A stretch of DNA of 64,000 nt from Myxococcales bacterium. Lineage in GTDB: Bacteria > Myxococcota > Myxococcia > Myxococcales > Myxococcaceae. The position numbers were made by a program, and so were the translations under genes. Shown piece after piece: positions 1 through 64,000 of this stretch. Where the stretch lies: positions 62,001 through 126,000 of the forward strand of contig JACPVI010000048.1 of the NCBI GenBank assembly GCA_016191815.1, in the 5' to 3' direction. The notes under the pieces are model-generated. The model was not told the origin of the DNA, searched no databases, and saw nothing but the letters and a program-made list of their open reading frames with translations. Positions within the stretch are counted from its first letter, which is position 1. Each line of letters begins with the position of its first letter.

Positions 1-1
1 G

Positions 2-115
2 CCATCGCTCCTGGTGCTCGCCCTCTTCAGCCTCGCCCTCTGGCCGCTGGCCGCCCTCGCTCTCACCCTCGCACGCCGGCACGTGGAGCGGGCGGGGACG
101 CTCCCGCACGCCTGA
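2..115 (+). CDS. C-terminal end of a membrane protein (partial, starts before the window)
   Basis: The frame is open from the window edge and ends with TGA at 113-115, leaving 37 visible residues. They form one hydrophobic stretch rich in Leu and Ala (LLVLALFSLALWPLAALAL), followed by a basic tail containing ARRHVERAG. A last membrane helix with a positively charged cytoplasmic tail is typical of many permeases, including ABC-2 type transporter subunits, but too little is visible to name the family. It is not obviously in one operon with prkA, because 160 bases with a separate promoter element lie between them. Confidence 0.5.
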   Translation, partial: PSLLVLALFSLALWPLAALALTLARRHVERAGTLPHA

Positions 116-235
116 TGAAGCGGCGCGGCGGCGACGAACGCCCGACCTCTCCCTACCTGGCGTGGGGCCGTGCGATTGACACCGCGCCTGCCGCCCTGGC
201 CCGCACCCGCTCGCCCCTCCCGGCGCGCGGCGTCC

Positions 236-241
236 TATAAT
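236..241 (+). promoter_or_regulatory. Perfect TATAAT -10 element upstream of prkA
   Basis: A consensus TATAAT lies 34 bases before the prkA start in otherwise very GC-rich DNA. That predicts a leader of about 28 bases, which includes the GGAAGGAAG ribosome-binding site. No matching -35 box sits at the usual spacing. A TTGACA occurs at 176-181, but that is much too far upstream. Enteric homologues (yeaGH) are sigma-54 controlled, and I saw no clear -24/-12 element here. Confidence 0.45.
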
Positions 242-275
242 GGTGGCGCCTTTTCACCCCGTGGAAGGAAGCGTG

Positions 276-2351
<2,076 letters not shown>

Positions 2352-2359
2352 AGGCGGCG

Positions 2360-3466
<1,107 letters not shown>

Positions 3467-4291
3467 GTGGGCGGCAAGACGCCCCGCCGGCTGATCCTCC
3501 AGGTGACGCCTCGCTGCAACGCGCGCTGCGCTCACTGCGCCTACGGCGGAGGCCCCCGCCGCCACGGCCTGATGGAGGTCGGCGCCGCGGCGGCCTTCCT
3601 CGACGCCTTCTGCCGGCTGTGGGGAGCGCCGCGCTACGCCGCGCTCACCGGCGGCGAGCCGATGCTCTTCCCGGAGCGCACCCTGACGCTCGCCCGGCTG
3701 CTCTCCGCGCGCGGCGCGGCGGTGCGGCTGCTCACCAACGGCTCGTGGGCCACCGGCATGCGCGCGGCGAGGGCGCGGGTGGAGGACCTGCGCTCCTCTG
3801 GGGTTTCCGGTCTCTGGGTGAGCGCGAGCGCTTTCCACCAGGAGCACGTCCCCCTCGCGCGGCTGGAGATGCTCCTCGAAGCGGCGGCGGTCGCCGGCAT
3901 GCCTTGCTACCTGGCGTTCACCTTCATCCACCCGCGCGAGCTGGGGCTCAGGGGGAAGGGCGAGCCGGCGGTCGACGAGCGCGTTCCCCAAGATCTCCGC
4001 TCGCTCGCGCTGCTGCGCCGCCTCACCGGGCGGTTCCCCTTCGCCTCCTTGGGCTGGGCGCGCCTTTGGGACCTGGGGAGAGCGCGGGGAGTCTTTCGCC
4101 GGCTCGGGAGCGCGCTGGCAACGGAGGTGCGCGCGGACCTGGCGCGGGCCGCCGCCTCGGGGGAGGGAGATCTCCTCGACCTGGTCGGGCTCTCGGTGAA
4201 CGGAGAAGTGTTCTTCCGGGAGAGGACGCTCGGGCGGGCGCGGGGCTTGAACTTCGCCGCTCCGCTCGCTGCTCTCCCCGTCAGCCGATGA
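3467..4291 (+). CDS. Radical SAM protein, third gene of the prkA operon
   Basis: A 274-residue radical SAM enzyme. The cluster-binding CxxxCxxC is at C17, C21 and C24 (RCNARCAHC), and the SAM-contacting GGEP motif at about 62-65. The C-terminal half has no further cysteine-rich SPASM or twitch region, so only one 4Fe-4S cluster is expected. GTG 3467 directly follows the DUF444 stop, which implies translational coupling. No small precursor-peptide gene is visible nearby, so a RiPP-maturase role is not supported. Its substrate is unknown. Its place behind prkA-yeaH, where spoVR is often found, suggests a function in the same pathway. Its 3' end overlaps the convergent WD40 gene by 11 bases. Confidence 0.85.
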   Translation: MGGKTPRRLILQVTPRCNARCAHCAYGGGPRRHGLMEVGAAAAFLDAFCRLWGAPRYAALTGGEPMLFPERTLTLARLLSARGAAVRLLTNGSWATGMRAARARVEDLRSSGVSGLWVSASAFHQEHVPLARLEMLLEAAAVAGMPCYLAFTFIHPRELGLRGKGEPAVDERVPQDLRSLALLRRLTGRFPFASLGWARLWDLGRARGVFRRLGSALATEVRADLARAAASGEGDLLDLVGLSVNGEVFFRERTLGRARGLNFAAPLAALPVSR

Positions 4292-6119
4292 CCCGCCAGA
4301 GCCCGACGGTTCCATCGCTGGAAGCGGAGCAGAGCCGCGCGCCCGCGGGATCGAAGTCCAGGCACTCGACGGCGGAGAAGTGCGGGCGGGTGTAGGTGCC
4401 CAGGGGGGCCAGGGTGTCGGCGCGCCAGAGCCGGATCGTCCCATCCCACGAGCCGGTGGCGATCACCTCTCCGCCGGGGTGCACCGCCAGGGCCTGGATG
4501 GGCTCGTCGTGCTCGACCACTCGCAGCGCCCGCACCGACCAGGAGGAGGGGTCCCATACCGCCAGGCGCCGGTCGTAGCCCGCGCTGACTAGAAAGCTCG
4601 CGTTCGGTCCCCACGCCACCCGCGAGACCGAATCCTCGTGAAGGCTCAGGGTCGGCCCCTTCTCCACCTTGCCGGAGGCATCCACGGCGAGGATGACCAC
4701 TCCGTGGCTGGAAAGCCCCACTGCGATCCGCTGGCCGTCCGGCGACCAGGCCACGCAGTTCAAGATGCGGTTCATCACCGCGAAGTGCCAGAACTCCTCC
4801 GGGCCGAAGGCCTCGCGGGCGGCCTGCTTCACCTGCTCGATGTCGTAGACCACGAGGAAGGTGTCGCCGCTGCCGGTGCACACGAAGCGGCCGTCGGGCG
4901 AGAAGGAGACGCCGTACACCGCTTGCTCGTGCAGGGACTTGAGCTCGTGCGCGAGCAGCTTCTCCCCGAGGTCCCACACCTTCACCGTCCGGTCTACCGA
5001 GCCGGAAGCCACCGCTCGGCCGTCGGGCGACACCGAGAGCCCGTAGACCGGCTTCCGGTGAGGCTTCTCCAAGAGAGTGGGCGGGGCGCGTTTCCGCGCC
5101 TCCCACACCGCCACCGTCCCGTGGGAGTAGCCGGCGGCCAGCCTCGACGAGTCCGGGATCCACGCGCAGGAGAGCGCGTAGCCCATGACCTGTGGCCGAT
5201 AGATGGCGCGAGGCAACCAGCGCGAGTTGGCCAGCGCCGCTGCCACCACCTGCCCGTCCCGGCCGCCGGTCCAGGCCTGATCGCCCTCGGCGCTCCAGGC
5301 GACCGCCTCGGCCGGATGGAGGTGAGCCTCGCAGCTCCGCAAGCCGCCCGAGTTCAGGTCGTAGAAAAAGGACTTCCCTCGCTCGGTGCCGCCAGCGAGC
5401 ACGAGCTTGGCGGGGTGCCAGGCGAGGCACACCACCGGGTCGCCGCTCACCCCGAAGCGCGTCAGCTTTCGGGTGCGGAAGCAGTAGATCGCTCCCCTCT
5501 CGTCTCCGCTGGTGAAGGCGACGTAGCGCCCGCCCGGCGACACCCTCGCCCGCCGGATGCCGCTCGGGTGGCGGAACAGCTCCTGCTCCCGAGCCCGCCC
5601 TCGATAGAAGCTCAGCAGCCGGAGCGCCCCGTCATCACCGCCGACCAGCAGCGCTCCTGGCCTCGGCAGCCAGTCCACTGCCCGGAGCGGCCTTCCGCGC
5701 GCGCCGATCACATCGTAATGGCGCGCCCCCCGTTCCCACAGCGCCACGCTGCCGTCCTCCAGCGCGGCGGCGAGCTGGGCCCGCCCGTTTCGGCCCCTTG
5801 GACTCCAGGCGAGGTCGTTCACCGGCGCGCCCAGCTCGATGAGGGCGCCTGGTTTCAGCTTTGGGCCAACCGTCCACTCGCGGAGCAACCCGTCGCGTCC
5901 GGCGGAAACGATGCGGCTCTCTCCGGGCTCCACCGCGATGGAGGTGATCAGGTCTCGATGCGAGCTCTCCGCGGCGCTCTTCCTCTGGAGCGAAGAGCTG
6001 AACAGCACCAAGCCGTTCCGGACCGCGGCGATCACCGTGTCGGAGGAAGGCAGATGGGCGAGGGCGGTCACGAGACCATCCCCCAGCAGGCGCTCCAATT
6101 CGAGGCGCATGTTCTCCAT
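4281..6119 (-). CDS. WD40-repeat beta-propeller protein
   Basis: This 612-residue protein consists of repeated WD40 blades from end to end, with tryptophans in typical blade ends such as VKVWDLG, LAVWDPS, IRLWRAD and VGLWRVI and His/Asp-containing turns such as SVSPDGRAVASGS. The count suggests roughly twelve or more blades, or two propellers. There is no signal peptide or membrane helix, so it is probably a cytoplasmic scaffold. The start at ATG 6119 (MENMRLELERL) is the first methionine before the repeats; no clear Shine-Dalgarno is seen. It converges on and overlaps the radical SAM gene, and it diverges from the DUF3795-like gene across 111 bases. Confidence 0.88.
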   Translation of the reverse strand: MENMRLELERLLGDGLVTALAHLPSSDTVIAAVRNGLVLFSSSLQRKSAAESSHRDLITSIAVEPGESRIVSAGRDGLLREWTVGPKLKPGALIELGAPVNDLAWSPRGRNGRAQLAAALEDGSVALWERGARHYDVIGARGRPLRAVDWLPRPGALLVGGDDGALRLLSFYRGRAREQELFRHPSGIRRARVSPGGRYVAFTSGDERGAIYCFRTRKLTRFGVSGDPVVCLAWHPAKLVLAGGTERGKSFFYDLNSGGLRSCEAHLHPAEAVAWSAEGDQAWTGGRDGQVVAAALANSRWLPRAIYRPQVMGYALSCAWIPDSSRLAAGYSHGTVAVWEARKRAPPTLLEKPHRKPVYGLSVSPDGRAVASGSVDRTVKVWDLGEKLLAHELKSLHEQAVYGVSFSPDGRFVCTGSGDTFLVVYDIEQVKQAAREAFGPEEFWHFAVMNRILNCVAWSPDGQRIAVGLSSHGVVILAVDASGKVEKGPTLSLHEDSVSRVAWGPNASFLVSAGYDRRLAVWDPSSWSVRALRVVEHDEPIQALAVHPGGEVIATGSWDGTIRLWRADTLAPLGTYTRPHFSAVECLDFDPAGARLCSASSDGTVGLWRVIG

Positions 6120-6218
6120 CGGGGTGGGCGATAGCACAGGAGCGCCCCGCGCGCCCCGGGGCAGTTGGAATGGCGGGGCCTTGCCCGAGGGCTGTTCCCG
6201 GTCCAGGCAGATCTTGCC

Positions 6219-6224
6219 TAGCAT
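6219..6224 (+). promoter_or_regulatory. TAGCAT -10-like element 6 bases before a start codon
   Basis: TAGCAT is followed by six bases and then the ATG at 6231, and there is no Shine-Dalgarno sequence in between. That spacing would put the transcription start on or next to the start codon, giving a leaderless message. No convincing -35 box is seen. One of several similar cases in this window. Confidence 0.3.
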
Positions 6225-6230
6225 CGCGAC

Positions 6231-6821
6231 ATGTCCCACGGCGGTAGAGTCGAACCGGCGCTCGCCGGCGCCTGCGGCGCCTGCTGCGGCGCCTGCCTCG
6301 CGCACCGCGGAGAGCTGGCTCGCGAGGCCTCGAGGCTGCTCGAGCGAATCCGCCGCCAAGGCTTCCTCGGGCTCGCCAAGCGCCTCGACTCCGAGGGAGC
6401 ACCCAAGGTCGACGCGTTCTTCGAAGTGCTCGAGCGCATCGCCCGCACCCCGAATTGCCCAGGATGCGGCCGAGGTGGCGGGGTCCTCCACTGCCCGGTG
6501 CGCGCCTGTGCGCGGGAGAATCGGATGCCGACCTGTGCTGGCTGCGCGAGGCTTCGTCCCTGCGCGAGTGGGCGAGGCGGCGAGGATCGAGCGTCGCTGG
6601 AGCGGAGGAGGAGGTCCGCCCTCCGCGAGGATGGCCAGCGCGATTTCCCCTTCTCGGCGCCGGCCTTCCTCCGAAGGCTCACCAGGAAGTATGGCGGCTG
6701 GAACCTCCGCAACCTCGAGAGAATCTCCGAGGTGGGGCTGGCGCGCTGGCTCCGCGAGATGCAGCGAGAGCCGCACTTCCGGACCGTGGACGTCAAGAGC
6801 CCGAAGGACGTGTTTCGGTGA
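6231..6821 (+). CDS. Small cysteine-rich protein, DUF3795-like
   Basis: A 196-residue protein with an N-terminal CGACCGAC cluster (about residues 15-22) and two further cysteine groups near residues 76-79 and 89-111 (CPGCG, CPVRACARE, CAGCARLRPC). It therefore probably binds metal or an Fe-S cluster. The N-terminal pattern resembles the DUF3795 family, whose function is unknown; the match is by eye. The C-terminal third is basic and charged. There is no signal peptide. The next gene, a methyltransferase, starts at a GTG that overlaps this stop (GTGA), so the two are coupled and may act on the same substrate. Confidence 0.7.
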   Translation: MSHGGRVEPALAGACGACCGACLAHRGELAREASRLLERIRRQGFLGLAKRLDSEGAPKVDAFFEVLERIARTPNCPGCGRGGGVLHCPVRACARENRMPTCAGCARLRPCASGRGGEDRASLERRRRSALREDGQRDFPFSAPAFLRRLTRKYGGWNLRNLERISEVGLARWLREMQREPHFRTVDVKSPKDVFR

Positions 6822-7537
6822 GGACCGGCGCCAGCGCTCCCTGGGGCGGTGACGTGGCGCTCTATCGCCGGCTGGTCAGGGCGTGCGCGCCTGGTCGCGG
6901 GCGTGGCTCTCCCTGGGACGGGCCACTCTCCATGGCGGAGCGCGCGCTGCTCGAGCGCCACCTCCGCCTCCCCCGCGTGCTCTTGGCCGGCTGCGGCACC
7001 GGCAGAGAGATTCCCTTCCTGCTCGAGCTGGGCGCCCACCTGACCGCCCTGGACTGGGAGCCAGCGATGATCGGCTGCGTGCGCCGCCGCTTCCGGAGGC
7101 GTGGCGTACGGCTCGTCACCGGCGATGTCTGCGAACTGCCCGCGCTGTTCGGCGAGGCGGCGTTCGACTCCATCGTCGCCTTGGGGCTGGTGAGCGGCGG
7201 CCTCTTCCTGGATCCGCGGTCGCGCCATCGCGCGCTGGTTGCCATCAAAGGCTCCCTCGCCGAGGGCGGAGTGGCGCTGCTCGACTTCCTGCTTTCTCCC
7301 GGGAGGCGCGGCAAAGTGAAGCGCTTCTCCCTCTCGCTCGGGGGCGGCAGGAAAGCGGATGGCTGCTGCTACTGGCCCAGCCGCGGAGAAGTCGCCCGAG
7401 CGCTCAGCCGGGCCGGCTTCGAGGCGTCGTTTTGGCCGCTGTCGTTTTGCGCCGAGGAGCCACGGATCGCCGCGATCTGCTGGCCGCGCCGCGCGCGATC
7501 GAGGTGGGTGCGCATCCGCCGGGCAGTGCCCGGGTAG
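6818..7537 (+). CDS. SAM-dependent methyltransferase, class I
   Basis: A 239-residue Rossmann-fold methyltransferase. The SAM-binding motif I is LLAGCGTGREIPFLLELG (about residues 56-73), followed by an acidic end of strand two (ALDWEPAMI) and a motif-II region VTGDVCELPALFGEAAFD. The start GTG 6818 overlaps the stop of the upstream Cys-rich gene by four bases; a later GTG at 6854 is an alternative. The last 56 codons lie opposite the end of the convergent radical SAM gene, an overlap of 169 bases. The substrate is unknown; the family includes small-molecule, lipid and protein methylases. Confidence 0.8.
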   Translation: MRTGASAPWGGDVALYRRLVRACAPGRGRGSPWDGPLSMAERALLERHLRLPRVLLAGCGTGREIPFLLELGAHLTALDWEPAMIGCVRRRFRRRGVRLVTGDVCELPALFGEAAFDSIVALGLVSGGLFLDPRSRHRALVAIKGSLAEGGVALLDFLLSPGRRGKVKRFSLSLGGGRKADGCCYWPSRGEVARALSRAGFEASFWPLSFCAEEPRIAAICWPRRARSRWVRIRRAVPG

Positions 7538-8220
7538 GCGGTCAGCGTCTCCTCCTCGAGCAGGGAGGAAAGCCCGCGGGCGACTTGCTCGAGCTTTCGG
7601 AGCAGGGCCGCGCGCTCGGAGCGAGTGAACAGCTCCGGGGCAAAGGAGAGCGCGTTGAGACTGAAGCTCGCTCCAGCCGCGCGCAGCGCGCGGATGCACT
7701 CCCAACCGGCCTCGAAGGCGTCGCTCCGCGCCCCGGTCAACCTCTCGAACTGCTCTTTGGTCCCGGCCTTGAGCGAGACCTTCAGCGTGACGCGGCGGCG
7801 GAGCTGCCCCAGCTTCCTCGTCCATTCCGGGTGCGCGCCGAGCACGACTCCGTTGGTCTCGACGAAGATTCGTCCCGGCGAAGAGAGCAGCCACTCCAAC
7901 AGCTCGAAGAAGCGCTCGCTCAGGATCGGCTCTCCGCCGGAAAGCCGCACCCGCCGCGGATTCGCGCCGAGCCGATTCTCCCGGCGGAAGGACTCGATTC
8001 GACCGCGAAGCTCCGCGTACTCGCGCATCGGAGCGGACAGCGGACGCTCGAGGTCCTCTCCCGCCCAGCAGTGCACGCACCTCAGGTTGCAACCGGACAG
8101 GTACAGCGTGAGCGCGCCACCGCAGGCCCCCGCCGCTCCGATTCGCAAGATTCGCCTGGCCCCGGGCCCCTCCAGCCGCGAGGAGAGTTGGCTGGCCAAA
8201 AGGAACGCGTCGTACGGCAC
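7369..8220 (-). CDS. Radical SAM protein (second in the window)
   Basis: A 283-residue radical SAM protein with CxxxCxxC at C44, C48 and C51 (GCNLRCVHC) and the motif RLSGGEPIL near residue 95. FVETNG and LKVSLKAG further on match conserved core strands. The fold resembles activating-enzyme and PflA-like proteins: the region before the cluster is GACGGALTLYLSGCN. The C-terminal tail is basic and low in complexity, and residues from about 228 are read from DNA antisense to the methyltransferase, so the native end could be shorter in function. No second cluster motif is visible. The substrate is unknown. The start at ATG 8220 is the first ATG of the frame. Confidence 0.82.
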   Translation of the reverse strand: MPYDAFLLASQLSSRLEGPGARRILRIGAAGACGGALTLYLSGCNLRCVHCWAGEDLERPLSAPMREYAELRGRIESFRRENRLGANPRRVRLSGGEPILSERFFELLEWLLSSPGRIFVETNGVVLGAHPEWTRKLGQLRRRVTLKVSLKAGTKEQFERLTGARSDAFEAGWECIRALRAAGASFSLNALSFAPELFTRSERAALLRKLEQVARGLSSLLEEETLTAYPGTARRMRTHLDRARRGQQIAAIRGSSAQNDSGQNDASKPARLSARATSPRLGQ

Positions 8221-8316
8221 GGCGTCGAAACGTACGCGCCGAAAGCGCCGTGCGCCAGCCGCCCTGAGGGATGCCGAAGGTTTGTCCGGCGACGCCGCCC
8301 GACGGGTCAGGACTGC

Positions 8317-9030
8317 CTACCGCGCCGCCGTCCGCCGCTTGGGCTCGAGCTGGCGCTCCGCTTCGGCGAGGACCCGGTAGACCGCGCGGGCGCCGGGCGC
8401 CGAAAGGACCTTCTCCACCGCCAGGGGACGGGCGAACATCCGCGCCAGCTTGTTCAACCAGGGCAGGTGGAGCCCGGCGAACTTGAGCCCCAGGACGAAG
8501 AACAGGTGGGTGGGCTTCCCATCCAGCGCGTCGAAGTCGATGCCGGCCCGCGAGCGGCCCAGCACCATGAACGGCCGCACCACCTGCTCCGGGTGGCGCC
8601 TCAGGGTGTGAAGGAAGGCGATCCCGTTGCCGAGGGCGCTCGGCATCACGTTCTCTCGCTCCACCAACGCCCCCACGAACCACGTCTTGTCGCGCACCAG
8701 CTTGAGTCGGTGGGCGAGCTGGGCGAGCTCCTCGAGCACGGTGGTCTTCGTGGTGGCCGACAGCTCGGGGACGATGTGCTCCGGCTGGAAACAGCTCGAC
8801 AGCTCGAGCATCCGCCTGGGAACGCCCGCCCTCGGCGGCTCGACGTACCGAGGCGTCACTCCCAGCATCTGGTCGTCCAGCCAGGTGTCGATCATCGCCT
8901 TCCGGAAGCGCCACTGGTTGCCGACCTTCATTCCGGGCAAAGCGCCCTCGGCCACCAGCTTGAGCACGGTCCGCTCGTTGACGCTGAGATAGGCGGCGAG
9001 CTGCCGGGCCGTCATCAAGCGGTCTTCCAT
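8317..9030 (-). CDS. Helix-turn-helix / PTS EIIA (PtsN-like) fusion regulator
   Basis: This 237-residue protein joins an excisionase/MerR-type helix-turn-helix (residues 5-50, MTARQLAAYLSVNERTVLKL with KVGNQWRF) to a type-2 EIIA phosphotransferase domain (about 75-230). The predicted phosphohistidine is H141 in GNGIAFLHTLRRH; the usual PH pair is LH here, so the proline is replaced. EIIA domains of the nitrogen PTS accept phosphate from HPr-like proteins and act by binding partners, which suggests a DNA-binding protein tuned by carbon or nitrogen status. It is divergent from the Ehr operon over 146 bases containing repeats and a promoter, so it is a good candidate regulator of that operon (inference). 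Confidence 0.85.
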   Translation of the reverse strand: MEDRLMTARQLAAYLSVNERTVLKLVAEGALPGMKVGNQWRFRKAMIDTWLDDQMLGVTPRYVEPPRAGVPRRMLELSSCFQPEHIVPELSATTKTTVLEELAQLAHRLKLVRDKTWFVGALVERENVMPSALGNGIAFLHTLRRHPEQVVRPFMVLGRSRAGIDFDALDGKPTHLFFVLGLKFAGLHLPWLNKLARMFARPLAVEKVLSAPGARAVYRVLAEAERQLEPKRRTAAR

Positions 9031-9068
9031 CGTCCTCGCGCCCCCCGGCTCCTTGACTTCCTACCGAC

Positions 9069-9097
9069 CTGGTACGTAGATGCGCGCTCGATGTCAA
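9069..9097 (-). promoter_or_regulatory. Promoter of the HTH-EIIA gene
   Basis: On the minus strand a perfect TTGACA (9097-9092) is followed by a 17-base spacer and TACCAG (9074-9069). The predicted start of transcription is near 9062, giving a leader of about 32 bases before the ATG at 9030. The -10 matches the consensus at only three of six positions. Confidence 0.45.
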
Positions 9098-9100
9098 CGC

Positions 9101-9120
9101 CTTGCGGAGTCTTGCGTAGT
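9101..9120. promoter_or_regulatory. Tandem 10-bp repeat CTTGCGKAGT in the divergent Ehr control region
   Basis: CTTGCGGAGT and CTTGCGTAGT stand head to tail, exactly one helical turn apart. The second copy runs into an inverted repeat GCGTA-GTTT-TACGC (9114-9127). The site lies just behind the predicted minus-strand -35 box and about 57 bases before hyfB. Position and spacing look like an operator for a dimer or tandem regulator, perhaps the neighbouring HTH-EIIA protein. Confidence 0.4.
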
Positions 9121-9176
9121 TTTACGCCAAACTCCGGTAGAAGGCCGGGAAGCGGGCGGAGGGGGAGCTGGCGCTG

Positions 9177-11153
9177 ATGCTGGGTTGCATCATCGCCGCC
9201 ATCGCCGCCCTTTTGGCGAGCGCGCTCCTTGCGGCGCTCGCCGGTCGATCCGACCGGGCCTCGCTGGCCATCGGCACCGCGGGGAGCGTGGGCGCCTGCC
9301 TCCTGGGGCTTGGGGCCTCCGCCGCGGCACTGGTGGATGGCGCGAACGCGGACCTTCGCGCGGGCTGGTCGCTCCCCATCGGCGAGGTGCACGTAGGGAT
9401 CGATCCGCTCTCATCCTTCTTCCTGGTCTGCATCTTCCTGGTCTCTGGCCTGGCCGCGGTGTACGGCGCCGGCTACCTGCGCGGGTACTCGAACCGGAAG
9501 GCGCTGGCTCCTGCAGTCTCCCTCTTCAACCTGCTGGTCGCCTCGATGGCGGGCATCGCCATCGCGCGCGACGGGGTGCTGTTCCTCCTCTCCTGGGAGC
9601 TGATGTCGATCGCCTCCTTCCTCCTCGTCACCTACGAGGATGAGCGAGAGGAGGCGCGGCGCGCGGGGATGACCTACCTCATCGCCTCGCACCTCGGAGT
9701 GGTGTTCCTGTTCGTGCTCTTCGGCCTGCTCGCGCGCGGGGCGGGCAGCTTCGACTTCGCCCGCTTCGCCCAGGCGGGAGCCCCCGCGGGGATGGCGGGC
9801 ACCTGCTTCCTCCTCTCGCTGGTGGGCTTCGGCACCAAGGCGGGCTTCTGGCCGGTGCACATCTGGCTCCCAGACGCTCACCCCGCGGCGCCCAGCCACG
9901 TCTCCGCTCTGATGTCCGGGGTGATGATCAAGCTCGGCATCTACGGGATCTTCCGCACCCTCACCTTCCTCGGCCCGCCGCCGCCCTGGTGGGGAACGAC
10001 GCTCCTTACGGTGGGCGCCATCTCGGCGGTGGCGGGAGTGCTCCACGCCCTCGCCCAGCACGACCTGAAAAGGCTGCTCGCCTACCACAGCGTGGAGAAC
10101 ATCGGCATCATCGCCCTGGGGATGGGCATGGGCTTGCTCGGGCAGGCCCAAGGCGCGCCGTCGGTCGCCTTCCTCGGTTTCGCGGGCGCGCTGTTGCACG
10201 TGTTGAACCACGGCTTGTTCAAGGGGCTGCTCTTCCAGAGCGCCGGCAGCGTGCTCCACTCCACCGGCACGCGCGACGTAGAGTCCTTGGGCGGGCTCCA
10301 GCGGCGGATGCCGCTCACCGCCCTCTGCTTCCTGGTCGGCTCGGCGGCGATCTGCGGCCTGCCGCCGCTCAACGGCTTCGCGAGCGAGTGGCTGGTGTAC
10401 CTGGGCGCCTTCCGGGGAGCGGGCTCCTTCCCCACCAGCTTGGCCGCGGCGGCCATCGGCGTGGTGCCGGTCTTGGCGCTGGTAGGAGGCCTGGCGGCGG
10501 CGTGCTTCGTGAAGGCCTTCGGGGTGGTGTTCCTCGGCGAGGCGCGCACCAAGGCCGCTACCTCGGCCCACGAGCCCGGCCCGGCGATGGTGGGGGCAAT
10601 GCTCGGCGGGGCCACCCTGTGCGCCGCGATCGGCCTGGCCCCCAAGACCGCCTTGAGGCTGGTCTCGCCTGCGGTCAGCGGCTCTTTGGGAGTGCCGGCG
10701 GCGCCCGAGGCGGTGGGGCCTCTTTCGGACATCACCTGGGCCGGAGTGGCGCTGGCCGGCATCATCGCGCTGATCGCCCTCGCCCGCTGGGCGCTGCTCC
10801 GCGGGCGTTTTGTGGGCGCGGCCGTCACCTGGGGCTGCGGCTACGCCTCTCCTACCCCTCGCATGCAGTACACCGCCTCGTCCTTCGCCTCGCCCTTGCT
10901 CGAGCTGTTCGCCTCGGTCATCCACGCGCGCGTCCAAAAGGAGGGCCCGACGGGGTGCTTCCCGAAGGCCGCCCGCTACGAGGAGCACCTGGGCGACATG
11001 GCCGGGGAGCGGATGCTGGTCCCCCTTTCTCGGCGCATCGTCGCCGCCGCGGGCAGGCTGCGCGTCATCCAGCAGGGGCGGGTGCACCTCTACCTGGTCT
11101 ACATGCTCGCCACGCTGATCGCGCTGCTCCTCTGGCAGCTCGGCGGGAGCTGA
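9177..11153 (+). CDS. hyfB: Ehr/hydrogenase-4 membrane subunit B (NuoL/antiporter-like)
   Basis: A 658-residue integral membrane protein of the proton-translocating NuoL/M/N and Mrp-antiporter family, closest in plan to HyfB/HycC. About 14-16 helices are suggested. Conserved charged residues sit where the family needs them: Glu in LSWELMSIASF (about 142), Lys in GFGTKAGFWPVHIWLPDAHP, Lys in MIKLGIYGIF, and the loop motif HDLKRLLAYHSVENIG. It would pump ions in the membrane arm. ATG 9177 follows GGGGGAG. It is the first gene of a six-gene operon with short gaps; the next start is 4 bases after this stop. Confidence 0.9.
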   Translation: MLGCIIAAIAALLASALLAALAGRSDRASLAIGTAGSVGACLLGLGASAAALVDGANADLRAGWSLPIGEVHVGIDPLSSFFLVCIFLVSGLAAVYGAGYLRGYSNRKALAPAVSLFNLLVASMAGIAIARDGVLFLLSWELMSIASFLLVTYEDEREEARRAGMTYLIASHLGVVFLFVLFGLLARGAGSFDFARFAQAGAPAGMAGTCFLLSLVGFGTKAGFWPVHIWLPDAHPAAPSHVSALMSGVMIKLGIYGIFRTLTFLGPPPPWWGTTLLTVGAISAVAGVLHALAQHDLKRLLAYHSVENIGIIALGMGMGLLGQAQGAPSVAFLGFAGALLHVLNHGLFKGLLFQSAGSVLHSTGTRDVESLGGLQRRMPLTALCFLVGSAAICGLPPLNGFASEWLVYLGAFRGAGSFPTSLAAAAIGVVPVLALVGGLAAACFVKAFGVVFLGEARTKAATSAHEPGPAMVGAMLGGATLCAAIGLAPKTALRLVSPAVSGSLGVPAAPEAVGPLSDITWAGVALAGIIALIALARWALLRGRFVGAAVTWGCGYASPTPRMQYTASSFASPLLELFASVIHARVQKEGPTGCFPKAARYEEHLGDMAGERMLVPLSRRIVAAAGRLRVIQQGRVHLYLVYMLATLIALLLWQLGGS

Positions 11154-11157
11154 CGCC

Positions 11158-12078
11158 TTGCTCCGGACGACCATCCACCTCGCGCTGCTCCTCCTCTTCC
11201 CGCCGCTGTTGTTCGGCGTGATCAACAAGACCAAGGCCACCTTCGCTGGCCGGCGGGGGCCGCCCTTGCTCCAGCCGTACTTCGACGTCCTCCGGCTGTT
11301 CCGGAAGGGGGCGGTGTACAGCCGGACCACGAGCTGGGTGTTCCGCGCGGGGCCGATCGTCTCTCTGGCCACCGCCATCCTCGCGGGGCTGCTCGCGCCG
11401 CTTTGCGAGGCCGGCTCGCCGCTCGGGTTCCAGGGCGACGTGGTGGCCTTCGCGTACCTGTTCGGGCTGGGGCGCTTCTTCACCATGGCAGCGGCGCTGG
11501 ACACCGGCTCCAGCTTCGAGGGGATGGGGGCCAGCCGGGAGGCGGCGTTCTCGGCGCTGGCCGAGCCGGCGCTCTTCTTGGCTTTGGCCATCGTCTGCGT
11601 TCCCGCGGGGACTCCCACCTTCGAGGCCGCCTGGAGAGCCCTGCCCTGGGAAAGCTGGGGCGCCTCTCACCCCTGGTTCCTCGCGGCGGCGGCGGCGCTC
11701 TTCGCGGTGATGCTGGCGGAGAACTCGCGCATCCCGGTGGACGATCCGAACACCCACCTCGAGCTGACCATGGTCCACGAGGTGATGGTGCTCGACCACA
11801 GCGGGCCGGACTTCGCCTTCATCCTCTACGGGAGCGCTCTGAAGCTCTTCGTGCTCGGCTCCCTCCTGGTGCACTTGCTCCTGCCCATCCCCGCCGGCGG
11901 GGGACCTTTCGGGGTGCTCTTGATGATCGGGGGGCAGCTCGCCATCGCGGTGCTGATCGGCGTGGTGGAGTCGACCATGGCGCGGCTCCGGCTCGTCCGG
12001 GTGCCGCAGTTCCTCATCGGCGCCTCGGTGGTGGCGGCGATCGGGCTCGCCTCGGTCTTCTATCGGGGAGCGCCGTGA
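11158..12078 (+). CDS. hyfC: Ehr/hydrogenase-4 membrane subunit C (NuoH-like)
   Basis: A 306-residue NuoH/HycD/HyfC-type membrane subunit that anchors the redox arm to the membrane arm. The signature AENSRIPVDDPNTHLELTM is at about residues 181-199 and is followed by HEVMVLDHSGPD; this acidic loop is the hallmark of the family. About eight helices are expected. The start is TTG 11158, four bases after the hyfB stop. Its end overlaps the hyfE start (GTGA at 12075-12078), showing translational coupling. All landmark residues look intact, so the quinone-site-like or coupling region is probably functional. Confidence 0.9.
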   Translation: MLRTTIHLALLLLFPPLLFGVINKTKATFAGRRGPPLLQPYFDVLRLFRKGAVYSRTTSWVFRAGPIVSLATAILAGLLAPLCEAGSPLGFQGDVVAFAYLFGLGRFFTMAAALDTGSSFEGMGASREAAFSALAEPALFLALAIVCVPAGTPTFEAAWRALPWESWGASHPWFLAAAAALFAVMLAENSRIPVDDPNTHLELTMVHEVMVLDHSGPDFAFILYGSALKLFVLGSLLVHLLLPIPAGGGPFGVLLMIGGQLAIAVLIGVVESTMARLRLVRVPQFLIGASVVAAIGLASVFYRGAP

Positions 12079-12728
12079 ACGGGTACGCGGACCTGCTGCT
12101 CTTGGTGGTGGTGGTGCTGGACGTCTACATCGTGGCCACCAGCCGGCTGGCGAGCTGCGTGCGGGCCTCGGCGCTGCAGGGAATCGCCCTGGCGCCCCTG
12201 CCGCTGGCGCTGTGGTGGGGCTCGTCCTCGGAACAGCTCCTCCACCTGGGCCTGATCAGCGTGGGAGCGCTCGCCATCAAGGGAGTGGTCATCCCGCTCT
12301 TGCTCTTCCGGGCCATCCGGGTGGCGAACGTCCGCCGCGAGGTGGAGCCCTTCGTCAGCCTGCACCTGTCGGTGCTCATCGCCGCGGTCCTGGTGGGCGT
12401 CTCCTTCTGGCTGGCCACGGTGCTGGTCCTGCCCAAGCCGGCGCCGTCGACCCTGGTGGTACCGGTGGCGTTCGCCACGCTCCTGCTCGGCTTCCTGGTG
12501 CTGGTCTCCAGGCTCAAGGCCATCACCCAGGTGGTCGGCTACGTGATGCTGGAGAACGGGGTCTTCATCTTCGGCCAGACCATGGCCAGGGAGATTCCCC
12601 TCGCGGTCGAGCTGGGAATCCTGCTCGACCTGTTGGTCGGAGTCTTCGTGATGGGCATCGCCATCCACCACATCAGCCGGGAGTTCGACCACATCGACAC
12701 CGCGCTGCTCGACTCGCTCAAGGACTGA
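12075..12728 (+). CDS. hyfE: Ehr/hydrogenase-4 membrane subunit E (NuoK-like)
   Basis: A 217-residue protein with about six membrane helices, matching HyfE, which combines a NuoK-like part with extra helices. The NuoK-type motif GYVMLENGVFIFG (near residue 160) carries the conserved membrane Glu, and the end HHISREFDHIDTALLDSLKD is typical of HyfE. The start is GTG 12075, inside the hyfC stop. hyfF follows 4 bases later. No hyfD homologue is present between C and E, unlike in the E. coli hyf operon. Confidence 0.88.
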   Translation: MNGYADLLLLVVVVLDVYIVATSRLASCVRASALQGIALAPLPLALWWGSSSEQLLHLGLISVGALAIKGVVIPLLLFRAIRVANVRREVEPFVSLHLSVLIAAVLVGVSFWLATVLVLPKPAPSTLVVPVAFATLLLGFLVLVSRLKAITQVVGYVMLENGVFIFGQTMAREIPLAVELGILLDLLVGVFVMGIAIHHISREFDHIDTALLDSLKD

Positions 12729-12732
12729 CGCC

Positions 12733-14160
12733 ATGACGCTCGCGCTGCTCATCGCGGTCCCTGCGCTCCTCGGCGTGGTGGCCTTCCGGGTGGAGAGCGT
12801 GAAGATCGACCTCGGCCTGTTGCTCTCCGGCGCCGCCTTCCACCTCGCCTGCACCGCGGCGCTGTGGCTGTGGCCGGGCGCCGAGGAGGCGGGCTTCCTT
12901 CTCCAGCTCGACTTCCCGGGCCTGCTCTTCCTCTCCATCACCAGCGCGCTCTTCGCCGCCGCCTCGCTCTACACCGTGCCCTACCTCCTGCACGGGACGC
13001 ACGATGCGCAGGCCGGGCCGCACCGCTTCGTCCCCTGCCTGCTCTGGTTCCTCTCGGCGATGACGCTGGTCTGCACCACCCAGCACCTAGGGGTGATGTG
13101 GGCGGCGGTGGAGGCCACCACCTTGGCCAGCGCGCCATTGGTGTACTTCTACCGGCGCCGGGCCGCGCTGGAGGCCACCTGGAAGTACCTCCTCATCTGC
13201 TCGGTGGGCATCGCCCTGGCGCTGTTGGGAGTGCTCTTCCTCGGGATCGCCGGTTCGGCCACCGGCTCTTCGGAGCTGACGCTGGAGTCGCTGCTCCGCT
13301 CGGCGCCCCAGATGCCCAGGCCGTGGCTCAAGGCCGCCTTCGTCCTCGCGGTGGTGGGCTACGGAACGAAGATGGGGCTCGCGCCCTTGCACACCTGGCT
13401 TCCGGACACCCACAGCCAGGCGCCCTCCCCGGTGTCGGCGCTGCTCTCGGGGGCGCTGCTCAACTGCGCCTTCTTGGCCATCCTCCGCTTCCACCAGGTC
13501 TGCCTCGCCTCCGGCGACGCCGACTTCGCCCGCACCTTGATGCTCGTCCTCGGCTTCACCTCCATCGCGGTGGCCTGCGCTTTCATGATCCGGCAGCGCG
13601 ACTACAAGCGGCTGTTCGCCTACTCCAGCATCGAGAACATGGGCGTGGTGGCGGTGGGGGTGGGGCTGGGCGGCGCCGCCACCTACGGAGCGATGCTCCA
13701 CGCGGTGAACCACTCGGTCTGCAAGGCCGGGCTGTTCTTCCTCGCCGGCAACGTGCTCCGGGAATTCGGCACCACCAACGCCGGGGAGGTCAAAGGGGTC
13801 CTGAGGAGGCTCCCGGTCACCGGCGCGCTGATGCTCGCCTTGTTCCTCGCCATCGGCGGGGCTCCGCCCTTCGGGCCGTTCCTCTCCGAGCTGATGATCT
13901 TCCAATCGGCGATCGGCGGCTCCGCGCCGTGGCTGGGAGTCGCCTTCGCGGCGCTCTTGGCGCTCGCCTTCCTGGGCATGGCGGGAGTGCTCCTGCCGAT
14001 GCTCCAGGGCGTGCCCGCCGAGGCACGGCGCGCCGCCGAGAGGCCGCTCGCGGTAGGGGCGCCGCTCGCCTTGGCGGCCGTCGCGCTGTTGCTCGGGGTC
14101 CATGTGCCGCCGTTCCTCTCCGAGCTCTTGGGCCGGGCGGCGGGAATGCTCGGAGGCTAG
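12733..14160 (+). CDS. hyfF: Ehr/hydrogenase-4 membrane subunit F (NuoN/NuoM-like)
   Basis: A 475-residue second antiporter-like subunit with about 13-14 helices. Family features include the Glu in MWAAVEATTLASAPLV, the Lys-containing loop GYGTKMGLAPLHTWLPDTH, and QRDYKRLFAYSSIENMGVV. Where HyfB has MIKLGIYG, this protein has ALLNCAFLAIL, so one membrane Lys of the second half-channel is not obvious. Start ATG 12733 comes 4 bases after hyfE; hyfG begins 2 bases after its stop. Together with HyfB it gives two putative ion-pumping units. Confidence 0.9.
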   Translation: MTLALLIAVPALLGVVAFRVESVKIDLGLLLSGAAFHLACTAALWLWPGAEEAGFLLQLDFPGLLFLSITSALFAAASLYTVPYLLHGTHDAQAGPHRFVPCLLWFLSAMTLVCTTQHLGVMWAAVEATTLASAPLVYFYRRRAALEATWKYLLICSVGIALALLGVLFLGIAGSATGSSELTLESLLRSAPQMPRPWLKAAFVLAVVGYGTKMGLAPLHTWLPDTHSQAPSPVSALLSGALLNCAFLAILRFHQVCLASGDADFARTLMLVLGFTSIAVACAFMIRQRDYKRLFAYSSIENMGVVAVGVGLGGAATYGAMLHAVNHSVCKAGLFFLAGNVLREFGTTNAGEVKGVLRRLPVTGALMLALFLAIGGAPPFGPFLSELMIFQSAIGGSAPWLGVAFAALLALAFLGMAGVLLPMLQGVPAEARRAAERPLAVGAPLALAAVALLLGVHVPPFLSELLGRAAGMLGG

Positions 14161-14162
14161 GT

Positions 14163-15701
14163 ATGGGCGAGCCTGCCGCCAGTCGCGCGAGCGTGGAGCT
14201 TTCGGGCCCCGAGGTGGCGTGGGGAAAGGCGGGGGGGGCGTGGCCGCTCGCGGATGTCCCGGAGCTAACTGCTTCGGGGCTGAGGAGCGCCTGTCTCGAG
14301 CTGTGCCGAAGCGGCGCCAGGCTGTCCGCCCTGTGCGCCCTGGGGCCACCGGGCGAACGGCAGCTATGGGCGGTGGTCGCCGACGACGTGCGGGGTCGGG
14401 TGGGCCTGGCGAAGAGCCGGCTCGGCCCGGGCGAGGCCTTCCCCTCGGTGACCTCAGAGCTGCCGCAGGCGCAGGCGTTCGAGCGCGAGCTCATCGAGGC
14501 GGGGGTCGCGGTGGAAGGGCACCCGTGGCCGAAGGCGCTCCGGCGGCACCGGACCCTCGAGGAGCTGGGTGGCCGTACCTCGGAGGCGCCGCCACATCCG
14601 TTCTTCCAGGTGGAGGGCCCCGGCATCCACGAGGTCGCGGTCGGCCCGGTGCACGCCGGCATCATCGAGCCAGGGCACTTCCGCTTCCAGTGCCACGGGG
14701 AGAAGGTGCTGAGCCTGGAGATCCAGCTCGGCTACCAGCACCGGGGCGCCGAGGAGCTCCTTATGCGCTCCCCTCCGCCGAGGCGGCTCTCGGTGGCGGA
14801 GTCCATCGCCGGAGACACCGCGGTGGGCCACGCGCTCGCCTACTGCGCCGCGCTCGAGGCCCTCTCCGGGGTCGAGCCCCCGCAGGGCGCGCAGCTCCTC
14901 CGCGGCGTCGCCCTCGAACTGGAGCGGCTGCACAACCACGTGGGGGATCTCGGCGCGCTCTGCAACGACGTGGGTTACCTGCCTGGAGCGTCCTGGTTCG
15001 GTCGCCTGCGCGGCGAGATGTTGAACGCGCTGATGGAGCTGTCTGGAAACCGCTTCGGCCGCGGCCTGCTCTTGCCCGGCGGGGTCCGGTTCGGCGCCAC
15101 GCCGGACCAGCGCAGGCGCCTTTTGGCCCGGCTTCCGCTCTTGGAGCGAGATCTCCGCGCCACCGCCAGGCTGACCTTCGACTCGGCCTCGGTGGCCTCG
15201 CGCTTCGATCACACCGGGGTCTTGAGCAGAGAGTTGGCGGCCGAGCTGGGCCTGGTGGGCCCGGCGGCGCGGGCGAGCGGGCGCGACCTCGACCTGCGCC
15301 GCGATCACCCTGCGGGCATCTACCGCTCGGTGAAAGTTGTCCCCGCGGTCCTCTCCTCGGGGGACGTGCACGCCCGCGCGATGGTGCGGTGGCTCGAGGT
15401 GGAGCGCTCGCTGGCCTTCGTCCAGGAGCGCCTGGAGAAGTCGCCGGAGCGCGGCCTGTCGGAGGAGCTTCCCGGCCTCCGCCCTTCGTCCGTGGCCGTC
15501 TCGATGGTGGAGGGCTTTCGGGGCGAAATCCTCCACCTGGCAGTCACCGACTCGTCCGGAGCCATCGCCGGGTACAAAGTGGTGGACCCCTCCTTCCACA
15601 ACTGGTTTGGCCTGGCGATGGCGATGCGGGGCAACCACATCTCCGACTTCCCGCTCTGCAACAAGAGCTTCAACCTCTCCTACGCGGGGCACGACCTGTG
15701 A
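14163..15701 (+). CDS. hyfG: Ehr complex large subunit: HyfG/HycE-like NuoCD protein without nickel ligands
   Basis: This 512-residue protein has a NuoC-like N-terminal part (residues about 60-125, EAFPSVTSELPQAQ and VEGHPWP) fused to a NuoD/group-4 hydrogenase large-subunit domain (about 145-512), as in HycE. In true group-4 hydrogenases two CxxC motifs bind the NiFe site. Here the first aligns with IAGDT at 215-219 (Cys to Ala and Thr) and the last, DPCYSC, aligns with NLSYAG at 504-509 (Cys to Ser and Gly), while flanking residues are well kept. The protein therefore cannot hold a normal NiFe centre. This fits the energy-converting hydrogenase-related (Ehr) complexes described in the literature. 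No hydrogenase maturation peptide follows, since the chain ends at the motif. Confidence 0.88.
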   Translation: MGEPAASRASVELSGPEVAWGKAGGAWPLADVPELTASGLRSACLELCRSGARLSALCALGPPGERQLWAVVADDVRGRVGLAKSRLGPGEAFPSVTSELPQAQAFERELIEAGVAVEGHPWPKALRRHRTLEELGGRTSEAPPHPFFQVEGPGIHEVAVGPVHAGIIEPGHFRFQCHGEKVLSLEIQLGYQHRGAEELLMRSPPPRRLSVAESIAGDTAVGHALAYCAALEALSGVEPPQGAQLLRGVALELERLHNHVGDLGALCNDVGYLPGASWFGRLRGEMLNALMELSGNRFGRGLLLPGGVRFGATPDQRRRLLARLPLLERDLRATARLTFDSASVASRFDHTGVLSRELAAELGLVGPAARASGRDLDLRRDHPAGIYRSVKVVPAVLSSGDVHARAMVRWLEVERSLAFVQERLEKSPERGLSEELPGLRPSSVAVSMVEGFRGEILHLAVTDSSGAIAGYKVVDPSFHNWFGLAMAMRGNHISDFPLCNKSFNLSYAGHDL

Positions 15702-15711
15702 GGCGCCGGCG

Positions 15712-16479
15712 ATGATCGACCTTTTCAAGGCGCGGCTCCAGCAAGGCGGCCAGACCACCGCCTTCCCCGTGGCCAAGGCGGAGCTTCCCGCGCGCTTTCG
15801 GGGGCGCCCCAAGCTCGACGGCTCGAAGTGCCGCGATGGATGCAACCTTTGCGCGGAGGCCTGCCCCACGATGGCCGTCTCCACCCGGCCGCTCAAGCTC
15901 GACCTGGGCGCCTGCCTCTTCTGCCCCGCCTGCCAGGAGGCCTGCCCGGAGGGCGCCATCGCCTTCACCGCGGAGCACGCCCTGGCCACCCGGACCCGAG
16001 AGGATCTGGTGGTGGCGGACGGCGAGGCCAAGCTGGCCTTTGCGCTCGATGCGGCAATGCAGAAGCTCCTCGGCCGATCGCTCAAGCTCCGGCAGGTCTC
16101 GGCGGCGGGCTGCAACGGCTGCGAGGCCGAGCTCTTGGCGCTCTCGAACGTGGTGTTCGACCTCGGGCGCTTTGGGGTGCAGTTCGTCTCTTCGCCGCGC
16201 CACGCCGATGGGGTGGTGGTGACTGGGCCGGTCAGCCGGAACATGGAGTACGCCCTCCGCGAGACCTGGGCGGCGGTGCCCTCCCCCAAGGTGGTGATCG
16301 CGGTGGGCGCCTGCGCCATCGCCGGCGGCCCCTTCGCCGGTTCCCCCGCCGCGCTGGGCGGAGTGCCGGTGGACCTCCCGGTGCACCTCTACGTGCCCGG
16401 CTGCCCGCCCCACCCGCTCACCCTCCTCGACGGCCTGCTCCGCCTCTTGGGCCGGCTGGGGGCGCCTAAAGAAAAGTAG
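15712..16479 (+). CDS. hyfI: Fused ferredoxin / NuoB-like small subunit (HyfH-HyfI fusion)
   Basis: A 255-residue electron-transfer subunit. Residues 1-95 are a two-cluster ferredoxin (C40, C44, C47, C51 and C68, C71, C74, C78; the first site is CxxxCxxCxxxCP). Residues 125-255 are a NuoB/HyfI-like small subunit with all four ligands of the proximal cluster: C134 and C137 (GCNGCEAE), C201 (GACAIAGG) and C231 (PGCPPHP). In E. coli hyf these are two separate genes. All Fe-S ligands are intact, so electrons can still reach the large subunit even though its metal site is lost. ATG 15712 is 10 bases after hyfG; this is the last gene of the operon. Confidence 0.9.
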   Translation: MIDLFKARLQQGGQTTAFPVAKAELPARFRGRPKLDGSKCRDGCNLCAEACPTMAVSTRPLKLDLGACLFCPACQEACPEGAIAFTAEHALATRTREDLVVADGEAKLAFALDAAMQKLLGRSLKLRQVSAAGCNGCEAELLALSNVVFDLGRFGVQFVSSPRHADGVVVTGPVSRNMEYALRETWAAVPSPKVVIAVGACAIAGGPFAGSPAALGGVPVDLPVHLYVPGCPPHPLTLLDGLLRLLGRLGAPKEK

Positions 16480-16481
16480 CA

Positions 16482-16497
16482 AGTGGCACTTGCCACT
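16482..16497. promoter_or_regulatory. Palindrome AGTGGCA-CT-TGCCACT after the Ehr operon
   Basis: A perfect 7-bp inverted repeat with a 2-base centre lies three bases after the hyfI stop and one base before a TTGACA box. It is too tight and lacks a T run for a standard terminator. Its place against the -35 box of the next gene makes an operator more likely. Confidence 0.4.
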
Positions 16498-16498
16498 A

Positions 16499-16527
16499 TT
16501 GACATCGGACCTCCGGCTGGCATAGGA
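16499..16527 (+). promoter_or_regulatory. Promoter of the MYXO-CTERM beta-propeller gene
   Basis: A perfect TTGACA (16499-16504) is followed after 16-17 bases by CATAGGA (16521-16527), a weak -10. Transcription would start near 16534, giving a short leader that includes GGAGG just before GTG 16550. The palindrome immediately upstream could control it. Confidence 0.4.
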
Positions 16528-16549
16528 CGCGCCGCGAACGGAGGTCGCC

Positions 16550-17632
16550 GTGCGAAAGCTAGCCATCTTGTCGCTCGCCGTCTTGGGGGGCCCCGCCCTC
16601 GCGCAGGACGGGGGCGCGGTCCTGTCCTTCCAGCTTCCGGCAGTGGTGAACTACCCCACCGGAGTGGCCTTTGACGGCCAGGAGCTGTTCGTGGCCAACC
16701 TCCGCGAGGCGACCGTCTCCACCTCGCAGGACGCCATCTACGCTTTGGACCCTTGCACCGGCGCCTACCGGCGGACCTTCGCGAGCGGAAGGGTGCTCCA
16801 GCAGCTCGCCTTCGACGGCACCCAGCTGTGGGCGATCAAGATGTACACCAAGGTGGAGAAGCTGGGCCCCGCCGGAAACGCGGTCTCCACCTTCAACATC
16901 AGCTCCTCGGTGGGCCTCGCCTGGGACTCCGCCCAAGGCGGCCTGTGGGCGCTGGAGGACGGCTCCACCGCCATCTCCCTCTATGCCCCGAACGGGGTGT
17001 TGCAAAGGACCATCAACACCGCCGCCAGCCACGCCAGCTGGGGAGGCCTGGCCCACGACGGCTGCTCCCTGTGGAGCTACGACCGCGGCACCCAAGAGCT
17101 CGTGAGGATCGACCCGGGCAACGGGGCCGAGCTCGAGCGCATCACCTTCATCAGCCCGGCGGTGGAAGGCCTCGGCTTCGACGGACGGCACCTCATCGTC
17201 TCGGACAACAACCGCGATCAGGTCACTTTCCTCTCGGTCGCGCCTGCGACCATCGACGGAGGCAGCTGCACTCCGGGCTTTGGCGCAGGCATCTCCGCCT
17301 GCTTCCTGGCCGACGCGGGAGTCTCGGACGGAGGACCACCCGACGCCGGGGCAGTTGACGCCGGAGCCGAGGACGCCGGAGCGGGCGGGCCAGATGCGGG
17401 CCCAGCTGACTCCGGGCTCCCCGACGCCGGCCCTCCGGCCGGCCAGGACGCAGGGCCCACCCCCGACGCTGGCCCCCCGGGCTCTTCCCAGGCTGACGGA
17501 GGGACGGCTCGCCAGGACGGCGGCCAAGGCTGCGGCTGCGGACTCGCTGGAGCGCCGGCAGCCTGGCTTCTCTTCGGCTTGGCTGCCCCCGCCGCCCGCC
17601 TCGCCCGCCGCCGAAACCAAACGACGAGCTAG
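16550..17632 (+). CDS. Secreted beta-propeller-like protein with MYXO-CTERM tail
   Basis: A 360-residue exported protein. A signal peptide (MRKLAILSLAVLGGPALAQ) is followed by a propeller-like domain of about 230 residues with repeated units such as GLAWDSAQGGLWALE and GLGFDGRHLIVSD. Next comes a linker of about 80 residues made of Asp-Ala-Gly and Pro-rich units, then a C-terminal GCGCGLAG motif with a hydrophobic helix and an ARRRN basic end. This tripartite tail is the MYXO-CTERM sorting signal, processed by a myxosortase. GTG 16550 is preceded by GGAGG. The function of the propeller is unknown; surface display is predicted from the tail. Confidence 0.85.
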   Translation: MRKLAILSLAVLGGPALAQDGGAVLSFQLPAVVNYPTGVAFDGQELFVANLREATVSTSQDAIYALDPCTGAYRRTFASGRVLQQLAFDGTQLWAIKMYTKVEKLGPAGNAVSTFNISSSVGLAWDSAQGGLWALEDGSTAISLYAPNGVLQRTINTAASHASWGGLAHDGCSLWSYDRGTQELVRIDPGNGAELERITFISPAVEGLGFDGRHLIVSDNNRDQVTFLSVAPATIDGGSCTPGFGAGISACFLADAGVSDGGPPDAGAVDAGAEDAGAGGPDAGPADSGLPDAGPPAGQDAGPTPDAGPPGSSQADGGTARQDGGQGCGCGLAGAPAAWLLFGLAAPAARLARRRNQTTS

Positions 17633-17734
17633 TCTTTGGCCCCCTGCTGGGCGCGCGGACGGGCGGCGGCCCGAGAGCCGAGTTCCACCTCGGATTGGGC
17701 CCGCGATGCTACCATCTCGCCCGGAGCCCCGCGG

Positions 17735-19228
17735 ATGCCCAAGTCCCTCACCCCCCGCCTCGAGGACCTGCGAAGCGAGATCGAGGGCTACGCCCGGGAG
17801 CTGGGGCTGGACTTCTTCGAGACGGTGTTCGAGATCCTCTCCTACGACGAGCTGAACATGGTGGCCGCCTACGGCGGCTTCCCCAACCGCTACCCCCACT
17901 GGAGATGGGGCATGGAGTACGAGCAGCTCTCCAAGGGCTACGAGTACGGGCTGTCGAAGATCTACGAGCTGGTGATCAACAACGACCCCTGCTACGCGTA
18001 CCTGCTCGAGTCGAACGCCGAGGTGGACCAGAAGCTGGTGATGGCCCACGTCTGCGGCCACTGCGACTTCTTCAAGAACAACTTCTGCTTCCAGCACACC
18101 AACCGCCGGATGATCGACGAGATGGCGAACCACGCCACCCGGGTCCGGCGGTGGATCGACAAGATCGGCGTGGAGAAGGTCGAGGACTTCATCGACCGCG
18201 CGCTCTCGCTGGAGAACCTGATCGACCAGCACGCCCCCTACATCAAGCGCAACCCCGACCCCAAGCGCGCCGAGGAAGAGGCCAAGGCCAACGAGAAGGT
18301 GGAGGGCTTCCGGGTCGACCGCGAGTACATGCGCGGCTACGTCAACCCGGCGGAGTTCCTCCAAGCCCAGCGCAAGAAGGTGGAGGACGAAAAGCAGAAG
18401 GCCAAGAACTTCCCCGAGCGGCCCCAGCGCGACGTGGTGCTCTTCCTACTCGAGCACGCCCCCTTGGAGCCGTGGGAGTTCGACATCCTCTCCATCGTCC
18501 GCGAGGAGGCCTACTACTTCGCCCCCCAGGGCCAGACCAAGATCATGAACGAGGGCTGGGCCAGCTACTGGCACTCGACGATCATGACCCAGCGGGCCCT
18601 CAAGGACCACGAGGTGATCGACTACGCCGACCACCACTCGGGCACCATGGGGACCCGGCCGGGGGCGCTCAACCCCTACAAGCTGGGCATCGAGCTGTTC
18701 CGCGACATCGAGGATCGCTGGAACAAGGGCCGCTTCGGCAAGGAGTGGGACGAGTGCGACGACCTTCGCGCCCGCCGCACCTGGGACAAGAAGCTCCTCG
18801 CCGGGCGGGAGAAGCTCTTCGAGGTCCGCAAGCACTACAACGACGTCACCTTCATCGACACCTTCCTCAGCGCCGAGTTCTGCCTGGAGCAGAAGCTGTT
18901 CGTCTACGGCTTCAACGAGAAGCGGAACGCCTGGGAGATCATGGACCGCGAGTTCCGCAAGGTGAAGAACAAGCTCCTCCACCAGCTCACCAACTTCGGC
19001 CAGCCGATCATCGAGGTGGCGGACGCCAACTTCGAGAACAAAAGCGAGCTTTTCCTCACCCACCGGCACGACGGCACCGACCTCAAGGCCGACTACGCGA
19101 GGGAGACCTTGAAGAACGTCCAGACCCTCTGGCGCCGGCCGGTGAACCTCCTCACCAAGTTCGAGGGGAAAGGCACCATGGTGCGCTACGACGGGCAGAA
19201 CCACTCCGAGAAGAAGGTAGAGCTGTAG
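17735..19228 (+). CDS. spoVR: SpoVR family protein
   Basis: A 497-residue cytoplasmic SpoVR/YcgB protein, standard length for the family. Hallmarks include FPNRYPHWRWGMEYEQL, a His- and Cys-rich region MAHVCGHCDFFKNN, and IMNEGWASYWHS, which resembles a metal-binding helix. SpoVR acts in cortex formation in Bacillus spores and usually travels with prkA and yeaH in other bacteria; the molecular activity is not known. Here it is about 14 kb from that pair. ATG 17735 has GGAG at the right distance; an in-frame upstream ATG lies in a stretch unlike the family. Confidence 0.94.
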   Translation: MPKSLTPRLEDLRSEIEGYARELGLDFFETVFEILSYDELNMVAAYGGFPNRYPHWRWGMEYEQLSKGYEYGLSKIYELVINNDPCYAYLLESNAEVDQKLVMAHVCGHCDFFKNNFCFQHTNRRMIDEMANHATRVRRWIDKIGVEKVEDFIDRALSLENLIDQHAPYIKRNPDPKRAEEEAKANEKVEGFRVDREYMRGYVNPAEFLQAQRKKVEDEKQKAKNFPERPQRDVVLFLLEHAPLEPWEFDILSIVREEAYYFAPQGQTKIMNEGWASYWHSTIMTQRALKDHEVIDYADHHSGTMGTRPGALNPYKLGIELFRDIEDRWNKGRFGKEWDECDDLRARRTWDKKLLAGREKLFEVRKHYNDVTFIDTFLSAEFCLEQKLFVYGFNEKRNAWEIMDREFRKVKNKLLHQLTNFGQPIIEVADANFENKSELFLTHRHDGTDLKADYARETLKNVQTLWRRPVNLLTKFEGKGTMVRYDGQNHSEKKVEL

Positions 19229-19279
19229 AGCAAGCCCGCTGGTACTGAAGGTCGCCGGGAAGGCTCGCGGCCAGAAGGC

Positions 19280-19888
19280 GTGTTCAAACCCGGGCACAAC
19301 CTCCGTAGAATCCCAAAACCGGTGATTCCCCGCATCGAGACCGCCGAGGTGCTCTCCTTCCGGCTCAAGGTGCCGCCACAGGAGCTCGAGCGCCTGCCCG
19401 CCGAGCTGGGCGCCGAGCTGGGGCTGTGCCTGGAGCCGGACGACGGCGAGCTGTTGCTCTGCCGGGAAGAGGCCGACAGCTACCTTCGCTTCCGCCCCAT
19501 CGGCGCCGAGGCGATGCTCACCGAGATCTTCCTCTGCAACGACGAGCGCGGGGTCTTTTTCCACCGCGTGCTGGGGGCCCTGATGGTGCGGCACGGGGGC
19601 GACTTGCGCATCCGGCTGAGCTGGAACACCCCCGAGCGCAACAGCCACGGCGACTACGCCGAGGTGCGCATCAGCCGCGGCGCCACCACCTACCCCGGCC
19701 TCGCCGACGGGCTCCCCGCCGTCCCCCCCGCGGGAGAGGGCGGCGCCCAGGTGGCGGTGCAGGGCGACGAGAGCCTGGAAGGTGCGGCCCCCTCCCTCGA
19801 GAAGGAGGTGGAGGAAGTCCTCTCCCGGGCCCGAGCCCACTGGGAGGAGTACCTGCGGCTCAAGTCCGCGCGCGAACGGAAGGACTGA
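19280..19888 (+). CDS. Protein of unknown function downstream of spoVR
   Basis: A 202-residue acidic, probably soluble protein without a signal peptide or known motif. The core (about residues 20-135) alternates short strands and charged helices (ETAEVLSFRLKVPPQELERL; DGELLLCREEADSYLRF). A low-complexity segment follows, then a helical tail EKEVEEVLSRARAHWEEYLRLK that could form a coiled coil. GTG 19280 is the annotated start; GTG 19322 (VIPRIETAEV) is equally possible, since neither has a strong ribosome-binding site. It lies 51 bases after spoVR in the same direction and may be cotranscribed with it. Confidence 0.6.
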   Translation: MFKPGHNLRRIPKPVIPRIETAEVLSFRLKVPPQELERLPAELGAELGLCLEPDDGELLLCREEADSYLRFRPIGAEAMLTEIFLCNDERGVFFHRVLGALMVRHGGDLRIRLSWNTPERNSHGDYAEVRISRGATTYPGLADGLPAVPPAGEGGAQVAVQGDESLEGAAPSLEKEVEEVLSRARAHWEEYLRLKSARERKD

Positions 19889-20075
19889 AGTCTCCGCCGA
19901 GGCCGGCTCGTCTGCCGACCGCGCAGCGCGGAAAAGTTCCGCCGCACCGGAATCGGTCTTGGCGCTCGCCGCTCAGCGGGCAAGAGGCCGCCTCGTTCTT
20001 TGGCGTCACGGCGACTGTACGGCAGGCCGGCTACCGGAATGGGCGGCGGGCATCATCCTGCGCGCGGGAGGAGCG

Positions 20076-21155
20076 ATGCTGGGAGAGCTGCTTCATCGAC
20101 GGAGGGTGGAGCTGTTGGCCGCCCTCGAGAACGGCCTGGAGCGGGGCCTGAGGCTCGACGTGCGGCGGGCGCTGCTTCGAAGCGAGCTGCCCGCACTCTT
20201 ATCGTGGATCGCCGACCGCGAGCAGGAGCTCACGGCCCCCGAGTGGCCGGGCCGTGAGAGGATCTCCGTGCCTCCCCTGGGCGATCGCGCCTGCGGCGGC
20301 CGCGAGCTGTTTCAGCTCGTCTTGGAGATGGCGATCTTGCGCGATTGCCTCTGCGAGCTGCTCGAGCGGGAGGGCGCCGCCACCACCTCCATGCGCGCCG
20401 TCTCTCGCGCGATGGACAACGCGGTGGTCCACACCGTGGAGCGGGGCGTCGCCAAGGCGCAACAGGACATCAGGGCGGGAGAGGAAATCTTGGCGATCGT
20501 CTCGCACGACCTTAAGACCCCGCTCACCTCGATCGGGATGGCGGTGGGCCTGCTCGAGCGGACCTTGCCGGGCGACGCCTCTCCATTGTGCCGGAGGCAG
20601 CTCGAGATCATCCGGCACTCCTCCAAGCGGATGCAGAGGCTCATCTTTGACCTCTTGGACTTCTCCTGCATCCGGACCGGGAGGCTCTCCGTCGAGCTGG
20701 TCCCCCAGCCGGTGGGGGCCGTGCTCGCCGAGGCGCCCGAGGCCGCGAAGGCGTGCGCCGCCCAGCGCGGCATCCGGGTGGAGGTGGTGGACCGCGCGGG
20801 CGAGTCGTGGATCCGCTGCGACCGCGAGCGCCTCCTCCAGGTCTTCTCCAACCTCCTCAGCAACGCGGTGAAGTTCTCTCCCCCGGGGGCTCGAGTCACC
20901 ATCGGGGCCGAGGCCACCGGGGCCGAGGTCCGGCTGTGGGTGTCGGACGAGGGCCAAGGGATAGAGCCGGGAAACCTCGCGCGGCTCTTCGAGCCCTTCT
21001 GGACGCGGGGCGCGAAGGAGACGCGCGGGGTCGGCCTCGGCCTGTACATCAGCAAGGGCATCGTCGAGGCCCACGGCGGACGCTTCGAGGTGAAGAGCGA
21101 TGTGGGCGTGGGCAGCACCTTCTCCTTCACCCTGCCGGCGGCGAGCGCGAGCTAG
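20076..21155 (+). CDS. Soluble sensor histidine kinase
   Basis: A 359-residue kinase with no membrane helix. The N-terminal 130 residues are helical and resemble RsbRD-type sensor modules. The HisKA domain carries the phosphorylated H144 in AIVSHDLKTPLTS. The HATPase domain has the N box (VFSNLLSNAVKFS), a G1 box (DEGQGIEP), the F box (LFEPFW) and a G2 box (GVGLGLYIS). All catalytic parts are present. ATG 20076 follows a strong GGGAGGAG. No response-regulator gene is next to it, so its partner is encoded elsewhere. The stop is 51 bases before the M23 peptidase, which has its own -10 element. Confidence 0.9.
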   Translation: MLGELLHRRRVELLAALENGLERGLRLDVRRALLRSELPALLSWIADREQELTAPEWPGRERISVPPLGDRACGGRELFQLVLEMAILRDCLCELLEREGAATTSMRAVSRAMDNAVVHTVERGVAKAQQDIRAGEEILAIVSHDLKTPLTSIGMAVGLLERTLPGDASPLCRRQLEIIRHSSKRMQRLIFDLLDFSCIRTGRLSVELVPQPVGAVLAEAPEAAKACAAQRGIRVEVVDRAGESWIRCDRERLLQVFSNLLSNAVKFSPPGARVTIGAEATGAEVRLWVSDEGQGIEPGNLARLFEPFWTRGAKETRGVGLGLYISKGIVEAHGGRFEVKSDVGVGSTFSFTLPAASAS

Positions 21156-21189
21156 CGTCGGTTTTGTTTTGGGGGAGGCGGCGATCCTC

Positions 21190-21195
21190 TACAAT
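21190..21195 (+). promoter_or_regulatory. TACAAT -10 element close to the M23 peptidase start
   Basis: TACAAT (five of six consensus bases) ends 11 bases before ATG 21207. Transcription would begin about 3-6 bases before the start codon, too short for a ribosome-binding site, and none is visible. No good -35 is present; TTTTGG lies at the right spacing. Confidence 0.4.
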
Positions 21196-21206
21196 CCTGT
21201 TCACCC

Positions 21207-22370
21207 ATGAGGCGCGCCACGGTGGCCCTGGCGCTCGCGCTTGCGAGCGCGGCGAGCGGCACGACGCACCGGATTCTCAATCGGCGCATCCAACCCCGGC
21301 AGACGCTGGCGGCCGCGCTGCGCGGGGCGGGGCTGGAAGGCGAGGTGGTGGACGGGGTGGTGAGCGCGCTGGAGGGAGTGTTCGACTTCCGCCGCTCGCG
21401 CGCAGGAGACCAGTTCCGGGTGGTGCTCACCGACGGAGCGCTGGACTTCTTCGACTACCGCCAGGGTGCGCTCGATGAGTGGCAGGTGCGGCGCGAGGGG
21501 GACCGGCTCTGGGGGAGCAAGCGCGCCATCGAGGTGGAGAAACGAGTGGAGCTGGTGGAGCTCAAGGTGCGCACCTCGCTCTACGAGGCGGCGATCGAGG
21601 CGGGGGAGGATCCCACCGTGGCGCTGCTCCTCTCCGACGTCTTCGCCTGGGACATCGACTTCTACCGCGACGTGCAGAAGGGCGACCTGGCGCGGGCGGT
21701 GGTGGAGAAGTTCGTCTCCAAGGGCCGGCTGCTCCGCTACGGCGAAGTCTTGGGGGCGCGCTACCAGGGCGCCTCGGTGGGGGAGAAGCGCGTCTTCCGC
21801 TACCAGCTTCCTCAAGGAGGCCACTCCTACTTCTTGCCCGACGGCTCCTCCGCACGGAAGACGTTCCTCAAGAGCCCGCTCAAGTACGCCCACGTCACCT
21901 CCCGCTTCGGGAGCCGGCTGCACCCGGTCTTGCGCTACGTGAAGGCCCACAACGGCGTCGACTACGGCGCGCCGGTGGGCACCCCGGTGTGGGCGGTGGC
22001 CGACGGCAAGGTGAGCCGCGCGGGCTACGAGCGCGGCGGCGGCAACACCCTCTGCATCCGCCACCCCAACGGGCTGGAGAGCTGCTACCTCCACCTCTCC
22101 CGCTTCGGCGAGGGAGTGAGGGCGGGGGTGCGGGTTAGCCAGAAGCAGGTGGTGGCCTACTCGGGGAACACCGGCTTGAGCACCGGGCCGCACGTCCACT
22201 TCGCCCTCAAGCGGGCCGGCCACTTCCTCAACCCGCTCAACCAGAACTTCCCGAGGGCCGAGCCCTTGCCGAAGTCGCTCCGCGAGGACTTCGCCCTCAA
22301 GACCGCCCCCATCGCCGCCCAGCTCGAGGCGGTGGAGGTGGCCTCGGCCTTGGACCTCTCGGTCCCCTAG
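21207..22370 (+). CDS. M23-family peptidoglycan endopeptidase
   Basis: A 387-residue exported cell-wall hydrolase of the LytM/MepM type. The signal peptide covers about residues 1-18. The N-terminal half (about 25-200) contains an OapA/LysM-like region seen in MepM relatives. The M23 catalytic domain (about 228-345) has the zinc ligands H248 and D252 in KAHNGVDYGAP and HVH at 329-331. It is predicted to cut peptide crosslinks in peptidoglycan, acting in the periplasm. glgP follows after 7 bases in the same direction. The catalytic set is complete. Confidence 0.9.
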   Translation: MRRATVALALALASAASGTTHRILNRRIQPRQTLAAALRGAGLEGEVVDGVVSALEGVFDFRRSRAGDQFRVVLTDGALDFFDYRQGALDEWQVRREGDRLWGSKRAIEVEKRVELVELKVRTSLYEAAIEAGEDPTVALLLSDVFAWDIDFYRDVQKGDLARAVVEKFVSKGRLLRYGEVLGARYQGASVGEKRVFRYQLPQGGHSYFLPDGSSARKTFLKSPLKYAHVTSRFGSRLHPVLRYVKAHNGVDYGAPVGTPVWAVADGKVSRAGYERGGGNTLCIRHPNGLESCYLHLSRFGEGVRAGVRVSQKQVVAYSGNTGLSTGPHVHFALKRAGHFLNPLNQNFPRAEPLPKSLREDFALKTAPIAAQLEAVEVASALDLSVP

Positions 22371-22377
22371 GCAACCG

Positions 22378-24885
<2,508 letters not shown>

Positions 24886-24889
24886 TCGC

Positions 24890-28471
<3,582 letters not shown>

Positions 28472-28655
28472 GAGAGCGCCTTGAACCCCCCTCTACCGCC
28501 GCCGGGGGCGGAGGACCATACACCCGCGCTCCGACATCGCCGAGCCTACCCACTGGGTCGCCGCCCACCCGGGTCAGATCGGGAGGATCCGCCAGCTTGG
28601 CCCTGGCCGGGATCTTGAACCGCCCTCGGTCGTCCCCTCACCTCGGAGCGACGCG

Positions 28656-29975
28656 ATGGCCAGGACCTTCGTAAGTGCCTCCAGGAGCACTTCCCTCCCG
28701 CCCTCTCCCGGAAAGCCGCGGATCATCGTCTGCGACGCCACGGTGAAGATGCAGCGGCTGCTTCAAGCGGTGCTGGGCGAGCAATACGACTGCGTCCCGC
28801 TCCAGAGCGGCGAAGAGGTGCTGGAGGTCGCCCTCGCCGCGGTCCCGGACATGATCATCGCGGAGATCGACCTCCAGGGAATGAGCGGGATGGAGCTTTG
28901 CCGGCAGGTGAAGGCCGAGCCGCGGCTGGAATCGGTCCCGGTCATCCTCCTCACCGGAGTGGCCGACGGCGAGTCGCGGGCGATCGGCCTCGAGTCAGGA
29001 GCGGACGAGTACCTCTACAAGCCGCTTCGGCCGCGGGAGCTGAGGGCGCGAGTCGCCTCACTGCTCAAGCTGCGCTTCGCCTCCCAGTCACTCGAGGCGC
29101 GAACCTTGGAGCTGGAGAGCGCCAACCGCGGGCTGGTGCAAGCCCAAAGAGCGCTGGTCCAGGCGGAGAAGCTGGCCAGCATCGGCACCTTGGTGGCCGG
29201 AGTGGCGCACGAGATCAACAACCCCTTGACCTTCATCACCGCCGGGGTGGGGGCGCTGGAGGAGCTCATCGGCGAGCTGGCGCAGCTCTCCGAGGCGGTG
29301 CAGGCGGCCGTCCCCGAGCAGCGGGAGCAGGCCCGGATTGAGCTGGACGCCACCGCCAGCGAGTCACGCCAGGTGCTCATGGAAATCGCCGACGGGGCCC
29401 GGAGGCTCCAGCGGATCTCCTCCGAGCTCAAGCTGATGGCCCCCAGCCAGCAGATGAGCTTCGAAGAGGTGGACCTCGCCGCGGAGGTGCGGGCGGCCTG
29501 GAAGCTGGCCAATCCCGGGCCGGGTGTCGCCTTCGTGCCGAAAGTGGACCTGCCGCCGCTGTGGTCGGTCGGGCACATGATCGGCCAGGTCCTCTCCAAC
29601 CTGTTCACCAACGCGATCCATGCGATGAACGGGAAGGGCCTCGTCTGTTGCTCCGCCACCGAGGGCGAGGGCGAAGTGGTGGTGGAGGTGAAAGACGACG
29701 GCCCGGGCATCGCCCCCCAACACTTGCCGCGCGTCTTCGACCCCTTCTTCACCACCAAGCCGGTGGGCAAGGGCACCGGGCTGGGCCTGTCGGTCTCGCG
29801 CGCGCTGGTCCAGAAGCTGGGAGGCACCATCGAGGTTTCCTCTCGCCCGGGCGCGGGGGCCACCTTCACCATTCGGCTGCCGAGGACCCAAAAGGCGGCC
29901 TCGCCCGAGTCTGGGGAGCTCGAGGCGCCGCCGGCGGCGCAACCTGGCTGCAGCGAGCATGCGCGCGCCCAGTAA
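28656..29975 (+). CDS. Receiver-histidine kinase protein with Glu at the phosphorylation site
   Basis: A 439-residue soluble protein with a receiver domain (about 20-135), a coiled linker and a histidine kinase core. In the receiver the phospho-acceptor Asp is replaced by Glu (PDMIIAE, E70), and the acidic pair is reduced to C26-D27; T100 and K122 are kept. The kinase has the H box LVAGVAHEINNPLTF, N box LSNLFTNAIHAM, G1 DDGPGIAP, F box FDPFFTTK and G2 GKGTGLGLSV. The kinase should be active while the receiver may be locked or only ligand-responsive. ATG 28656 follows GGAG. The next gene, a large Ser/Thr kinase, overlaps its end by 17 bases. Confidence 0.92.
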   Translation: MARTFVSASRSTSLPPSPGKPRIIVCDATVKMQRLLQAVLGEQYDCVPLQSGEEVLEVALAAVPDMIIAEIDLQGMSGMELCRQVKAEPRLESVPVILLTGVADGESRAIGLESGADEYLYKPLRPRELRARVASLLKLRFASQSLEARTLELESANRGLVQAQRALVQAEKLASIGTLVAGVAHEINNPLTFITAGVGALEELIGELAQLSEAVQAAVPEQREQARIELDATASESRQVLMEIADGARRLQRISSELKLMAPSQQMSFEEVDLAAEVRAAWKLANPGPGVAFVPKVDLPPLWSVGHMIGQVLSNLFTNAIHAMNGKGLVCCSATEGEGEVVVEVKDDGPGIAPQHLPRVFDPFFTTKPVGKGTGLGLSVSRALVQKLGGTIEVSSRPGAGATFTIRLPRTQKAASPESGELEAPPAAQPGCSEHARAQ

Positions 29976-32900
29976 CGGCAGCTCCGCGGCGGTGGTGGCG
30001 CCGATCGGCGCACCGCCCCCCTCGTGGGCCCCGCCCCCTGGCTTCGACGGGTATCGGCTGGGCGCGCTGATCGGCAAGGGCGCGATGGGCGAGGTGTACC
30101 TCGCCCAGGACGAGCTTTTGGAGCGGCCGGTGGCGGTGAAGTTCCTCCTCCCCGCGAAGGTTTCCCAAGAGCTCCGCAGCACCTTCCTCGGAGAGGCGCG
30201 GGCCCTGGCGCGGCTGCAGCATCCCAACGTGGTCGCGGTGTACCGGGCGGGCGAGGTGGCGGGGCACCCGTACCTCGCCTACGAGCTGGTGCGCGGGGAG
30301 AGCCTCGCACAGAGGAGAAAACCGGTCGGCTGGAGGGAAGCCCTCGATCTCGGCTTGCAGCTCGCCCGCGGGCTCGGGGCGGCGCACCGGCGGGGCGTGT
30401 TGCACTGCGACCTCAAGCCGGCCAACGTGCTGGTCGGCGAAGGCGGGGAGCTCAAGCTGGTGGACTTCGGCCTGGCCAGGTTGGCAACTCCTCCCCCGCG
30501 CGCGGGCGAGGGCCGGGCCGAGGAGCCGATCGGCACTCCCGCCTACATGGCGCCGGAAGTCTGGGCGGGGAGCCCGCCCACGACGCGGTCCGACGTCTAC
30601 TCCGCGGGCGCGCTCTTGTACGAGCTGATGGTCGGCCACCCCCCGCACCTCGATGGGGACGTCGCCGAGCTGTCGGCGGAGATTGCCTCCCTTCCTTTGG
30701 AGCCGATGGCCTCCTGCGTCCCGGGCGTCGACCAGGGGTTCGCCGAGGTCGTCGAGCGCTGTCTGAAAATAAAGCCCGAGCTGCGGTTCGCCTCGGGCGA
30801 GGAGCTGGCGGGGGCCCTGGGCCGCCTCGCCTCCCGCAGGCTCCGCGGTCCTTTCGCCAGGGGCAACCCGTACCGGGGGCTCCAAGCCTTCCAGGTCGAG
30901 CACCGCGCCGTCTTCTTCGGACGGGAGGCCGAGGCGCAGGCCCTCATCGAGCGGCTGCGCTCGGAGCCGGTGGTGGTGGTGGTGGCGGACTCCGGGGTGG
31001 GCAAGTCCTCCCTCTGCCGCGCCGGAGTGCTGCCCGAGCTGTCTTCGGGCGCCCTGGGCAGCGACCGGGAGTGGCGCGGGCTTTCGGTGAGCCCGGGCCT
31101 GCACCCTCTGGCCTCGCTGGCCGGCGCGCTCGCAACTTTCCTCGAAGCGGACGAGGAGGCGCTCTCCCGCGCGATCGCCGCGGATCCGCAGGCCGCCGCG
31201 AGGGAGATCCGCGGCCGGCTGGGTCGCCTCACCGGCCTGTTGCTCTTCGTCGACCAGCTCGAGGAGCTGGCCACCCTGAGCCGGCCCGAAGAGGCCAAGG
31301 CTGCCTCGGAGCTCTTGGGGTGGCTCACGGCGGGAGGCACCGGCATCCGCCTGCTCGCGACACTCCGGAGCGACTTCCTCACGCGCGTGGCGGCCCTGCC
31401 CGGCCTCGGCGCCGAGCTGGGGCGGACGCTGTTCCTCCTCAAGCCGCTCTCCCAGCAGGCCATCCGCGAAGCGGTGGTCGGTCCGGCGGCGATCAGCGGC
31501 GCCTCCTTCGAGTCGGAGGAGCTGGTCCGCTCGCTCGTCGAGGCGGGCAGCTCGGGCGAGGGCGGCCTGCCGCTGTTGCAGTTCGCCCTGAGCGAGCTGT
31601 GGGAGCACCGGGAGCCCTCCACCGGGGTGCTGACCCTCGAGGCGCTGGAGAAGATGGGCGGAGTGGTGGGAGCTTTGGCCCGCCACGCGGACGGAGTGTT
31701 CGGCGGACTTTCGGCCAGCCAGGCCAGTGCGGCGAGGAGGATGCTCCCGCTCTTCGTCACCCTGGAGGGGACGCGGGCCCACCGCTCGGAGCGGGAGCTC
31801 CTGGCGGGAGACGGCGCCGCCCGGGAGGTTTTGGACGCGCTGGTCCGCGCCAGGCTCTTGGTGGCCAGCGAGGGCCGATTCGGATCCAGCTACGAAGTCG
31901 CCCACGAGGCGCTGATCCAGGGCTGGCCCACGCTGCGGCGCTGGCTCGAGGAGGACGCCGACCAGCGCGCGGCCCGGGAGCGGCTCTCGAAGGCCGCCGC
32001 CGACTGGCTCCGACTCGGGCGCAGGGGCGATGGGCTGTGGGGGAAGCGGCTTCTTCGCGAGGCCTCCTCCATCGACCCGGCCGGCCTGTTGCCCGAGGAA
32101 ATTGCCTTCCTGGAGGCCTCGCGGCGAGCGCTCCGCCGCCGGAAGGTGGGTGGGCTCATGGCGGCCTTCGCCTCTGCGCTGCTCGCCTTGGCGGGCTACG
32201 TCGCAATCCAGGCGAGGGCGCAGGGTGAGTTCGGCCGAAGGCTCGACCGGCAGGTGGAGGCCGCCCGAGCCTCGCTGGCCTCTGCGCACGAGCTGGCCGG
32301 CCGGGCAGCTCTCCAGCGGGCGGTGGCGGACCAGGCATTCGAGCGCGACACCGAAGACCAGGCGGAGGAGGCCTTCGAGGAGGCGCAGAGGCTCTCTTCC
32401 GAGGCCGGGCGCCGCTTCGCCCAGAGCACCCAGCTGCTCGAGGCGGCCTGGAACCTCGATCGGAGCCGCGACGAAGTGCGCGAGTGGCTCGCCGACGCCT
32501 TGGTCGAGCGGGTGCTCTTTCTCGATAGCGCAGCGCAACCGGAGCTGATGGAGGAGCTGCGGGCCCGCCTGGAGCTGGTGGACCCGAGCGGCGTCCGCAG
32601 CCAGCGTCTGTCCGCTCCGGGGTTGGTTCGACTCCGGCTCACGCCCGCGGCGGCGGTGCGGGTGCGGGATCGGGACGGCCGGCTGGTCGAGGAGCGGCCC
32701 GTGTCGGTGGAGGCGCTTTTGTCCTCGCCTCCCGGCTCGTATCTCCTCGAGGCCCGAGCGCCAGGCTTCGGGGAGGTCCGCCTCCCCTTGCTCCTCGGCC
32801 GCGCGGAGCGGCTCGACCTGGCCGTGGAGCTGCCCGCCGCGGCGGAGGTGCCGGAGGGCTTCGTCCACGTGCCGGCTGGGCGCTTCCTCACCGGGGCCCG

Positions 32901-33666
32901 AGCCGACGAGGCGCTGCGCAAGGACTTCCTCAAGGCCCCACCCCTTCGCGCCGCGGCCACGCCCACCTTCCTGATCGCCCGATACGAAACCACCTATGCG
33001 GAGTGGATCTCTTTCCTGGAATCGCTCCCGGAGGCGGAGCGAGTGCGCCGGACGGCGCGGGTGGGGCGCGCGGGGGACCGCGGCTCGCTCCTGCTCACGC
33101 GTTCGCCCAAAGGGTGGCAGCTGATCCTCAGGCCCACCGAGGAGGAGCACCTGGCTCGCGCCGGTGAGCGGATTCGCTACCGGGAACGAGGCAGCCACGC
33201 GGACCAGGATTGGCTTCGGTTCCCGGTGACGGGAATTGGCGCCGAGGACGCGGAGGCCTACGCCGCTTGGCTCGGCGAGACCGGCCGGGTGCCGAAGGCA
33301 CGCCTGTGCACCGAGCTGGAATGGGAGCGCGCCGCCCGCGGCGCCGACGGGCGCCCCTATCCTCACGGCGAGTCCTTGCGCCCCGAAGACGCGAACTTCG
33401 ACGAGACTTACGGGAAGAAACCGGAGGCCTTCGGACCCGACGAGGTCGGATCGCACCGGCGCTCCGACAGCGTCTTCGGGGTCTCCGACATGTCCGGCAA
33501 CGCCTTCGAGTGGACCCGATCGGCGCGCGATGGAGAGTATGTCGCCCGCGGAGGCAGCTACTACTACGGCCGCAACACCGCGCGGCTCGACAACCGCGAG
33601 GTGACCGAGCCGAGCCTTCGCGATCTCAGCGTGGGCGTGCGGATCTGCGCTGATCCGAGCCGGTGA
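29959..33666 (+). CDS. Ser/Thr kinase - nSTAND NTPase - FGE-sulfatase-like fusion
   Basis: A 1235-residue signalling protein. Residues 30-290 are a Hanks-type kinase with Gly loop GKGAMGEVYLA, K61, catalytic loop HCDLKPAN (149-156), DFG 169-171 and GTPAYMAPE. Residues about 300-700 match the nSTAND1 module (NPYRGLQAFQVEH, Walker A ADSGVGKSS near 340, Walker B LLLFVDQLEEL). One membrane helix lies near 730-752, then a coiled region, a PEGA-like segment (about 895-950) and a C-terminal formylglycine-generating-enzyme-like domain (about 965-1235; GFVHVPAGRF, SGNAFEWT, RGGSYYYG). The kinase is predicted cytoplasmic and the last domain outside. HRD is HCD, so the loop Arg is missing. The start overlaps the upstream kinase gene. 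Confidence 0.92.
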   Translation: MRAPSNGSSAAVVAPIGAPPPSWAPPPGFDGYRLGALIGKGAMGEVYLAQDELLERPVAVKFLLPAKVSQELRSTFLGEARALARLQHPNVVAVYRAGEVAGHPYLAYELVRGESLAQRRKPVGWREALDLGLQLARGLGAAHRRGVLHCDLKPANVLVGEGGELKLVDFGLARLATPPPRAGEGRAEEPIGTPAYMAPEVWAGSPPTTRSDVYSAGALLYELMVGHPPHLDGDVAELSAEIASLPLEPMASCVPGVDQGFAEVVERCLKIKPELRFASGEELAGALGRLASRRLRGPFARGNPYRGLQAFQVEHRAVFFGREAEAQALIERLRSEPVVVVVADSGVGKSSLCRAGVLPELSSGALGSDREWRGLSVSPGLHPLASLAGALATFLEADEEALSRAIAADPQAAAREIRGRLGRLTGLLLFVDQLEELATLSRPEEAKAASELLGWLTAGGTGIRLLATLRSDFLTRVAALPGLGAELGRTLFLLKPLSQQAIREAVVGPAAISGASFESEELVRSLVEAGSSGEGGLPLLQFALSELWEHREPSTGVLTLEALEKMGGVVGALARHADGVFGGLSASQASAARRMLPLFVTLEGTRAHRSERELLAGDGAAREVLDALVRARLLVASEGRFGSSYEVAHEALIQGWPTLRRWLEEDADQRAARERLSKAAADWLRLGRRGDGLWGKRLLREASSIDPAGLLPEEIAFLEASRRALRRRKVGGLMAAFASALLALAGYVAIQARAQGEFGRRLDRQVEAARASLASAHELAGRAALQRAVADQAFERDTEDQAEEAFEEAQRLSSEAGRRFAQSTQLLEAAWNLDRSRDEVREWLADALVERVLFLDSAAQPELMEELRARLELVDPSGVRSQRLSAPGLVRLRLTPAAAVRVRDRDGRLVEERPVSVEALLSSPPGSYLLEARAPGFGEVRLPLLLGRAERLDLAVELPAAAEVPEGFVHVPAGRFLTGARADEALRKDFLKAPPLRAAATPTFLIARYETTYAEWISFLESLPEAERVRRTARVGRAGDRGSLLLTRSPKGWQLILRPTEEEHLARAGERIRYRERGSHADQDWLRFPVTGIGAEDAEAYAAWLGETGRVPKARLCTELEWERAARGADGRPYPHGESLRPEDANFDETYGKKPEAFGPDEVGSHRRSDSVFGVSDMSGNAFEWTRSARDGEYVARGGSYYYGRNTARLDNREVTEPSLRDLSVGVRICADPSR

Positions 33667-33797
33667 TCCGCTGTCCGCGGCGACCCACCCCCGGCCGGGC
33701 GACCCTCCCTTCCATCAGCAAGTCCGCATTCCCCCTTCCTTTTCGATCGGTCCGCCGGTTGCTTTTCCACCGCTCGAACCCAACCACGGAGACTGCC

Positions 33798-34844
33798 GTG
33801 TCGCGAGCCAGATTGCCCTCCTTGTCGTGCCTGTTGGCAGTTGGCGCCCTCGCCGCAGGGTGTGACGCCGCCTCTGACATCCACCTGTCGGCGGAGCGAA
33901 GCAAGGGGGCGCTCACCATCGACAACGGCCGGGACTTGAACGGCCGGGACCTCAACGGCCGGGACCTCAACGGCCGGGACTTGAACGGCCGGGACCTCAA
34001 CGGGCGCGACCTCAACGGCCGTGAGGTGAATGGCCGGGAGGTGAACGGCCGGGACCTCAACGGCCGGGCGCTGAACGCAGTCTCGATGAATGGGGTCGAG
34101 CTGGCCGGGGTGAGCATCGGCCGGGTGAGCCTGGTGGGGAGCGAGCTGTTGGCCAGCGACTCGGCCGGGGTGGTGCTGCGAGGTGCTCAGGTCGTTGGGG
34201 CCGTCCTTGTCGGCGAGCTGGACAATGGCGACTCGGTGGACGTCCGGATCGACTCGGTGGCCTCGGGAGGTGGAGGCGTCTTCCTGTACGGCATCTCCGC
34301 GCTTTCCATCCGCGGCTGGGTGCCGTGGTGCGGAGTCGGGCCTTCCGGCGAATCGTTGCCGGCGGTGGCGCTCGCGGGGAGGTGGGACTACCGCAAGGGC
34401 GTTTCTGGCGGCGGGAGCTGGATCGCCGACGCCGACCGCTTCACCTTCGCTTGCCAGGGCTTCGCGCTGCACAAGTGCGTGCACCTGGGATACCTGCCGT
34501 GGAGCTCGGCGACGGTGTGCAGCCCCGGCGCCGGCTGCACTTCGGTCCCGCTCAAGCCCTACCACCAGGCCTGCACCCGGATGATGCGCGCGGACTACTG
34601 TGGAGACGGCCGGTCGTTCACCCGCAACGGAACGCTGATCAACATCTATGACGGAGTGGGCATCCAGGTGGACACGGAGAGCTGGGTACTCGAGGCGGAG
34701 TGGGACGAGCGCGGCGCGCGCTGCCTGTCGCAGCGGAGGATCTCCGGGGGCCAGGTCACCTGTGGCCACACTCTGAGCTCGGAGGGCTGCGGCGACCCGG
34801 GAAACTTCTTCGCCGGCACGCTGATCGTCACCGAGGCTCCGTAG
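33798..34844 (+). CDS. ADYC-motif lipoprotein with NGRDL pentapeptide repeats
   Basis: A 348-residue predicted lipoprotein: basic N-terminus, hydrophobic core and lipobox LAAGC with C22. Residues 43-92 are ten tandem copies of N-G-R-(D/E)-(L/V), with RALNA at the end. A glycine-rich, beta-type region follows, then a Cys-rich C-terminal domain containing MRADYCGDG near residue 265, the namesake motif of the myxobacterial ADYC domain. The repeats resemble pentapeptide-repeat proteins but have an unusual Asn-Gly-Arg frame. Function unknown; outer-membrane or surface location is inferred. GTG 33798 places the signal correctly. It converges with the GH99-like gene, separated by a hairpin repeat. 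Confidence 0.85.
   Translation: MSRARLPSLSCLLAVGALAAGCDAASDIHLSAERSKGALTIDNGRDLNGRDLNGRDLNGRDLNGRDLNGRDLNGREVNGREVNGRDLNGRALNAVSMNGVELAGVSIGRVSLVGSELLASDSAGVVLRGAQVVGAVLVGELDNGDSVDVRIDSVASGGGGVFLYGISALSIRGWVPWCGVGPSGESLPAVALAGRWDYRKGVSGGGSWIADADRFTFACQGFALHKCVHLGYLPWSSATVCSPGAGCTSVPLKPYHQACTRMMRADYCGDGRSFTRNGTLINIYDGVGIQVDTESWVLEAEWDERGARCLSQRRISGGQVTCGHTLSSEGCGDPGNFFAGTLIVTEAP
33924..34073 (+). repeat. Ten tandem 15-bp repeats (AACGGCCGGGACCTC type)
   Basis: Ten head-to-tail 15-base units encode the NGRDL repeats of the ADYC lipoprotein. Five of the first five differ only at CTC/TTG, while later copies drift (CGTGAGGTG, CGGGCGCTG). Near identity suggests recent expansion, and the copy number could vary between strains. 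Confidence 0.9.
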
Positions 34845-34852
34845 GACAAGAA

Positions 34853-34890
34853 CCCCTCTCCCGCCAAGCGCGAGAGGTCGGGGTGAGGGG
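34853..34890. repeat. REP-like hairpin between convergent genes
   Basis: The sequence CCCCTCTCCCGC, a short loop, then GCGAGAGGTCGGGGTGAGGGG forms an imperfect stem. The same CCCTCTCCC...GAGAGG...GGGTGAGGG pattern is a widespread dispersed hairpin element in GC-rich proteobacteria. It sits between the ADYC and GH99-like stop codons and probably also acts as a two-way terminator. Confidence 0.6.
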
Positions 34891-34900
34891 CGCCTGCGGA

Positions 34901-35977
34901 TCACCGCGGCGGCGCAGCGCGGTGCAGCCGCCGGGTGAGCTCGAGGTAGGCGTCGCCGTGTTCGAGGCTGGGTTCGATCTCCGAGCCCTCGTGCCACTCG
35001 TTGTAGCTGGTGAGCAGGTAGAAGTCGGGGCGCCCCGCGCCGGCCGCGGCCCAGAGGGACTCGTAAAGTCGGCCGCCATCACGGTCGAGCCGGTGTGCCC
35101 CCGGCCTCCCGATGGCGGTGTCGTCGTAGCCGGGCAGCACCGTGGCGCCGGCGGAGAGGCCGCGCGCGTGGGCGGTTCGGACGAGTTTTCGCCACCCCGC
35201 GGCCATGTCCAGGCCGAGGTCCACCTCCACGTGCGGATTGTAGACGTGCACCGAGTCGAAGCCCAGCTCGGCCAGCGCGGGGACCCGGTCGAACAGCCCA
35301 GCCCCGAGCGCGTCGGCGCAGAGCCATGCCGGCCCCTGCTGCCGCACCGCGGAGACGATGGCGCTCCAGTCGGCCTCCACGACCTCATCGGGGCACTGCT
35401 CGAAGAAACAGAACACCCGCGGGAAGATGGCCCGGCCGTAGACGAACACCGCCGGCCGGCCGTCGACGCGAAGCGCGGAGGGGCGGCTGCCGAACGTCTC
35501 GAGCAAGTAGCCGATGTCCTCCACGGCGAGCGCGGAGTTGCCCTCGCGCACCTGCTCGAAGTAGGGCGCCACGCGGACCGGGCTGCCCGAGGCTTCGATG
35601 GCGTCCATCAGCGCTCTGAGCTGCGCATCCTCGACGCTGCCCTTGCCCCACCAGGACACCACCACGCCGGAGATGTCGGCGCGCGAAAGCTCGCCGAGCT
35701 GCCGCTCGATGACCGAGGGATCGCTCGAGTCGTACAGCCCGGCCTCGGGATGCTCGCTGGCGGCGATGTCCGGCAACCCGGCGTCAGTGAGGCGATCTGG
35801 ATCGTGCCCCACGTCCCCCCAGTGGATCCACCGACCGGAGACCGCGGGGGTGCCGTACCAACCGTAATAGAAGGCCCATAGCGGCGCAGGCTCAGTCGGA
35901 GGAGGCGGCCGCGCCCCGCAGTGCAGCGCCAGAGCGGCGCACACCGCAAGGGGGAGCCTCCACGCGAGCTTGCTCAT
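34901..35977 (-). CDS. Lipoprotein with endo-alpha-mannosidase-like (GH99/GH71-type) fold
   Basis: A 358-residue protein that begins with a lipoprotein signal (LAVCAALALHC). Its opening WAFYYGWYGTP, the middle ISGVVVSWWGKGS and the late SYNEWHEGSEIEP are the recognisable blocks of the GH99-like family of TIM-barrel enzymes acting on alpha-mannosides. The acidic residues of the last block are likely catalytic. Location is periplasm or outer membrane. Substrate cannot be read from sequence; many bacterial members act on host or environmental glycans or are uncharacterised. Start ATG 35977 places the lipobox properly; the open frame extends further upstream without a signal. A TAGTCT element stands 7 bases ahead of it. 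Confidence 0.8.
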   Translation of the reverse strand: MSKLAWRLPLAVCAALALHCGARPPPPTEPAPLWAFYYGWYGTPAVSGRWIHWGDVGHDPDRLTDAGLPDIAASEHPEAGLYDSSDPSVIERQLGELSRADISGVVVSWWGKGSVEDAQLRALMDAIEASGSPVRVAPYFEQVREGNSALAVEDIGYLLETFGSRPSALRVDGRPAVFVYGRAIFPRVFCFFEQCPDEVVEADWSAIVSAVRQQGPAWLCADALGAGLFDRVPALAELGFDSVHVYNPHVEVDLGLDMAAGWRKLVRTAHARGLSAGATVLPGYDDTAIGRPGAHRLDRDGGRLYESLWAAAGAGRPDFYLLTSYNEWHEGSEIEPSLEHGDAYLELTRRLHRAAPPR

Positions 35978-35984
35978 CCAGCGG

Positions 35985-35990
35985 AGACTA
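35985..35990 (-). promoter_or_regulatory. TAGTCT -10-like element 7 bases before the GH99-like start
   Basis: On the minus strand TAGTCT is followed by CCGCTGG and then ATG 35977. No Shine-Dalgarno is present. The spacing fits a leaderless transcript; no good -35 is visible. Confidence 0.3.
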
Positions 35991-36029
35991 CCCAACGCAG
36001 CGGGCCTCCGGGGTAACCCGCACCGCGTG

Positions 36030-36038
36030 TGATAGGAT
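36030..36038 (+). promoter_or_regulatory. Extended -10 (TGA-TAGGAT) before the PPC-repeat lipoprotein
   Basis: A TG dinucleotide, one base and TAGGAT form an extended -10 element. Transcription would begin near 36045, leaving a leader of about 22 bases that ends in GGGGGGTGTC before ATG 36068. Confidence 0.35.
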
Positions 36039-36067
36039 TCTAGCCGCACGGCTTTCCGGGGGGTGTC

Positions 36068-39000
36068 ATGGCCTGGCGAATCACCGTGGTTGGGCTCGGC
36101 CTTTGGGCCGGAGTTTCAGTTCTCGCCCCTGGCTGCCGTGGCCCGGGACCAGAGGCGTACGACCAGGCCTGCCAGGGGGTGGTGTGCGGGCCGGGCAGGT
36201 GCGTGCTGGACGTGGACCGCCCGGCCTGCATATGTGACGAGGGGTTCACGGCGGACGCCCTCGCCTGCGTCCCCGATGGCTCGCGGCCCCGCGGCGTCTG
36301 CGCCCCCAACCCCTGCAACGAGCCGAGGCGGAGCCAGTGCCGCGAGGTGGCCGGCGCGGCGCGGTGCGAGTGCGACCCCGATAGTTACGAGGTAAGCGGC
36401 TCTTGCGTGCCGAAGACCGCCTGCTCGCCCAACCCGTGCACTGGGGCGAACCAGACCACTTGCTCGCTGGTGGGGGGAAGCGCGGTGTGCTCCTGCGACC
36501 CGGGCTATTCCCCGGAGGGAAACGGCTGCGGCGCAGAGCCGGTCTTCAGCTGCGCGGACCAGCACACCGGATCGCTCTCCGACGCCTTCGAGCCCGACGA
36601 GTGCCCGTCGCTGGCCAAGGAACTGCCCCTGGGGACACCGGACCTGCAGGGCCACACCATCGGGCCGGCCGCGGACGCGGACTGGTACCGCATCACCCCC
36701 GAAGTCGGACACATCTACCTCGTCACCGCGAGCGCCGCCTTCGCGCTCTACGCGGACGTGTACCGCTCGGACGGGGTGACCGCCATCGCCGCCGACCACA
36801 GAGGAACGGGCTCGATCGCGGTGCGCTTCAAGGCCACCAGCGCCGAGCCACGCTACGTGCGGATCCGCGCCCTCCGCGCCAACGAGGTGGGGAGCTACAC
36901 CATCGCCGCCTTGGACCTCGGGCTTGACGACTTCCCCGACTCGCCGGCCACGGCGTTGCCGATCGCGGTGGGGAGCACTCTTTCCGGCGAATTGCAATTC
37001 GACGGCGACGTGGACGCCCTCCGCATCGAGGTGAGCGGCGGCCACGCGTACGAGGTGGACGCGAGCTGGGGAGGACCGCTGCTCCAGCTGCAGCTCGTCG
37101 GAGCGGACCGCACCACGCTGCTGCGGTCCGCCCAGGGTGCACCCTCGGCTCAGATAGTGACCCGCCCCTCCTCGGACGGGGCGATATACGTCCTGGTCAA
37201 GTCCGCACAATCGGCGGGGATCGGGACCTACTCGCTGCAAATCCAGGACCTCGGGCCCGACGACCACGGCGACGTCCCCCCGGAGGCGACTGCCCTCACC
37301 CCCTCGCCCTCGCTGTGGCTTGGGGCCCTGGAGCGGACGGGGGACGTCGACGTCTTCTCCTTCAACGCGCAATCCGGGCACATCTACAGCTTCATCTGCA
37401 CGGTGGGGACGGGCTACTCCTACGGCTGCGCGAGTCAGCTCATCGACGCGAACGGAGCCGTGTTCGCCGACAGTTCCGGCTCGAACTACTACACCACCGC
37501 GCTCTTCCACGAGGCGGTGCAGAGCGGAAAGCTCTACGCGCGCGTTACCGTGACCCGGGGCTCGAGCGCGTACCTCACCTACTCGTTCAGGCTCGAAGAC
37601 CTAGGGCCCGACGACCACGGTGACACGCCGGCGGCAGCGACGGCGATCGCGTTGGGCTCAAGCGGCGCCGGCCGGCTGGAAATCAATCAGGACGTGGACG
37701 TCTTTTCTTTCACCGCCACGTCCGGACGCATCTACCGCTTCAAGGCCACCTCCGGCCCCCTAAGCAACGTCATCTCCGCGCGCATGCTGAACTCGACGGG
37801 AGCAGTCCTCGCGACATCAGACACCTCATTCTCCTCGTCGACGGTGGCGTACGAGGCCACCGCGGGCGGCACAATCTACGCCGAGGTGAAGAGCCTGTCC
37901 TCCTACGGAAACAGCACGAGCTACGCCTACGTCCTCGACGACCTCGGGCCCGATGACCACGGAGACAGCGTCGCCGCGGCCACATCCATCGCCGCCAACT
38001 TCTCCGCCACGACGGGCTCCATCGAAACCTTGGGCGACGTGGACGTCTTCAGGTTCATCGCGGTCGCCGGAAACGTCTACCGCTTCACCTGCACGGTCAG
38101 CTCGTACGGCGCCTGCAAGCCGGTGATGAAAAACCCGGCGGGGGTGACGGTGGCCACGAGCGCCTACGGCGGCACCTACACCTCTGTGGTTGGGCACGAG
38201 GCGGCCGTTTCGGGCACCCACTACGTCGAGGTGACCTTCGGGAGCAGCTACTACGGCAACACGGGCACCTACACCTACAGGCTCGATGACTTGGGGCCGG
38301 ACGACCATGGCGACAGCCCGGCCACCGCCACTTCCATCACACCTTCGGCGAACCGCTCGAGCGCGAACCTGGAAATCCACAACGACGTGGACGTGTTCGC
38401 CTTCACGGCTGCCGCCGGCCGCATCTACCGATTCACCTGCGCCGGGGGCACCTCCTCCCAGCCATTCGCCCTTCGGGTGCTCAATTCGATGAGCGTCGAC
38501 CTGAAGGCTTGGACTACCGCCGGCAGCGGGTACGCGACTTCGATTGTCGGCTACGAGCCAGCCACCACGGGCACCTACTACGTGGAAATTTCCGGTGGGA
38601 ACTACTACGCGGTCGCAGGCCCCTACACCTACACCCTCGAGGATCTCGGCCCTGACGACCACGGGGACACCCTCGCCACTGCCACGGCGTTGACCCCTCC
38701 CGCCAGCGGGCAGGCAGCGCTGGAACTGGGGAACGACACCGACGTGTTCAGCTTCACCGCCGCCGCGGGGAACCTCTATCGCTTTACCTGCACTCCCGGA
38801 ACGCTGTCCTCGTGCGGGCTGCGGCTCAAAGACTCCTTTGGTACGGTGCTGGCCACTGGGGGCGGCTACTCGAGCATCGTCGCTGCGTTCACCGCTCCTG
38901 CCTCCGGCGTCTACTACGCCGAGGTGTCCACGAGCTACTTCGGCACCGGCGGCAATTACACCTATCGGGTCGACGACGTCGGCACCGATGACCACGGCGA

Positions 39001-39295
39001 CAGCTATACCTCGGCCACGCCCCTGATGGGCCTATCCGCGTTCGCCAGCGGAACCATCGAGTACGCCGGCGATCGGGACTACTTCTCGATTTCCTTGGGC
39101 GCCGGTGAATCTCACACCGTCGTCAGCTCCGGCGTCTACATCTACGTGACGGTGTACGGGACCAGCGGCGTGACCCAGGTCGCCCCCGTTGGCTCACCTC
39201 CGCTGAGCTTCATCACCACCGGCGCGGGTACCTACTATCTACAAGTGGTGAGCTACGGCGGTGGCACCGGCGCCTACCAGATCGCCGTCCAGTGA
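36068..39295 (+). CDS. Large lipoprotein with EGF-like modules and PPC-type repeats
   Basis: A 1075-residue exported protein. A lipoprotein signal (VLAPGC, C23) is followed by three Cys-rich EGF-like modules (about 30-160). Then come eight beta-sandwich units of about 115 residues in the style of bacterial pre-peptidase C-terminal (PPC) domains. Five units begin DLGPDDHGD and carry DVDVFSF-like strand motifs and Y-rich ends (TYTYRLDDLG). The first and last units are diverged. There is no protease domain, so the repeats stand alone, probably as an adhesin or a surface sugar- or ion-binding stalk; DxD-rich turns suggest calcium. Substrate and role are unknown. Codon use is somewhat less GC-biased than in neighbours. 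Confidence 0.85.
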   Translation: MAWRITVVGLGLWAGVSVLAPGCRGPGPEAYDQACQGVVCGPGRCVLDVDRPACICDEGFTADALACVPDGSRPRGVCAPNPCNEPRRSQCREVAGAARCECDPDSYEVSGSCVPKTACSPNPCTGANQTTCSLVGGSAVCSCDPGYSPEGNGCGAEPVFSCADQHTGSLSDAFEPDECPSLAKELPLGTPDLQGHTIGPAADADWYRITPEVGHIYLVTASAAFALYADVYRSDGVTAIAADHRGTGSIAVRFKATSAEPRYVRIRALRANEVGSYTIAALDLGLDDFPDSPATALPIAVGSTLSGELQFDGDVDALRIEVSGGHAYEVDASWGGPLLQLQLVGADRTTLLRSAQGAPSAQIVTRPSSDGAIYVLVKSAQSAGIGTYSLQIQDLGPDDHGDVPPEATALTPSPSLWLGALERTGDVDVFSFNAQSGHIYSFICTVGTGYSYGCASQLIDANGAVFADSSGSNYYTTALFHEAVQSGKLYARVTVTRGSSAYLTYSFRLEDLGPDDHGDTPAAATAIALGSSGAGRLEINQDVDVFSFTATSGRIYRFKATSGPLSNVISARMLNSTGAVLATSDTSFSSSTVAYEATAGGTIYAEVKSLSSYGNSTSYAYVLDDLGPDDHGDSVAAATSIAANFSATTGSIETLGDVDVFRFIAVAGNVYRFTCTVSSYGACKPVMKNPAGVTVATSAYGGTYTSVVGHEAAVSGTHYVEVTFGSSYYGNTGTYTYRLDDLGPDDHGDSPATATSITPSANRSSANLEIHNDVDVFAFTAAAGRIYRFTCAGGTSSQPFALRVLNSMSVDLKAWTTAGSGYATSIVGYEPATTGTYYVEISGGNYYAVAGPYTYTLEDLGPDDHGDTLATATALTPPASGQAALELGNDTDVFSFTAAAGNLYRFTCTPGTLSSCGLRLKDSFGTVLATGGGYSSIVAAFTAPASGVYYAEVSTSYFGTGGNYTYRVDDVGTDDHGDSYTSATPLMGLSAFASGTIEYAGDRDYFSISLGAGESHTVVSSGVYIYVTVYGTSGVTQVAPVGSPPLSFITTGAGTYYLQVVSYGGGTGAYQIAVQ
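37247..38990 (+). repeat. Repeated PPC units, about 345 bp each
   Basis: Units starting near 37247, 37599, 37940, 38286 and 38639 each open with the codons for DLGPDDHGD, and a diverged unit follows near 38980. Spacing is 340-354 bases. At DNA level the unit starts are well conserved while the middles have diverged, so duplication is not very recent. Confidence 0.8.
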
Positions 39296-39400
39296 CCTCG
39301 CGCGAAGGGCCCTCCGTCCGAGGCGAGAGAGCAGGCCGGCTTGACGGCGTCGCCTCCACGCCCGCGGGCTGCGAACCGGGGTACTGTCACCAGCGGGCGG

Positions 39401-41434
39401 ATGCGACTTTTCGCTGCCGAAGCCACCGTCGGGCTGAGGCTCCGCGCGCTGGTGGCGCTGAGCGCTTTCCTTCTCTTCGCCGCGGAATTGATGGTGGCCC
39501 GCCGGCTGCTCCCCGACTTCGGCAGCAGCGCCCACGTCTGGCTCACCTGCCTCGTCTACTACCAGGCAGTGCTCTTTCTCGGCTACCTCGCCGCCTCGCG
39601 CGCCCCGTTGGGGAGCAGGCACTTCCGCCTCTTGCATGCCCTGGCGGTGCTCCTCCCCATGGGCGCTTTTCCCTTCCGCTTCCTTCGCTTGGACGCGCAC
39701 CCCGTGCTCGGAGTGATGGCGGCGCTCTCCGCCTCGGTGGGAGCGCCCCTCCTCGCCCTCTGCGCCACCAGCGTCCTCGCCCAACGCTGGCTCGCCGCCT
39801 CCGGCCTCCCTTCTGCGAAAGACCCCTACTTCCTCTACGGCAGCTCCAACCTGGGCTCGCTGGCCGCACTCGTTGCCTACCCGCTCCTCATCGAGCCGGC
39901 GATGGGACTCCGGGCCCAGCTCTTCGCCTGGTACCTGGGCTACGGCGCCTTCGCCCTGCTGTCCATCGCCTCCAGCCGGCGCGCCGAGCCGGCCGGTCCA
40001 CCCGAGCACGCTCCCGCCCGCGCGCGGCTCTCTTGGCTTCTCTTCGCCGCCGGCGGCACCGCGCTGCTCACCGCCTCCACCAGCGTCGTCACCGCGGACG
40101 CGCCGGCTCCCCTCCTCTGGGCGCTTCCCTTGGCCATCTACCTCGCCTCGTTCGTCCTCTGCTTCTCGCCGAGGCCCCTCGCTTGGCCCACCGTGCGCGC
40201 CCTCACCATCGGAGCCATCGCCACCGCGGGGGCCATGCTGCCGCTGGGGAAGCTGGTGCCTGGCTGGCTGCAACTGTCGACGATCGCGCTCCACTCGAGC
40301 GCGCTGTTCGCCGGTTGCCTGGTGTGCCAGTGGAACCTCGCGCGCTCCCGGCCGGAGGATACAAGGCTGATGGGCTCCTACTATCTCCACCTCTCGCTGG
40401 GTGGCTGGCTCGGAACGGCGCTGCTCGGGCTGGCAGCGCCCCTGGCCCTCGGCTCGCTCGCCCTCCCGCACGCGGACTACGCGCTCGCCGGCGCGGTGCT
40501 GCTCGCGGCGCTGCTCTTGAGGGACCTGCGGCGCCTCGCCGCCTGGGCATCGTCAAGGCGCGCCCGGGCCGCGGGCGGTGCCCTCCTCGCCCTGTCGACT
40601 CTGACGGGCCTCGGCCTCGCCTCGGCCTGGGCGATTCGCAGGCGCGTCGATGGGGTGCGGACCTTCTACGGCTTCCATCAGGTGAAGGACGAGGGGGGGC
40701 TCCGGTGGCTCCACCACGGCAACACCGTGCATGGGCTGGAGAGCCTCGACCCTTCCGAGCGAGGCGAACCGCTGGCGTACTACCACCGCTCCTCGCCCAT
40801 CGGCAGGGCGCTCTTGGCCCAACCGGCAGGGCGCGCGGCGGTGGTGGGGCTTGGGGTGGGAAGCCTCGCCGCCTACTCGCGCCCGGGCGAGCGGTGGGAC
40901 TTCTACGAGCTGGATCCCGAAGTCGAGCGTCTCGCCCGCCAGCACTTCACCTTCCTCTCGCGCGCCGAGGGCGCGGTGGAGGTGCACCACGGCGACGCCC
41001 GGCTCCGGCTCGCCGAGGCCCCAGCCGCCTCCTACCGGCTGATCGTGGTCGACGCTTTCAGTTCCGACTTCGTGCCCACCCATCTCCTCACCCGCGAGGC
41101 GATGGAGCTGTATCTCTCCAAGCTTTCTTCCGGCGGAGTGGTGGCCTTTCACCTCTCCAACCGGTGGTTCGAGCTGTCCCCGGTAGTGGCGCGCACTGCG
41201 CTCTCGAAGGGGCTCGCGGTGGCGCGGGGCTCCGGGGAGGCCCCTGACCTGGCCGCGCAGGAGCGAGGGCTCTTCCCTTCCATCTGGCTTGCGGCGTCGC
41301 CCGGGGAGGCGGCCCTCTCCCCTTGGGTGGAGCGCGCTGGCTGGAGCTGGCTTCCCCCCCGCGGCGGCGCGCAGCCCGCCTGGACCGACGACCGCCTCAA
41401 TCTCCTCGAGGCCCTGCGCCCACCCGGTCGGTGA
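39401..41434 (+). CDS. Membrane protein fused to a spermidine-synthase-like domain
   Basis: A 677-residue protein: about 12 hydrophobic helices in residues 10-430, then a soluble class I methyltransferase-fold domain (about 450-677) of the spermidine synthase type. Motifs are VVGLGVGSLAAYSR, the acidic FYELDPEVE, HHGDARLRL and LIVVDAFSSDFVPTHLL. The fusion is known from many bacteria as 'fused MFS/spermidine synthase', but its reaction is unproven. I chose ATG 39401; a TTG at 39341 in the same frame is preceded by no signal. A TACTGT element lies 13 bases upstream of the ATG. Function in polyamine metabolism is only an inference from the fold. Confidence 0.85.
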   Translation: MRLFAAEATVGLRLRALVALSAFLLFAAELMVARRLLPDFGSSAHVWLTCLVYYQAVLFLGYLAASRAPLGSRHFRLLHALAVLLPMGAFPFRFLRLDAHPVLGVMAALSASVGAPLLALCATSVLAQRWLAASGLPSAKDPYFLYGSSNLGSLAALVAYPLLIEPAMGLRAQLFAWYLGYGAFALLSIASSRRAEPAGPPEHAPARARLSWLLFAAGGTALLTASTSVVTADAPAPLLWALPLAIYLASFVLCFSPRPLAWPTVRALTIGAIATAGAMLPLGKLVPGWLQLSTIALHSSALFAGCLVCQWNLARSRPEDTRLMGSYYLHLSLGGWLGTALLGLAAPLALGSLALPHADYALAGAVLLAALLLRDLRRLAAWASSRRARAAGGALLALSTLTGLGLASAWAIRRRVDGVRTFYGFHQVKDEGGLRWLHHGNTVHGLESLDPSERGEPLAYYHRSSPIGRALLAQPAGRAAVVGLGVGSLAAYSRPGERWDFYELDPEVERLARQHFTFLSRAEGAVEVHHGDARLRLAEAPAASYRLIVVDAFSSDFVPTHLLTREAMELYLSKLSSGGVVAFHLSNRWFELSPVVARTALSKGLAVARGSGEAPDLAAQERGLFPSIWLAASPGEAALSPWVERAGWSWLPPRGGAQPAWTDDRLNLLEALRPPGR

Positions 41435-41551
41435 TGAGGAGCGCCCCTGGCGGGTTTCTGGCACACGCAATGCCTAGCCGCCTCATGCTCGAGGCCAGGG
41501 ACGGTCCGGCTCTGCAGGCACCTTGTAGATGAGATCCACACCGGCCCTGGC

Positions 41552-41953
41552 TCACCACTTCAGCACCGCGAGGCCGGGAACCCTGGGGAAGCTTCGCTCG
41601 TCGCGCGTGGCGACGCTGCTCCCCGCGGAGATCGCCGTCGCCGCGATGAGGAGATCGTGCGCACCGATGGCCTCACCCCCGGCCGCCAGCTCGGCCCAGA
41701 GAGTCGCGTGCACTCGCGCGACCACGAGGTCGAATGGCAGAACCGGAATCTCCGCCAGCAACCGCTCCACGAACGCTTCTCGGCGCGCCCGCTGGCTCGC
41801 GGTGCGTGCCCGGTGGACTCCGTGCAACAACTCCGCCGCAGTGATCGCCGCGAGGGCCACCTGTTCGTCCGCGTGGCGCGCAAGCACCGCCTCGAGATTG
41901 ATCGCCCCGCGCTCCGCCGCGATCAGGACGCTCGAGTCGATCAGGATTCCCAC
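41552..41953 (-). CDS. vapC: PIN-domain toxin, VapC family
   Basis: A 133-residue PIN-domain ribonuclease. The acidic catalytic set is complete: D6 (LIDSSVLIAAE), E41 (TAAELLHG), D100 (IGAHDLLIAA) and D118 (ATRDERSF). VapC toxins cut tRNA or rRNA when freed from their antitoxin. The gene follows vapB with a 13-base overlap, the usual order of such pairs. No other genes are in the unit. Confidence 0.93.
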   Translation of the reverse strand: MGILIDSSVLIAAERGAINLEAVLARHADEQVALAAITAAELLHGVHRARTASQRARREAFVERLLAEIPVLPFDLVVARVHATLWAELAAGGEAIGAHDLLIAATAISAGSSVATRDERSFPRVPGLAVLKW

Positions 41954-42207
41954 GGCCCGCTCGGCAGCTTGGGCTGAGCGCGGGTGATGCGCTCCAAGTC
42001 ATCGAGGTACCTCTTGTCGGGCTTGGGGGTCTCGCCGAGCAGCCGGATCAGATCTCGCACGCTGCGAGGAGCAGTCGCGATCGGGCTGATTCGGCAGACG
42101 GCCTCTCCCCCGCGCTCGACCACGAAGGAGTCGCCCCGGAAGCGCACTCGGTTCAACAGCTCGGAGAAGGACCGTGCCGCCTCGGTCGCAGAGATGTGCG
42201 ATTCCAT
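41941..42207 (-). CDS. vapB: Antitoxin, Phd/YefM (VapB) type
   Basis: An 88-residue protein with a Phd/YefM-type N-terminal DNA-binding fold (HISATEAARSFSELLNRVRFRGDSFVVERGG) and a C-terminal toxin-binding tail. It should bind VapC and repress its own promoter. The start is ATG 42207. The direct repeats just upstream are the likely operator. Confidence 0.9.
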   Translation of the reverse strand: MESHISATEAARSFSELLNRVRFRGDSFVVERGGEAVCRISPIATAPRSVRDLIRLLGETPKPDKRYLDDLERITRAQPKLPSGPWES

Positions 42208-42211
42208 GGGA

Positions 42212-42226
42212 AATCAGATAATCAGA
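42212..42226. promoter_or_regulatory. Direct repeat AATCAGA x2 before vapB, likely promoter/operator
   Basis: AATCAGAT and AATCAGAC stand head to tail four bases upstream of the vapB ATG, an unusually AT-rich patch. On the transcribed strand it reads CTGATTATCTGATT, which could contain the -10, with TTGCGT 15-17 bases further up as a weak -35. Autoregulation by the antitoxin is typical. Confidence 0.35.
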
Positions 42227-42399
42227 CTAGGGAGCGCCACGCAAGCTGCCGCGATCGGCTGGAGGGCATCCAGGTGACCGTCCTGACGGTACCTCGACCG
42301 GTGGTTCGCGGGGCGGTTGCCTCGAGGTGAAGGCGAGCGCCCACCGCCGCGCCTTGGCCTTGGGTGTAGCCGGCCTCTTCTGCGCCGCCTCGGCTTCGA

Positions 42400-42618
42400 T
42401 CAGTGGCAGCTCGCGCCGCCGCCGGACGAGCCTCCCGCCGGACCGCCCGAGTCTCCTCTCGCCCCGCCACCTCCGCCGCCGGACTCCACTCGTGCTCCGC
42501 CGCCAGAGGCGTCGGCAGTGGCCACCACCCCTCGCCCGCCGGAGCCTCCGCGGTTGAGCTGCCAATGACAGCCCGAGAGCAAGGTGGCGATACCGATGGC
42601 GAGAAGGGTTCGGTTCAT
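42400..42618 (-). CDS. Small glycine-rich lipoprotein
   Basis: A 72-residue predicted lipoprotein: N-terminus MNRTLLAIGIATLLSGC with the lipobox LLSGC at C17, followed by a glycine- and serine-rich tail with the pattern GGG(A/V)RxxSGGGG and a final GGGASCH. AGGA precedes the ATG at a good distance, and the lipobox argues strongly against a chance frame. No domain is recognisable. The 192 bases between it and vapB hold nothing I can identify. Confidence 0.55.
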   Translation of the reverse strand: MNRTLLAIGIATLLSGCHWQLNRGGSGGRGVVATADASGGGARVESGGGGGGARGDSGGPAGGSSGGGASCH

Positions 42619-42772
42619 GGCCGCTGCTTCCTAGCGCAGAGAGGGCCTTCCGGAAAAGGGCCCCCGGCCCCGACCCCTCCCTACCGGGCGTCCGGCAGTT
42701 GACTTTCCCGGCGGAAGCGGCCCACTCGCCGACTATCTCCCCGCGTCCGGTTTTGCCCGCAGTTGTCGCCCG

Positions 42773-43936
42773 ATGCGAGGAGAAGCCACCTTCTCCGCCC
42801 AGGAGGCACTCTTGCCGGAGACGGGCTCGGTCCGGGTTCCCCGGTCGCAGGTATCGGTGAAGACCGTGCTCACCGTGGCGCTCACGGTGCTCGCGGTGAT
42901 CGTCGCCCTGTACATCATCGGGCACGCCAAGGTGGCGCTGTGGCTCACCATCGCCGGTGGCCTTTTGGCGGTGGCGCTGGACCGTCCCGCGGCGGCGCTG
43001 CAGCGAAAAGGCCTGCCGAGGACCGCGGCGGTGCTGGCGGTGGTGGCGGCGCTCCTGGCGGTGGTGACCGGAGTGCTGGTGCTGCTCGTCCCCCCAGCGG
43101 TGAAGCAGGGAAAGGAGCTGGTGAAGCAGGCCCCCTCCCTCTTGGAGAAGGCGAAGGACACCCGGGTGTGGAAGCGGCTGGATCGGCGGCTGCTGCTCGA
43201 CGAGCAGCTGGAGAGGCTCAAGTCCGAGCTTCAGGTGGAGGTGGCCATCGGCCCGGGGCTGAAGGCGGTGGGCGGAGTGCTGAGCGGGCTGGCGGCGACC
43301 GTGACGCTGTTCTTCCTGGTCATCTTCATGCTGCTATTCGGAGGTCGCGGGCTCCGGGCACTCCTGGACGAGGCGCTGCCCGGGCGCCGCGAGCGCTACG
43401 AGCGGGTGCTGGCCAAGGTGTACCGCTCGATCGGCGGCTACCTCTCCGGCCTCTCGCTCATCTGCCTCGCCAACGCCACCGCCACCACCATCTTCCTGGC
43501 GATCATCCGGGTGCCCTACTTCCTGCCTTTGGGAATCGTGAGCGGGCTCTCCAGCATGGTGCCCCTGGTGGGAAACACCCTGGCGGGCATCCTGGTCAGC
43601 TTGGTGGCGCTGGCCTCCGGCGGCCTCTGGTACGGAGTGGGCGCGGCCGCCTACTACATCCTCTACCAGCAGTTCGAAAACCACGTGCTGGGGCCGATGG
43701 TCTACAAGCGCACCGTGGAGTTGAACCCGCTCGCGGTGGTGATGGGGCTCCTCTTCTTCACCGACTTGCTCGGCATCGTGGGGGCGCTGATCGCGGTGCC
43801 GGCGGTGGCGGCCGGGCAGATCGTCCTCCGCGAGGGCTTGGCCATCCGCCGGGAGCGGTTGAAACTGCCCCCGGCGGGCCCGGCCAGCCCTGCCGCGGCG
43901 CCGGGCGTGGGCGAGCTGGCGCGGCAAGAGCCTTAG
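42773..43936 (+). CDS. AI-2E family (PerM/DUF20) membrane transporter
   Basis: A 387-residue permease with about seven to eight helices, typical of the AI-2E exporter/PerM family: two N-terminal helices, a long soluble segment (about 105-165), then the conserved GIVSGLSSMVPLVGNTLAG and FENHVLGPMVYKRTVELNPLAVV blocks. Family members export autoinducer-2, sodium or other ions; the substrate here cannot be told. ATG 42773 begins the protein. It diverges from the small lipoprotein across 154 bases. The tail is Pro/Ala-rich. Confidence 0.9.
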   Translation: MRGEATFSAQEALLPETGSVRVPRSQVSVKTVLTVALTVLAVIVALYIIGHAKVALWLTIAGGLLAVALDRPAAALQRKGLPRTAAVLAVVAALLAVVTGVLVLLVPPAVKQGKELVKQAPSLLEKAKDTRVWKRLDRRLLLDEQLERLKSELQVEVAIGPGLKAVGGVLSGLAATVTLFFLVIFMLLFGGRGLRALLDEALPGRRERYERVLAKVYRSIGGYLSGLSLICLANATATTIFLAIIRVPYFLPLGIVSGLSSMVPLVGNTLAGILVSLVALASGGLWYGVGAAAYYILYQQFENHVLGPMVYKRTVELNPLAVVMGLLFFTDLLGIVGALIAVPAVAAGQIVLREGLAIRRERLKLPPAGPASPAAAPGVGELARQEP

Positions 43937-43981
43937 CCTCCCGGCGCTCCTGCTCCAGCGGACGAGGCGGCCCCTTTGCGC

Positions 43982-43987
43982 TAGCCT
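43982..43987 (+). promoter_or_regulatory. TAGCCT -10-like element before the esterase
   Basis: TAGCCT ends 11 bases before ATG 43999, and the intervening GCGCCGTCCCC holds no ribosome-binding site. Transcription would start only a few bases before the ATG. Confidence 0.3.
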
Positions 43988-43998
43988 GCGCCGTCCCC

Positions 43999-44775
43999 AT
44001 GGGCCAGATCGAGATCCTTCGCGGCTTCCCGGCGGGGGTCGAGGGCTTCTCCCGCACCTTGCGAATCCTCACGCCGGACCTCTACGAGCGCGACCGCTCG
44101 GCGCGCTTCGGCGTGCTCTACATGCACGATGGACAAAACGTGCTGGCGCACCCGGAGTCGGCCACCTACCCGAGCTGGTCGGCCAACATCGCCCTGGAGC
44201 GGCTGATGGCCGAGGGCCGGATCGGCCGGTGGATGATCGTCGCGGTGGACCACTCTGGGCCGGGCCGGTTCGAGGATTACTCTCCCTGGCCCGAGCCGCG
44301 GGCGGGGGTGAGCGGGCGCGGCGAGACGTACGCCCGTTTCCTCTTGCACGAGCTCAAGCCCTGGGTGGATGCGCGGTACCGCACCGAGGTGGGCCCTCAG
44401 GGGACGGCGGCGATGGGCGCGTCCTTGGGCGGGCTCGTCTCGCTCTACTTGGGCTGGAGGTACCCGGACGTGGTGGGGCGGGTGGGCGGCGTCTCCCCGT
44501 CGGTGATGTGGTGCGAAGGGGCGCTGTTCCGGAACTGGACCGCCCATACCAGGAAGTGGTCGCGCATCTACCTCGACGTGGGCACCGAGGAGTACCAGGT
44601 GCTCCACGGCGTGGAGATGGACTACCTCGCCCAGACGCGGGCCTTCTACGAGCACCTTGGGTCCTTGGGCTACGCCGACTGGGAGCTGAGGCTTTGGGTG
44701 GAGCCCGGCGCTCACCACCACGAGCGCGACTGGGAGCGACGGCTGCCGGAGGCCCTGGCCTGGCTGCTCGCGTAG
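43999..44775 (+). CDS. Putative esterase (enterochelin-esterase-like alpha/beta hydrolase)
   Basis: A 258-residue alpha/beta hydrolase of the putative-esterase (Fes/esterase D-like) family. The nucleophile elbow GASLGG gives Ser142, with the catalytic His in EPGAHHHERDW near residue 242 and an acidic residue probably in YLDVGTEE. The opening LYMHDGQNVL is characteristic. No signal peptide is present, so it is likely cytoplasmic. The stop codon is part of the hairpin shared with the ATP-grasp gene. The native ester substrate is unknown. Confidence 0.88.
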   Translation: MGQIEILRGFPAGVEGFSRTLRILTPDLYERDRSARFGVLYMHDGQNVLAHPESATYPSWSANIALERLMAEGRIGRWMIVAVDHSGPGRFEDYSPWPEPRAGVSGRGETYARFLLHELKPWVDARYRTEVGPQGTAAMGASLGGLVSLYLGWRYPDVVGRVGGVSPSVMWCEGALFRNWTAHTRKWSRIYLDVGTEEYQVLHGVEMDYLAQTRAFYEHLGSLGYADWELRLWVEPGAHHHERDWERRLPEALAWLLA

Positions 44776-44800
44776 AGCACCGAACCTGTTCGGTGCTCTA
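44773..44800. terminator. Perfect 12-bp hairpin containing both convergent stop codons
   Basis: TAGAGCACCGAA, loop CCTG, TTCGGTGCTCTA. The first three bases are the stop codon of the esterase and the last three, read on the other strand, are the stop codon of the ATP-grasp gene. No T run follows, so termination may be weak or Rho-independent in an atypical way; it could serve both directions. Confidence 0.65.
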
Positions 44801-45958
44801 GCCTGGCGATTGGATGAAGCGAATCGCCTCGTGCAGGCGCGACAGCTCCCGGTCGCGCACCAGGTACATCTCGTCGCCCATCGCCCCGGCGAAGACCGGC
44901 GGCATGGGCCGGTGGACCAAGAGCCGATCTTTCAGCTCGCGCACGATGCCCTCGTGCGGAACGGCGTAGCGGCGGCCGAACCTCCGCGAGACGTGCGCCA
45001 CGTGGTACTGGCGCTCGTAGCGGAAGTCCTCCAGATGCTCTCCCGAGAGCACCGCCGCCCACAGCCGGTACACGTCGATGTCCGCGGTGTAGTTCATCAT
45101 GTCGGTGGTGAAGCCCCCCGGAGGCCGGAGGTTTATCTCCAGGGCGCGGTAGCCGCCGTCAGCCAGCTCGAAGAACTCGATGTGGAAGAAGCGCTCGCGC
45201 ACGCCGAAGGCCTCCACCACCTTCCGGCCCAGCCGGGAAAGCTCGAAGGGGATCTCCCGCCGGCTCCAGTAGTAGAGGTCCAGCCCTCCGTTCACCACCT
45301 CCATCACCCCCGAGTTGTAGGCGTGGGAGGTCTCGAAGACGATCCGCCCTTCGCGGTCGGCCAGCCCGTCGAAGGAGACGATGCTCCCATGGATGAACGG
45401 CTGCACGATGTAGCCGTGGAGCTCTGAGCTCACCGCCTCTTCCAGCTCCCGCTCACTCTCCACCTTGAAGGTGCTCGCCGCGCCCACCCCAAGGTCGGGC
45501 TTGAACACCAGCGGGAAGCCCCACCGCTCGGCCAGATCCCAGGCCAGCTCCACAGAGGTCAAGAGCTCCCCCTCGATGCAGGGGACCTCCGCGTGCCGGA
45601 ACAGCCTCGCCATGCCGCTCTTGGTGCGCCGCTGGTGGAGCTCGGGCGGCTTGGGCCCGGGGATGTTGAAGTCCTCCCTGAGTCGGGCCTCCAGGCCGAG
45701 CCAGTGCTCGCTGTGCGAGTCGATCCGGTCGATGCGCCCGTGCTTCCACATAAGGTAGCCGACGGCTCGCTGGGCGCCCTCATAGGCGTCCAGGTTTGGC
45801 TGGTAGTAGTACTCGGCCAGGTCGCGGTGGAGGGCAGGGTTCAGCTCTTGCGGAGGCGAGTCGCCCAGCCCGAGCACCTTCACCCCGCGTTCCCTGAGCG
45901 CGGTGCAGAACTGGAAGAACTGCGGGGGGAAGTTCGGCGAGAGAAAGACGACGTTCAT
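44798..45958 (-). CDS. ATP-grasp domain protein
   Basis: A 386-residue ATP-grasp enzyme. An N-terminal Rossmann-like part (MNVVFLSPNFPP) is followed by the ATP-grasp fold, with the nucleotide lysine in FPLVFKPDLGVGAASTF (about 150-166), the FIHGSIVSFDG strand and the metal-binding EINLRPPGGFTTDMMNY near 275-290. Such enzymes join a carboxylate to an amine, thiol or other nucleophile, for example in peptide or amino-acid conjugation. The substrate cannot be read. The start ATG 45958 has no clear ribosome-binding site. It is a separate single-gene unit between two convergent and divergent neighbours. Confidence 0.9.
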   Translation of the reverse strand: MNVVFLSPNFPPQFFQFCTALRERGVKVLGLGDSPPQELNPALHRDLAEYYYQPNLDAYEGAQRAVGYLMWKHGRIDRIDSHSEHWLGLEARLREDFNIPGPKPPELHQRRTKSGMARLFRHAEVPCIEGELLTSVELAWDLAERWGFPLVFKPDLGVGAASTFKVESERELEEAVSSELHGYIVQPFIHGSIVSFDGLADREGRIVFETSHAYNSGVMEVVNGGLDLYYWSRREIPFELSRLGRKVVEAFGVRERFFHIEFFELADGGYRALEINLRPPGGFTTDMMNYTADIDVYRLWAAVLSGEHLEDFRYERQYHVAHVSRRFGRRYAVPHEGIVRELKDRLLVHRPMPPVFAGAMGDEMYLVRDRELSRLHEAIRFIQSPG

Positions 45959-46018
45959 CGTGCGGGCGCCCTTCGGGGCACCCCTTGCCCATAGCAGAAT
46001 CTCCTCTCCCGTTGGGAG

Positions 46019-46756
46019 CTAGCCGCAGCGGCCGCCGAGGCAGCGCTGGTCGGCACGGCAGGCGGCACCGCAGGCGCCGCAGTTGGCCGGGTCCGAGTTG
46101 AGGTCGACGCACCGCCCGGAGCAGACCGACCGGCCCAGCGGGCACAGCGAGGTGCACACCCCGCCGGTGCAGACCTGGCCCAAGAGGCAGGCAGCGTTGC
46201 AGCCTCCGCAGTTGGCCGGGTCCGAGCTGAGGTCCCGACAGACGCCGGCACAGTCGAACCTGGGCGGGATGCAGGAGAAGGCGCAGGTCCCTCCGGTGCA
46301 TACCTGGCCCTCCGAGCATGAGCGGCCGCACCGCCCGCAATTGCGGGGGTCGAAGTCCAGGTTGCGGCAGAGGCCTGGCGCGCAGGCCGTCAGCCCCGGC
46401 CCGCACCCGGGGATGCAGGCGCCACGATCGCACGAGTGGCCGCTGGGGCAGACGAAGCCGCAGCCGCCGCAGTTGGCCGGGTCGGCCTGGAGGTCAGCGC
46501 ACCGCCGGATGCAATCGGCGAGCGGGGGCGGACAGGGGAGGCCGGCATCGCCAGCACCGGGAACGGCGGCGTCCGGCAAGACGCCGGCGTCGGGGCCGAC
46601 CGCGGCGTCGGGTCGACCGGCGTCGGCGGGCCGCGCCTGCGGAACGAAAGTGCCCACTCCTCCCGAGACGCCCAGCTCGCCCTCCGGCGGCGCGCCGGCG
46701 CAGGCGGCCAGCGCGAGCGAAAGACCGACCAACGGCCACTGGCCAACGTTTTGCAA
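46019..46756 (-). CDS. Cysteine-rich repeat lipoprotein
   Basis: A 245-residue lipoprotein. TTG 46756 is chosen because GGGAGGGG lies five bases before it; the frame has another TTG at 46777. The signal ends in LALAAC (lipobox). A Pro/Asp-Ala-Gly linker follows (about 35-75), then four Cys-rich units of 43-44 residues (pattern C..C...L..DP.NCG.CG..C..G..C..G.C). Similar Stigma-type Cys repeats are common on myxobacterial secreted proteins. Function unknown; disulfide-bonded surface protein is the reasonable guess. Confidence 0.8.
   Translation of the reverse strand: MQNVGQWPLVGLSLALAACAGAPPEGELGVSGGVGTFVPQARPADAGRPDAAVGPDAGVLPDAAVPGAGDAGLPCPPPLADCIRRCADLQADPANCGGCGFVCPSGHSCDRGACIPGCGPGLTACAPGLCRNLDFDPRNCGRCGRSCSEGQVCTGGTCAFSCIPPRFDCAGVCRDLSSDPANCGGCNAACLLGQVCTGGVCTSLCPLGRSVCSGRCVDLNSDPANCGACGAACRADQRCLGGRCG
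46079..46495 (-). repeat. Four Cys-rich coding repeats, period 129-132 bp
   Basis: Blocks similar to GCAGTTGGCCGGGTCCGAG start at 46079, 46208, 46337 (most diverged) and 46469 on the plus strand. They mark successive DPxNCGxCG units of the lipoprotein. Spacings of 129, 129 and 132 bases indicate tandem duplication of a 43-codon module. Confidence 0.7.
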
Positions 46757-46864
46757 ACGGCCCCTCCCGCGCGGCAATCGTGGACATGGATGTGCACGGC
46801 CGGCAGCACGCGCAAGCGGGTGCCCGCCCGGGCGAGCTCCACACTCCCTGTACTGCGCGAGATC

Positions 46865-47752
46865 CTAGCCCCGCGGCCCCCGGCGTCGCTGCTCGGCCTC
46901 GATGAGACGAGTCTCCACCTTGAGTCGGGCGAAGGCGGAGAGCATTCCCTCGGGTTGGCCCCCGGGCATCTCCTTGAGCTGGGCGCGGAGCGACTCCAGG
47001 GTGCGATCGGTGTGGCCGAGCCTCTTCTCCAGCTCGGCGTCGGACTCGAAGAGGATCTGAAGCACGTCGCCCAGGTCCACCCGGCTGTCCAGGTGCCGCT
47101 CGATTCCCTTGAGGGAGATCTTCTTCGCGGCGGCGCTGTTCAGGGCGGAGCGGACGGCCTCGATCACCTTCCTTCCCTCGGCGACGATGGCCTGGGTGTG
47201 GTCCGCCTGGCCGGTGCGCTCCATCCCGAGGGCCAGCTCGAGCAACATCCCTTTGGGCGGCGGCTTTCCGTCGATCACGTGGGCGAGGTAGGCGTCGAGG
47301 CCGTCGCCGGCGGCTTGCTCCACCGCCTGCCGGAGGAAGGGCATCCACTCGCCCTTGAGGGCGACCCAGACCTTCTCCGGGGGGGCCTTCGCCGCGGAGG
47401 CGACCCTGAGCGCGCGATCGAGCTGGGTGAGAATCTCTTCCCTGGGCACCACCCCGCGCGGCGCGAAGGCGCGCTCCCTCCACACATGGGACACTTCGGG
47501 AGCCACTTCGGTGGAGGTGTCTCTTTTGACGTCGTGCCGCTTGGAGTCCTCGTAGGTGTCGAGGTCGGTGGGGACGCCAGGGGGCAGTCCCTCCGGGAAG
47601 CCGGCGGGGAGCGCGGGCTCGGGGAGCGGCGCGGCGCCGAGCAACCGTTCCAGCTCCTCAGGGGGGATTCCCTCGGGAAGGTTGGGCAGCCCCTCTCCGG
47701 GCGGGAGCCCGTCGACGTTGGGATCGGGAGGTGGGGACTTCCGCGGGGGCAT
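46865..47752 (-). CDS. Protein of unknown function with Pro-rich N-terminus
   Basis: A 295-residue soluble protein. The first 60 residues are Pro/Leu-rich and low in complexity (LPPGEGLPNLPEGIPPEELERLL); the rest is helical and charged, e.g. EEILTQLDRALRVAS and EKRLGHTDRTLESLRAQ. No motif is recognised. The end TRLIEAEQRRRGPRG is basic. It may be a cytoplasmic structural or regulatory protein. It is divergent to the mntA gene by 107 bases. Confidence 0.6.
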   Translation of the reverse strand: MPPRKSPPPDPNVDGLPPGEGLPNLPEGIPPEELERLLGAAPLPEPALPAGFPEGLPPGVPTDLDTYEDSKRHDVKRDTSTEVAPEVSHVWRERAFAPRGVVPREEILTQLDRALRVASAAKAPPEKVWVALKGEWMPFLRQAVEQAAGDGLDAYLAHVIDGKPPPKGMLLELALGMERTGQADHTQAIVAEGRKVIEAVRSALNSAAAKKISLKGIERHLDSRVDLGDVLQILFESDAELEKRLGHTDRTLESLRAQLKEMPGGQPEGMLSAFARLKVETRLIEAEQRRRGPRG

Positions 47753-47859
47753 CGGCTGTGGGCATGTTCCTACGCGAGCGCCCCGCGCGCCAGCGGCAAC
47801 GGCTGCGCCTTGCCGGGAGGGAGCTTGCGTTCAAAGGTGGCCTCCCCCATCCTGGGCCC

Positions 47860-48285
47860 ATGAGGTCCGGGACTTCACCCTTGGCTGCTCGGCTGGCCGA
47901 GGTGCTCTCGAAGCGCGCGGAGATCGAGGAAGCCTATCTGTTTGGCTCGGCCGCACGCGGAGAAGCCCAGCCCCACAGCGACGTAGACGTCGCGGTGTAC
48001 CTGGACCCCTCGCGCGTGCCCGACACGGCTTTCGGCTACGACGCCCACCTGACCTCAGAGTTGATGGGCGTGCTCGGCACCAACCGGGTGGACGTGGTGG
48101 TGCTCAACCAAGCGACGCCGCTGCTCTACCACCGGGTGGTTCGCGACGGCATCCGGCTGTGCGCGCGGAGCCTCGAGCGGGCTACCGCCCGGGAGGGCCA
48201 GGCGCTCTCGCGCTATTTCGACTGGCTTCCGCAGATGGCGAAGATCAGGGCTGCGAGCGATCGAGCAAGGGGCGAGGACGAGTGA
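47860..48285 (+). CDS. mntA: MntA-type minimal nucleotidyltransferase antitoxin
   Basis: A 141-residue nucleotidyltransferase with the pol-beta signature FGSAARGEAQPHSDVDVAVY: G29-S30 and catalytic D41 and D43. In the known MntA-HepT systems this protein adds AMP to the HEPN toxin and silences it. The next gene overlaps by four bases (GTGA), the usual arrangement. No Shine-Dalgarno is clear before ATG 47860. Confidence 0.88.
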   Translation: MRSGTSPLAARLAEVLSKRAEIEEAYLFGSAARGEAQPHSDVDVAVYLDPSRVPDTAFGYDAHLTSELMGVLGTNRVDVVVLNQATPLLYHRVVRDGIRLCARSLERATAREGQALSRYFDWLPQMAKIRAASDRARGEDE

Positions 48286-48737
48286 GCCCCGGGGCGGTGG
48301 ACGCGGTCCTCGTCGCGCGGCACCTCTCGGCCCTGAGGGCGGCGGCGGCGAATCTGCGTCGCCACCGCGGCAAGCCGGTGGAAGCGCTGCTCGCGAACCT
48401 GGACGAGACCTGGGTGGTGCTGCACGGGCTGCAGCTCTGCGCCCAGAACGCGGTCGACGTGGCCACCCATCTGGTCGCGGCCTCCGGCGTGGAGGCGGCG
48501 GACTACCGCTCTGCCGTGGAGGGGCTGGCCCGCATCGGAGCGCTCCCGGCTGACTTTGCCCTGCGCTTCGCCGACGTGGCTGGATTCCGCAACATCCTGG
48601 TTCATGCGTATTTGGAGGTCGACCTCCGGCGCGTGCACAAGCTTCTCGACGAGCGGCTGGAGGACTTCGAGCGATTCGCGGACCATGTGGAGGCCTGGCT
48701 GGCGAGCGGCCACGAAGGCGGCGACCGCTCGACTTGA
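48282..48737 (+). CDS. hepT: HepT-type HEPN ribonuclease toxin
   Basis: A 151-residue helical HEPN protein with the RNase motif R-x4-H-x-Y: R103, H108 and Y110 in FRNILVHAY. The tyrosine is the residue AMPylated in characterised HepT proteins. GTG 48282 overlaps the mntA stop. A solitary DNA methyltransferase gene follows 63 bases later with its own extended -10 promoter. Confidence 0.88.
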   Translation: MSPGAVDAVLVARHLSALRAAAANLRRHRGKPVEALLANLDETWVVLHGLQLCAQNAVDVATHLVAASGVEAADYRSAVEGLARIGALPADFALRFADVAGFRNILVHAYLEVDLRRVHKLLDERLEDFERFADHVEAWLASGHEGGDRST

Positions 48738-48745
48738 GGGAACAC

Positions 48746-48754
48746 TGCTATAGA
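48746..48754 (+). promoter_or_regulatory. Extended -10 (TGC-TATAGA) before the methyltransferase gene
   Basis: TG, one base and TATAGA make a strong extended -10 in GC-rich surroundings. Transcription would begin near 48761 and leave a leader of about 40 bases with GGGGAG before TTG 48801. Confidence 0.45.
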
Positions 48755-48800
48755 GAACGCCCGCGCGCGGACCTTGTAGGGGCCGCCGGGGAGATGGTCA

Positions 48801-50384
48801 TTGAGCGCTTCCGCTCAGCTCGACGAGCAGCACCTCGCGGAGGGGATGCCTCCGGAGCAGCGCCGGCGCCTCGGGGCCTATTTCACTCCGGCACCGCTCG
48901 TGCGGCTGCTCTTGGAGCGGGTGGGGGCATGCGCGCCGAAGAGGGGAAGGCTGGCGGTGGTGGATCCGGCCTGCGGCGGCGGGGCGTTCCTGGCGGCGGC
49001 GAGGGAGCGCCTCCCGCGGGCGGAATTGTTCGGGCTCGAGCTCTCCGAGGAGCTGGCCGCACGCTGCCGGGAGCGGGTGAGCGGGGCGAAGGTGCTTTGC
49101 GGAGATGCGCTCCGCGGAGGGCTCGAGCCCTTGCTGGAGCAGGTGCCTGCCGGCGCGTTCGAGCTTTGGGTGGGCAATCCTCCCTACAACGGGACTTCGC
49201 CGGTGCTCGGGGACAAGGAGGCCTACCGGCGGCTGTGCGCGCTGTTGCCGGAGGAGCTTCCTAAAGGCACGAGCCTCCGCGACGACTACGCGTTCTTCCT
49301 GCTCGTGGCCGCGAAGCGGCTGGAGAGGGCGCGGGGTGCGCTGGCGTTCGTGACGAGCAGCACGTTCCTCGACGCTTTCATGTATGCGCCTCTCCGGAGG
49401 GCGCTGCTCGCCTCGCTCTGCCTCCGCGAGGTGGTGGAGCTGGGGCGCGGGGCGTTTCGGGGCACGAGGGTGAGGACCTGTATCACGGTGTGGAGCGCCT
49501 CGCCCCAGCGACGGCCGGTCCTCTATCGCGGGAGGGCGACCGAGGGAGAGTTCGAGCCAGGGCAGCTCGGGCGGGGGACGCTGTTCCACCCCGGGCCGCC
49601 GGAGTGGTTGCTCAGGCCGCCCAGGCTGGAGGCGGAGGAGCTGGACCGGCAGTGGCGGGAGCGGGGCCAGCTCCTCTCGGAGTTGCTGCCGGTCAGCCTG
49701 AGCGGCCTGAAGACGCGGTTCGATGAGCTATTGGTGGACGCCGATCCGGCGCGGCTGTTGGCGCGGGTGGACGATTTCCTGAAGTGCCCCAAGGAGCGAC
49801 TCGAGGCCTTCGCCGAGGCGTGGGGGATTCCCGCGCGCTGTTTCGGAAAGCTGGTGGCGCTCAAGCGTGCGCAGCCGCCGGGCTTCACGAAGGCGGAGCC
49901 GGAGGCGTTGCGTCCCTTCTACCGGTATGCGGGCGCCCGGCACCGGGGAGTGATTCCTGCCGAGGCGCGGGCCTGCTGCTACTTGGACCGGCGGCTGATC
50001 CCGCGGGGAGATCACCGGCTGCGAGGCGAGTACGACCCGCATGCGTGCCGGGTGAAGCTGGTGTTCAACGCGCGGGAGTTGCCGCTGTGCGCGGCCATGC
50101 TGGAGGAGAACGGCTGCGTCCACGACCATCGCCACGCGCGGTTTGCGCCGCTCTTCGTGCCCCAAGTGGTGCTGGAAGGCGGGCTGGGGGCGGCTCGGGC
50201 TGGGGGGAAGCTCGGTCGGGAGGTGCCGAACCTCTCGGTGCGCGGGCTTGGGTGGGCAAAGGAGCTGGGCGGGCCGTTGGAGGCGTTCCGGGCCATCTGC
50301 GCGTTCATCAACTCCTCGCCGGTGCAAGAAGTCTGGGCGCCCGCCTTTGGGGCCTCGCGAGAGCTGCCGGTGCCGTTGAGCTGA
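48801..50384 (+). CDS. Solitary N6-adenine DNA methyltransferase (Eco57I-like)
   Basis: A 527-residue DNA methyltransferase of the gamma N6-adenine class. Motif X is GAYFTP (25-30), motif I is DPACGGGAF (55-63), and the catalytic NPPY is at 126-129. A C-terminal region of about 300 residues resembles the TaqI/Eco57I specificity domain. No endonuclease domain is visible and no restriction gene is adjacent, so it is an orphan or has lost a partner. Start TTG 48801 follows GGGGAG; the first in-frame ATG is 45 bases further. Its recognition sequence cannot be read. Confidence 0.88.
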   Translation: MSASAQLDEQHLAEGMPPEQRRRLGAYFTPAPLVRLLLERVGACAPKRGRLAVVDPACGGGAFLAAARERLPRAELFGLELSEELAARCRERVSGAKVLCGDALRGGLEPLLEQVPAGAFELWVGNPPYNGTSPVLGDKEAYRRLCALLPEELPKGTSLRDDYAFFLLVAAKRLERARGALAFVTSSTFLDAFMYAPLRRALLASLCLREVVELGRGAFRGTRVRTCITVWSASPQRRPVLYRGRATEGEFEPGQLGRGTLFHPGPPEWLLRPPRLEAEELDRQWRERGQLLSELLPVSLSGLKTRFDELLVDADPARLLARVDDFLKCPKERLEAFAEAWGIPARCFGKLVALKRAQPPGFTKAEPEALRPFYRYAGARHRGVIPAEARACCYLDRRLIPRGDHRLRGEYDPHACRVKLVFNARELPLCAAMLEENGCVHDHRHARFAPLFVPQVVLEGGLGAARAGGKLGREVPNLSVRGLGWAKELGGPLEAFRAICAFINSSPVQEVWAPAFGASRELPVPLS

Positions 50385-50510
50385 CCGGCACGCTGAGGCG
50401 GTGGTGACGGCTGACATCACCGGGACGCGCAGGCGCACCTCGATTCGGCCCGCGCGCACGGAACCGGCGGGCAAGTGCCGGAAACTGCTGGCGCCCTGTC
50501 CGGCCCTGCC

Positions 50511-50526
50511 TGGCACCCCGGCTGCC
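50511..50526 (+). promoter_or_regulatory. Sigma-54-type promoter (TGGCAC-N5-CTGCC)
   Basis: TGGCACCCCGGCTGCC has the invariant GG and GC pairs at correct spacing. Its GC pair is about 40 bases ahead of ATG 50564, so transcription would start around 50537. GGAGGAAGGG serves as ribosome-binding site. A sigma-54 activator gene lies 2.6 kb further. One mismatch at each side of the -12 region lowers certainty. Confidence 0.35.
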
Positions 50527-50563
50527 ACTGGATGCCGCATCCACCCATTGGAGGAAGGGAATC

Positions 50564-51688
50564 ATGTTCGACAAGGTGCAGGCAGCAATCGCGGCGGTCC
50601 TGGCGGCGTCGGTGTGCGGGTGCGGCCCTTTGGTCCTCGAGGAGAAGATCGACCCAATGGGCGCGGAGGCACAGGAGCTCTCCGGCCCGTGCACTCCGAC
50701 GGACCACTCTGGCTGCCTGAGCTTCCCGGTGAGCCGCGTCTACGTGGGCTATTACGGGAGCCGGCAAGAGGAGATCGAGAAGGCGATGGGCCGGCGGTTC
50801 GCAATGCGGCGGGTCTACGCCAGCACCAGCTTCGGGGGAGGCGACATCCTCAACGGAAGCGCCCTCTCCGCCCTCGCCGGCAGCCAGATACCGGTCGTCA
50901 CCTTCAAGGTGGGGACCTGCAACGGCTCCAACTCCTGCAACGACGAGTGGAAGAGCCTCGTCGAAGGTCGCCACGACGGCTGGCTCGCCGCCCAGCGGGA
51001 GAAGATCCTCGCCGATGGCCGCCGGTTCATCCTCGGGTTCCATCACGAGCCCGAGCAGGACGGCTGGGCCAGCCTCTACCGCAAGGCCTATGCCCACGCC
51101 TACGCCCGGCTGAATTCGCCAACCCCGCTGCCCAACGTCCGCTGGGTCTTCGTCATCACCAGCGGTTGGGCGCTGGGCTCCAGCTACTCGGACGCGAGCG
51201 ACCCCGGGTATGCGGCCCTCAAGGGGCTGTCGAAGGCCGACGCCTACAACCCCGAGGGCACCTCGAGCGGCGGAGTGACGGTGCGGCTGGACTACCTGGC
51301 GGCGGACCCCTACTCCTGGTGCCTCACCTCTGGCCACGGCGGCGGCAGCTTCCGGTCCATCGCGACTCCCATCCACAACTGGGCTGCGGCGAGATCCAAA
51401 CCCTACTTGCTGACCGAGACCGCCACCTACCGGCTGGGCACCAGCGATGAGCGGCAGGCCGACTGGATCCACCGGGACGACTCGTTCGACCCGAACGACA
51501 TGCTGAACTCCGCGGCCGGCTTGCGGGTGGTGGGCGACCCCTCCGCAGGGCTCAAGGGCTTCATGTGGTTCGACTCGGACCATCGCTGGGAGGGCCACTG
51601 CGACTGGCGCCTGTCGGACCAGTCGGTCCGGCGCTTCGCCGACTTCGCGGCGGACCTCGAGCGCTTCCGGACGCTGCGCGGGCTCTGA
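50564..51688 (+). CDS. Lipoprotein with glycoside-hydrolase-like TIM barrel (GH26-like)
   Basis: A 374-residue exported protein with lipobox region VCGC (C20). The mature part reads as a TIM barrel: VYVGYYGSRQ opens it, FILGFHHEPEQDGW (about 155-168) places a candidate acid, and YLLTETATYRLGT (about 285) a second. This His-Glu-Pro block is reminiscent of GH26 mannanases and lichenases, but the match is by eye. Polysaccharide cleavage at the cell surface is likely. ATG 50564 follows GGAGGAAGGG, and a sigma-54-like promoter stands upstream. Confidence 0.72.
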   Translation: MFDKVQAAIAAVLAASVCGCGPLVLEEKIDPMGAEAQELSGPCTPTDHSGCLSFPVSRVYVGYYGSRQEEIEKAMGRRFAMRRVYASTSFGGGDILNGSALSALAGSQIPVVTFKVGTCNGSNSCNDEWKSLVEGRHDGWLAAQREKILADGRRFILGFHHEPEQDGWASLYRKAYAHAYARLNSPTPLPNVRWVFVITSGWALGSSYSDASDPGYAALKGLSKADAYNPEGTSSGGVTVRLDYLAADPYSWCLTSGHGGGSFRSIATPIHNWAAARSKPYLLTETATYRLGTSDERQADWIHRDDSFDPNDMLNSAAGLRVVGDPSAGLKGFMWFDSDHRWEGHCDWRLSDQSVRRFADFAADLERFRTLRGL

Positions 51689-51729
51689 GCCGGCCGTCAG
51701 CCGCCGCCGTTCCGGCCCCGCGCCCTTGC

Positions 51730-51759
51730 TTGAGACGCGGGCGCCAGCGCGAATACCTT
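51730..51759 (+). promoter_or_regulatory. Promoter TTGAGA-18-TACCTT six bases before ATG 51766
   Basis: TTGAGA (51730-51735) and TACCTT (51754-51759) are separated by 18 bases. The start of transcription would fall on or next to ATG 51766, and there is no ribosome-binding site, so the message should be leaderless. Confidence 0.5.
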
Positions 51760-51765
51760 CTGGGC

Positions 51766-53193
51766 ATGCGGCGTGGGCCAACCGTGGGCGCGGCGCTGGC
51801 GGCGGCGCTCTGTTGCGCGGAGGCCGCGGCGGCTCCGGGCAGCCTCTTCGACGACTTCGAGTCCGGCGACCTGACCCGCTGGAGCGGCGGTTGGCAACCG
51901 GCGCCGAGCAACTCGCTGAGCGCCAGCAAGGCGGCGGCCCACCGAGGCAGCTTCGGCCTCAGGCTCGTCGACGCGGACGGCAGCTCCGGGGCCGGCGGAC
52001 AGAACAATCTCGAGCACACCGTGAACGCGCTCACCGGCAGGTACCGCGCTCGCTTCTGGCTGCGCCTCTCGAGCTCCAACGGCCAGGGAATGGCGACCAT
52101 CGCCAAGGTGCTCAGCGATCAGGGTCAGGCAGTCGCAGACGTCAAGCTCCGCTTCCCGGGGGGAGCGGTCCTGCTCGCCGGCACCGACCTCGGAAGCGGC
52201 TACCTGGAGGAGGCCACCGCATCTCGCCTCGCGCTCGGCCAGTGGCACCTTCTCGAGCTGGAGCTGCAGGGAGTCGGCACCTCCGCCGGCCAGCGGCAGC
52301 TCTACGTCGACGGGGTGCTGCAGGCGACGACCGGCTCGCGGAACTGGAACGGCTGGTCGATAACCAAGTTCAACCTCGGCGAGCCCTGGTCGGACGCGCG
52401 GGAGTTCCAGGGGACGATCGACTTCGATGACGTGCGGGCGGGCCCCGAGTCGCACCCGAGCCGGCTGGCGCTGGCGGGAGCGTCGGAGGTGGCAGTGGGC
52501 CAGTGTGTCCCGCTGGCGGTGCAGCTTCGCAGCTCCTTCGGGGCGCAGGTGGCGCCACCCGGCATCTCGCTGGAGGTGCTGCTGGCCGCGACCGGCGCGG
52601 AGCTGAGCTTCCACGCCGAGGCAAGCTGCTCCCAACCGATCTCGACGGTCACCATCGGCCCGGGGGAAACCAGCGCCTCAGCGTTCGCCCTGCCGCAGAG
52701 CACCGGGCCGGCCCGGCTCGAAGCGCGGCACCCGGACCTGCTCCCGGATTCATTCAGTTTGAGCGTGCTCGCGCCGGTGGCCGCGGTGTCGCCGCCGGAG
52801 CAGGAAATCTCCTCCGGGGAGATCGCCACGCTCGACGCGAGCGCCTCGCGGCCGTCCACCGGCCACCTCATCACCGCTTACCTCTGGCGCCTCAGGCAGG
52901 GCCCCACCGGGGTCAGGCTCTCCGCAGAGGCGAAGCAGTCGCTCGCGCTGGAGGTTCCGGGGGACTACCGCTTCGAGCTGGCGGTCCAAGACTCGCTGGG
53001 GGGATTCTCCGCTCCGGTGACCGCACGAGTGAAGGTGGCAGGGGAGGTGTTCCATCCTAGAGAGCAGCTCCAGGGCTGCGGTGCCACCGCAGGCGCCCCG
53101 CTGGCATCGCTGCTCTCGCTCCTGGCTCTGCCTCTGCGTCGTCAGCTGCGCCGGGCGGCCAGCCGGTGCTTTCGCAACAGCCGCTTGAGGTAG
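51766..53193 (+). CDS. Secreted LamG/PKD-type protein with MYXO-CTERM-like tail
   Basis: A 475-residue exported protein. A signal peptide (about 1-23) is followed by a jelly-roll domain of about 190 residues (DDFESGDLTRWSGGW ... IDFDDVRAGP) like those binding sugars. Two immunoglobulin-like regions come next, the second with PKD-like spacing (about 350-430). The C-terminus has GCGATAG, a hydrophobic stretch and an RRQLRRAASR basic end, the MYXO-CTERM pattern. Surface attachment by myxosortase is inferred. It overlaps the end of the convergent sigma-54 activator gene by 52 bases. Confidence 0.82.
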   Translation: MRRGPTVGAALAAALCCAEAAAAPGSLFDDFESGDLTRWSGGWQPAPSNSLSASKAAAHRGSFGLRLVDADGSSGAGGQNNLEHTVNALTGRYRARFWLRLSSSNGQGMATIAKVLSDQGQAVADVKLRFPGGAVLLAGTDLGSGYLEEATASRLALGQWHLLELELQGVGTSAGQRQLYVDGVLQATTGSRNWNGWSITKFNLGEPWSDAREFQGTIDFDDVRAGPESHPSRLALAGASEVAVGQCVPLAVQLRSSFGAQVAPPGISLEVLLAATGAELSFHAEASCSQPISTVTIGPGETSASAFALPQSTGPARLEARHPDLLPDSFSLSVLAPVAAVSPPEQEISSGEIATLDASASRPSTGHLITAYLWRLRQGPTGVRLSAEAKQSLALEVPGDYRFELAVQDSLGGFSAPVTARVKVAGEVFHPREQLQGCGATAGAPLASLLSLLALPLRRQLRRAASRCFRNSRLR

Positions 53194-54458
53194 ACGCGAT
53201 CGATGCCGGCCTCCCGCGCCGCCCGCGAGAGGTTTCCCTGGTTGCGCCCGAGCAAGCCGGCCAGGTAGTCGCGCTCGAACGAGGCGATCAGCCGTTCCTT
53301 CGCTTCCTTGAAGGGGAGTCCAGGCTCAGAGGAGGCGGAGCGCGAAGGAGGCCCGGGCAAAGGCTCCAGCGGGGGCAGGACGCCCAGGCTGATCACCCGC
53401 TCGACGACGTTGCGCAGCTCCCGGACGTTTCCCGGCCAGGAGTAGCTCCGGAGCATCGCCCGCGTCTCCAGGCCGAGCTGGCTCGGCTCTTTCCCGAGCT
53501 GACGGAGAATCTCGTCGATGAGGAGCGGGACGTCTTCCGGCCGCTCGCGCAGAGGAGGCAGCACCACACAGGTGACGGCGAGCCGGTGGAAGAGGTCGGC
53601 GCGGAACCTCCCTTCCTGGACCTCGGCCTGAAGGTCGCGGTTGGTGGCGGAGATGATCCGGACGTCGCAGCGCCGGTAGGCGCCGTCGCCGACGCGCTTC
53701 ACCTCCCGCGCCTCCAGGACGCGCAAGAGCCGCGGCTGCAGCTCGAGCGGAAGCTCTCCCAGCTCGTCCAAGAACACCGTCCCGCCGCCGGCCCGCTCGA
53801 ATACTCCGGCCCGGTCGCAGGTGGCCCCGGTGAACGCCCCCTTCCGATGGCCGAACAGCTCCGCCTCGAACAGGGCCGGAGGCGAGGAGGCCAGGTCGCA
53901 CACCTCGAAGGGCCTCTTGGCGCGGCGGCTCTCCCGGTGGAGCGCTTCGGCGCACAGCTCCTTGCCGGTCCCGGTTTCGCCCTCGACGAGCACGTCGGCG
54001 TCGGCGAGGGCGAGCCGCTCCAGCAACGCGAACAGCTCGCGCATCCGCAGGCTCCGGCCGGTCAGCCTGCCGAACCGCTCCCGGGCGGAGGGGGCGATGG
54101 CCGGCGAAGGCGCGTTCGCCGGCAACACGCGCAAGACGGTGCGGCCGATCCGCAGCTCGGCCCCGGCCTTCACGCGCACCCGGGTGAAGGCGACCCCGTC
54201 GCAGGACGAGCCGTTGGTGGACTGGTTGTCGGTCACCACCAGGCCCTCGGGGAGCACGCCGATCTCCAGGTGAGTCCGCGAGACCGAGGAATCGGTGAGC
54301 ACCAGGTGGTTTCCCGGGTCGGTTCCGACGCGGTAGCTGCCCTCCTCAAGCGCGAGCTGGGCCCCGAAGTCCGGGCCGGAGGCGACCACCAGCCTGAGCT
54401 TGAGCGGCGGCTCGGCGTCGCCGGTGAGCACGTCGGTGGAGGGAGCGCGCGGGCTCAC
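53142..54458 (-). CDS. FHA-domain sigma-54 enhancer-binding activator
   Basis: A 438-residue regulator. The FHA domain (about 20-110: YRVGTDPGNHLVL, SSVSRTHLEIG, DNQSTNGSSCDG) reads phospho-threonine. The AAA+ domain has Walker A GETGTGKE, the sigma-54 contact loop GAFTGA, Walker B TVFLDELGELPLE and the sensor loop RIISATNRDL. A Fis-type helix-turn-helix closes it (NLSRAAREAGIDRVYLKRLL). It should activate sigma-54 promoters when bound by a Ser/Thr-kinase product. GTG 54458 overlaps the stop of the upstream lipoprotein gene (GTGA), so these are cotranscribed. An earlier TTG at 54467 is less likely. Confidence 0.92.
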   Translation of the reverse strand: MSPRAPSTDVLTGDAEPPLKLRLVVASGPDFGAQLALEEGSYRVGTDPGNHLVLTDSSVSRTHLEIGVLPEGLVVTDNQSTNGSSCDGVAFTRVRVKAGAELRIGRTVLRVLPANAPSPAIAPSARERFGRLTGRSLRMRELFALLERLALADADVLVEGETGTGKELCAEALHRESRRAKRPFEVCDLASSPPALFEAELFGHRKGAFTGATCDRAGVFERAGGGTVFLDELGELPLELQPRLLRVLEAREVKRVGDGAYRRCDVRIISATNRDLQAEVQEGRFRADLFHRLAVTCVVLPPLRERPEDVPLLIDEILRQLGKEPSQLGLETRAMLRSYSWPGNVRELRNVVERVISLGVLPPLEPLPGPPSRSASSEPGLPFKEAKERLIASFERDYLAGLLGRNQGNLSRAAREAGIDRVYLKRLLRKHRLAARRS

Positions 54459-54838
54459 GGCGGGCAATCGCAGAGCTGGATGACGGTCTCGGTGACCCGG
54501 TCCTCCCTCAGCGTGACGAGCTGGGAGCGCTCCGCCCAGGGCCGCGCCGTCTCCCCGCGGTACAGCGCGGTCGCCCCCAGAGAGAGGGCGCCCTCGCCGA
54601 GGTTCGCGCGGTTCCGGGTGGTGAGGGCCAGCTCGAGCGGAAAGGGGGGCCCGGCGGTGAGGTCATACCTCTGGTCGAAGACCTGGCTGGAGTCGGCGAG
54701 GCGCCGGGCGGTCAGCCGCAGGCCGTCGCATTCATCGGGCACCAGCAGCGGGGCCTCGATTCGCACCCAGAGCGCGGCGATGGGCTCGCCGCAGCCCGCG
54801 CAGAGGAGCCACCAGAGGAGAGCCCAGCGCCTCACCAT
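54455..54838 (-). CDS. Small lipoprotein of unknown function
   Basis: A 127-residue lipoprotein: signal MVRRWALLWWLLCAGC with the lipobox at C16. The mature part has a beta-rich look (LRLTARRLADSSQVFDQRYDL) and a Cys pair at the C-terminus (QLCDCPP). No family is recognised. It lies between the TPR gene (7-base overlap) and the FHA activator, so the three form one operon. Confidence 0.7.
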   Translation of the reverse strand: MVRRWALLWWLLCAGCGEPIAALWVRIEAPLLVPDECDGLRLTARRLADSSQVFDQRYDLTAGPPFPLELALTTRNRANLGEGALSLGATALYRGETARPWAERSQLVTLREDRVTETVIQLCDCPP

Positions 54839-55344
54839 AGCTCTCCGTTCGGCAGGTTGCCCCGGGGGACTCGAGGGCGCTGTCCCAGGTAGACCGCCGA
54901 GCCGGCGCCCACCGCCACCACCGCGGCCACCGTCCAGATGACCCAGCCAAGCTTGCCCTCGGCTCTCGGAGCGGGCTCCGGAGGGGGGGGTGGCGTGGCC
55001 GCGAGGGCAGGGGGCGGACCGCGCCGGCGTTGCGCCTCGGCGAACAGGCCCAGGAGCTTGGGGCTCGCCTTGGGTCCTGGATCGTACGCGGGGTCCGCCT
55101 CGAGGGCGCGCTCGAAGGCGGCGATGGCCGCGGGGGAGTCATCGAAGGCCGCGTGGGCGAAGGCCTGCAACTCGCAGGCGCGGACCTCTTGCTCGCGGGT
55201 GAGCTGACCTTCCAGGGCGCGGCCGAGCGGGGCGAGCAGGTGCTGGTAGCGGCCCTCCTTGAAGGCCCGCTCGGCTTCGGCGAGGTCCGGGTGCTCCTCG
55301 CCCGAGGCCATTGCCAGTGCGAGCAGCAGCGCAAGCGTCGGCAT
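54832..55344 (-). CDS. TPR-like membrane protein
   Basis: A 170-residue protein. A signal-like N-terminus (MPTLALLLALAMASGEE) leads to TPR-like helices (AERAFKEGRYQHLLAPLGRAL; AIAAFERALEADPAYDPG), a Pro-rich linker and a C-terminal membrane helix (VIWTVAAVVAVGAGSAVYLG). This layout is common in myxobacterial genes next to Ser/Thr kinases. The start is ATG 55344. It is the first gene of the TPR-lipoprotein-FHA operon and has a good promoter just upstream. Confidence 0.75.
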   Translation of the reverse strand: MPTLALLLALAMASGEEHPDLAEAERAFKEGRYQHLLAPLGRALEGQLTREQEVRACELQAFAHAAFDDSPAAIAAFERALEADPAYDPGPKASPKLLGLFAEAQRRRGPPPALAATPPPPPEPAPRAEGKLGWVIWTVAAVVAVGAGSAVYLGQRPRVPRGNLPNGELW

Positions 55345-55352
55345 CCGCCGTG

Positions 55353-55382
55353 ACGGTAGGGAAGCCTCCTCGGAGCTGTCAA
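55353..55382 (-). promoter_or_regulatory. Promoter TTGACA-18-TACCGT ahead of the TPR/FHA operon
   Basis: On the minus strand TTGACA (55382-55377), an 18-base spacer and TACCGT (55358-55353) are followed after 8 bases by ATG 55344. The transcript would carry at most one or two bases before the start codon. It lies back to back with the element of the kinase gene. Confidence 0.5.
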
Positions 55383-55391
55383 CGGCGGCCC

Positions 55392-55397
55392 TATGAT
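55392..55397 (+). promoter_or_regulatory. TATGAT -10-like element 6 bases before the kinase start
   Basis: TATGAT (five of six bases) is followed by GGGGCC and GTG 55404. The message would be leaderless. No good -35 is seen. GGGG could also act as a very close ribosome-binding site. Confidence 0.35.
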
Positions 55398-55403
55398 GGG
55401 GCC

Positions 55404-57101
55404 GTGGGCTCCGAGCTCTCCTTCGGTCGGTACCGGCTGCTCGAGCGCATCGCCGTGGGCGGGATGGCGGAGATCTTTCTCGCCAAGGTGAAGGGAGAAG
55501 CCGGGTTCGAGAAGACCTGCGTGGTGAAGCGGGTGCTGCCACACCTGGCGGCCAACCCGGAGTTCGTCCGGATGTTCCTCGACGAGGCCCGGCTGGCGGC
55601 GCAGCTGAATCACCCGGGGATCGTGCAGATCTTCGACCTGGGGAGGCAACACGACGACTACTTCATCGCCATGGAGCACCTGGTGGGCGAAGACGGCTCG
55701 GCCGTTCTCTCCAAGGCGCGGGAAGCGGGAGCGGGCGTCCCGGTCGACGTGGCGGTGAAGGTGATCTGCGCCGCGGCCGAGGCGCTCCACTACGCCCACG
55801 AGCTGCGCGATGAGCAAGGCACGCCGCTGGCGATCGTGCATCGCGACGTGTCGCCCTCGAACCTCTTCGTCACCTGCCAGGGGGTGGTGAAGGTGCTGGA
55901 CTTCGGCATCGCCCGCGCCGAGTCGAGGGCGCAGCGCACCGAGCCGGGCCAGCTCAAGGGGAAAGCGGCGTACATGGCGCCGGAGCAGGTTTCCCTCGAG
56001 GAGATCGACCGCCGCGCGGACGTCTGGGCCCTGGGAGTGTGTCTCGACGAGCTATTGACCGGTGAGCGGCTGTTCCAACGGCCGACGCTGTCGGAGACTG
56101 CGATCAGCGTCTGCAAAGCCGCCATCCGCCCGCCGAGTGTGGTGAGGCCGGAGCTTCCTGTGGGCCTGGACGGGGTGGTGGCGCGCGCCCTCACGAGGGA
56201 CGCCGCGAGGCGGCTGCCGACCGCGCTCGCGCTGCGGGACGAGCTCGAGCCCTACTTGGGATCGGCGGGGGTCCGGCTCGACGAGTACCTGGAGCGACTC
56301 TTCGGCCGCGAGCACCTCCGGCGCCGCAGCGCCGGGCTTTCCTCTTCGAGGGGGGACCACACCGAGCGGCTTGTTGAGCCGGCGCGGACAAAAGCGTCGA
56401 CCATGACCGTTCGAGGCCCGGCTCCGGGCAGGCGATGGACCTGGCTCGGCCTCGGTGCAATCGCCGCCGGCGTCCTCTCGGTGCTGGCGGCGCAGTGGCC
56501 GCTGGAGGGAACGCAAGCTCCCCCATCGCACCTGCAGCCGCCGCTGCCAGCGCGGCCACCGCTGCAGGCACCCCGGCCGCAACCGGAGCCACCGCCGCAA
56601 CTGCCTCAGCCGGGGCCTGCGCCCAAGCCGCAAGCGGCGGCGACTCCGGCTCCGCCGGCCCCTGCGCAGACTCGGGCCTCGCCGCGCGGAGCGCCGAGGC
56701 ATGCCCTGCTGTCTTTGACCTCAAATGTTCCGGCGGTCGGCTACCTGGACGGGGTCCGGCTTGGGGCGCTGCCCATCTCCCGGGCCCGGGCGAGTGCCGG
56801 AGCGCACCGAATCCGGGTGGCGAGCGAGGAGCTGGCGGTCTCGAGGAGCAAGAGGCTCACGCTCAAGCCGGGGGAGGAGGCGGCCGCCCACTTCGCCTTC
56901 GAGAAGGGGACGCTGAACGTGAACGCGGATCCCTGGGCCGACGTCTGGCTGGACGGACTGCCGGTCGGCCAGACGCCTCTTTCGCGCCAGCTGTGGGAAG
57001 GCCGGCACCGGCTCAGGCTGGTGGGCCCCGCAGGAGAGAAGTCCCTCACCGTCGAGGTGATCGCCGGGAAGATGGTGGTGGTGCAAGAGAAGCTTCCTTG
57101 A
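55404..57101 (+). CDS. Ser/Thr protein kinase with C-terminal PEGA domains
   Basis: A 565-residue Hanks-type kinase. Kinase domain about 8-275: Gly loop AVGGMAEIFLAK, VVKRVL lysine, HRDVSPSN (catalytic loop Asp kept, loop Lys replaced by Ser), DFG, KGKAAYMAPEQ. A membrane helix near 350-370 is followed by a Pro/Ala-rich stretch and two PEGA-type domains (about 430-565; GYLDGVRLGALPIS and VWLDGLPVGQTPL), which are expected outside the membrane. PEGA domains are thought to sit in the periplasm. Divergent to the TPR-lipoprotein-FHA operon, so kinase and FHA activator probably form one pathway (inference). Confidence 0.9.
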   Translation: MGSELSFGRYRLLERIAVGGMAEIFLAKVKGEAGFEKTCVVKRVLPHLAANPEFVRMFLDEARLAAQLNHPGIVQIFDLGRQHDDYFIAMEHLVGEDGSAVLSKAREAGAGVPVDVAVKVICAAAEALHYAHELRDEQGTPLAIVHRDVSPSNLFVTCQGVVKVLDFGIARAESRAQRTEPGQLKGKAAYMAPEQVSLEEIDRRADVWALGVCLDELLTGERLFQRPTLSETAISVCKAAIRPPSVVRPELPVGLDGVVARALTRDAARRLPTALALRDELEPYLGSAGVRLDEYLERLFGREHLRRRSAGLSSSRGDHTERLVEPARTKASTMTVRGPAPGRRWTWLGLGAIAAGVLSVLAAQWPLEGTQAPPSHLQPPLPARPPLQAPRPQPEPPPQLPQPGPAPKPQAAATPAPPAPAQTRASPRGAPRHALLSLTSNVPAVGYLDGVRLGALPISRARASAGAHRIRVASEELAVSRSKRLTLKPGEEAAAHFAFEKGTLNVNADPWADVWLDGLPVGQTPLSRQLWEGRHRLRLVGPAGEKSLTVEVIAGKMVVVQEKLP

Positions 57102-57125
57102 AGCAATCCGCGCCGAGCCCGGAAG

Positions 57126-59411
57126 TCAGATGTACCCGAAGCGCCGCCGGAGCACCCACTCGGCGCCGAGCAGGCCCACCAGGAGCAGGAGGTAATACCA
57201 CCGGTCCCACAGCGGCTGGTCCTTGCTCCTCCCCACCTCCACCAGGGGAGGATCCAACAGCGGCAGCTCCGGCATCGAGGACAGCGGCAACCGGAACGCC
57301 TCGCCACCGGTGGCCTTCGCTACCTGCGAGAGCAGGTCCGGCCTCACCGAGGCGTCGGCCAGCTCCGGCCCCACCGCCCGCACCGCCACCGCGTCCTCTC
57401 CCTCCCCGAGCGAGCGCTCCCCTTTTCGCGCCGTCCCGAGCAGCCGGTAGGCCCCCGGCTCCGGGGGAGGAAACTCCACCCGCGCCACCCCATCCATCCC
57501 CGCCGTCGCCGACTGGGTCGCCACCACCTTCCCCGCCGCCACCGAATAGAGGTCCACCTTCACCTCCGCCTGCGCCGCCGGCTGATAGTCCGGAAGCCGC
57601 GCCGCCACCATCGCCGCCACCGGCTTGCCCGGCTCCACCGAGGCCGGATCCGCCGTCACCCGGAGCGTCGTCAGATCCGGATCCCTCACCAGCCAGCGCA
57701 GCGCGTTCCCCCAGAAGCGGTCGTACCGCCGCGACTGCGAGCCCTCCGCGTGCGAGGTGAAGGCCCAGTACCAGCTCGAATCCACCGCCAGCGCCAACGC
57801 CCTGCCCCGCCCGTAGTCCCAGAGCGCCAGCACCGGGGCGTTCTTCCCCTCCACCACCGCGAAGGGGTGCTCGAGGAGCACCGTCGCCCCCGGCTTCGCC
57901 CGGGTGATGTTCGCGCCGGGAAGCTGCGGCAAGGTGCTCCAGGCCGCGTCGGTGCTGATCGAGCCCGAGGCCAAGGCCGTCACCGGGTGGCGAAGCCCCT
58001 CCGGCGTCAGCCGCGGGCGGAAGTCCGCGAGGTCCGCCGCTGCCGCCGGCTCCACCGGCATCGCGTTGCCCAGCACCGCGAACCTCGCCCTCCCCTCCCC
58101 GAAGGCGTGGTCCCCGCCGATCATCGCGAACGCCCCTCCCCCGTGCACGTACCGGTCGAGGTTCCGCTCGTAGCGCTCGATCGACAGCTGCGGATCGGTG
58201 TAGCCAAAGTTCTGGAATACCACCACATCGAAGGTGTGCAGCTTGGTCTCGAAGATCTCATCCATCGGGAAGGGGATGAGCGAGAGCTCCCGGTCCTGGT
58301 TCACCACCATCGGGTCGTCGGACATCGTGCGGAGGATGTAGAAGCTGATCAGGTCCACGTTGGGGTCCTGCCGAAGCAGCCCGCGGAGGAACCGCTCGTC
58401 CCACGAAGGCCGGCCCACCACCAGGAGCACCCGCACCCGGTCGCGGATTACTTTTAGGGCGAAGGAGCGGCTGTTGTTCTCCGCCACCGCCTCGTCGGGG
58501 AACACCGGCATCGCCACCGTGTAGACGAACCTCCCGGTCTGATCGGGCGTGAAGCTGAAAGACACCGTCTGCAAGTCGTCGGGGCTGTGGAAGCTGATGC
58601 CCTTGCTCGCCACCACCTGCCCCTCGCGGCGGAGCACCACCCCCACCTGCCTCCCCTTGAAGAGGCGGCCCCGCACCTCCACCTCCACCGCGATCGAGTT
58701 CCGCACGAAGGCGAAGTCGTCGACCTTCACGTTCTCGATCGCCAGGTCGCGCAGGTTCTCCTTGCCGGCGAGGAAGGTGGACACCGGCACCTCGAGGTCC
58801 GAGAGCGCCGACTTGGCTCTCCCCGCCACCCCGGAGGCCAACTCCGCGTTGTCCGCCCCGTCGCTCAAGAGCAGCACCCCGGAGAGCTTCCGGGAGGTGG
58901 CTCCCTGCTCCCCCGCCTTGATGGCCCGAAGCGCCGAGAGGAGATCCGTGCGAGCAGCCCGCGGCGGCTGCTCGCGGATTAGCTGCGCGGTGAGCGGCGA
59001 CAGCTCGGGATCGAACCCGAACACCTCCACGGTGAACCGGTCCTTCATTCCCTCGAACTGCCGCAGGAGCTGCTCCACCGCGTCCGCCACCTGGGCGGAG
59101 CGGCTCTGGCCCTGCGGCTCGACCGGGAAGCCCATCGAGGCCGAGCGGTCCACCAGCACCGCCACCCGGTTCTTCACCCGCGCCACCTGGAGGTTTCGGA
59201 TTCCCGGCTCCAGGAGGAAGAACGCCGCGCACAGCCCCGCTCCCGCCCGGAGCGCCCACAGGAGAATCCTCCGCCGCCGCGAGGGCTCCCTGAAAAGCCC
59301 CATCGCCGCCAAGAGCACCCCCAGGAGCGCGCCCAGGAGCAAGAGCGCCAACAGCCACGAAGGCAAAGGCGAGAGGCTCACCAGCTTCCAGGCGTTGTAG
59401 CTCGGGCTCAT
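57126..59411 (-). CDS. VWA / glutamine-amidotransferase-like membrane protein
   Basis: A 761-residue membrane protein. Two N-terminal helices (about 15-75), then a von Willebrand A domain with the metal motif DRSASMG near 88 and a DGADN segment, a beta-sandwich region, and a class I glutamine amidotransferase-like fold (VVVFQNFGY, GGAFAMIGGDHAF) without an obvious catalytic Cys. A last helix and a basic end (RRRFGYI) close it. The pattern is common next to DUF4159 and MoxR genes in bacteria; function is not established. DUF4159 starts 18 bases upstream in the same operon. Confidence 0.82.
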   Translation of the reverse strand: MSPSYNAWKLVSLSPLPSWLLALLLLGALLGVLLAAMGLFREPSRRRRILLWALRAGAGLCAAFFLLEPGIRNLQVARVKNRVAVLVDRSASMGFPVEPQGQSRSAQVADAVEQLLRQFEGMKDRFTVEVFGFDPELSPLTAQLIREQPPRAARTDLLSALRAIKAGEQGATSRKLSGVLLLSDGADNAELASGVAGRAKSALSDLEVPVSTFLAGKENLRDLAIENVKVDDFAFVRNSIAVEVEVRGRLFKGRQVGVVLRREGQVVASKGISFHSPDDLQTVSFSFTPDQTGRFVYTVAMPVFPDEAVAENNSRSFALKVIRDRVRVLLVVGRPSWDERFLRGLLRQDPNVDLISFYILRTMSDDPMVVNQDRELSLIPFPMDEIFETKLHTFDVVVFQNFGYTDPQLSIERYERNLDRYVHGGGAFAMIGGDHAFGEGRARFAVLGNAMPVEPAAAADLADFRPRLTPEGLRHPVTALASGSISTDAAWSTLPQLPGANITRAKPGATVLLEHPFAVVEGKNAPVLALWDYGRGRALALAVDSSWYWAFTSHAEGSQSRRYDRFWGNALRWLVRDPDLTTLRVTADPASVEPGKPVAAMVAARLPDYQPAAQAEVKVDLYSVAAGKVVATQSATAGMDGVARVEFPPPEPGAYRLLGTARKGERSLGEGEDAVAVRAVGPELADASVRPDLLSQVAKATGGEAFRLPLSSMPELPLLDPPLVEVGRSKDQPLWDRWYYLLLLVGLLGAEWVLRRRFGYI

Positions 59412-59429
59412 GGCGGAGGCTCGCCCACG

Positions 59430-60176
59430 CTACCTCCGCTTCTGCATGATGAGCGGCAGGTGCACCGCGTCGTCCTTGTAGTCCAGGCAGAGGGCGTACA
59501 TGCAAATGTTGATGCCCAGCCGATAGGCCATCTCCCGCTGGCCGTCGCCGCCCGGGGAGACCTCGAGCTCGTAGTCCCCGCCGTCGTCGCGGCTCCAGGC
59601 GCCGGCGAGATCGTTCTGCGAGTACATCACCGCCGCCCGCTTGTTGAGGCTGCACGCCTCGAGGTACGGCTTCTGCAGCAGCCTGCCCGGTGCGGCGTCG
59701 AGCATGAAGAAGCTCTTGAACACCACGTGGGTCGCCGGCAGCGGCGAGAGCGGCGCCTGGGGGAGCACCCGCGCCATCTCCCTTCGGAAGCTGGCGTCGA
59801 AGCCGGAGCCGTCGGAGCCGTCGTTGGCGTCGGCGAGCAGAAAGCCCCCGAAGGTGAGGTAGCGGCGGAGGGTCTCCGCCTCCTCCACCTCCAAGGGCGG
59901 CAGCTCTCCGTCTCCGCCCAGGTAGAGAAAGGGATGCTCGAACAGCTTCGGGCTGGAGAGGCGGAGGGGGCGGGCGTCCGCCACCACCTCCACCGAGGTC
60001 CTCCGCTGAAGCTCCCACGCCAGCCGGCGGAGCCCGGAGAGCCGGGCGTCCCATTTGCCCTTGTGCTGCGCCACCGCCGGGATGAAGCGCGCGCTGTCGC
60101 CGAAGGCGAGGGCCTGCCTGGCGAACGGCAGCGCTCCGAGCGCCCCGAGCAGGCACCGCCGCGACAGGCTGGACAT
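59430..60176 (-). CDS. DUF4159 protein with Tat-type signal
   Basis: A 248-residue exported protein. The N-terminus SSLSRRCLLGALGAL is a twin-arginine-like signal ending near ALA. The remainder matches DUF4159 (RPLRLSSPKLFEHPFLYLGG, GGFLLADANDG, HLPLIMQKRR) with a gatase-like flavodoxin fold. Members are often paired with VWA membrane proteins, as here. Folded export by the Tat path is inferred only from the signal. The stop lies 18 bases before the VWA gene start. Confidence 0.8.
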   Translation of the reverse strand: MSSLSRRCLLGALGALPFARQALAFGDSARFIPAVAQHKGKWDARLSGLRRLAWELQRRTSVEVVADARPLRLSSPKLFEHPFLYLGGDGELPPLEVEEAETLRRYLTFGGFLLADANDGSDGSGFDASFRREMARVLPQAPLSPLPATHVVFKSFFMLDAAPGRLLQKPYLEACSLNKRAAVMYSQNDLAGAWSRDDGGDYELEVSPGGDGQREMAYRLGINICMYALCLDYKDDAVHLPLIMQKRR

Positions 60177-60183
60177 GCGCGCC

Positions 60184-60189
60184 TATATA
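60184..60189 (-). promoter_or_regulatory. TATATA element 7 bases before the DUF4159 start
   Basis: On the minus strand TATATA is followed by GGCGCGC and ATG 60176, with no ribosome-binding site. A second TATATG at 60217-60222 faces the other way ahead of GTG 60231. The 54-base divergent region thus holds two AT-rich boxes close to both start codons. Confidence 0.3.
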
Positions 60190-60216
60190 CCGTCGACTGG
60201 CCGCGCAATTCCCCGA

Positions 60217-60222
60217 TATATG
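60217..60222 (+). promoter_or_regulatory. TATATG -10-like element before the tail-anchored protein
   Basis: TCGACT (60193-60198), an 18-base spacer and TATATG (60217-60222) are followed after 8 bases by GTG 60231. Weak but well spaced. It is divergent to the DUF4159 promoter. Confidence 0.3.
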
Positions 60223-60230
60223 AGCCCTCC

Positions 60231-60575
60231 GTGGCCAAGGGAGGACAGAGGAAGAAGGGCGAAGAGCACGCGCGCGGCTCCAAGTCGTCGCTGCTCCGGT
60301 TGGCCTTCGAGGCCTACGAGGCGGGCGATGTGGTGATGGCGCGGCGGGCGGCCCACCGAGTGCTGAGCGAGAAGGAGCCTGCTTCCGACGCCGAGGCCCG
60401 CGAGCTGGCCAAGTCGCTCTTCGCCCCCGGCAAGGAGAAGGAGAAACCCACCGCCAAGGAGGTGGCGGAGGAAATCCTCTCCCGCACCGAGGTGCCGAGG
60501 AAGGCGTACTTGTTCGCCGCCATCGCCGCGGCGATCATCCTCCTCATGCTTGCTCTCGCCGCCTTCCGGAGCTGA
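60231..60575 (+). CDS. Small tail-anchored membrane protein
   Basis: A 114-residue protein: a basic start (VAKGGQRKKGEEHARGSKSS), two helices of TPR-like character (LLRLAFEAYEAGDVVMARRAAHRVL), a charged stretch and a C-terminal membrane helix (AYLFAAIAAAIILLMLALAAF). The frame's start could lie earlier, but GTG 60231 begins the conserved-looking part. Function unknown. The next gene follows after 7 bases. Confidence 0.65.
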   Translation: MAKGGQRKKGEEHARGSKSSLLRLAFEAYEAGDVVMARRAAHRVLSEKEPASDAEARELAKSLFAPGKEKEKPTAKEVAEEILSRTEVPRKAYLFAAIAAAIILLMLALAAFRS

Positions 60576-60582
60576 CTCGGCC

Positions 60583-61311
60583 TTGGAGGACTTGCAGCAC
60601 GCCCTCGCCGCCTACCGGAGCTTCGACCCCACCGGATGGGTGGGCTTCTACCGGGTCATCCCGATGTGGGCGGGCATCATCTGCGCGGCGGTGGGGGTTT
60701 TGGCCCTGGTCTTCGGCGGCGGGCGCTTCTTTCGGCTGGTGGCCGGCCCGATGGGCGCGCTGGTGGGCGGGCTGTGGGCCGCGGTGGTGGCCAACCGCCT
60801 CGGCTTCATCGGAGGCGAGGCCAAGGTCTCCGCCGCCGCTGCCCTGGTGCTCGGGGTGGCCGGCTTCGCCTACCCACCGGCCGCGGTCTTCTTCGCCTTC
60901 GGGGTGCCCTCTGGCCTGCTCGCCGGGCAGCTCGCCGGAAACAACGACTGGATTCTCGGCTTCGTGCCGGCCTTCCTCTTGTGCGGCGCGGTGGCCACCG
61001 CGTTCCATCGGCACATCGGGGCGGTCGCCTCCTCGGCAGTCGGGGCCTGGCTGCTCGTGGTGGGAGTCATGTCCGCCCTCCACCAGGTGGGAGGGATCGT
61101 CGCGGCGGTGGCTTCGCAGCCCTGGGGAGTCATCATCGCCGCGGCGCTCTTCGCCACCGCCGGCTCGGTGTACCAGATTGCGGTTCGCCCTTCCCCGGAG
61201 GAGGCGGAGCGGCTGAGGGCCGAGCGCACCCGGGCGAAAAAACGGCTGCACGAAAAGCGGGCGCTCGAGGAGCGCTGGTCCAACTACTCCGCGGACAAGG
61301 GCGAGCGGTAG
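60583..61311 (+). CDS. Integral membrane protein, unknown function
   Basis: A 242-residue protein with about seven to eight hydrophobic helices (e.g. IPMWAGIICAAVGVLALVFG) and a charged C-terminal tail of about 45 residues rich in Glu and Arg (EEAERLRAERTRAKKRL). It resembles DUF4203-type membrane proteins only loosely. TTG 60583 is chosen, with GGAG 11 bases upstream; TTG 60550 is an alternative. It stands in one unit with the small tail-anchored protein. Confidence 0.6.
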   Translation: MEDLQHALAAYRSFDPTGWVGFYRVIPMWAGIICAAVGVLALVFGGGRFFRLVAGPMGALVGGLWAAVVANRLGFIGGEAKVSAAAALVLGVAGFAYPPAAVFFAFGVPSGLLAGQLAGNNDWILGFVPAFLLCGAVATAFHRHIGAVASSAVGAWLLVVGVMSALHQVGGIVAAVASQPWGVIIAAALFATAGSVYQIAVRPSPEEAERLRAERTRAKKRLHEKRALEERWSNYSADKGER

Positions 61312-61391
61312 CCCGGCCGGGCGGTCGGCTCCCTCCCGAGCGTGTACGGGAGTGCCGATCCGTGATAGGCCGCGCTTCCGCCTCGCAAGCC

Positions 61392-62228
61392 ATGGGTCAG
61401 CCAAAGCGAAAAGAGAAGAGCGCGGAGGCCCCGGAGGCGGAGGTGCGCCCCGGCGAGCCTCCCTCCGCCGATGCCTCAAAACGACCGGAGGGCCTCTCCC
61501 TGAGGGGCTGGGCGGTGCTCGGGGCGGTGGCGCTCGCGCTCAACTTGCCGCTCCTCCACTACTTCCTGGTTCGGGGCCGGCCGGAGGCGACGCTCACGGT
61601 GCCGCATCGAGAGGACTTCGCCGACCCCGCCACGGTGGAGCGGAACTTCTGGAGCACCGGCGGCCACTGGCGCGTGGTGAACGGCGAGTTGTTGTCGCCG
61701 GGGGTGAAGAACAACCCGCTGTGGCTCAAGGCGCCGCTTCCGGACAACGTGGCGGTGGAGCTCGACGCCCGGTCGATGTCTCCCGAGGGGGACATCAAGG
61801 TGGAGATCTTCGGCGACGGCTCGGATCACGCCTCGGGCTACGTGTTCATCCACGGGGGATGGAACAACTCCCTCTCGGTGATCGCCCGGCTGGACGAGCA
61901 CGGCACTCCGCTCTCGCGCCTGCAGCAGGACGCGCAGCGGGTGGCGATCGAGCGGCGGCTTCCCAGCGCCGGCCTGGTGGAGACCGGGGTGTTCAAGCGC
62001 GACACCCGGATGCGGGTGGAGGCCCGGCCCTTCCCGGTGAAGATCGGCCAGACCTACCGCTGGCGCATCGAGCGGCGCGGCTCGCTGTTGCGCTGGCTAA
62101 TCGATGGCCAGCCCTTCATGGAGTTCGATGACCCCTTCCCGCTCAAGGGGCCGGGCCACGACCGGTTCGGTTTCTCCTCGTGGGAGGCGCAGCTCTACTT
62201 CGACAACCTGAAGGTGGAGCCGCTCTAG
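61392..62228 (+). CDS. Membrane-anchored jelly-roll domain protein
   Basis: A 278-residue protein: a charged N-terminus of about 37 residues, one membrane helix (WAVLGAVALALNLPLLHYFLV), then a concanavalin-like beta-sandwich (about 75-278: HREDFADPATVERNFWST, ELDARSMSPEGDIKVEIFGDG, DRFGFSSWEAQLYFDNLKVE). Such folds bind or cut carbohydrates; no active-site motif is clear. The stop codon TAG shares CTAG with the stop of rpoH on the other strand. Confidence 0.68.
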   Translation: MGQPKRKEKSAEAPEAEVRPGEPPSADASKRPEGLSLRGWAVLGAVALALNLPLLHYFLVRGRPEATLTVPHREDFADPATVERNFWSTGGHWRVVNGELLSPGVKNNPLWLKAPLPDNVAVELDARSMSPEGDIKVEIFGDGSDHASGYVFIHGGWNNSLSVIARLDEHGTPLSRLQQDAQRVAIERRLPSAGLVETGVFKRDTRMRVEARPFPVKIGQTYRWRIERRGSLLRWLIDGQPFMEFDDPFPLKGPGHDRFGFSSWEAQLYFDNLKVEPL

Positions 62229-63277
62229 CCCTCGGGCGTGGTGAGGTCGAAGTCGGGCATCTGTTGCCGCATGTACTCGCGCATGCGGCCAATCAGCGCG
62301 GCCTCGATCTGCCTGGCCCGCTCGCGGCTCACCCCGTAGCGGTCGCCGATGTCCTGCAAGGTGAGCGGCTCGTCGGCCATCAGCCGCCGCTCGAAGATGA
62401 AGCGCTCTTTGTCCTCCAAGGTTCTTGCGAACTCGGAGAGCTTCTCCCGAAACACCCTCTTCAACTGCTCGTTGCCCAGCCGCTCGTCCACCGGAGTCGA
62501 TTGGGAGGAGAGCAGCCGCTCGCCGCGCGCCGCCTTGCCGTCCTCGCCCACCGGCTCGTCGATGGACACCTCGTCGTGGCCGAGCCGCTGGTCCATCTCC
62601 ACCACGTCCTGCTCGGTCACCTTCAGCCGCTCGGCGAGGAGCTTGGGCGTCGGGTCGAATCCCTGGGCCAGCATCCTCTCCTGCTCCTGGCGGAGCTTGA
62701 AGAAGAGCTTCCTCTGGGCCTCGGTGGTGCCGAGCTTCACCATCTTCCAGTTGTCCATGATGTACCGGAGGATGTACGCGCGGATCCACCAGGCGGCGTA
62801 GCTCGACAGCTTCACACCCCGGTAGGGATCGAACTTCTTCACCGCCTGCATCAGGCCGATGTTCCCCTCCTGGATGAGGTCCAGAAGCGAGAGCGGATTC
62901 CGGTGGTACTCGTGGGCGAGCTTCACCACCAGCCGCAGGTTGGCCGCCACCAGCCGGTAGGCGGCCTTCACCTCGCCCGTCCTCTGGTAGCGGACCGCCA
63001 GCTCGTGCTCCTCCTCGCGGGTGAGGAGCGAATGCCGGCTCACCTCCGCCATGTACGCCTGAAGCGGATCGACCACCAGCCCGCGCTCTTTGGGCCTGGC
63101 CGGCACCAGCGCTTTGGACTTCTCGCCGCCCCATCGCTCGCCCTCCGGCACCAAGGGCTGCTCGCCTGGCTCCTGGCCGGGCTCCCCCTCGGGCGCAGCG
63201 GGGCGCTCGGGCTCTTTGCCCCGCTTCCCAGCCGTCGGTGTGCCGGGGCGTCCCTTCTTCCTGCCTCCCGGGGGCAT
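62225..63277 (-). CDS. rpoH: RNA polymerase sigma factor of the sigma-32 (RpoH) type
   Basis: A 350-residue group-3 sigma factor. Region 2 is LLDLIQEGNIGLMQAVKKFDPYRG with SSYAAWWIRAYI; the RpoH box QRKLFFKLRQ is present; region 4.2 is LTLQDIGDRYGVSRERARQIE. E. coli RpoH has 284 residues, so this one carries about 65 extra N-terminal residues (Pro/Glu/Lys-rich, low complexity). Myxobacteria have several RpoH-like factors, so a heat-shock role is likely but not certain. I chose ATG 63277; two upstream TTG codons are less likely. It shares its stop codon position with the convergent gene. Confidence 0.92.
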   Translation of the reverse strand: MPPGGRKKGRPGTPTAGKRGKEPERPAAPEGEPGQEPGEQPLVPEGERWGGEKSKALVPARPKERGLVVDPLQAYMAEVSRHSLLTREEEHELAVRYQRTGEVKAAYRLVAANLRLVVKLAHEYHRNPLSLLDLIQEGNIGLMQAVKKFDPYRGVKLSSYAAWWIRAYILRYIMDNWKMVKLGTTEAQRKLFFKLRQEQERMLAQGFDPTPKLLAERLKVTEQDVVEMDQRLGHDEVSIDEPVGEDGKAARGERLLSSQSTPVDERLGNEQLKRVFREKLSEFARTLEDKERFIFERRLMADEPLTLQDIGDRYGVSRERARQIEAALIGRMREYMRQQMPDFDLTTPEG

Positions 63278-63333
63278 GGCGATGATGTACAACAACCGGC
63301 CGCGCGCCGCGACGCGGGATGGGGGTGCGGAGA

Positions 63334-63339
63334 TAAGAT
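63334..63339 (+). promoter_or_regulatory. TAAGAT -10-like element 7 bases before the MNT gene
   Basis: TAAGAT, seven bases, then GTG 63347. No ribosome-binding site and no strong -35. Spacing fits a leaderless message for the second nucleotidyltransferase gene. Confidence 0.3.
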
Positions 63340-63346
63340 TCGCAGG

Positions 63347-63727
63347 GTGGAGTCCTTCGATGGCTACATCCGCGGCTGGCAGGAGCGCTGGCGCCGCCAG
63401 CGTTCGGAGGAAAAGCTGCGCGCCCTGGAAGCGCGAAGGACGGCGGACCAGCTCGCCGGCGTCTTGGCCGAGCGTTTCGGCGCTTCGAGAGTGGTTCTGG
63501 TAGGCTCGCTCGCGCGCGGCGAATTCCGGTCCGGGTCGGACATTGACCTGGCGGTCGAAGGCCTGAAGGACGATCTTTTCTTCAAAGCGGACGCCGAACT
63601 CGCCCGCCGAGCGGGGGACTTCGGGGTGGACCTCATTCCGATCGAATCTGCGACCGAGCGCTTCCGAGAGGCGATCGTCCGGGAGGGAGTCCTGTTACGT
63701 GACGCGACAACCGGAAAGACCCGCTGA
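63347..63727 (+). CDS. mntA: MntA-type nucleotidyltransferase antitoxin (second)
   Basis: A 126-residue nucleotidyltransferase. The N-terminus is helical and basic (WQERWRRQRSEEKLRAL); the signature VGSLARGEFRSGSDIDLAVEG (about 62-82) keeps the GS and the DxD pair. It belongs to the same family as the antitoxin at 47860 but is distinct in sequence. The HepT-like gene follows after one base. Confidence 0.85.
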   Translation: MESFDGYIRGWQERWRRQRSEEKLRALEARRTADQLAGVLAERFGASRVVLVGSLARGEFRSGSDIDLAVEGLKDDLFFKADAELARRAGDFGVDLIPIESATERFREAIVREGVLLRDATTGKTR

Positions 63728-63728
63728 G

Positions 63729-64000
63729 ATGTTCGTCCGTCTCGCCAGCGCTCTTCGCCTCGAGCGCGAAAGGCTCGCTTCCATCGTTCGCGAGTCGGAG
63801 GAGGCCTTGAGCGACTTCGCGACCCAGGAGCCTCCGCTACGTGAATTGCGCGGGATCGGCGACATCGTGCACGACTTCTACACGGGGGCGGAGCGCATCT
63901 TCGAGAAGATCGCCCCCGAGCTGAACGGGGGTGTTCCAGCCGGGCATGCGTGGCACCGCGAGCTTCTGGAGAATATGACGCTCGATCTTCCGAGCGTTCG
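63729..64000 (+). CDS. HepT-like protein, cut by the window end
   Basis: The first 90 residues of a protein (ATG 63729). The helical sequence VHDFYTGAERIFEKIAPEL and the following GHAWHRELLENM match the HepT-like toxin family that pairs with MNT antitoxins. It starts one base after the upstream stop. The RNase motif R-x4-H would lie beyond the edge or is not visible. Confidence 0.72.
   Translation, partial: MFVRLASALRLERERLASIVRESEEALSDFATQEPPLRELRGIGDIVHDFYTGAERIFEKIAPELNGGVPAGHAWHRELLENMTLDLPSV

Follow-up and report, generated by a model that had tools for sequence, protein, structure and literature searches.

The window, which is the whole analysed stretch of 64,000 nucleotides from a Myxococcales bacterium, contains a six-gene operon for a hydrogenase-4-like complex assigned here to the Ehr group. 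In the literature, Ehr complexes are described as having neither the CxxC motifs nor a known function (PMC10284858, PMC4378227, PMC6349859). The operon and the elements lying upstream of it are as follows:

8317-9030, minus strand: fusion of HTH_17 (PF12728, E 3e-13) and PTS_EIIA_2 (PF00359, E 1e-24), a candidate regulator gene divergent from hyfB
9105-9136, no strand assigned: 14-nt inverted repeat, 86% complementary with a 4-nt loop, in the stretch separating the regulator gene from hyfB, recognised from the motif alone
9177-11153, plus strand: HyfB/NuoL-like antiporter subunit, 658 aa (PF00361, E 2e-59; best NCBIfam family hydrogenase 4 subunit B)
11158-12078, plus strand: HyfC/NuoH-like membrane anchor, about 306 aa, start codon uncertain (PF00146, E 8e-33)
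12075-12728, plus strand: HyfE-like membrane subunit, about 217 aa (NF008556, hydrogenase 4 membrane subunit E, 1e-22)
12733-14160, plus strand: HyfF-like antiporter subunit, 475 aa, pump residues present (PF00361, E 4.5e-49)
14163-15701, plus strand: HyfG/EhrL large subunit without NiFe ligands, 512 aa (alignment, tree, AlphaFold2 model and fold match)
15712-16479, plus strand: HyfH-HyfI fusion (EhrS), 255 aa, two [4Fe-4S] clusters and the proximal [4Fe-4S] cluster (PF01058, E 6e-28, and Fer4 matches; 12 cysteines at ligand positions)

All six subunit genes are intact and closely spaced, with hyfE and hyfC overlapping by a few bases and the remaining gaps measuring 2-10 bp; the hyfG frame gives a stop-free translation of 512 amino acids. 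Hyf/Nuo-like membrane subunits and an Fe-S small subunit are thus encoded together in one operon. Pfam and NCBIfam lead to the same gene assignments, including the fused HyfH-HyfI, as an earlier note on this DNA made from the letters alone. That note also called the B-C-E-F-G-HI layout myxobacterial in type, a description which has to be given up, because the layout is found across many phyla. Two tandem hyfB-like genes (B-B'-C-E-F-G-HI) are present in many Ehr operons (L036-L054 and many of L076-L155) and often in those of Geobacter, whereas the window has one, together with the divergent HTH-EIIA gene.

The surroundings of the operon include genes of other kinds. Downstream lie a SpoVR-like protein (17636-19228) and a carbohydrate phosphorylase of the glycogen type (22378-24885), and a WD40 beta-propeller repeat protein is encoded at 4281-6776 on the minus strand. 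A radical SAM gene (7369-8220, minus strand) is located directly downstream of the HTH-EIIA gene; it was rejected as an Ehr partner, as its homologues occur in 0 of the 80 named loci. The ORF beside it was considered as NrdD and turned out to be a WD40 protein.

The large subunit retains the fold of its hydrogenase relatives. The best PDB match of the window HyfG is HycE of E. coli FHL-1 (7z0s_E, phmmer E 7e-43, same register), to which the family profile also aligns with E 2e-87. The AlphaFold2 model, built with 100 sequences, reaches a pLDDT of 91.6, with residues 509-512 and the loop 163-166 poorly modelled, and its closest PDB fold is again FHL-1 HycE (TM 0.87). In an alignment of 123 rows, the four ligand columns read CCCC in E. 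coli HycE, HyfG and two cysteine-bearing relatives, and A216, T219, S506 and G509 in the window protein. The two CxxC motifs that bind Ni and Fe in group 4 NiFe hydrogenases are therefore missing. The earlier placement of the former motifs at IAGDT (215-219) and NLSYAG (504-509), with all four cysteines gone, is correct. These sites correspond to two short segments of the gene:

14808-14819, plus strand: former first CxxC, codons of A216-G217-D218-T219, where G217 and D218 are invariant in 112 Ehr sequences
15660-15698, plus strand: former DPCxxC region, N500 to L512 (NKSFNLSYAGHDL), where the chain ends exactly, with no residue beyond L512 in 112 of 112 Ehr sequences

The possibility that other cysteines of the protein occupy the ligand positions, which had been named beforehand as what would overturn this reading, does not hold: the seven cysteines of HyfG (44, 48, 58, 177, 228, 267 and 499) all align outside the ligand columns. 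The residue listed at that time as C491 is in fact C499. The loss of ligands is common to 112 relatives from more than 10 phyla, including Geobacter, and since the same replacements recur in these homologues, they are not a matter of chance in the window protein.

The electron-transferring and membrane parts are preserved. The fused HyfHI has exactly 12 cysteines (C40/44/47/51, C68/71/74/78 and C134/137/201/231), which all align with the Fe-S ligand positions of HycF/HyfH and HycG/HyfI and are conserved in about 111 relatives; the original count of twelve, and the presence of the other subunits, was accurate. The proximal cluster has a hydrogenase-type CxxC, a full-length motif and four ligands. 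HyfB and HyfF keep the Glu of TM5, the Lys of TM7, the His/Lys of TM8 and the Glu of TM12. Judging from these conserved cluster ligands and pump residues, the complex would transfer electrons and pump ions. Compared with E. coli FHL-1 (HycE) and hydrogenase-4 (HyfG), the fold, the types of subunits and the CxxC of the proximal cluster are alike; the window differs in the absence of the NiFe ligands, the 32-residue C-terminal tail and HyfA/D/J, in the fusion of HyfH to HyfI, and in a genome without HypD. The missing tail was rejected as a proof of lost maturation, because the cysteine-bearing relative L066 likewise has none.

Ehr is widespread. Within the phylum, 178 of 195 genomes give some match, mostly NuoD, and close relatives (roughly 41-60% identity) are found in 43 genomes, comprising most members of one related family and occurring sporadically in the family of the window itself. 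A scan of GTDB genomes yielded at least 573 relatives. Eighty of these were retrieved, and among their sources are Geobacter, Verrucomicrobia, Planctomycetes, Omnitrophota, Acidobacteria, Gemmatimonadetes, Spirochaetes, Elusimicrobia, Chloroflexi and Bacteroidetes. In the tree, the window HyfG falls inside a cysteine-less clade of 44 rows (SH-aLRT 100) together with Geobacter and Geomonas sequences, to whose large subunits it is 49% identical. This clade is nested in a group of 49 rows, near the base of which stands the four-cysteine L066, and HycE and HyfG lie outside. The tree, which holds sequences of G. argillaceus and Geomonas limicola and leaves out the G. sulfurreducens EhrL itself, was made by a quick method with SH-aLRT support only, and owing to long branches its deepest order is unsure; it fits a hydrogenase ancestor whose metal site was lost. 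The gene set and the loss of the CxxC motifs are shared with the Ehr locus of Geobacter sulfurreducens (GSU0739-0745, EhrL/EhrS). The clade, the matching gene set and the absent NiFe cysteines support the original assignment, so that the window copy is a further complex of an already known group.

Two kinds of relatives deserve separate description. L066 (G192:C37, 8780-10180) is 40% identical, keeps the four NiFe cysteines and the NKSF motif, and has no C-terminal tail; it is possibly a surviving intermediate between the group 4 hydrogenases and Ehr. A second Ehr-like paralogue (L056, L058-L064; about 42-45% identity) has no HTH-EIIA gene at its loci. A regulator of the FHA/sigma-54 type flanks some of these loci, and certain genomes carry both this paralogue and the main type.

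The emptied pocket is strongly conserved. G217, D218, S506, G509, Y507, N500, K501, S502, F503, D511 and L512 are effectively invariant in the 112 Ehr sequences. Compared with four cysteine-bearing hydrogenases, the Ehr-specific positions include H156, C177, Q192, D218, D269, N288, G299, W452 (the window itself carries F here), D475, C499, S506, G509 and L512. The conservation of non-cysteine pocket residues had been suggested in advance as a sign of a new function, and this sign is present. With its residues fixed throughout the 112 sequences, which span more than 10 phyla, the pocket of the window HyfG is not decaying. The NKSF motif (N500-K501-S502-F503) was rejected as a mark of metal loss, as L066 has it alongside four cysteines; part of the pocket motif is therefore older than the loss of the metal site.

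The genome of the window, which is 98.8% complete, was searched for the machinery of NiFe maturation and for possible electron donors. Neither HypD nor any NiFe large subunit of PF00374 was found in it, by searches that are positive in E. coli; HypD is missing from 10 of the 43 Ehr-bearing genomes of the phylum. Consequently, the Fe(CN)2CO centre is very probably unavailable to the complex, and the NiFe cofactor can probably not be made in this organism. The earlier claim that the complex does not make hydrogen is strengthened by both absences. The genome encodes four POR-type (ferredoxin-type 2-oxoacid) oxidoreductases.

Neighbour clustering of the 80 loci, performed with masking since antisense ORFs of GC-rich genomes otherwise dominate, revealed the HTH_17-PTS_EIIA_2 fusion as the only meaningful conserved neighbour beyond the operon. 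One of the two remaining clusters is a sensor-type protein that occurs scattered over either strand, and the other is made up of antisense ORFs. A profile search places the fusion upstream of hyfB, at a distance of at most 3 kb, in 54 of the 88 main-clade loci for which upstream DNA exists, in 53 cases on the same strand; some genomes are included twice in these counts. The corresponding number for the loci of group B (the paralogue) or the outgroup is 0 of 11. It is found inside the operon in a few additional Ehr loci, and three loci (L087, L093, L136) each have two copies of different subtypes. Among 60 genomes of the order, 16 full-length matches have E below 1e-80, and the rest are EIIA-only and no better than about 1e-25. 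Thirteen of the strong matches are on the Ehr contig, two precede a hyfB truncated close to where its contig stops, and the last match sits at the end of a contig. The phospho-histidine of EIIA is 97% conserved and corresponds to H141 in the window copy; EI and HPr are encoded in the genome, so phosphorylation is possible. The fusion is probably a phosphorylation-responsive regulator, with whose gene the operon starts in most relatives, and it would control the ehr genes; the inverted repeat at 9105-9136 may serve as an operator. In the window, the tie to the operon is weaker than in relatives, because the protein has diverged (33% full-length identity to Ehr-linked copies) and its gene lies on the strand opposite to hyfB. 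A link of PTS or EIIA to Ehr is not reported in the open-access papers searched.

The most probable interpretation, held with reasonable though not full confidence, is that the window encodes a membrane-bound, complex-I-like redox pump of the Ehr type which is not a hydrogenase. A low-potential soluble donor, most likely ferredoxin, would give electrons to HyfHI; as no electron-input dehydrogenase is conserved nearby, a ferredoxin-like donor is a guess. Within HyfHI the electrons would pass through the two [4Fe-4S] clusters to the proximal [4Fe-4S] cluster, and from there to a substrate in the former NiFe pocket of HyfG. This pocket would be metal-free and polar, lined by D218, S506, Y507, N500 and K501, with the proton-transfer glutamate E169 retained. 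The redox step would drive ion translocation via HyfC/HyfE and the two antiporter-like subunits, HyfB and HyfF. Among possible acceptors, a hydrophobic carrier of two electrons, for example menaquinone, is the most likely, bound in a way unlike that of complex I, although the odds are somewhat below even.

The strongest competing explanation, which is nonetheless improbable, is a "headless" ferredoxin:quinone oxidoreductase with a quinone site of the complex I type. Respiratory complex I (NuoCD/NuoB) shares the large-subunit fold and the antiporter-like pump subunits with the window, and the pump residues are present. Complex I is recognised by H38 and Y87 of Nqo4 and by adjacent cysteines in the small subunit (PMC7684303). 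However, the positions of T. thermophilus Nqo4 H38 and Y87 are taken by I168 and G217, both invariant in 112 Ehr sequences, which argues against such a quinone site. The proximal cluster has CxxC where complex I has the tandem CC, and the window is without an NADH module. A UbiA-family prenyltransferase, found in 19 of 20 Ehr genomes, would agree with quinone use, but the family is near universal and all controls were positive, so that its presence is uninformative on quinone dependence.

A pairing with formate dehydrogenase (FDH), in which formate oxidation drives ion pumping, is considered unlikely. Ehr subunits are more abundant in formate-grown G. sulfurreducens (PMC7894505), Ehr is increased in a syntrophic coculture (PMC8691401), and an FDH-Ehr system has been proposed for candidate phyla (PMC6349859). 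The window genome has one FDH alpha subunit above the cutoff, but it is encoded on a different contig (C2), and neither FDH nor another dehydrogenase is a conserved neighbour in the 80 loci with flanks of up to 10 kb.

The third explanation makes the proximal [4Fe-4S] cluster itself the catalyst of polysulfide reduction within the emptied pocket. A precedent is the sulfane reductase MBS of Pyrococcus furiosus, likewise derived from group 4 and without a NiFe site, in which the NiFe function has been lost within the superfamily. In MBS, three cysteines from a motif shortened by three residues bind the proximal cluster, two of the NiFe cysteines remain, and the E21 glutamate is missing (PMC7684303). 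Ehr contrasts with it in all these respects, with a full-length four-ligand CxxC, no NiFe cysteine, and a glutamate at the MbhL E21 position (E169 by phmmer alignment to the PDB) in 112 of 112 sequences, and MBS-like chemistry is therefore very unlikely. At the level of sequence, Ehr is neither of the complex I type nor of the MBS type and is clearly separated from both, and its proximal cluster should be fully ligated; it follows, as the chief constraint on the mechanism, that electrons would pass to a bound substrate, the cluster not being the catalyst.

A decaying hydrogenase remnant without redox function, as might be read from the loss of every metal ligand and of the maturation machinery, is scarcely credible in view of the six intact genes, the Fe-S and pump residues and a pocket motif invariant across phyla. 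Least credible of all is an active hydrogenase with other metal ligands, for which the Ehr-specific and 97% conserved C177 and C499 are the candidates, as these lie off the ligand columns, are lost independently (3 Ala, 3 Asn, never together), which also speaks against a paired disulfide, and the genome is without HypD.

Taking Ehr as a non-hydrogenase redox pump, it can be speculated, with low confidence, that it represents a fourth kind of catalytic head in the superfamily of complex I, next to those that reduce protons, sulfane and quinone. Such a head would be characterised by the fully ligated proximal cluster, the metal-free polar pocket and the proton-transfer glutamate, and a dedicated EIIA-HTH switch, phosphorylated by the PTS, would tie the pump to carbon, nitrogen or potassium status.

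The function of Ehr has been a puzzle since its first description. Four elements are added here: HypD is absent, the emptied pocket is invariant, the sequence sets Ehr clearly apart from complex I and MBS, and there is a dedicated HTH-EIIA partner. As HypD is not detectable in this genome, a hydrogenase role can probably be discounted for this copy, and with its metal-binding site gone as well, the complex would have to do some electron-transfer job other than hydrogen making. The pocket residues for mutation are now named, and the HTH-EIIA partner provides a genetic handle on the conditions under which Ehr is used. Together, the fixed replacement pocket and the conserved regulator gene make the function of Ehr easier to test.

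Follow-up and report, generated by a model that had tools for sequence, protein, structure and literature searches.

The gene for a 1235-aa transmembrane Ser/Thr kinase in a myxobacterial genome (6.77 Mb in 89 contigs) is very probably linked in function to the gene that follows it, which encodes a secreted lipoprotein with an ADYC domain (PF20032). The pairing of the kinase with the following secreted protein suggests a dedicated receptor and partner. The fuller reading, that the core of the locus is a two-gene module made of a transmembrane STAND receptor kinase and an adjoining ADYC lipoprotein, with the outer FGE-fold domain of the kinase working with ADYC, is in our judgement evenly poised. 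The computed support consists of the domains, the membrane helix, intact kinase and NTPase motifs, the loss of the FGE cysteine pair, and the co-occurrence, adjacency and co-evolution with ADYC; from these we infer direct contact between the FGE domain and ADYC, and the direction of signalling. The initial annotation of the window (the whole stretch of DNA that was analysed, 64,000 nt) overlooked this conserved partner directly 3' of the kinase gene and paired the kinase with a histidine kinase encoded upstream. The features of the locus are the following:

28656 to 29975, plus strand: soluble histidine kinase of 439 aa with a degenerate N-terminal receiver (Pfam)
28722 to 29054, 29184 to 29438 and 29580 to 29888, plus strand: its receiver, HisKA and HATPase_c parts (Pfam)
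29959 to 33666, plus strand: transmembrane Ser/Thr kinase-nSTAND1-FGE-fold receptor protein of 1235 aa (Pfam, family alignment)
30052 to 30792, plus strand: Hanks-type kinase domain with HCD loop, VAVK lysine, DFG and APE present (Pfam, alignment)
30868 to 32025, plus strand: nSTAND1 NTPase with intact Walker A (ADSGVGKSS) and Walker B (FVDQLEEL) (Pfam, alignment)
32152 to 32208, plus strand: membrane helix, N side positive (hydropathy, 55 of 56 members)
32227 to 32838, plus strand: predicted helical stalk and beta-rich spacer on the exoplasmic side, resembling PEGA only by eye (AlphaFold2 model mc59652425517)
32857 to 33645, plus strand: FGE-sulfatase (C-type-lectin-type) domain without the catalytic cysteine pair (Pfam, structural matches)
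33798 to 34844, plus strand: ADYC-domain (PF20032) lipoprotein, likely start GTG 33798 after GGAG, listed ORF start GTG 33663
33861 to 33863, plus strand: cysteine of the lipobox LAAGC, assigned by pattern match and not by a signal-peptide program
33923 to 34102, plus strand: pentapeptide repeats NGRDL with a 15-nt period (repeat search; profile matches to solved pentapeptide-repeat proteins)
34182 to 34742, plus strand: ADYC domain (Pfam 1.6e-47; AlphaFold2 pLDDT >90 across most of the domain)

Open reading frames and Pfam confirm the histidine kinase gene and the kinase-nSTAND-FGE gene as they were first described, and the union of kinase, nSTAND, membrane helix and FGE-like outer domain in one chain is borne out by hydropathy and by Pfam (Pkinase at residues 32-278, 5.6e-45; nSTAND1, PF20703, at 304-689, 3.2e-102; FGE-sulfatase, PF03781, at 967-1229, 3e-31). 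Of 39 genomes belonging to the same family, 17 carry relatives at E <=1e-150, one to six each, which are 43-54 % identical across the matched part. They amount to 59 hits including two in the own genome, of which 57 were looked at with their flanks and 56 complete ORFs were aligned (the window copy and 55 relatives); G003 C135 and G010 9458898 were excluded as edge or partial hits. All hallmarks of Hanks-type kinases are present in the window copy: the Gly-rich loop, the VAxK lysine, HxD, DFG and APE. The HxD aspartate is invariant in the alignment (56/56). The HCD loop that had caught the attention of the initial annotation is real, but it belongs to the window copy alone, the other 55 members having HRD, and it was rejected as a signature of the family. 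The Walker A (P-loop) lysine and the Walker B aspartate are kept in all 56 members, in support of the initial picture. A phmmer search of the nSTAND part against PDB sequences gave no match at 0.01. The paralogue in the own genome (L002/L050, on contig C4) is 50 % identical to the window kinase, has no ADYC gene, and lies beside an FHA-GAF gene and a convergent gene for a STIG1-like Cys-rich protein.

The window copy has a single membrane helix at about residues 732-750 with positive charge on the kinase side. Hydropathy picks a helix after nSTAND1 in 55 of the 56 members, L065 falling slightly under the threshold, and a further helix elsewhere in eight; in 55/56 more positive charge lies on the nSTAND1 side. 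Because the helix is conserved and its nSTAND1 side carries more positive charge, the FGE domain is placed outside and the kinase inside, which supports the original picture of a signalling protein with an inside end (kinase, nSTAND1) and an outside end (the FGE fold).

The ectodomain, aligned as the window copy with 31 of the 33 sequences found, was modelled by AlphaFold2 with a mean pLDDT of 86.6 and lower confidence in two stretches of its FGE part. Its structural matches are CalU17, PorK, FGE, PvdO and TvpA, with Z of about 20-22 over 206-238 residues, and the PF03781 match together with Z of about 21 to FGE structures assigns it to the FGE-family fold. The fold and the Pfam match would also suit an active formylglycine-generating enzyme or a related oxidase with ADYC or sulfatases as its substrate, a reading that we regard as extremely improbable. 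Two cysteines after the RGG stretch, the position that we take to be that of the active-site (copper) cysteines of FGE, are found in none of the 56 members: the segment from RGG to residue 1229 is free of cysteine in 55 of them and holds one in L098. The only invariant cysteines of the FGE part, Cys 1117 and Cys 1230, look like a disulfide. The copper or cysteine ligands that had been suggested for this domain are thus missing from the alignment, and its role as a copper oxidase was rejected.

The next gene 3' of the kinase gene matches ADYC at 162.4 bits against a Pfam cut-off of 27 and contains the RADYC motif. Its likely start, GTG at 33798, heads a lipoprotein-type signal ending in LAAGC, and most of 54 ADYC ORFs likewise open, judged by eye, with a signal-peptide-like stretch or a lipobox. 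The own genome has one ADYC match in its 6.77 Mb, immediately 3' of the window kinase. An AlphaFold2 model built on an alignment of the window copy with 61 of 80 named loci has a mean pLDDT of 81.8; Foldseek gave no match at E <=0.001 and VIA-align none with Z >3.6, results that do not by themselves make the fold a novel one. Since the structure searches returned no significant match, the function of ADYC cannot be derived from its fold, and no mention of 'ADYC domain' or PF20032 was found in the open-licence literature searched.

The case for a functional link rests on distribution, position and divergence. Among 195 genomes of the phylum the kinase occurs in 74, ADYC in 75 and both in 74, with no kinase-only genome and one ADYC-only genome (G065), where presence of the kinase means E <=1e-80, a threshold chosen once the values had shown a gap from 1e-74 to 1e-84; ADYC is absent from all 25 genomes whose kinase matches are only weaker ones. 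These counts are uncorrected for relatedness and not independent, 65 of the 75 ADYC genomes being of one family, but the pair is found again in five further families. For the phylum, four kinase candidates were scored per genome, so that copy numbers are lower bounds, and outside the family both gene positions are among the matches listed for G086 only. Within the 39 family genomes the set with the kinase is identical to the set with ADYC (17 and 17). There, 52 of 59 kinase genes have an ADYC gene within 3 kb and 52 of 66 ADYC genes have a kinase gene at that distance, and adjacency is maintained though ADYC may be downstream, upstream or convergent. ADYC is absent within 10 kb of seven of the 59 kinases, including the paralogue in the own genome, and at least two of these seven sit on contigs shorter than 5 kb; conversely, 12 of the 66 ADYC genes have no kinase within 10 kb, short contigs being among the exceptions. 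Present at 48 of the 56 loci and in nine of ten kinase subgroups, ADYC ranks first among the neighbour families.

Co-evolution was measured by distance matrices on 45 of the 54 ADYC ORFs, after dropping those that the script placed at least 1500 nt away from the kinase (several of them picks of a wrong frame or locus) or 700 aa or longer. The kinase and ADYC matrices correlate with r 0.885 over the 45 pairs, a value reached in none of 2000 shuffles; when ADYC was shuffled only among paralogues of the same genome, r averaged 0.12 over 2000 rounds and reached 0.45 at most. The Spearman rho over all pairs is just 0.55, and the two matrices give the same nearest neighbour for 33 of the 45. By domain, r with ADYC is 0.893 for nSTAND1 and 0.824 for FGE; with nSTAND1 marginally ahead, these values do not point to FGE in particular as the site of contact. 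Contact cannot be shown from adjacency alone, and the two genes may instead be inherited together through one pathway without touching, for instance if the kinase controls the production or state of the ADYC envelope protein. The 22 loci without a nearby kinase described below would fit such an arrangement, but the co-evolution of paralogous pairs within genomes is stronger than a loose pathway link would lead one to expect, and we consider it unlikely.

A search of other named genomes with an ADYC profile gave 182 loci, and the best 80 of these carry myxobacterial titles save for a Comamonas label and a Deltaproteobacteria MAG. Among the best 80, kinase, nSTAND1 and FGE lie within 4.5 kb at 31 loci and in part at two; another kinase lies within 500 bp at 15 (13 Nannocystis, two MAGs) and farther off at three; and there is no kinase match at 22 with long flanks and seven with short flanks. 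Three of the other ADYC-adjoining kinases were checked (L138, L162, L179) and have the order kinase-TM-TPR. ADYC thus seems to be linked to transmembrane kinases more widely, and it has another life too, with no kinase nearby at 22 of the 80 loci, in Nannocystis as well. It is tempting, if doubtful, to generalise that the ADYC family consists of secreted ligands or co-receptors, each paired with a transmembrane receptor kinase of its own. Myxobacteria would then run numerous ligand-receptor-kinase lines side by side, a number of which are gated by a STAND switch of the immune type, with the ADYC-kinase-TM-TPR loci of Nannocystis following the same principle with another ectodomain. Myxococcus xanthus AM003 (L111) has a receiver-kinase-ADYC locus. 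The record labelled Comamonas sp. KCTC 72670 (L107) has a Myxococcus-like receiver-kinase-ADYC locus, and its label is probably wrong.

Under the preferred reading of a receptor kinase with an ADYC partner, the lipoprotein would be presented beyond the inner membrane, where the exoplasmic FGE-fold domain would bind it on its own or together with a third ligand. The membrane helix would relay this event to nSTAND1. An ATP-dependent switch of nSTAND1 to an oligomer would in turn gather the kinase domains and so set Ser/Thr phosphorylation. The stand-alone receiver encoded upstream at about one third of the related loci is a likely phosphorylation target or regulator, and in the host genome an unrelated histidine kinase with a pseudo-receiver appears to have taken its position. 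PorK is a lipoprotein of the type 9 secretion ring. With its partner PorN it offers a precedent for an FGE fold inside a periplasmic complex (Z 21.7), and the likeness of PorK/GldK to the window protein lies in this partnership; the difference is that the FGE fold of the latter is the ectodomain of a kinase.

The upstream gene itself is a two-component histidine kinase by its domains (Response_reg 23-133, HisKA 177-261, HATPase_c 309-411) and its normal H-box, HEINNPL. Its receiver has Glu at the phospho-Asp position (EIDLQGMSG) and a weakened acid pocket, where the 16 nearest histidine kinases and 20 aligned neighbouring receivers all have Asp at the phospho-acceptor position; it is therefore a probable pseudo-receiver that has lost its phospho-Asp. 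The 17 nt that the two ORFs have in common hinge on the start ATG 29959, which by eye has a weak ribosome-binding site; the alternative starts GTG 29992 and GTG 29995 would leave a short gap. The overlap is thus not proven, and tight packing of the genes holds with any start. This packing, together with the association of two-component parts with the family and the known HstK-type fusions of Ser/Thr and His kinases (PMC2176072), favours the initial idea that the two kinases form one integrated complex. Set against it, tblastn at 1e-8, which a very divergent sequence might escape, found a histidine kinase adjoining the large gene at none of the 56 related loci, and the histidine kinase is a gene other than the single-domain receivers found there. 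We regard such a complex as improbable. No Ser/Thr kinase was found in the flanks, about 1.5 kb or less, of the 16 closest histidine kinases elsewhere, and the best relatives in 58 family genomes reach at most 41 % identity. The pair thus fails on conservation, the test set for it at the outset, because no histidine kinase was found at any of the 56 related loci. As a conserved partner the histidine kinase was rejected on this count, on the lack of a Ser/Thr kinase beside its 16 nearest relatives and on the lost receiver Asp; what stands of the integrated complex is the single protein with its inside and outside ends. The available sections of PMC2176072 describe HstK as a single fused chain with GAF, which unites Ser/Thr and His kinase like the window locus but unlike its separate genes and unconserved histidine kinase.

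Directly upstream of the kinase, 20 of the 56 related loci have a single-domain receiver with an intact Asp, overlapping the kinase gene by 4 nt in one subgroup and separated from it by gaps of 38-120 nt in another, and the receiver is also found at 17 of 31 complete named loci. Of the upstream neighbours typed with Pfam, those in other subgroups encode a sigma-54 activator or are divergent and have a match to sigma-70 region 4. In group S0 (L024 and L026 typed) this divergent gene, with the match at its C-terminus, lies between the ADYC and kinase genes; the family is present in 12 loci.

STAND NTPase-FGS proteins are predicted counter-invader proteins in the available parts of PMC8195603, PMC10907252 and PMC7159879, with DGR diversification of the FGS domain frequent but not universal. 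Their architecture is already published, and the window protein shares it: a central nSTAND1, a C-terminal FGS/FGE domain and an N-terminal effector, S/T/Y kinases being among the effectors named in the consulted section 7 of PMC8195603. An immunity or cell-death system in which FGE senses the invader and the kinase is the effector draws on this likeness, on the presence of nSTAND1 and FGE among the DGR targets in the excerpts of PMC10907252, on kinase matches to the PADLOC PD-T4-6 models, which look like generic kinase matches, and on a C-terminal FGE stretch more variable than the FGE core (1.70 vs 0.98 bits, 56 members). We rate it as rather unlikely. The window protein differs from the STAND-FGS proteins in the helix that places FGE outside, in its dedicated ADYC gene and in showing no sign of a DGR nearby: positions 29000-41000 hold no template-variable repeat pair, the linker varies more than the FGE C-terminus does, and the sole reverse transcriptase match of the genome (RVT_1, 4473-5111 on contig C68, in a 577-aa frame) lies on another contig, from where it could in principle act at a distance. 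Repeats, entropy and reverse transcriptase gave no support for a DGR-diversified sensor. Three features count against a conflict system of the standard form: the outside sensor, the one strict secreted partner in place of shuffled effectors and the lack of any DGR sign at the locus. TvpA and Mtd, variable proteins of DGRs, resemble the ectodomain in their C-type-lectin-type FGE fold, with Z of 20.1 for TvpA and about 12 for Mtd; the window locus differs in that no variable-repeat machinery was found there. The STAND switch is here wired to an outside sensor and not to an inside one.

Ser/Thr kinase-DUF323 (FGE) fusions of cyanobacteria and Chlamydia (PMC2176072, PMC1262709) likewise join a Hanks-type kinase to a C-terminal FGE-type domain. 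They differ in that nSTAND1 is not among the 14 additional domain types given in the available text of PMC2176072, and neither source, in the sections at hand, describes a secreted partner; the portion of PMC7694542 consulted contains nothing on the kinase-nSTAND1-FGE architecture. To our knowledge, what the eukaryote-like kinases of myxobacteria sense is largely unknown. These bacteria are rich in such kinases, with 353 in Minicystis rosea according to the abstract of PMC8436480. A strict, co-evolving lipoprotein partner supplies a named candidate ligand for one receptor kinase family, and the ADYC domain gains what would be, judged by the literature searched, its first functional link. Beyond the ADYC gene, a glycosyl hydrolase family 99-type gene (34901-36049, minus strand) is oriented towards it, and a secreted-looking protein of 1075 aa (36068-39295, plus strand) follows, with an EGF-like start and PPC domains that lie in about five repeats of 345 nt.
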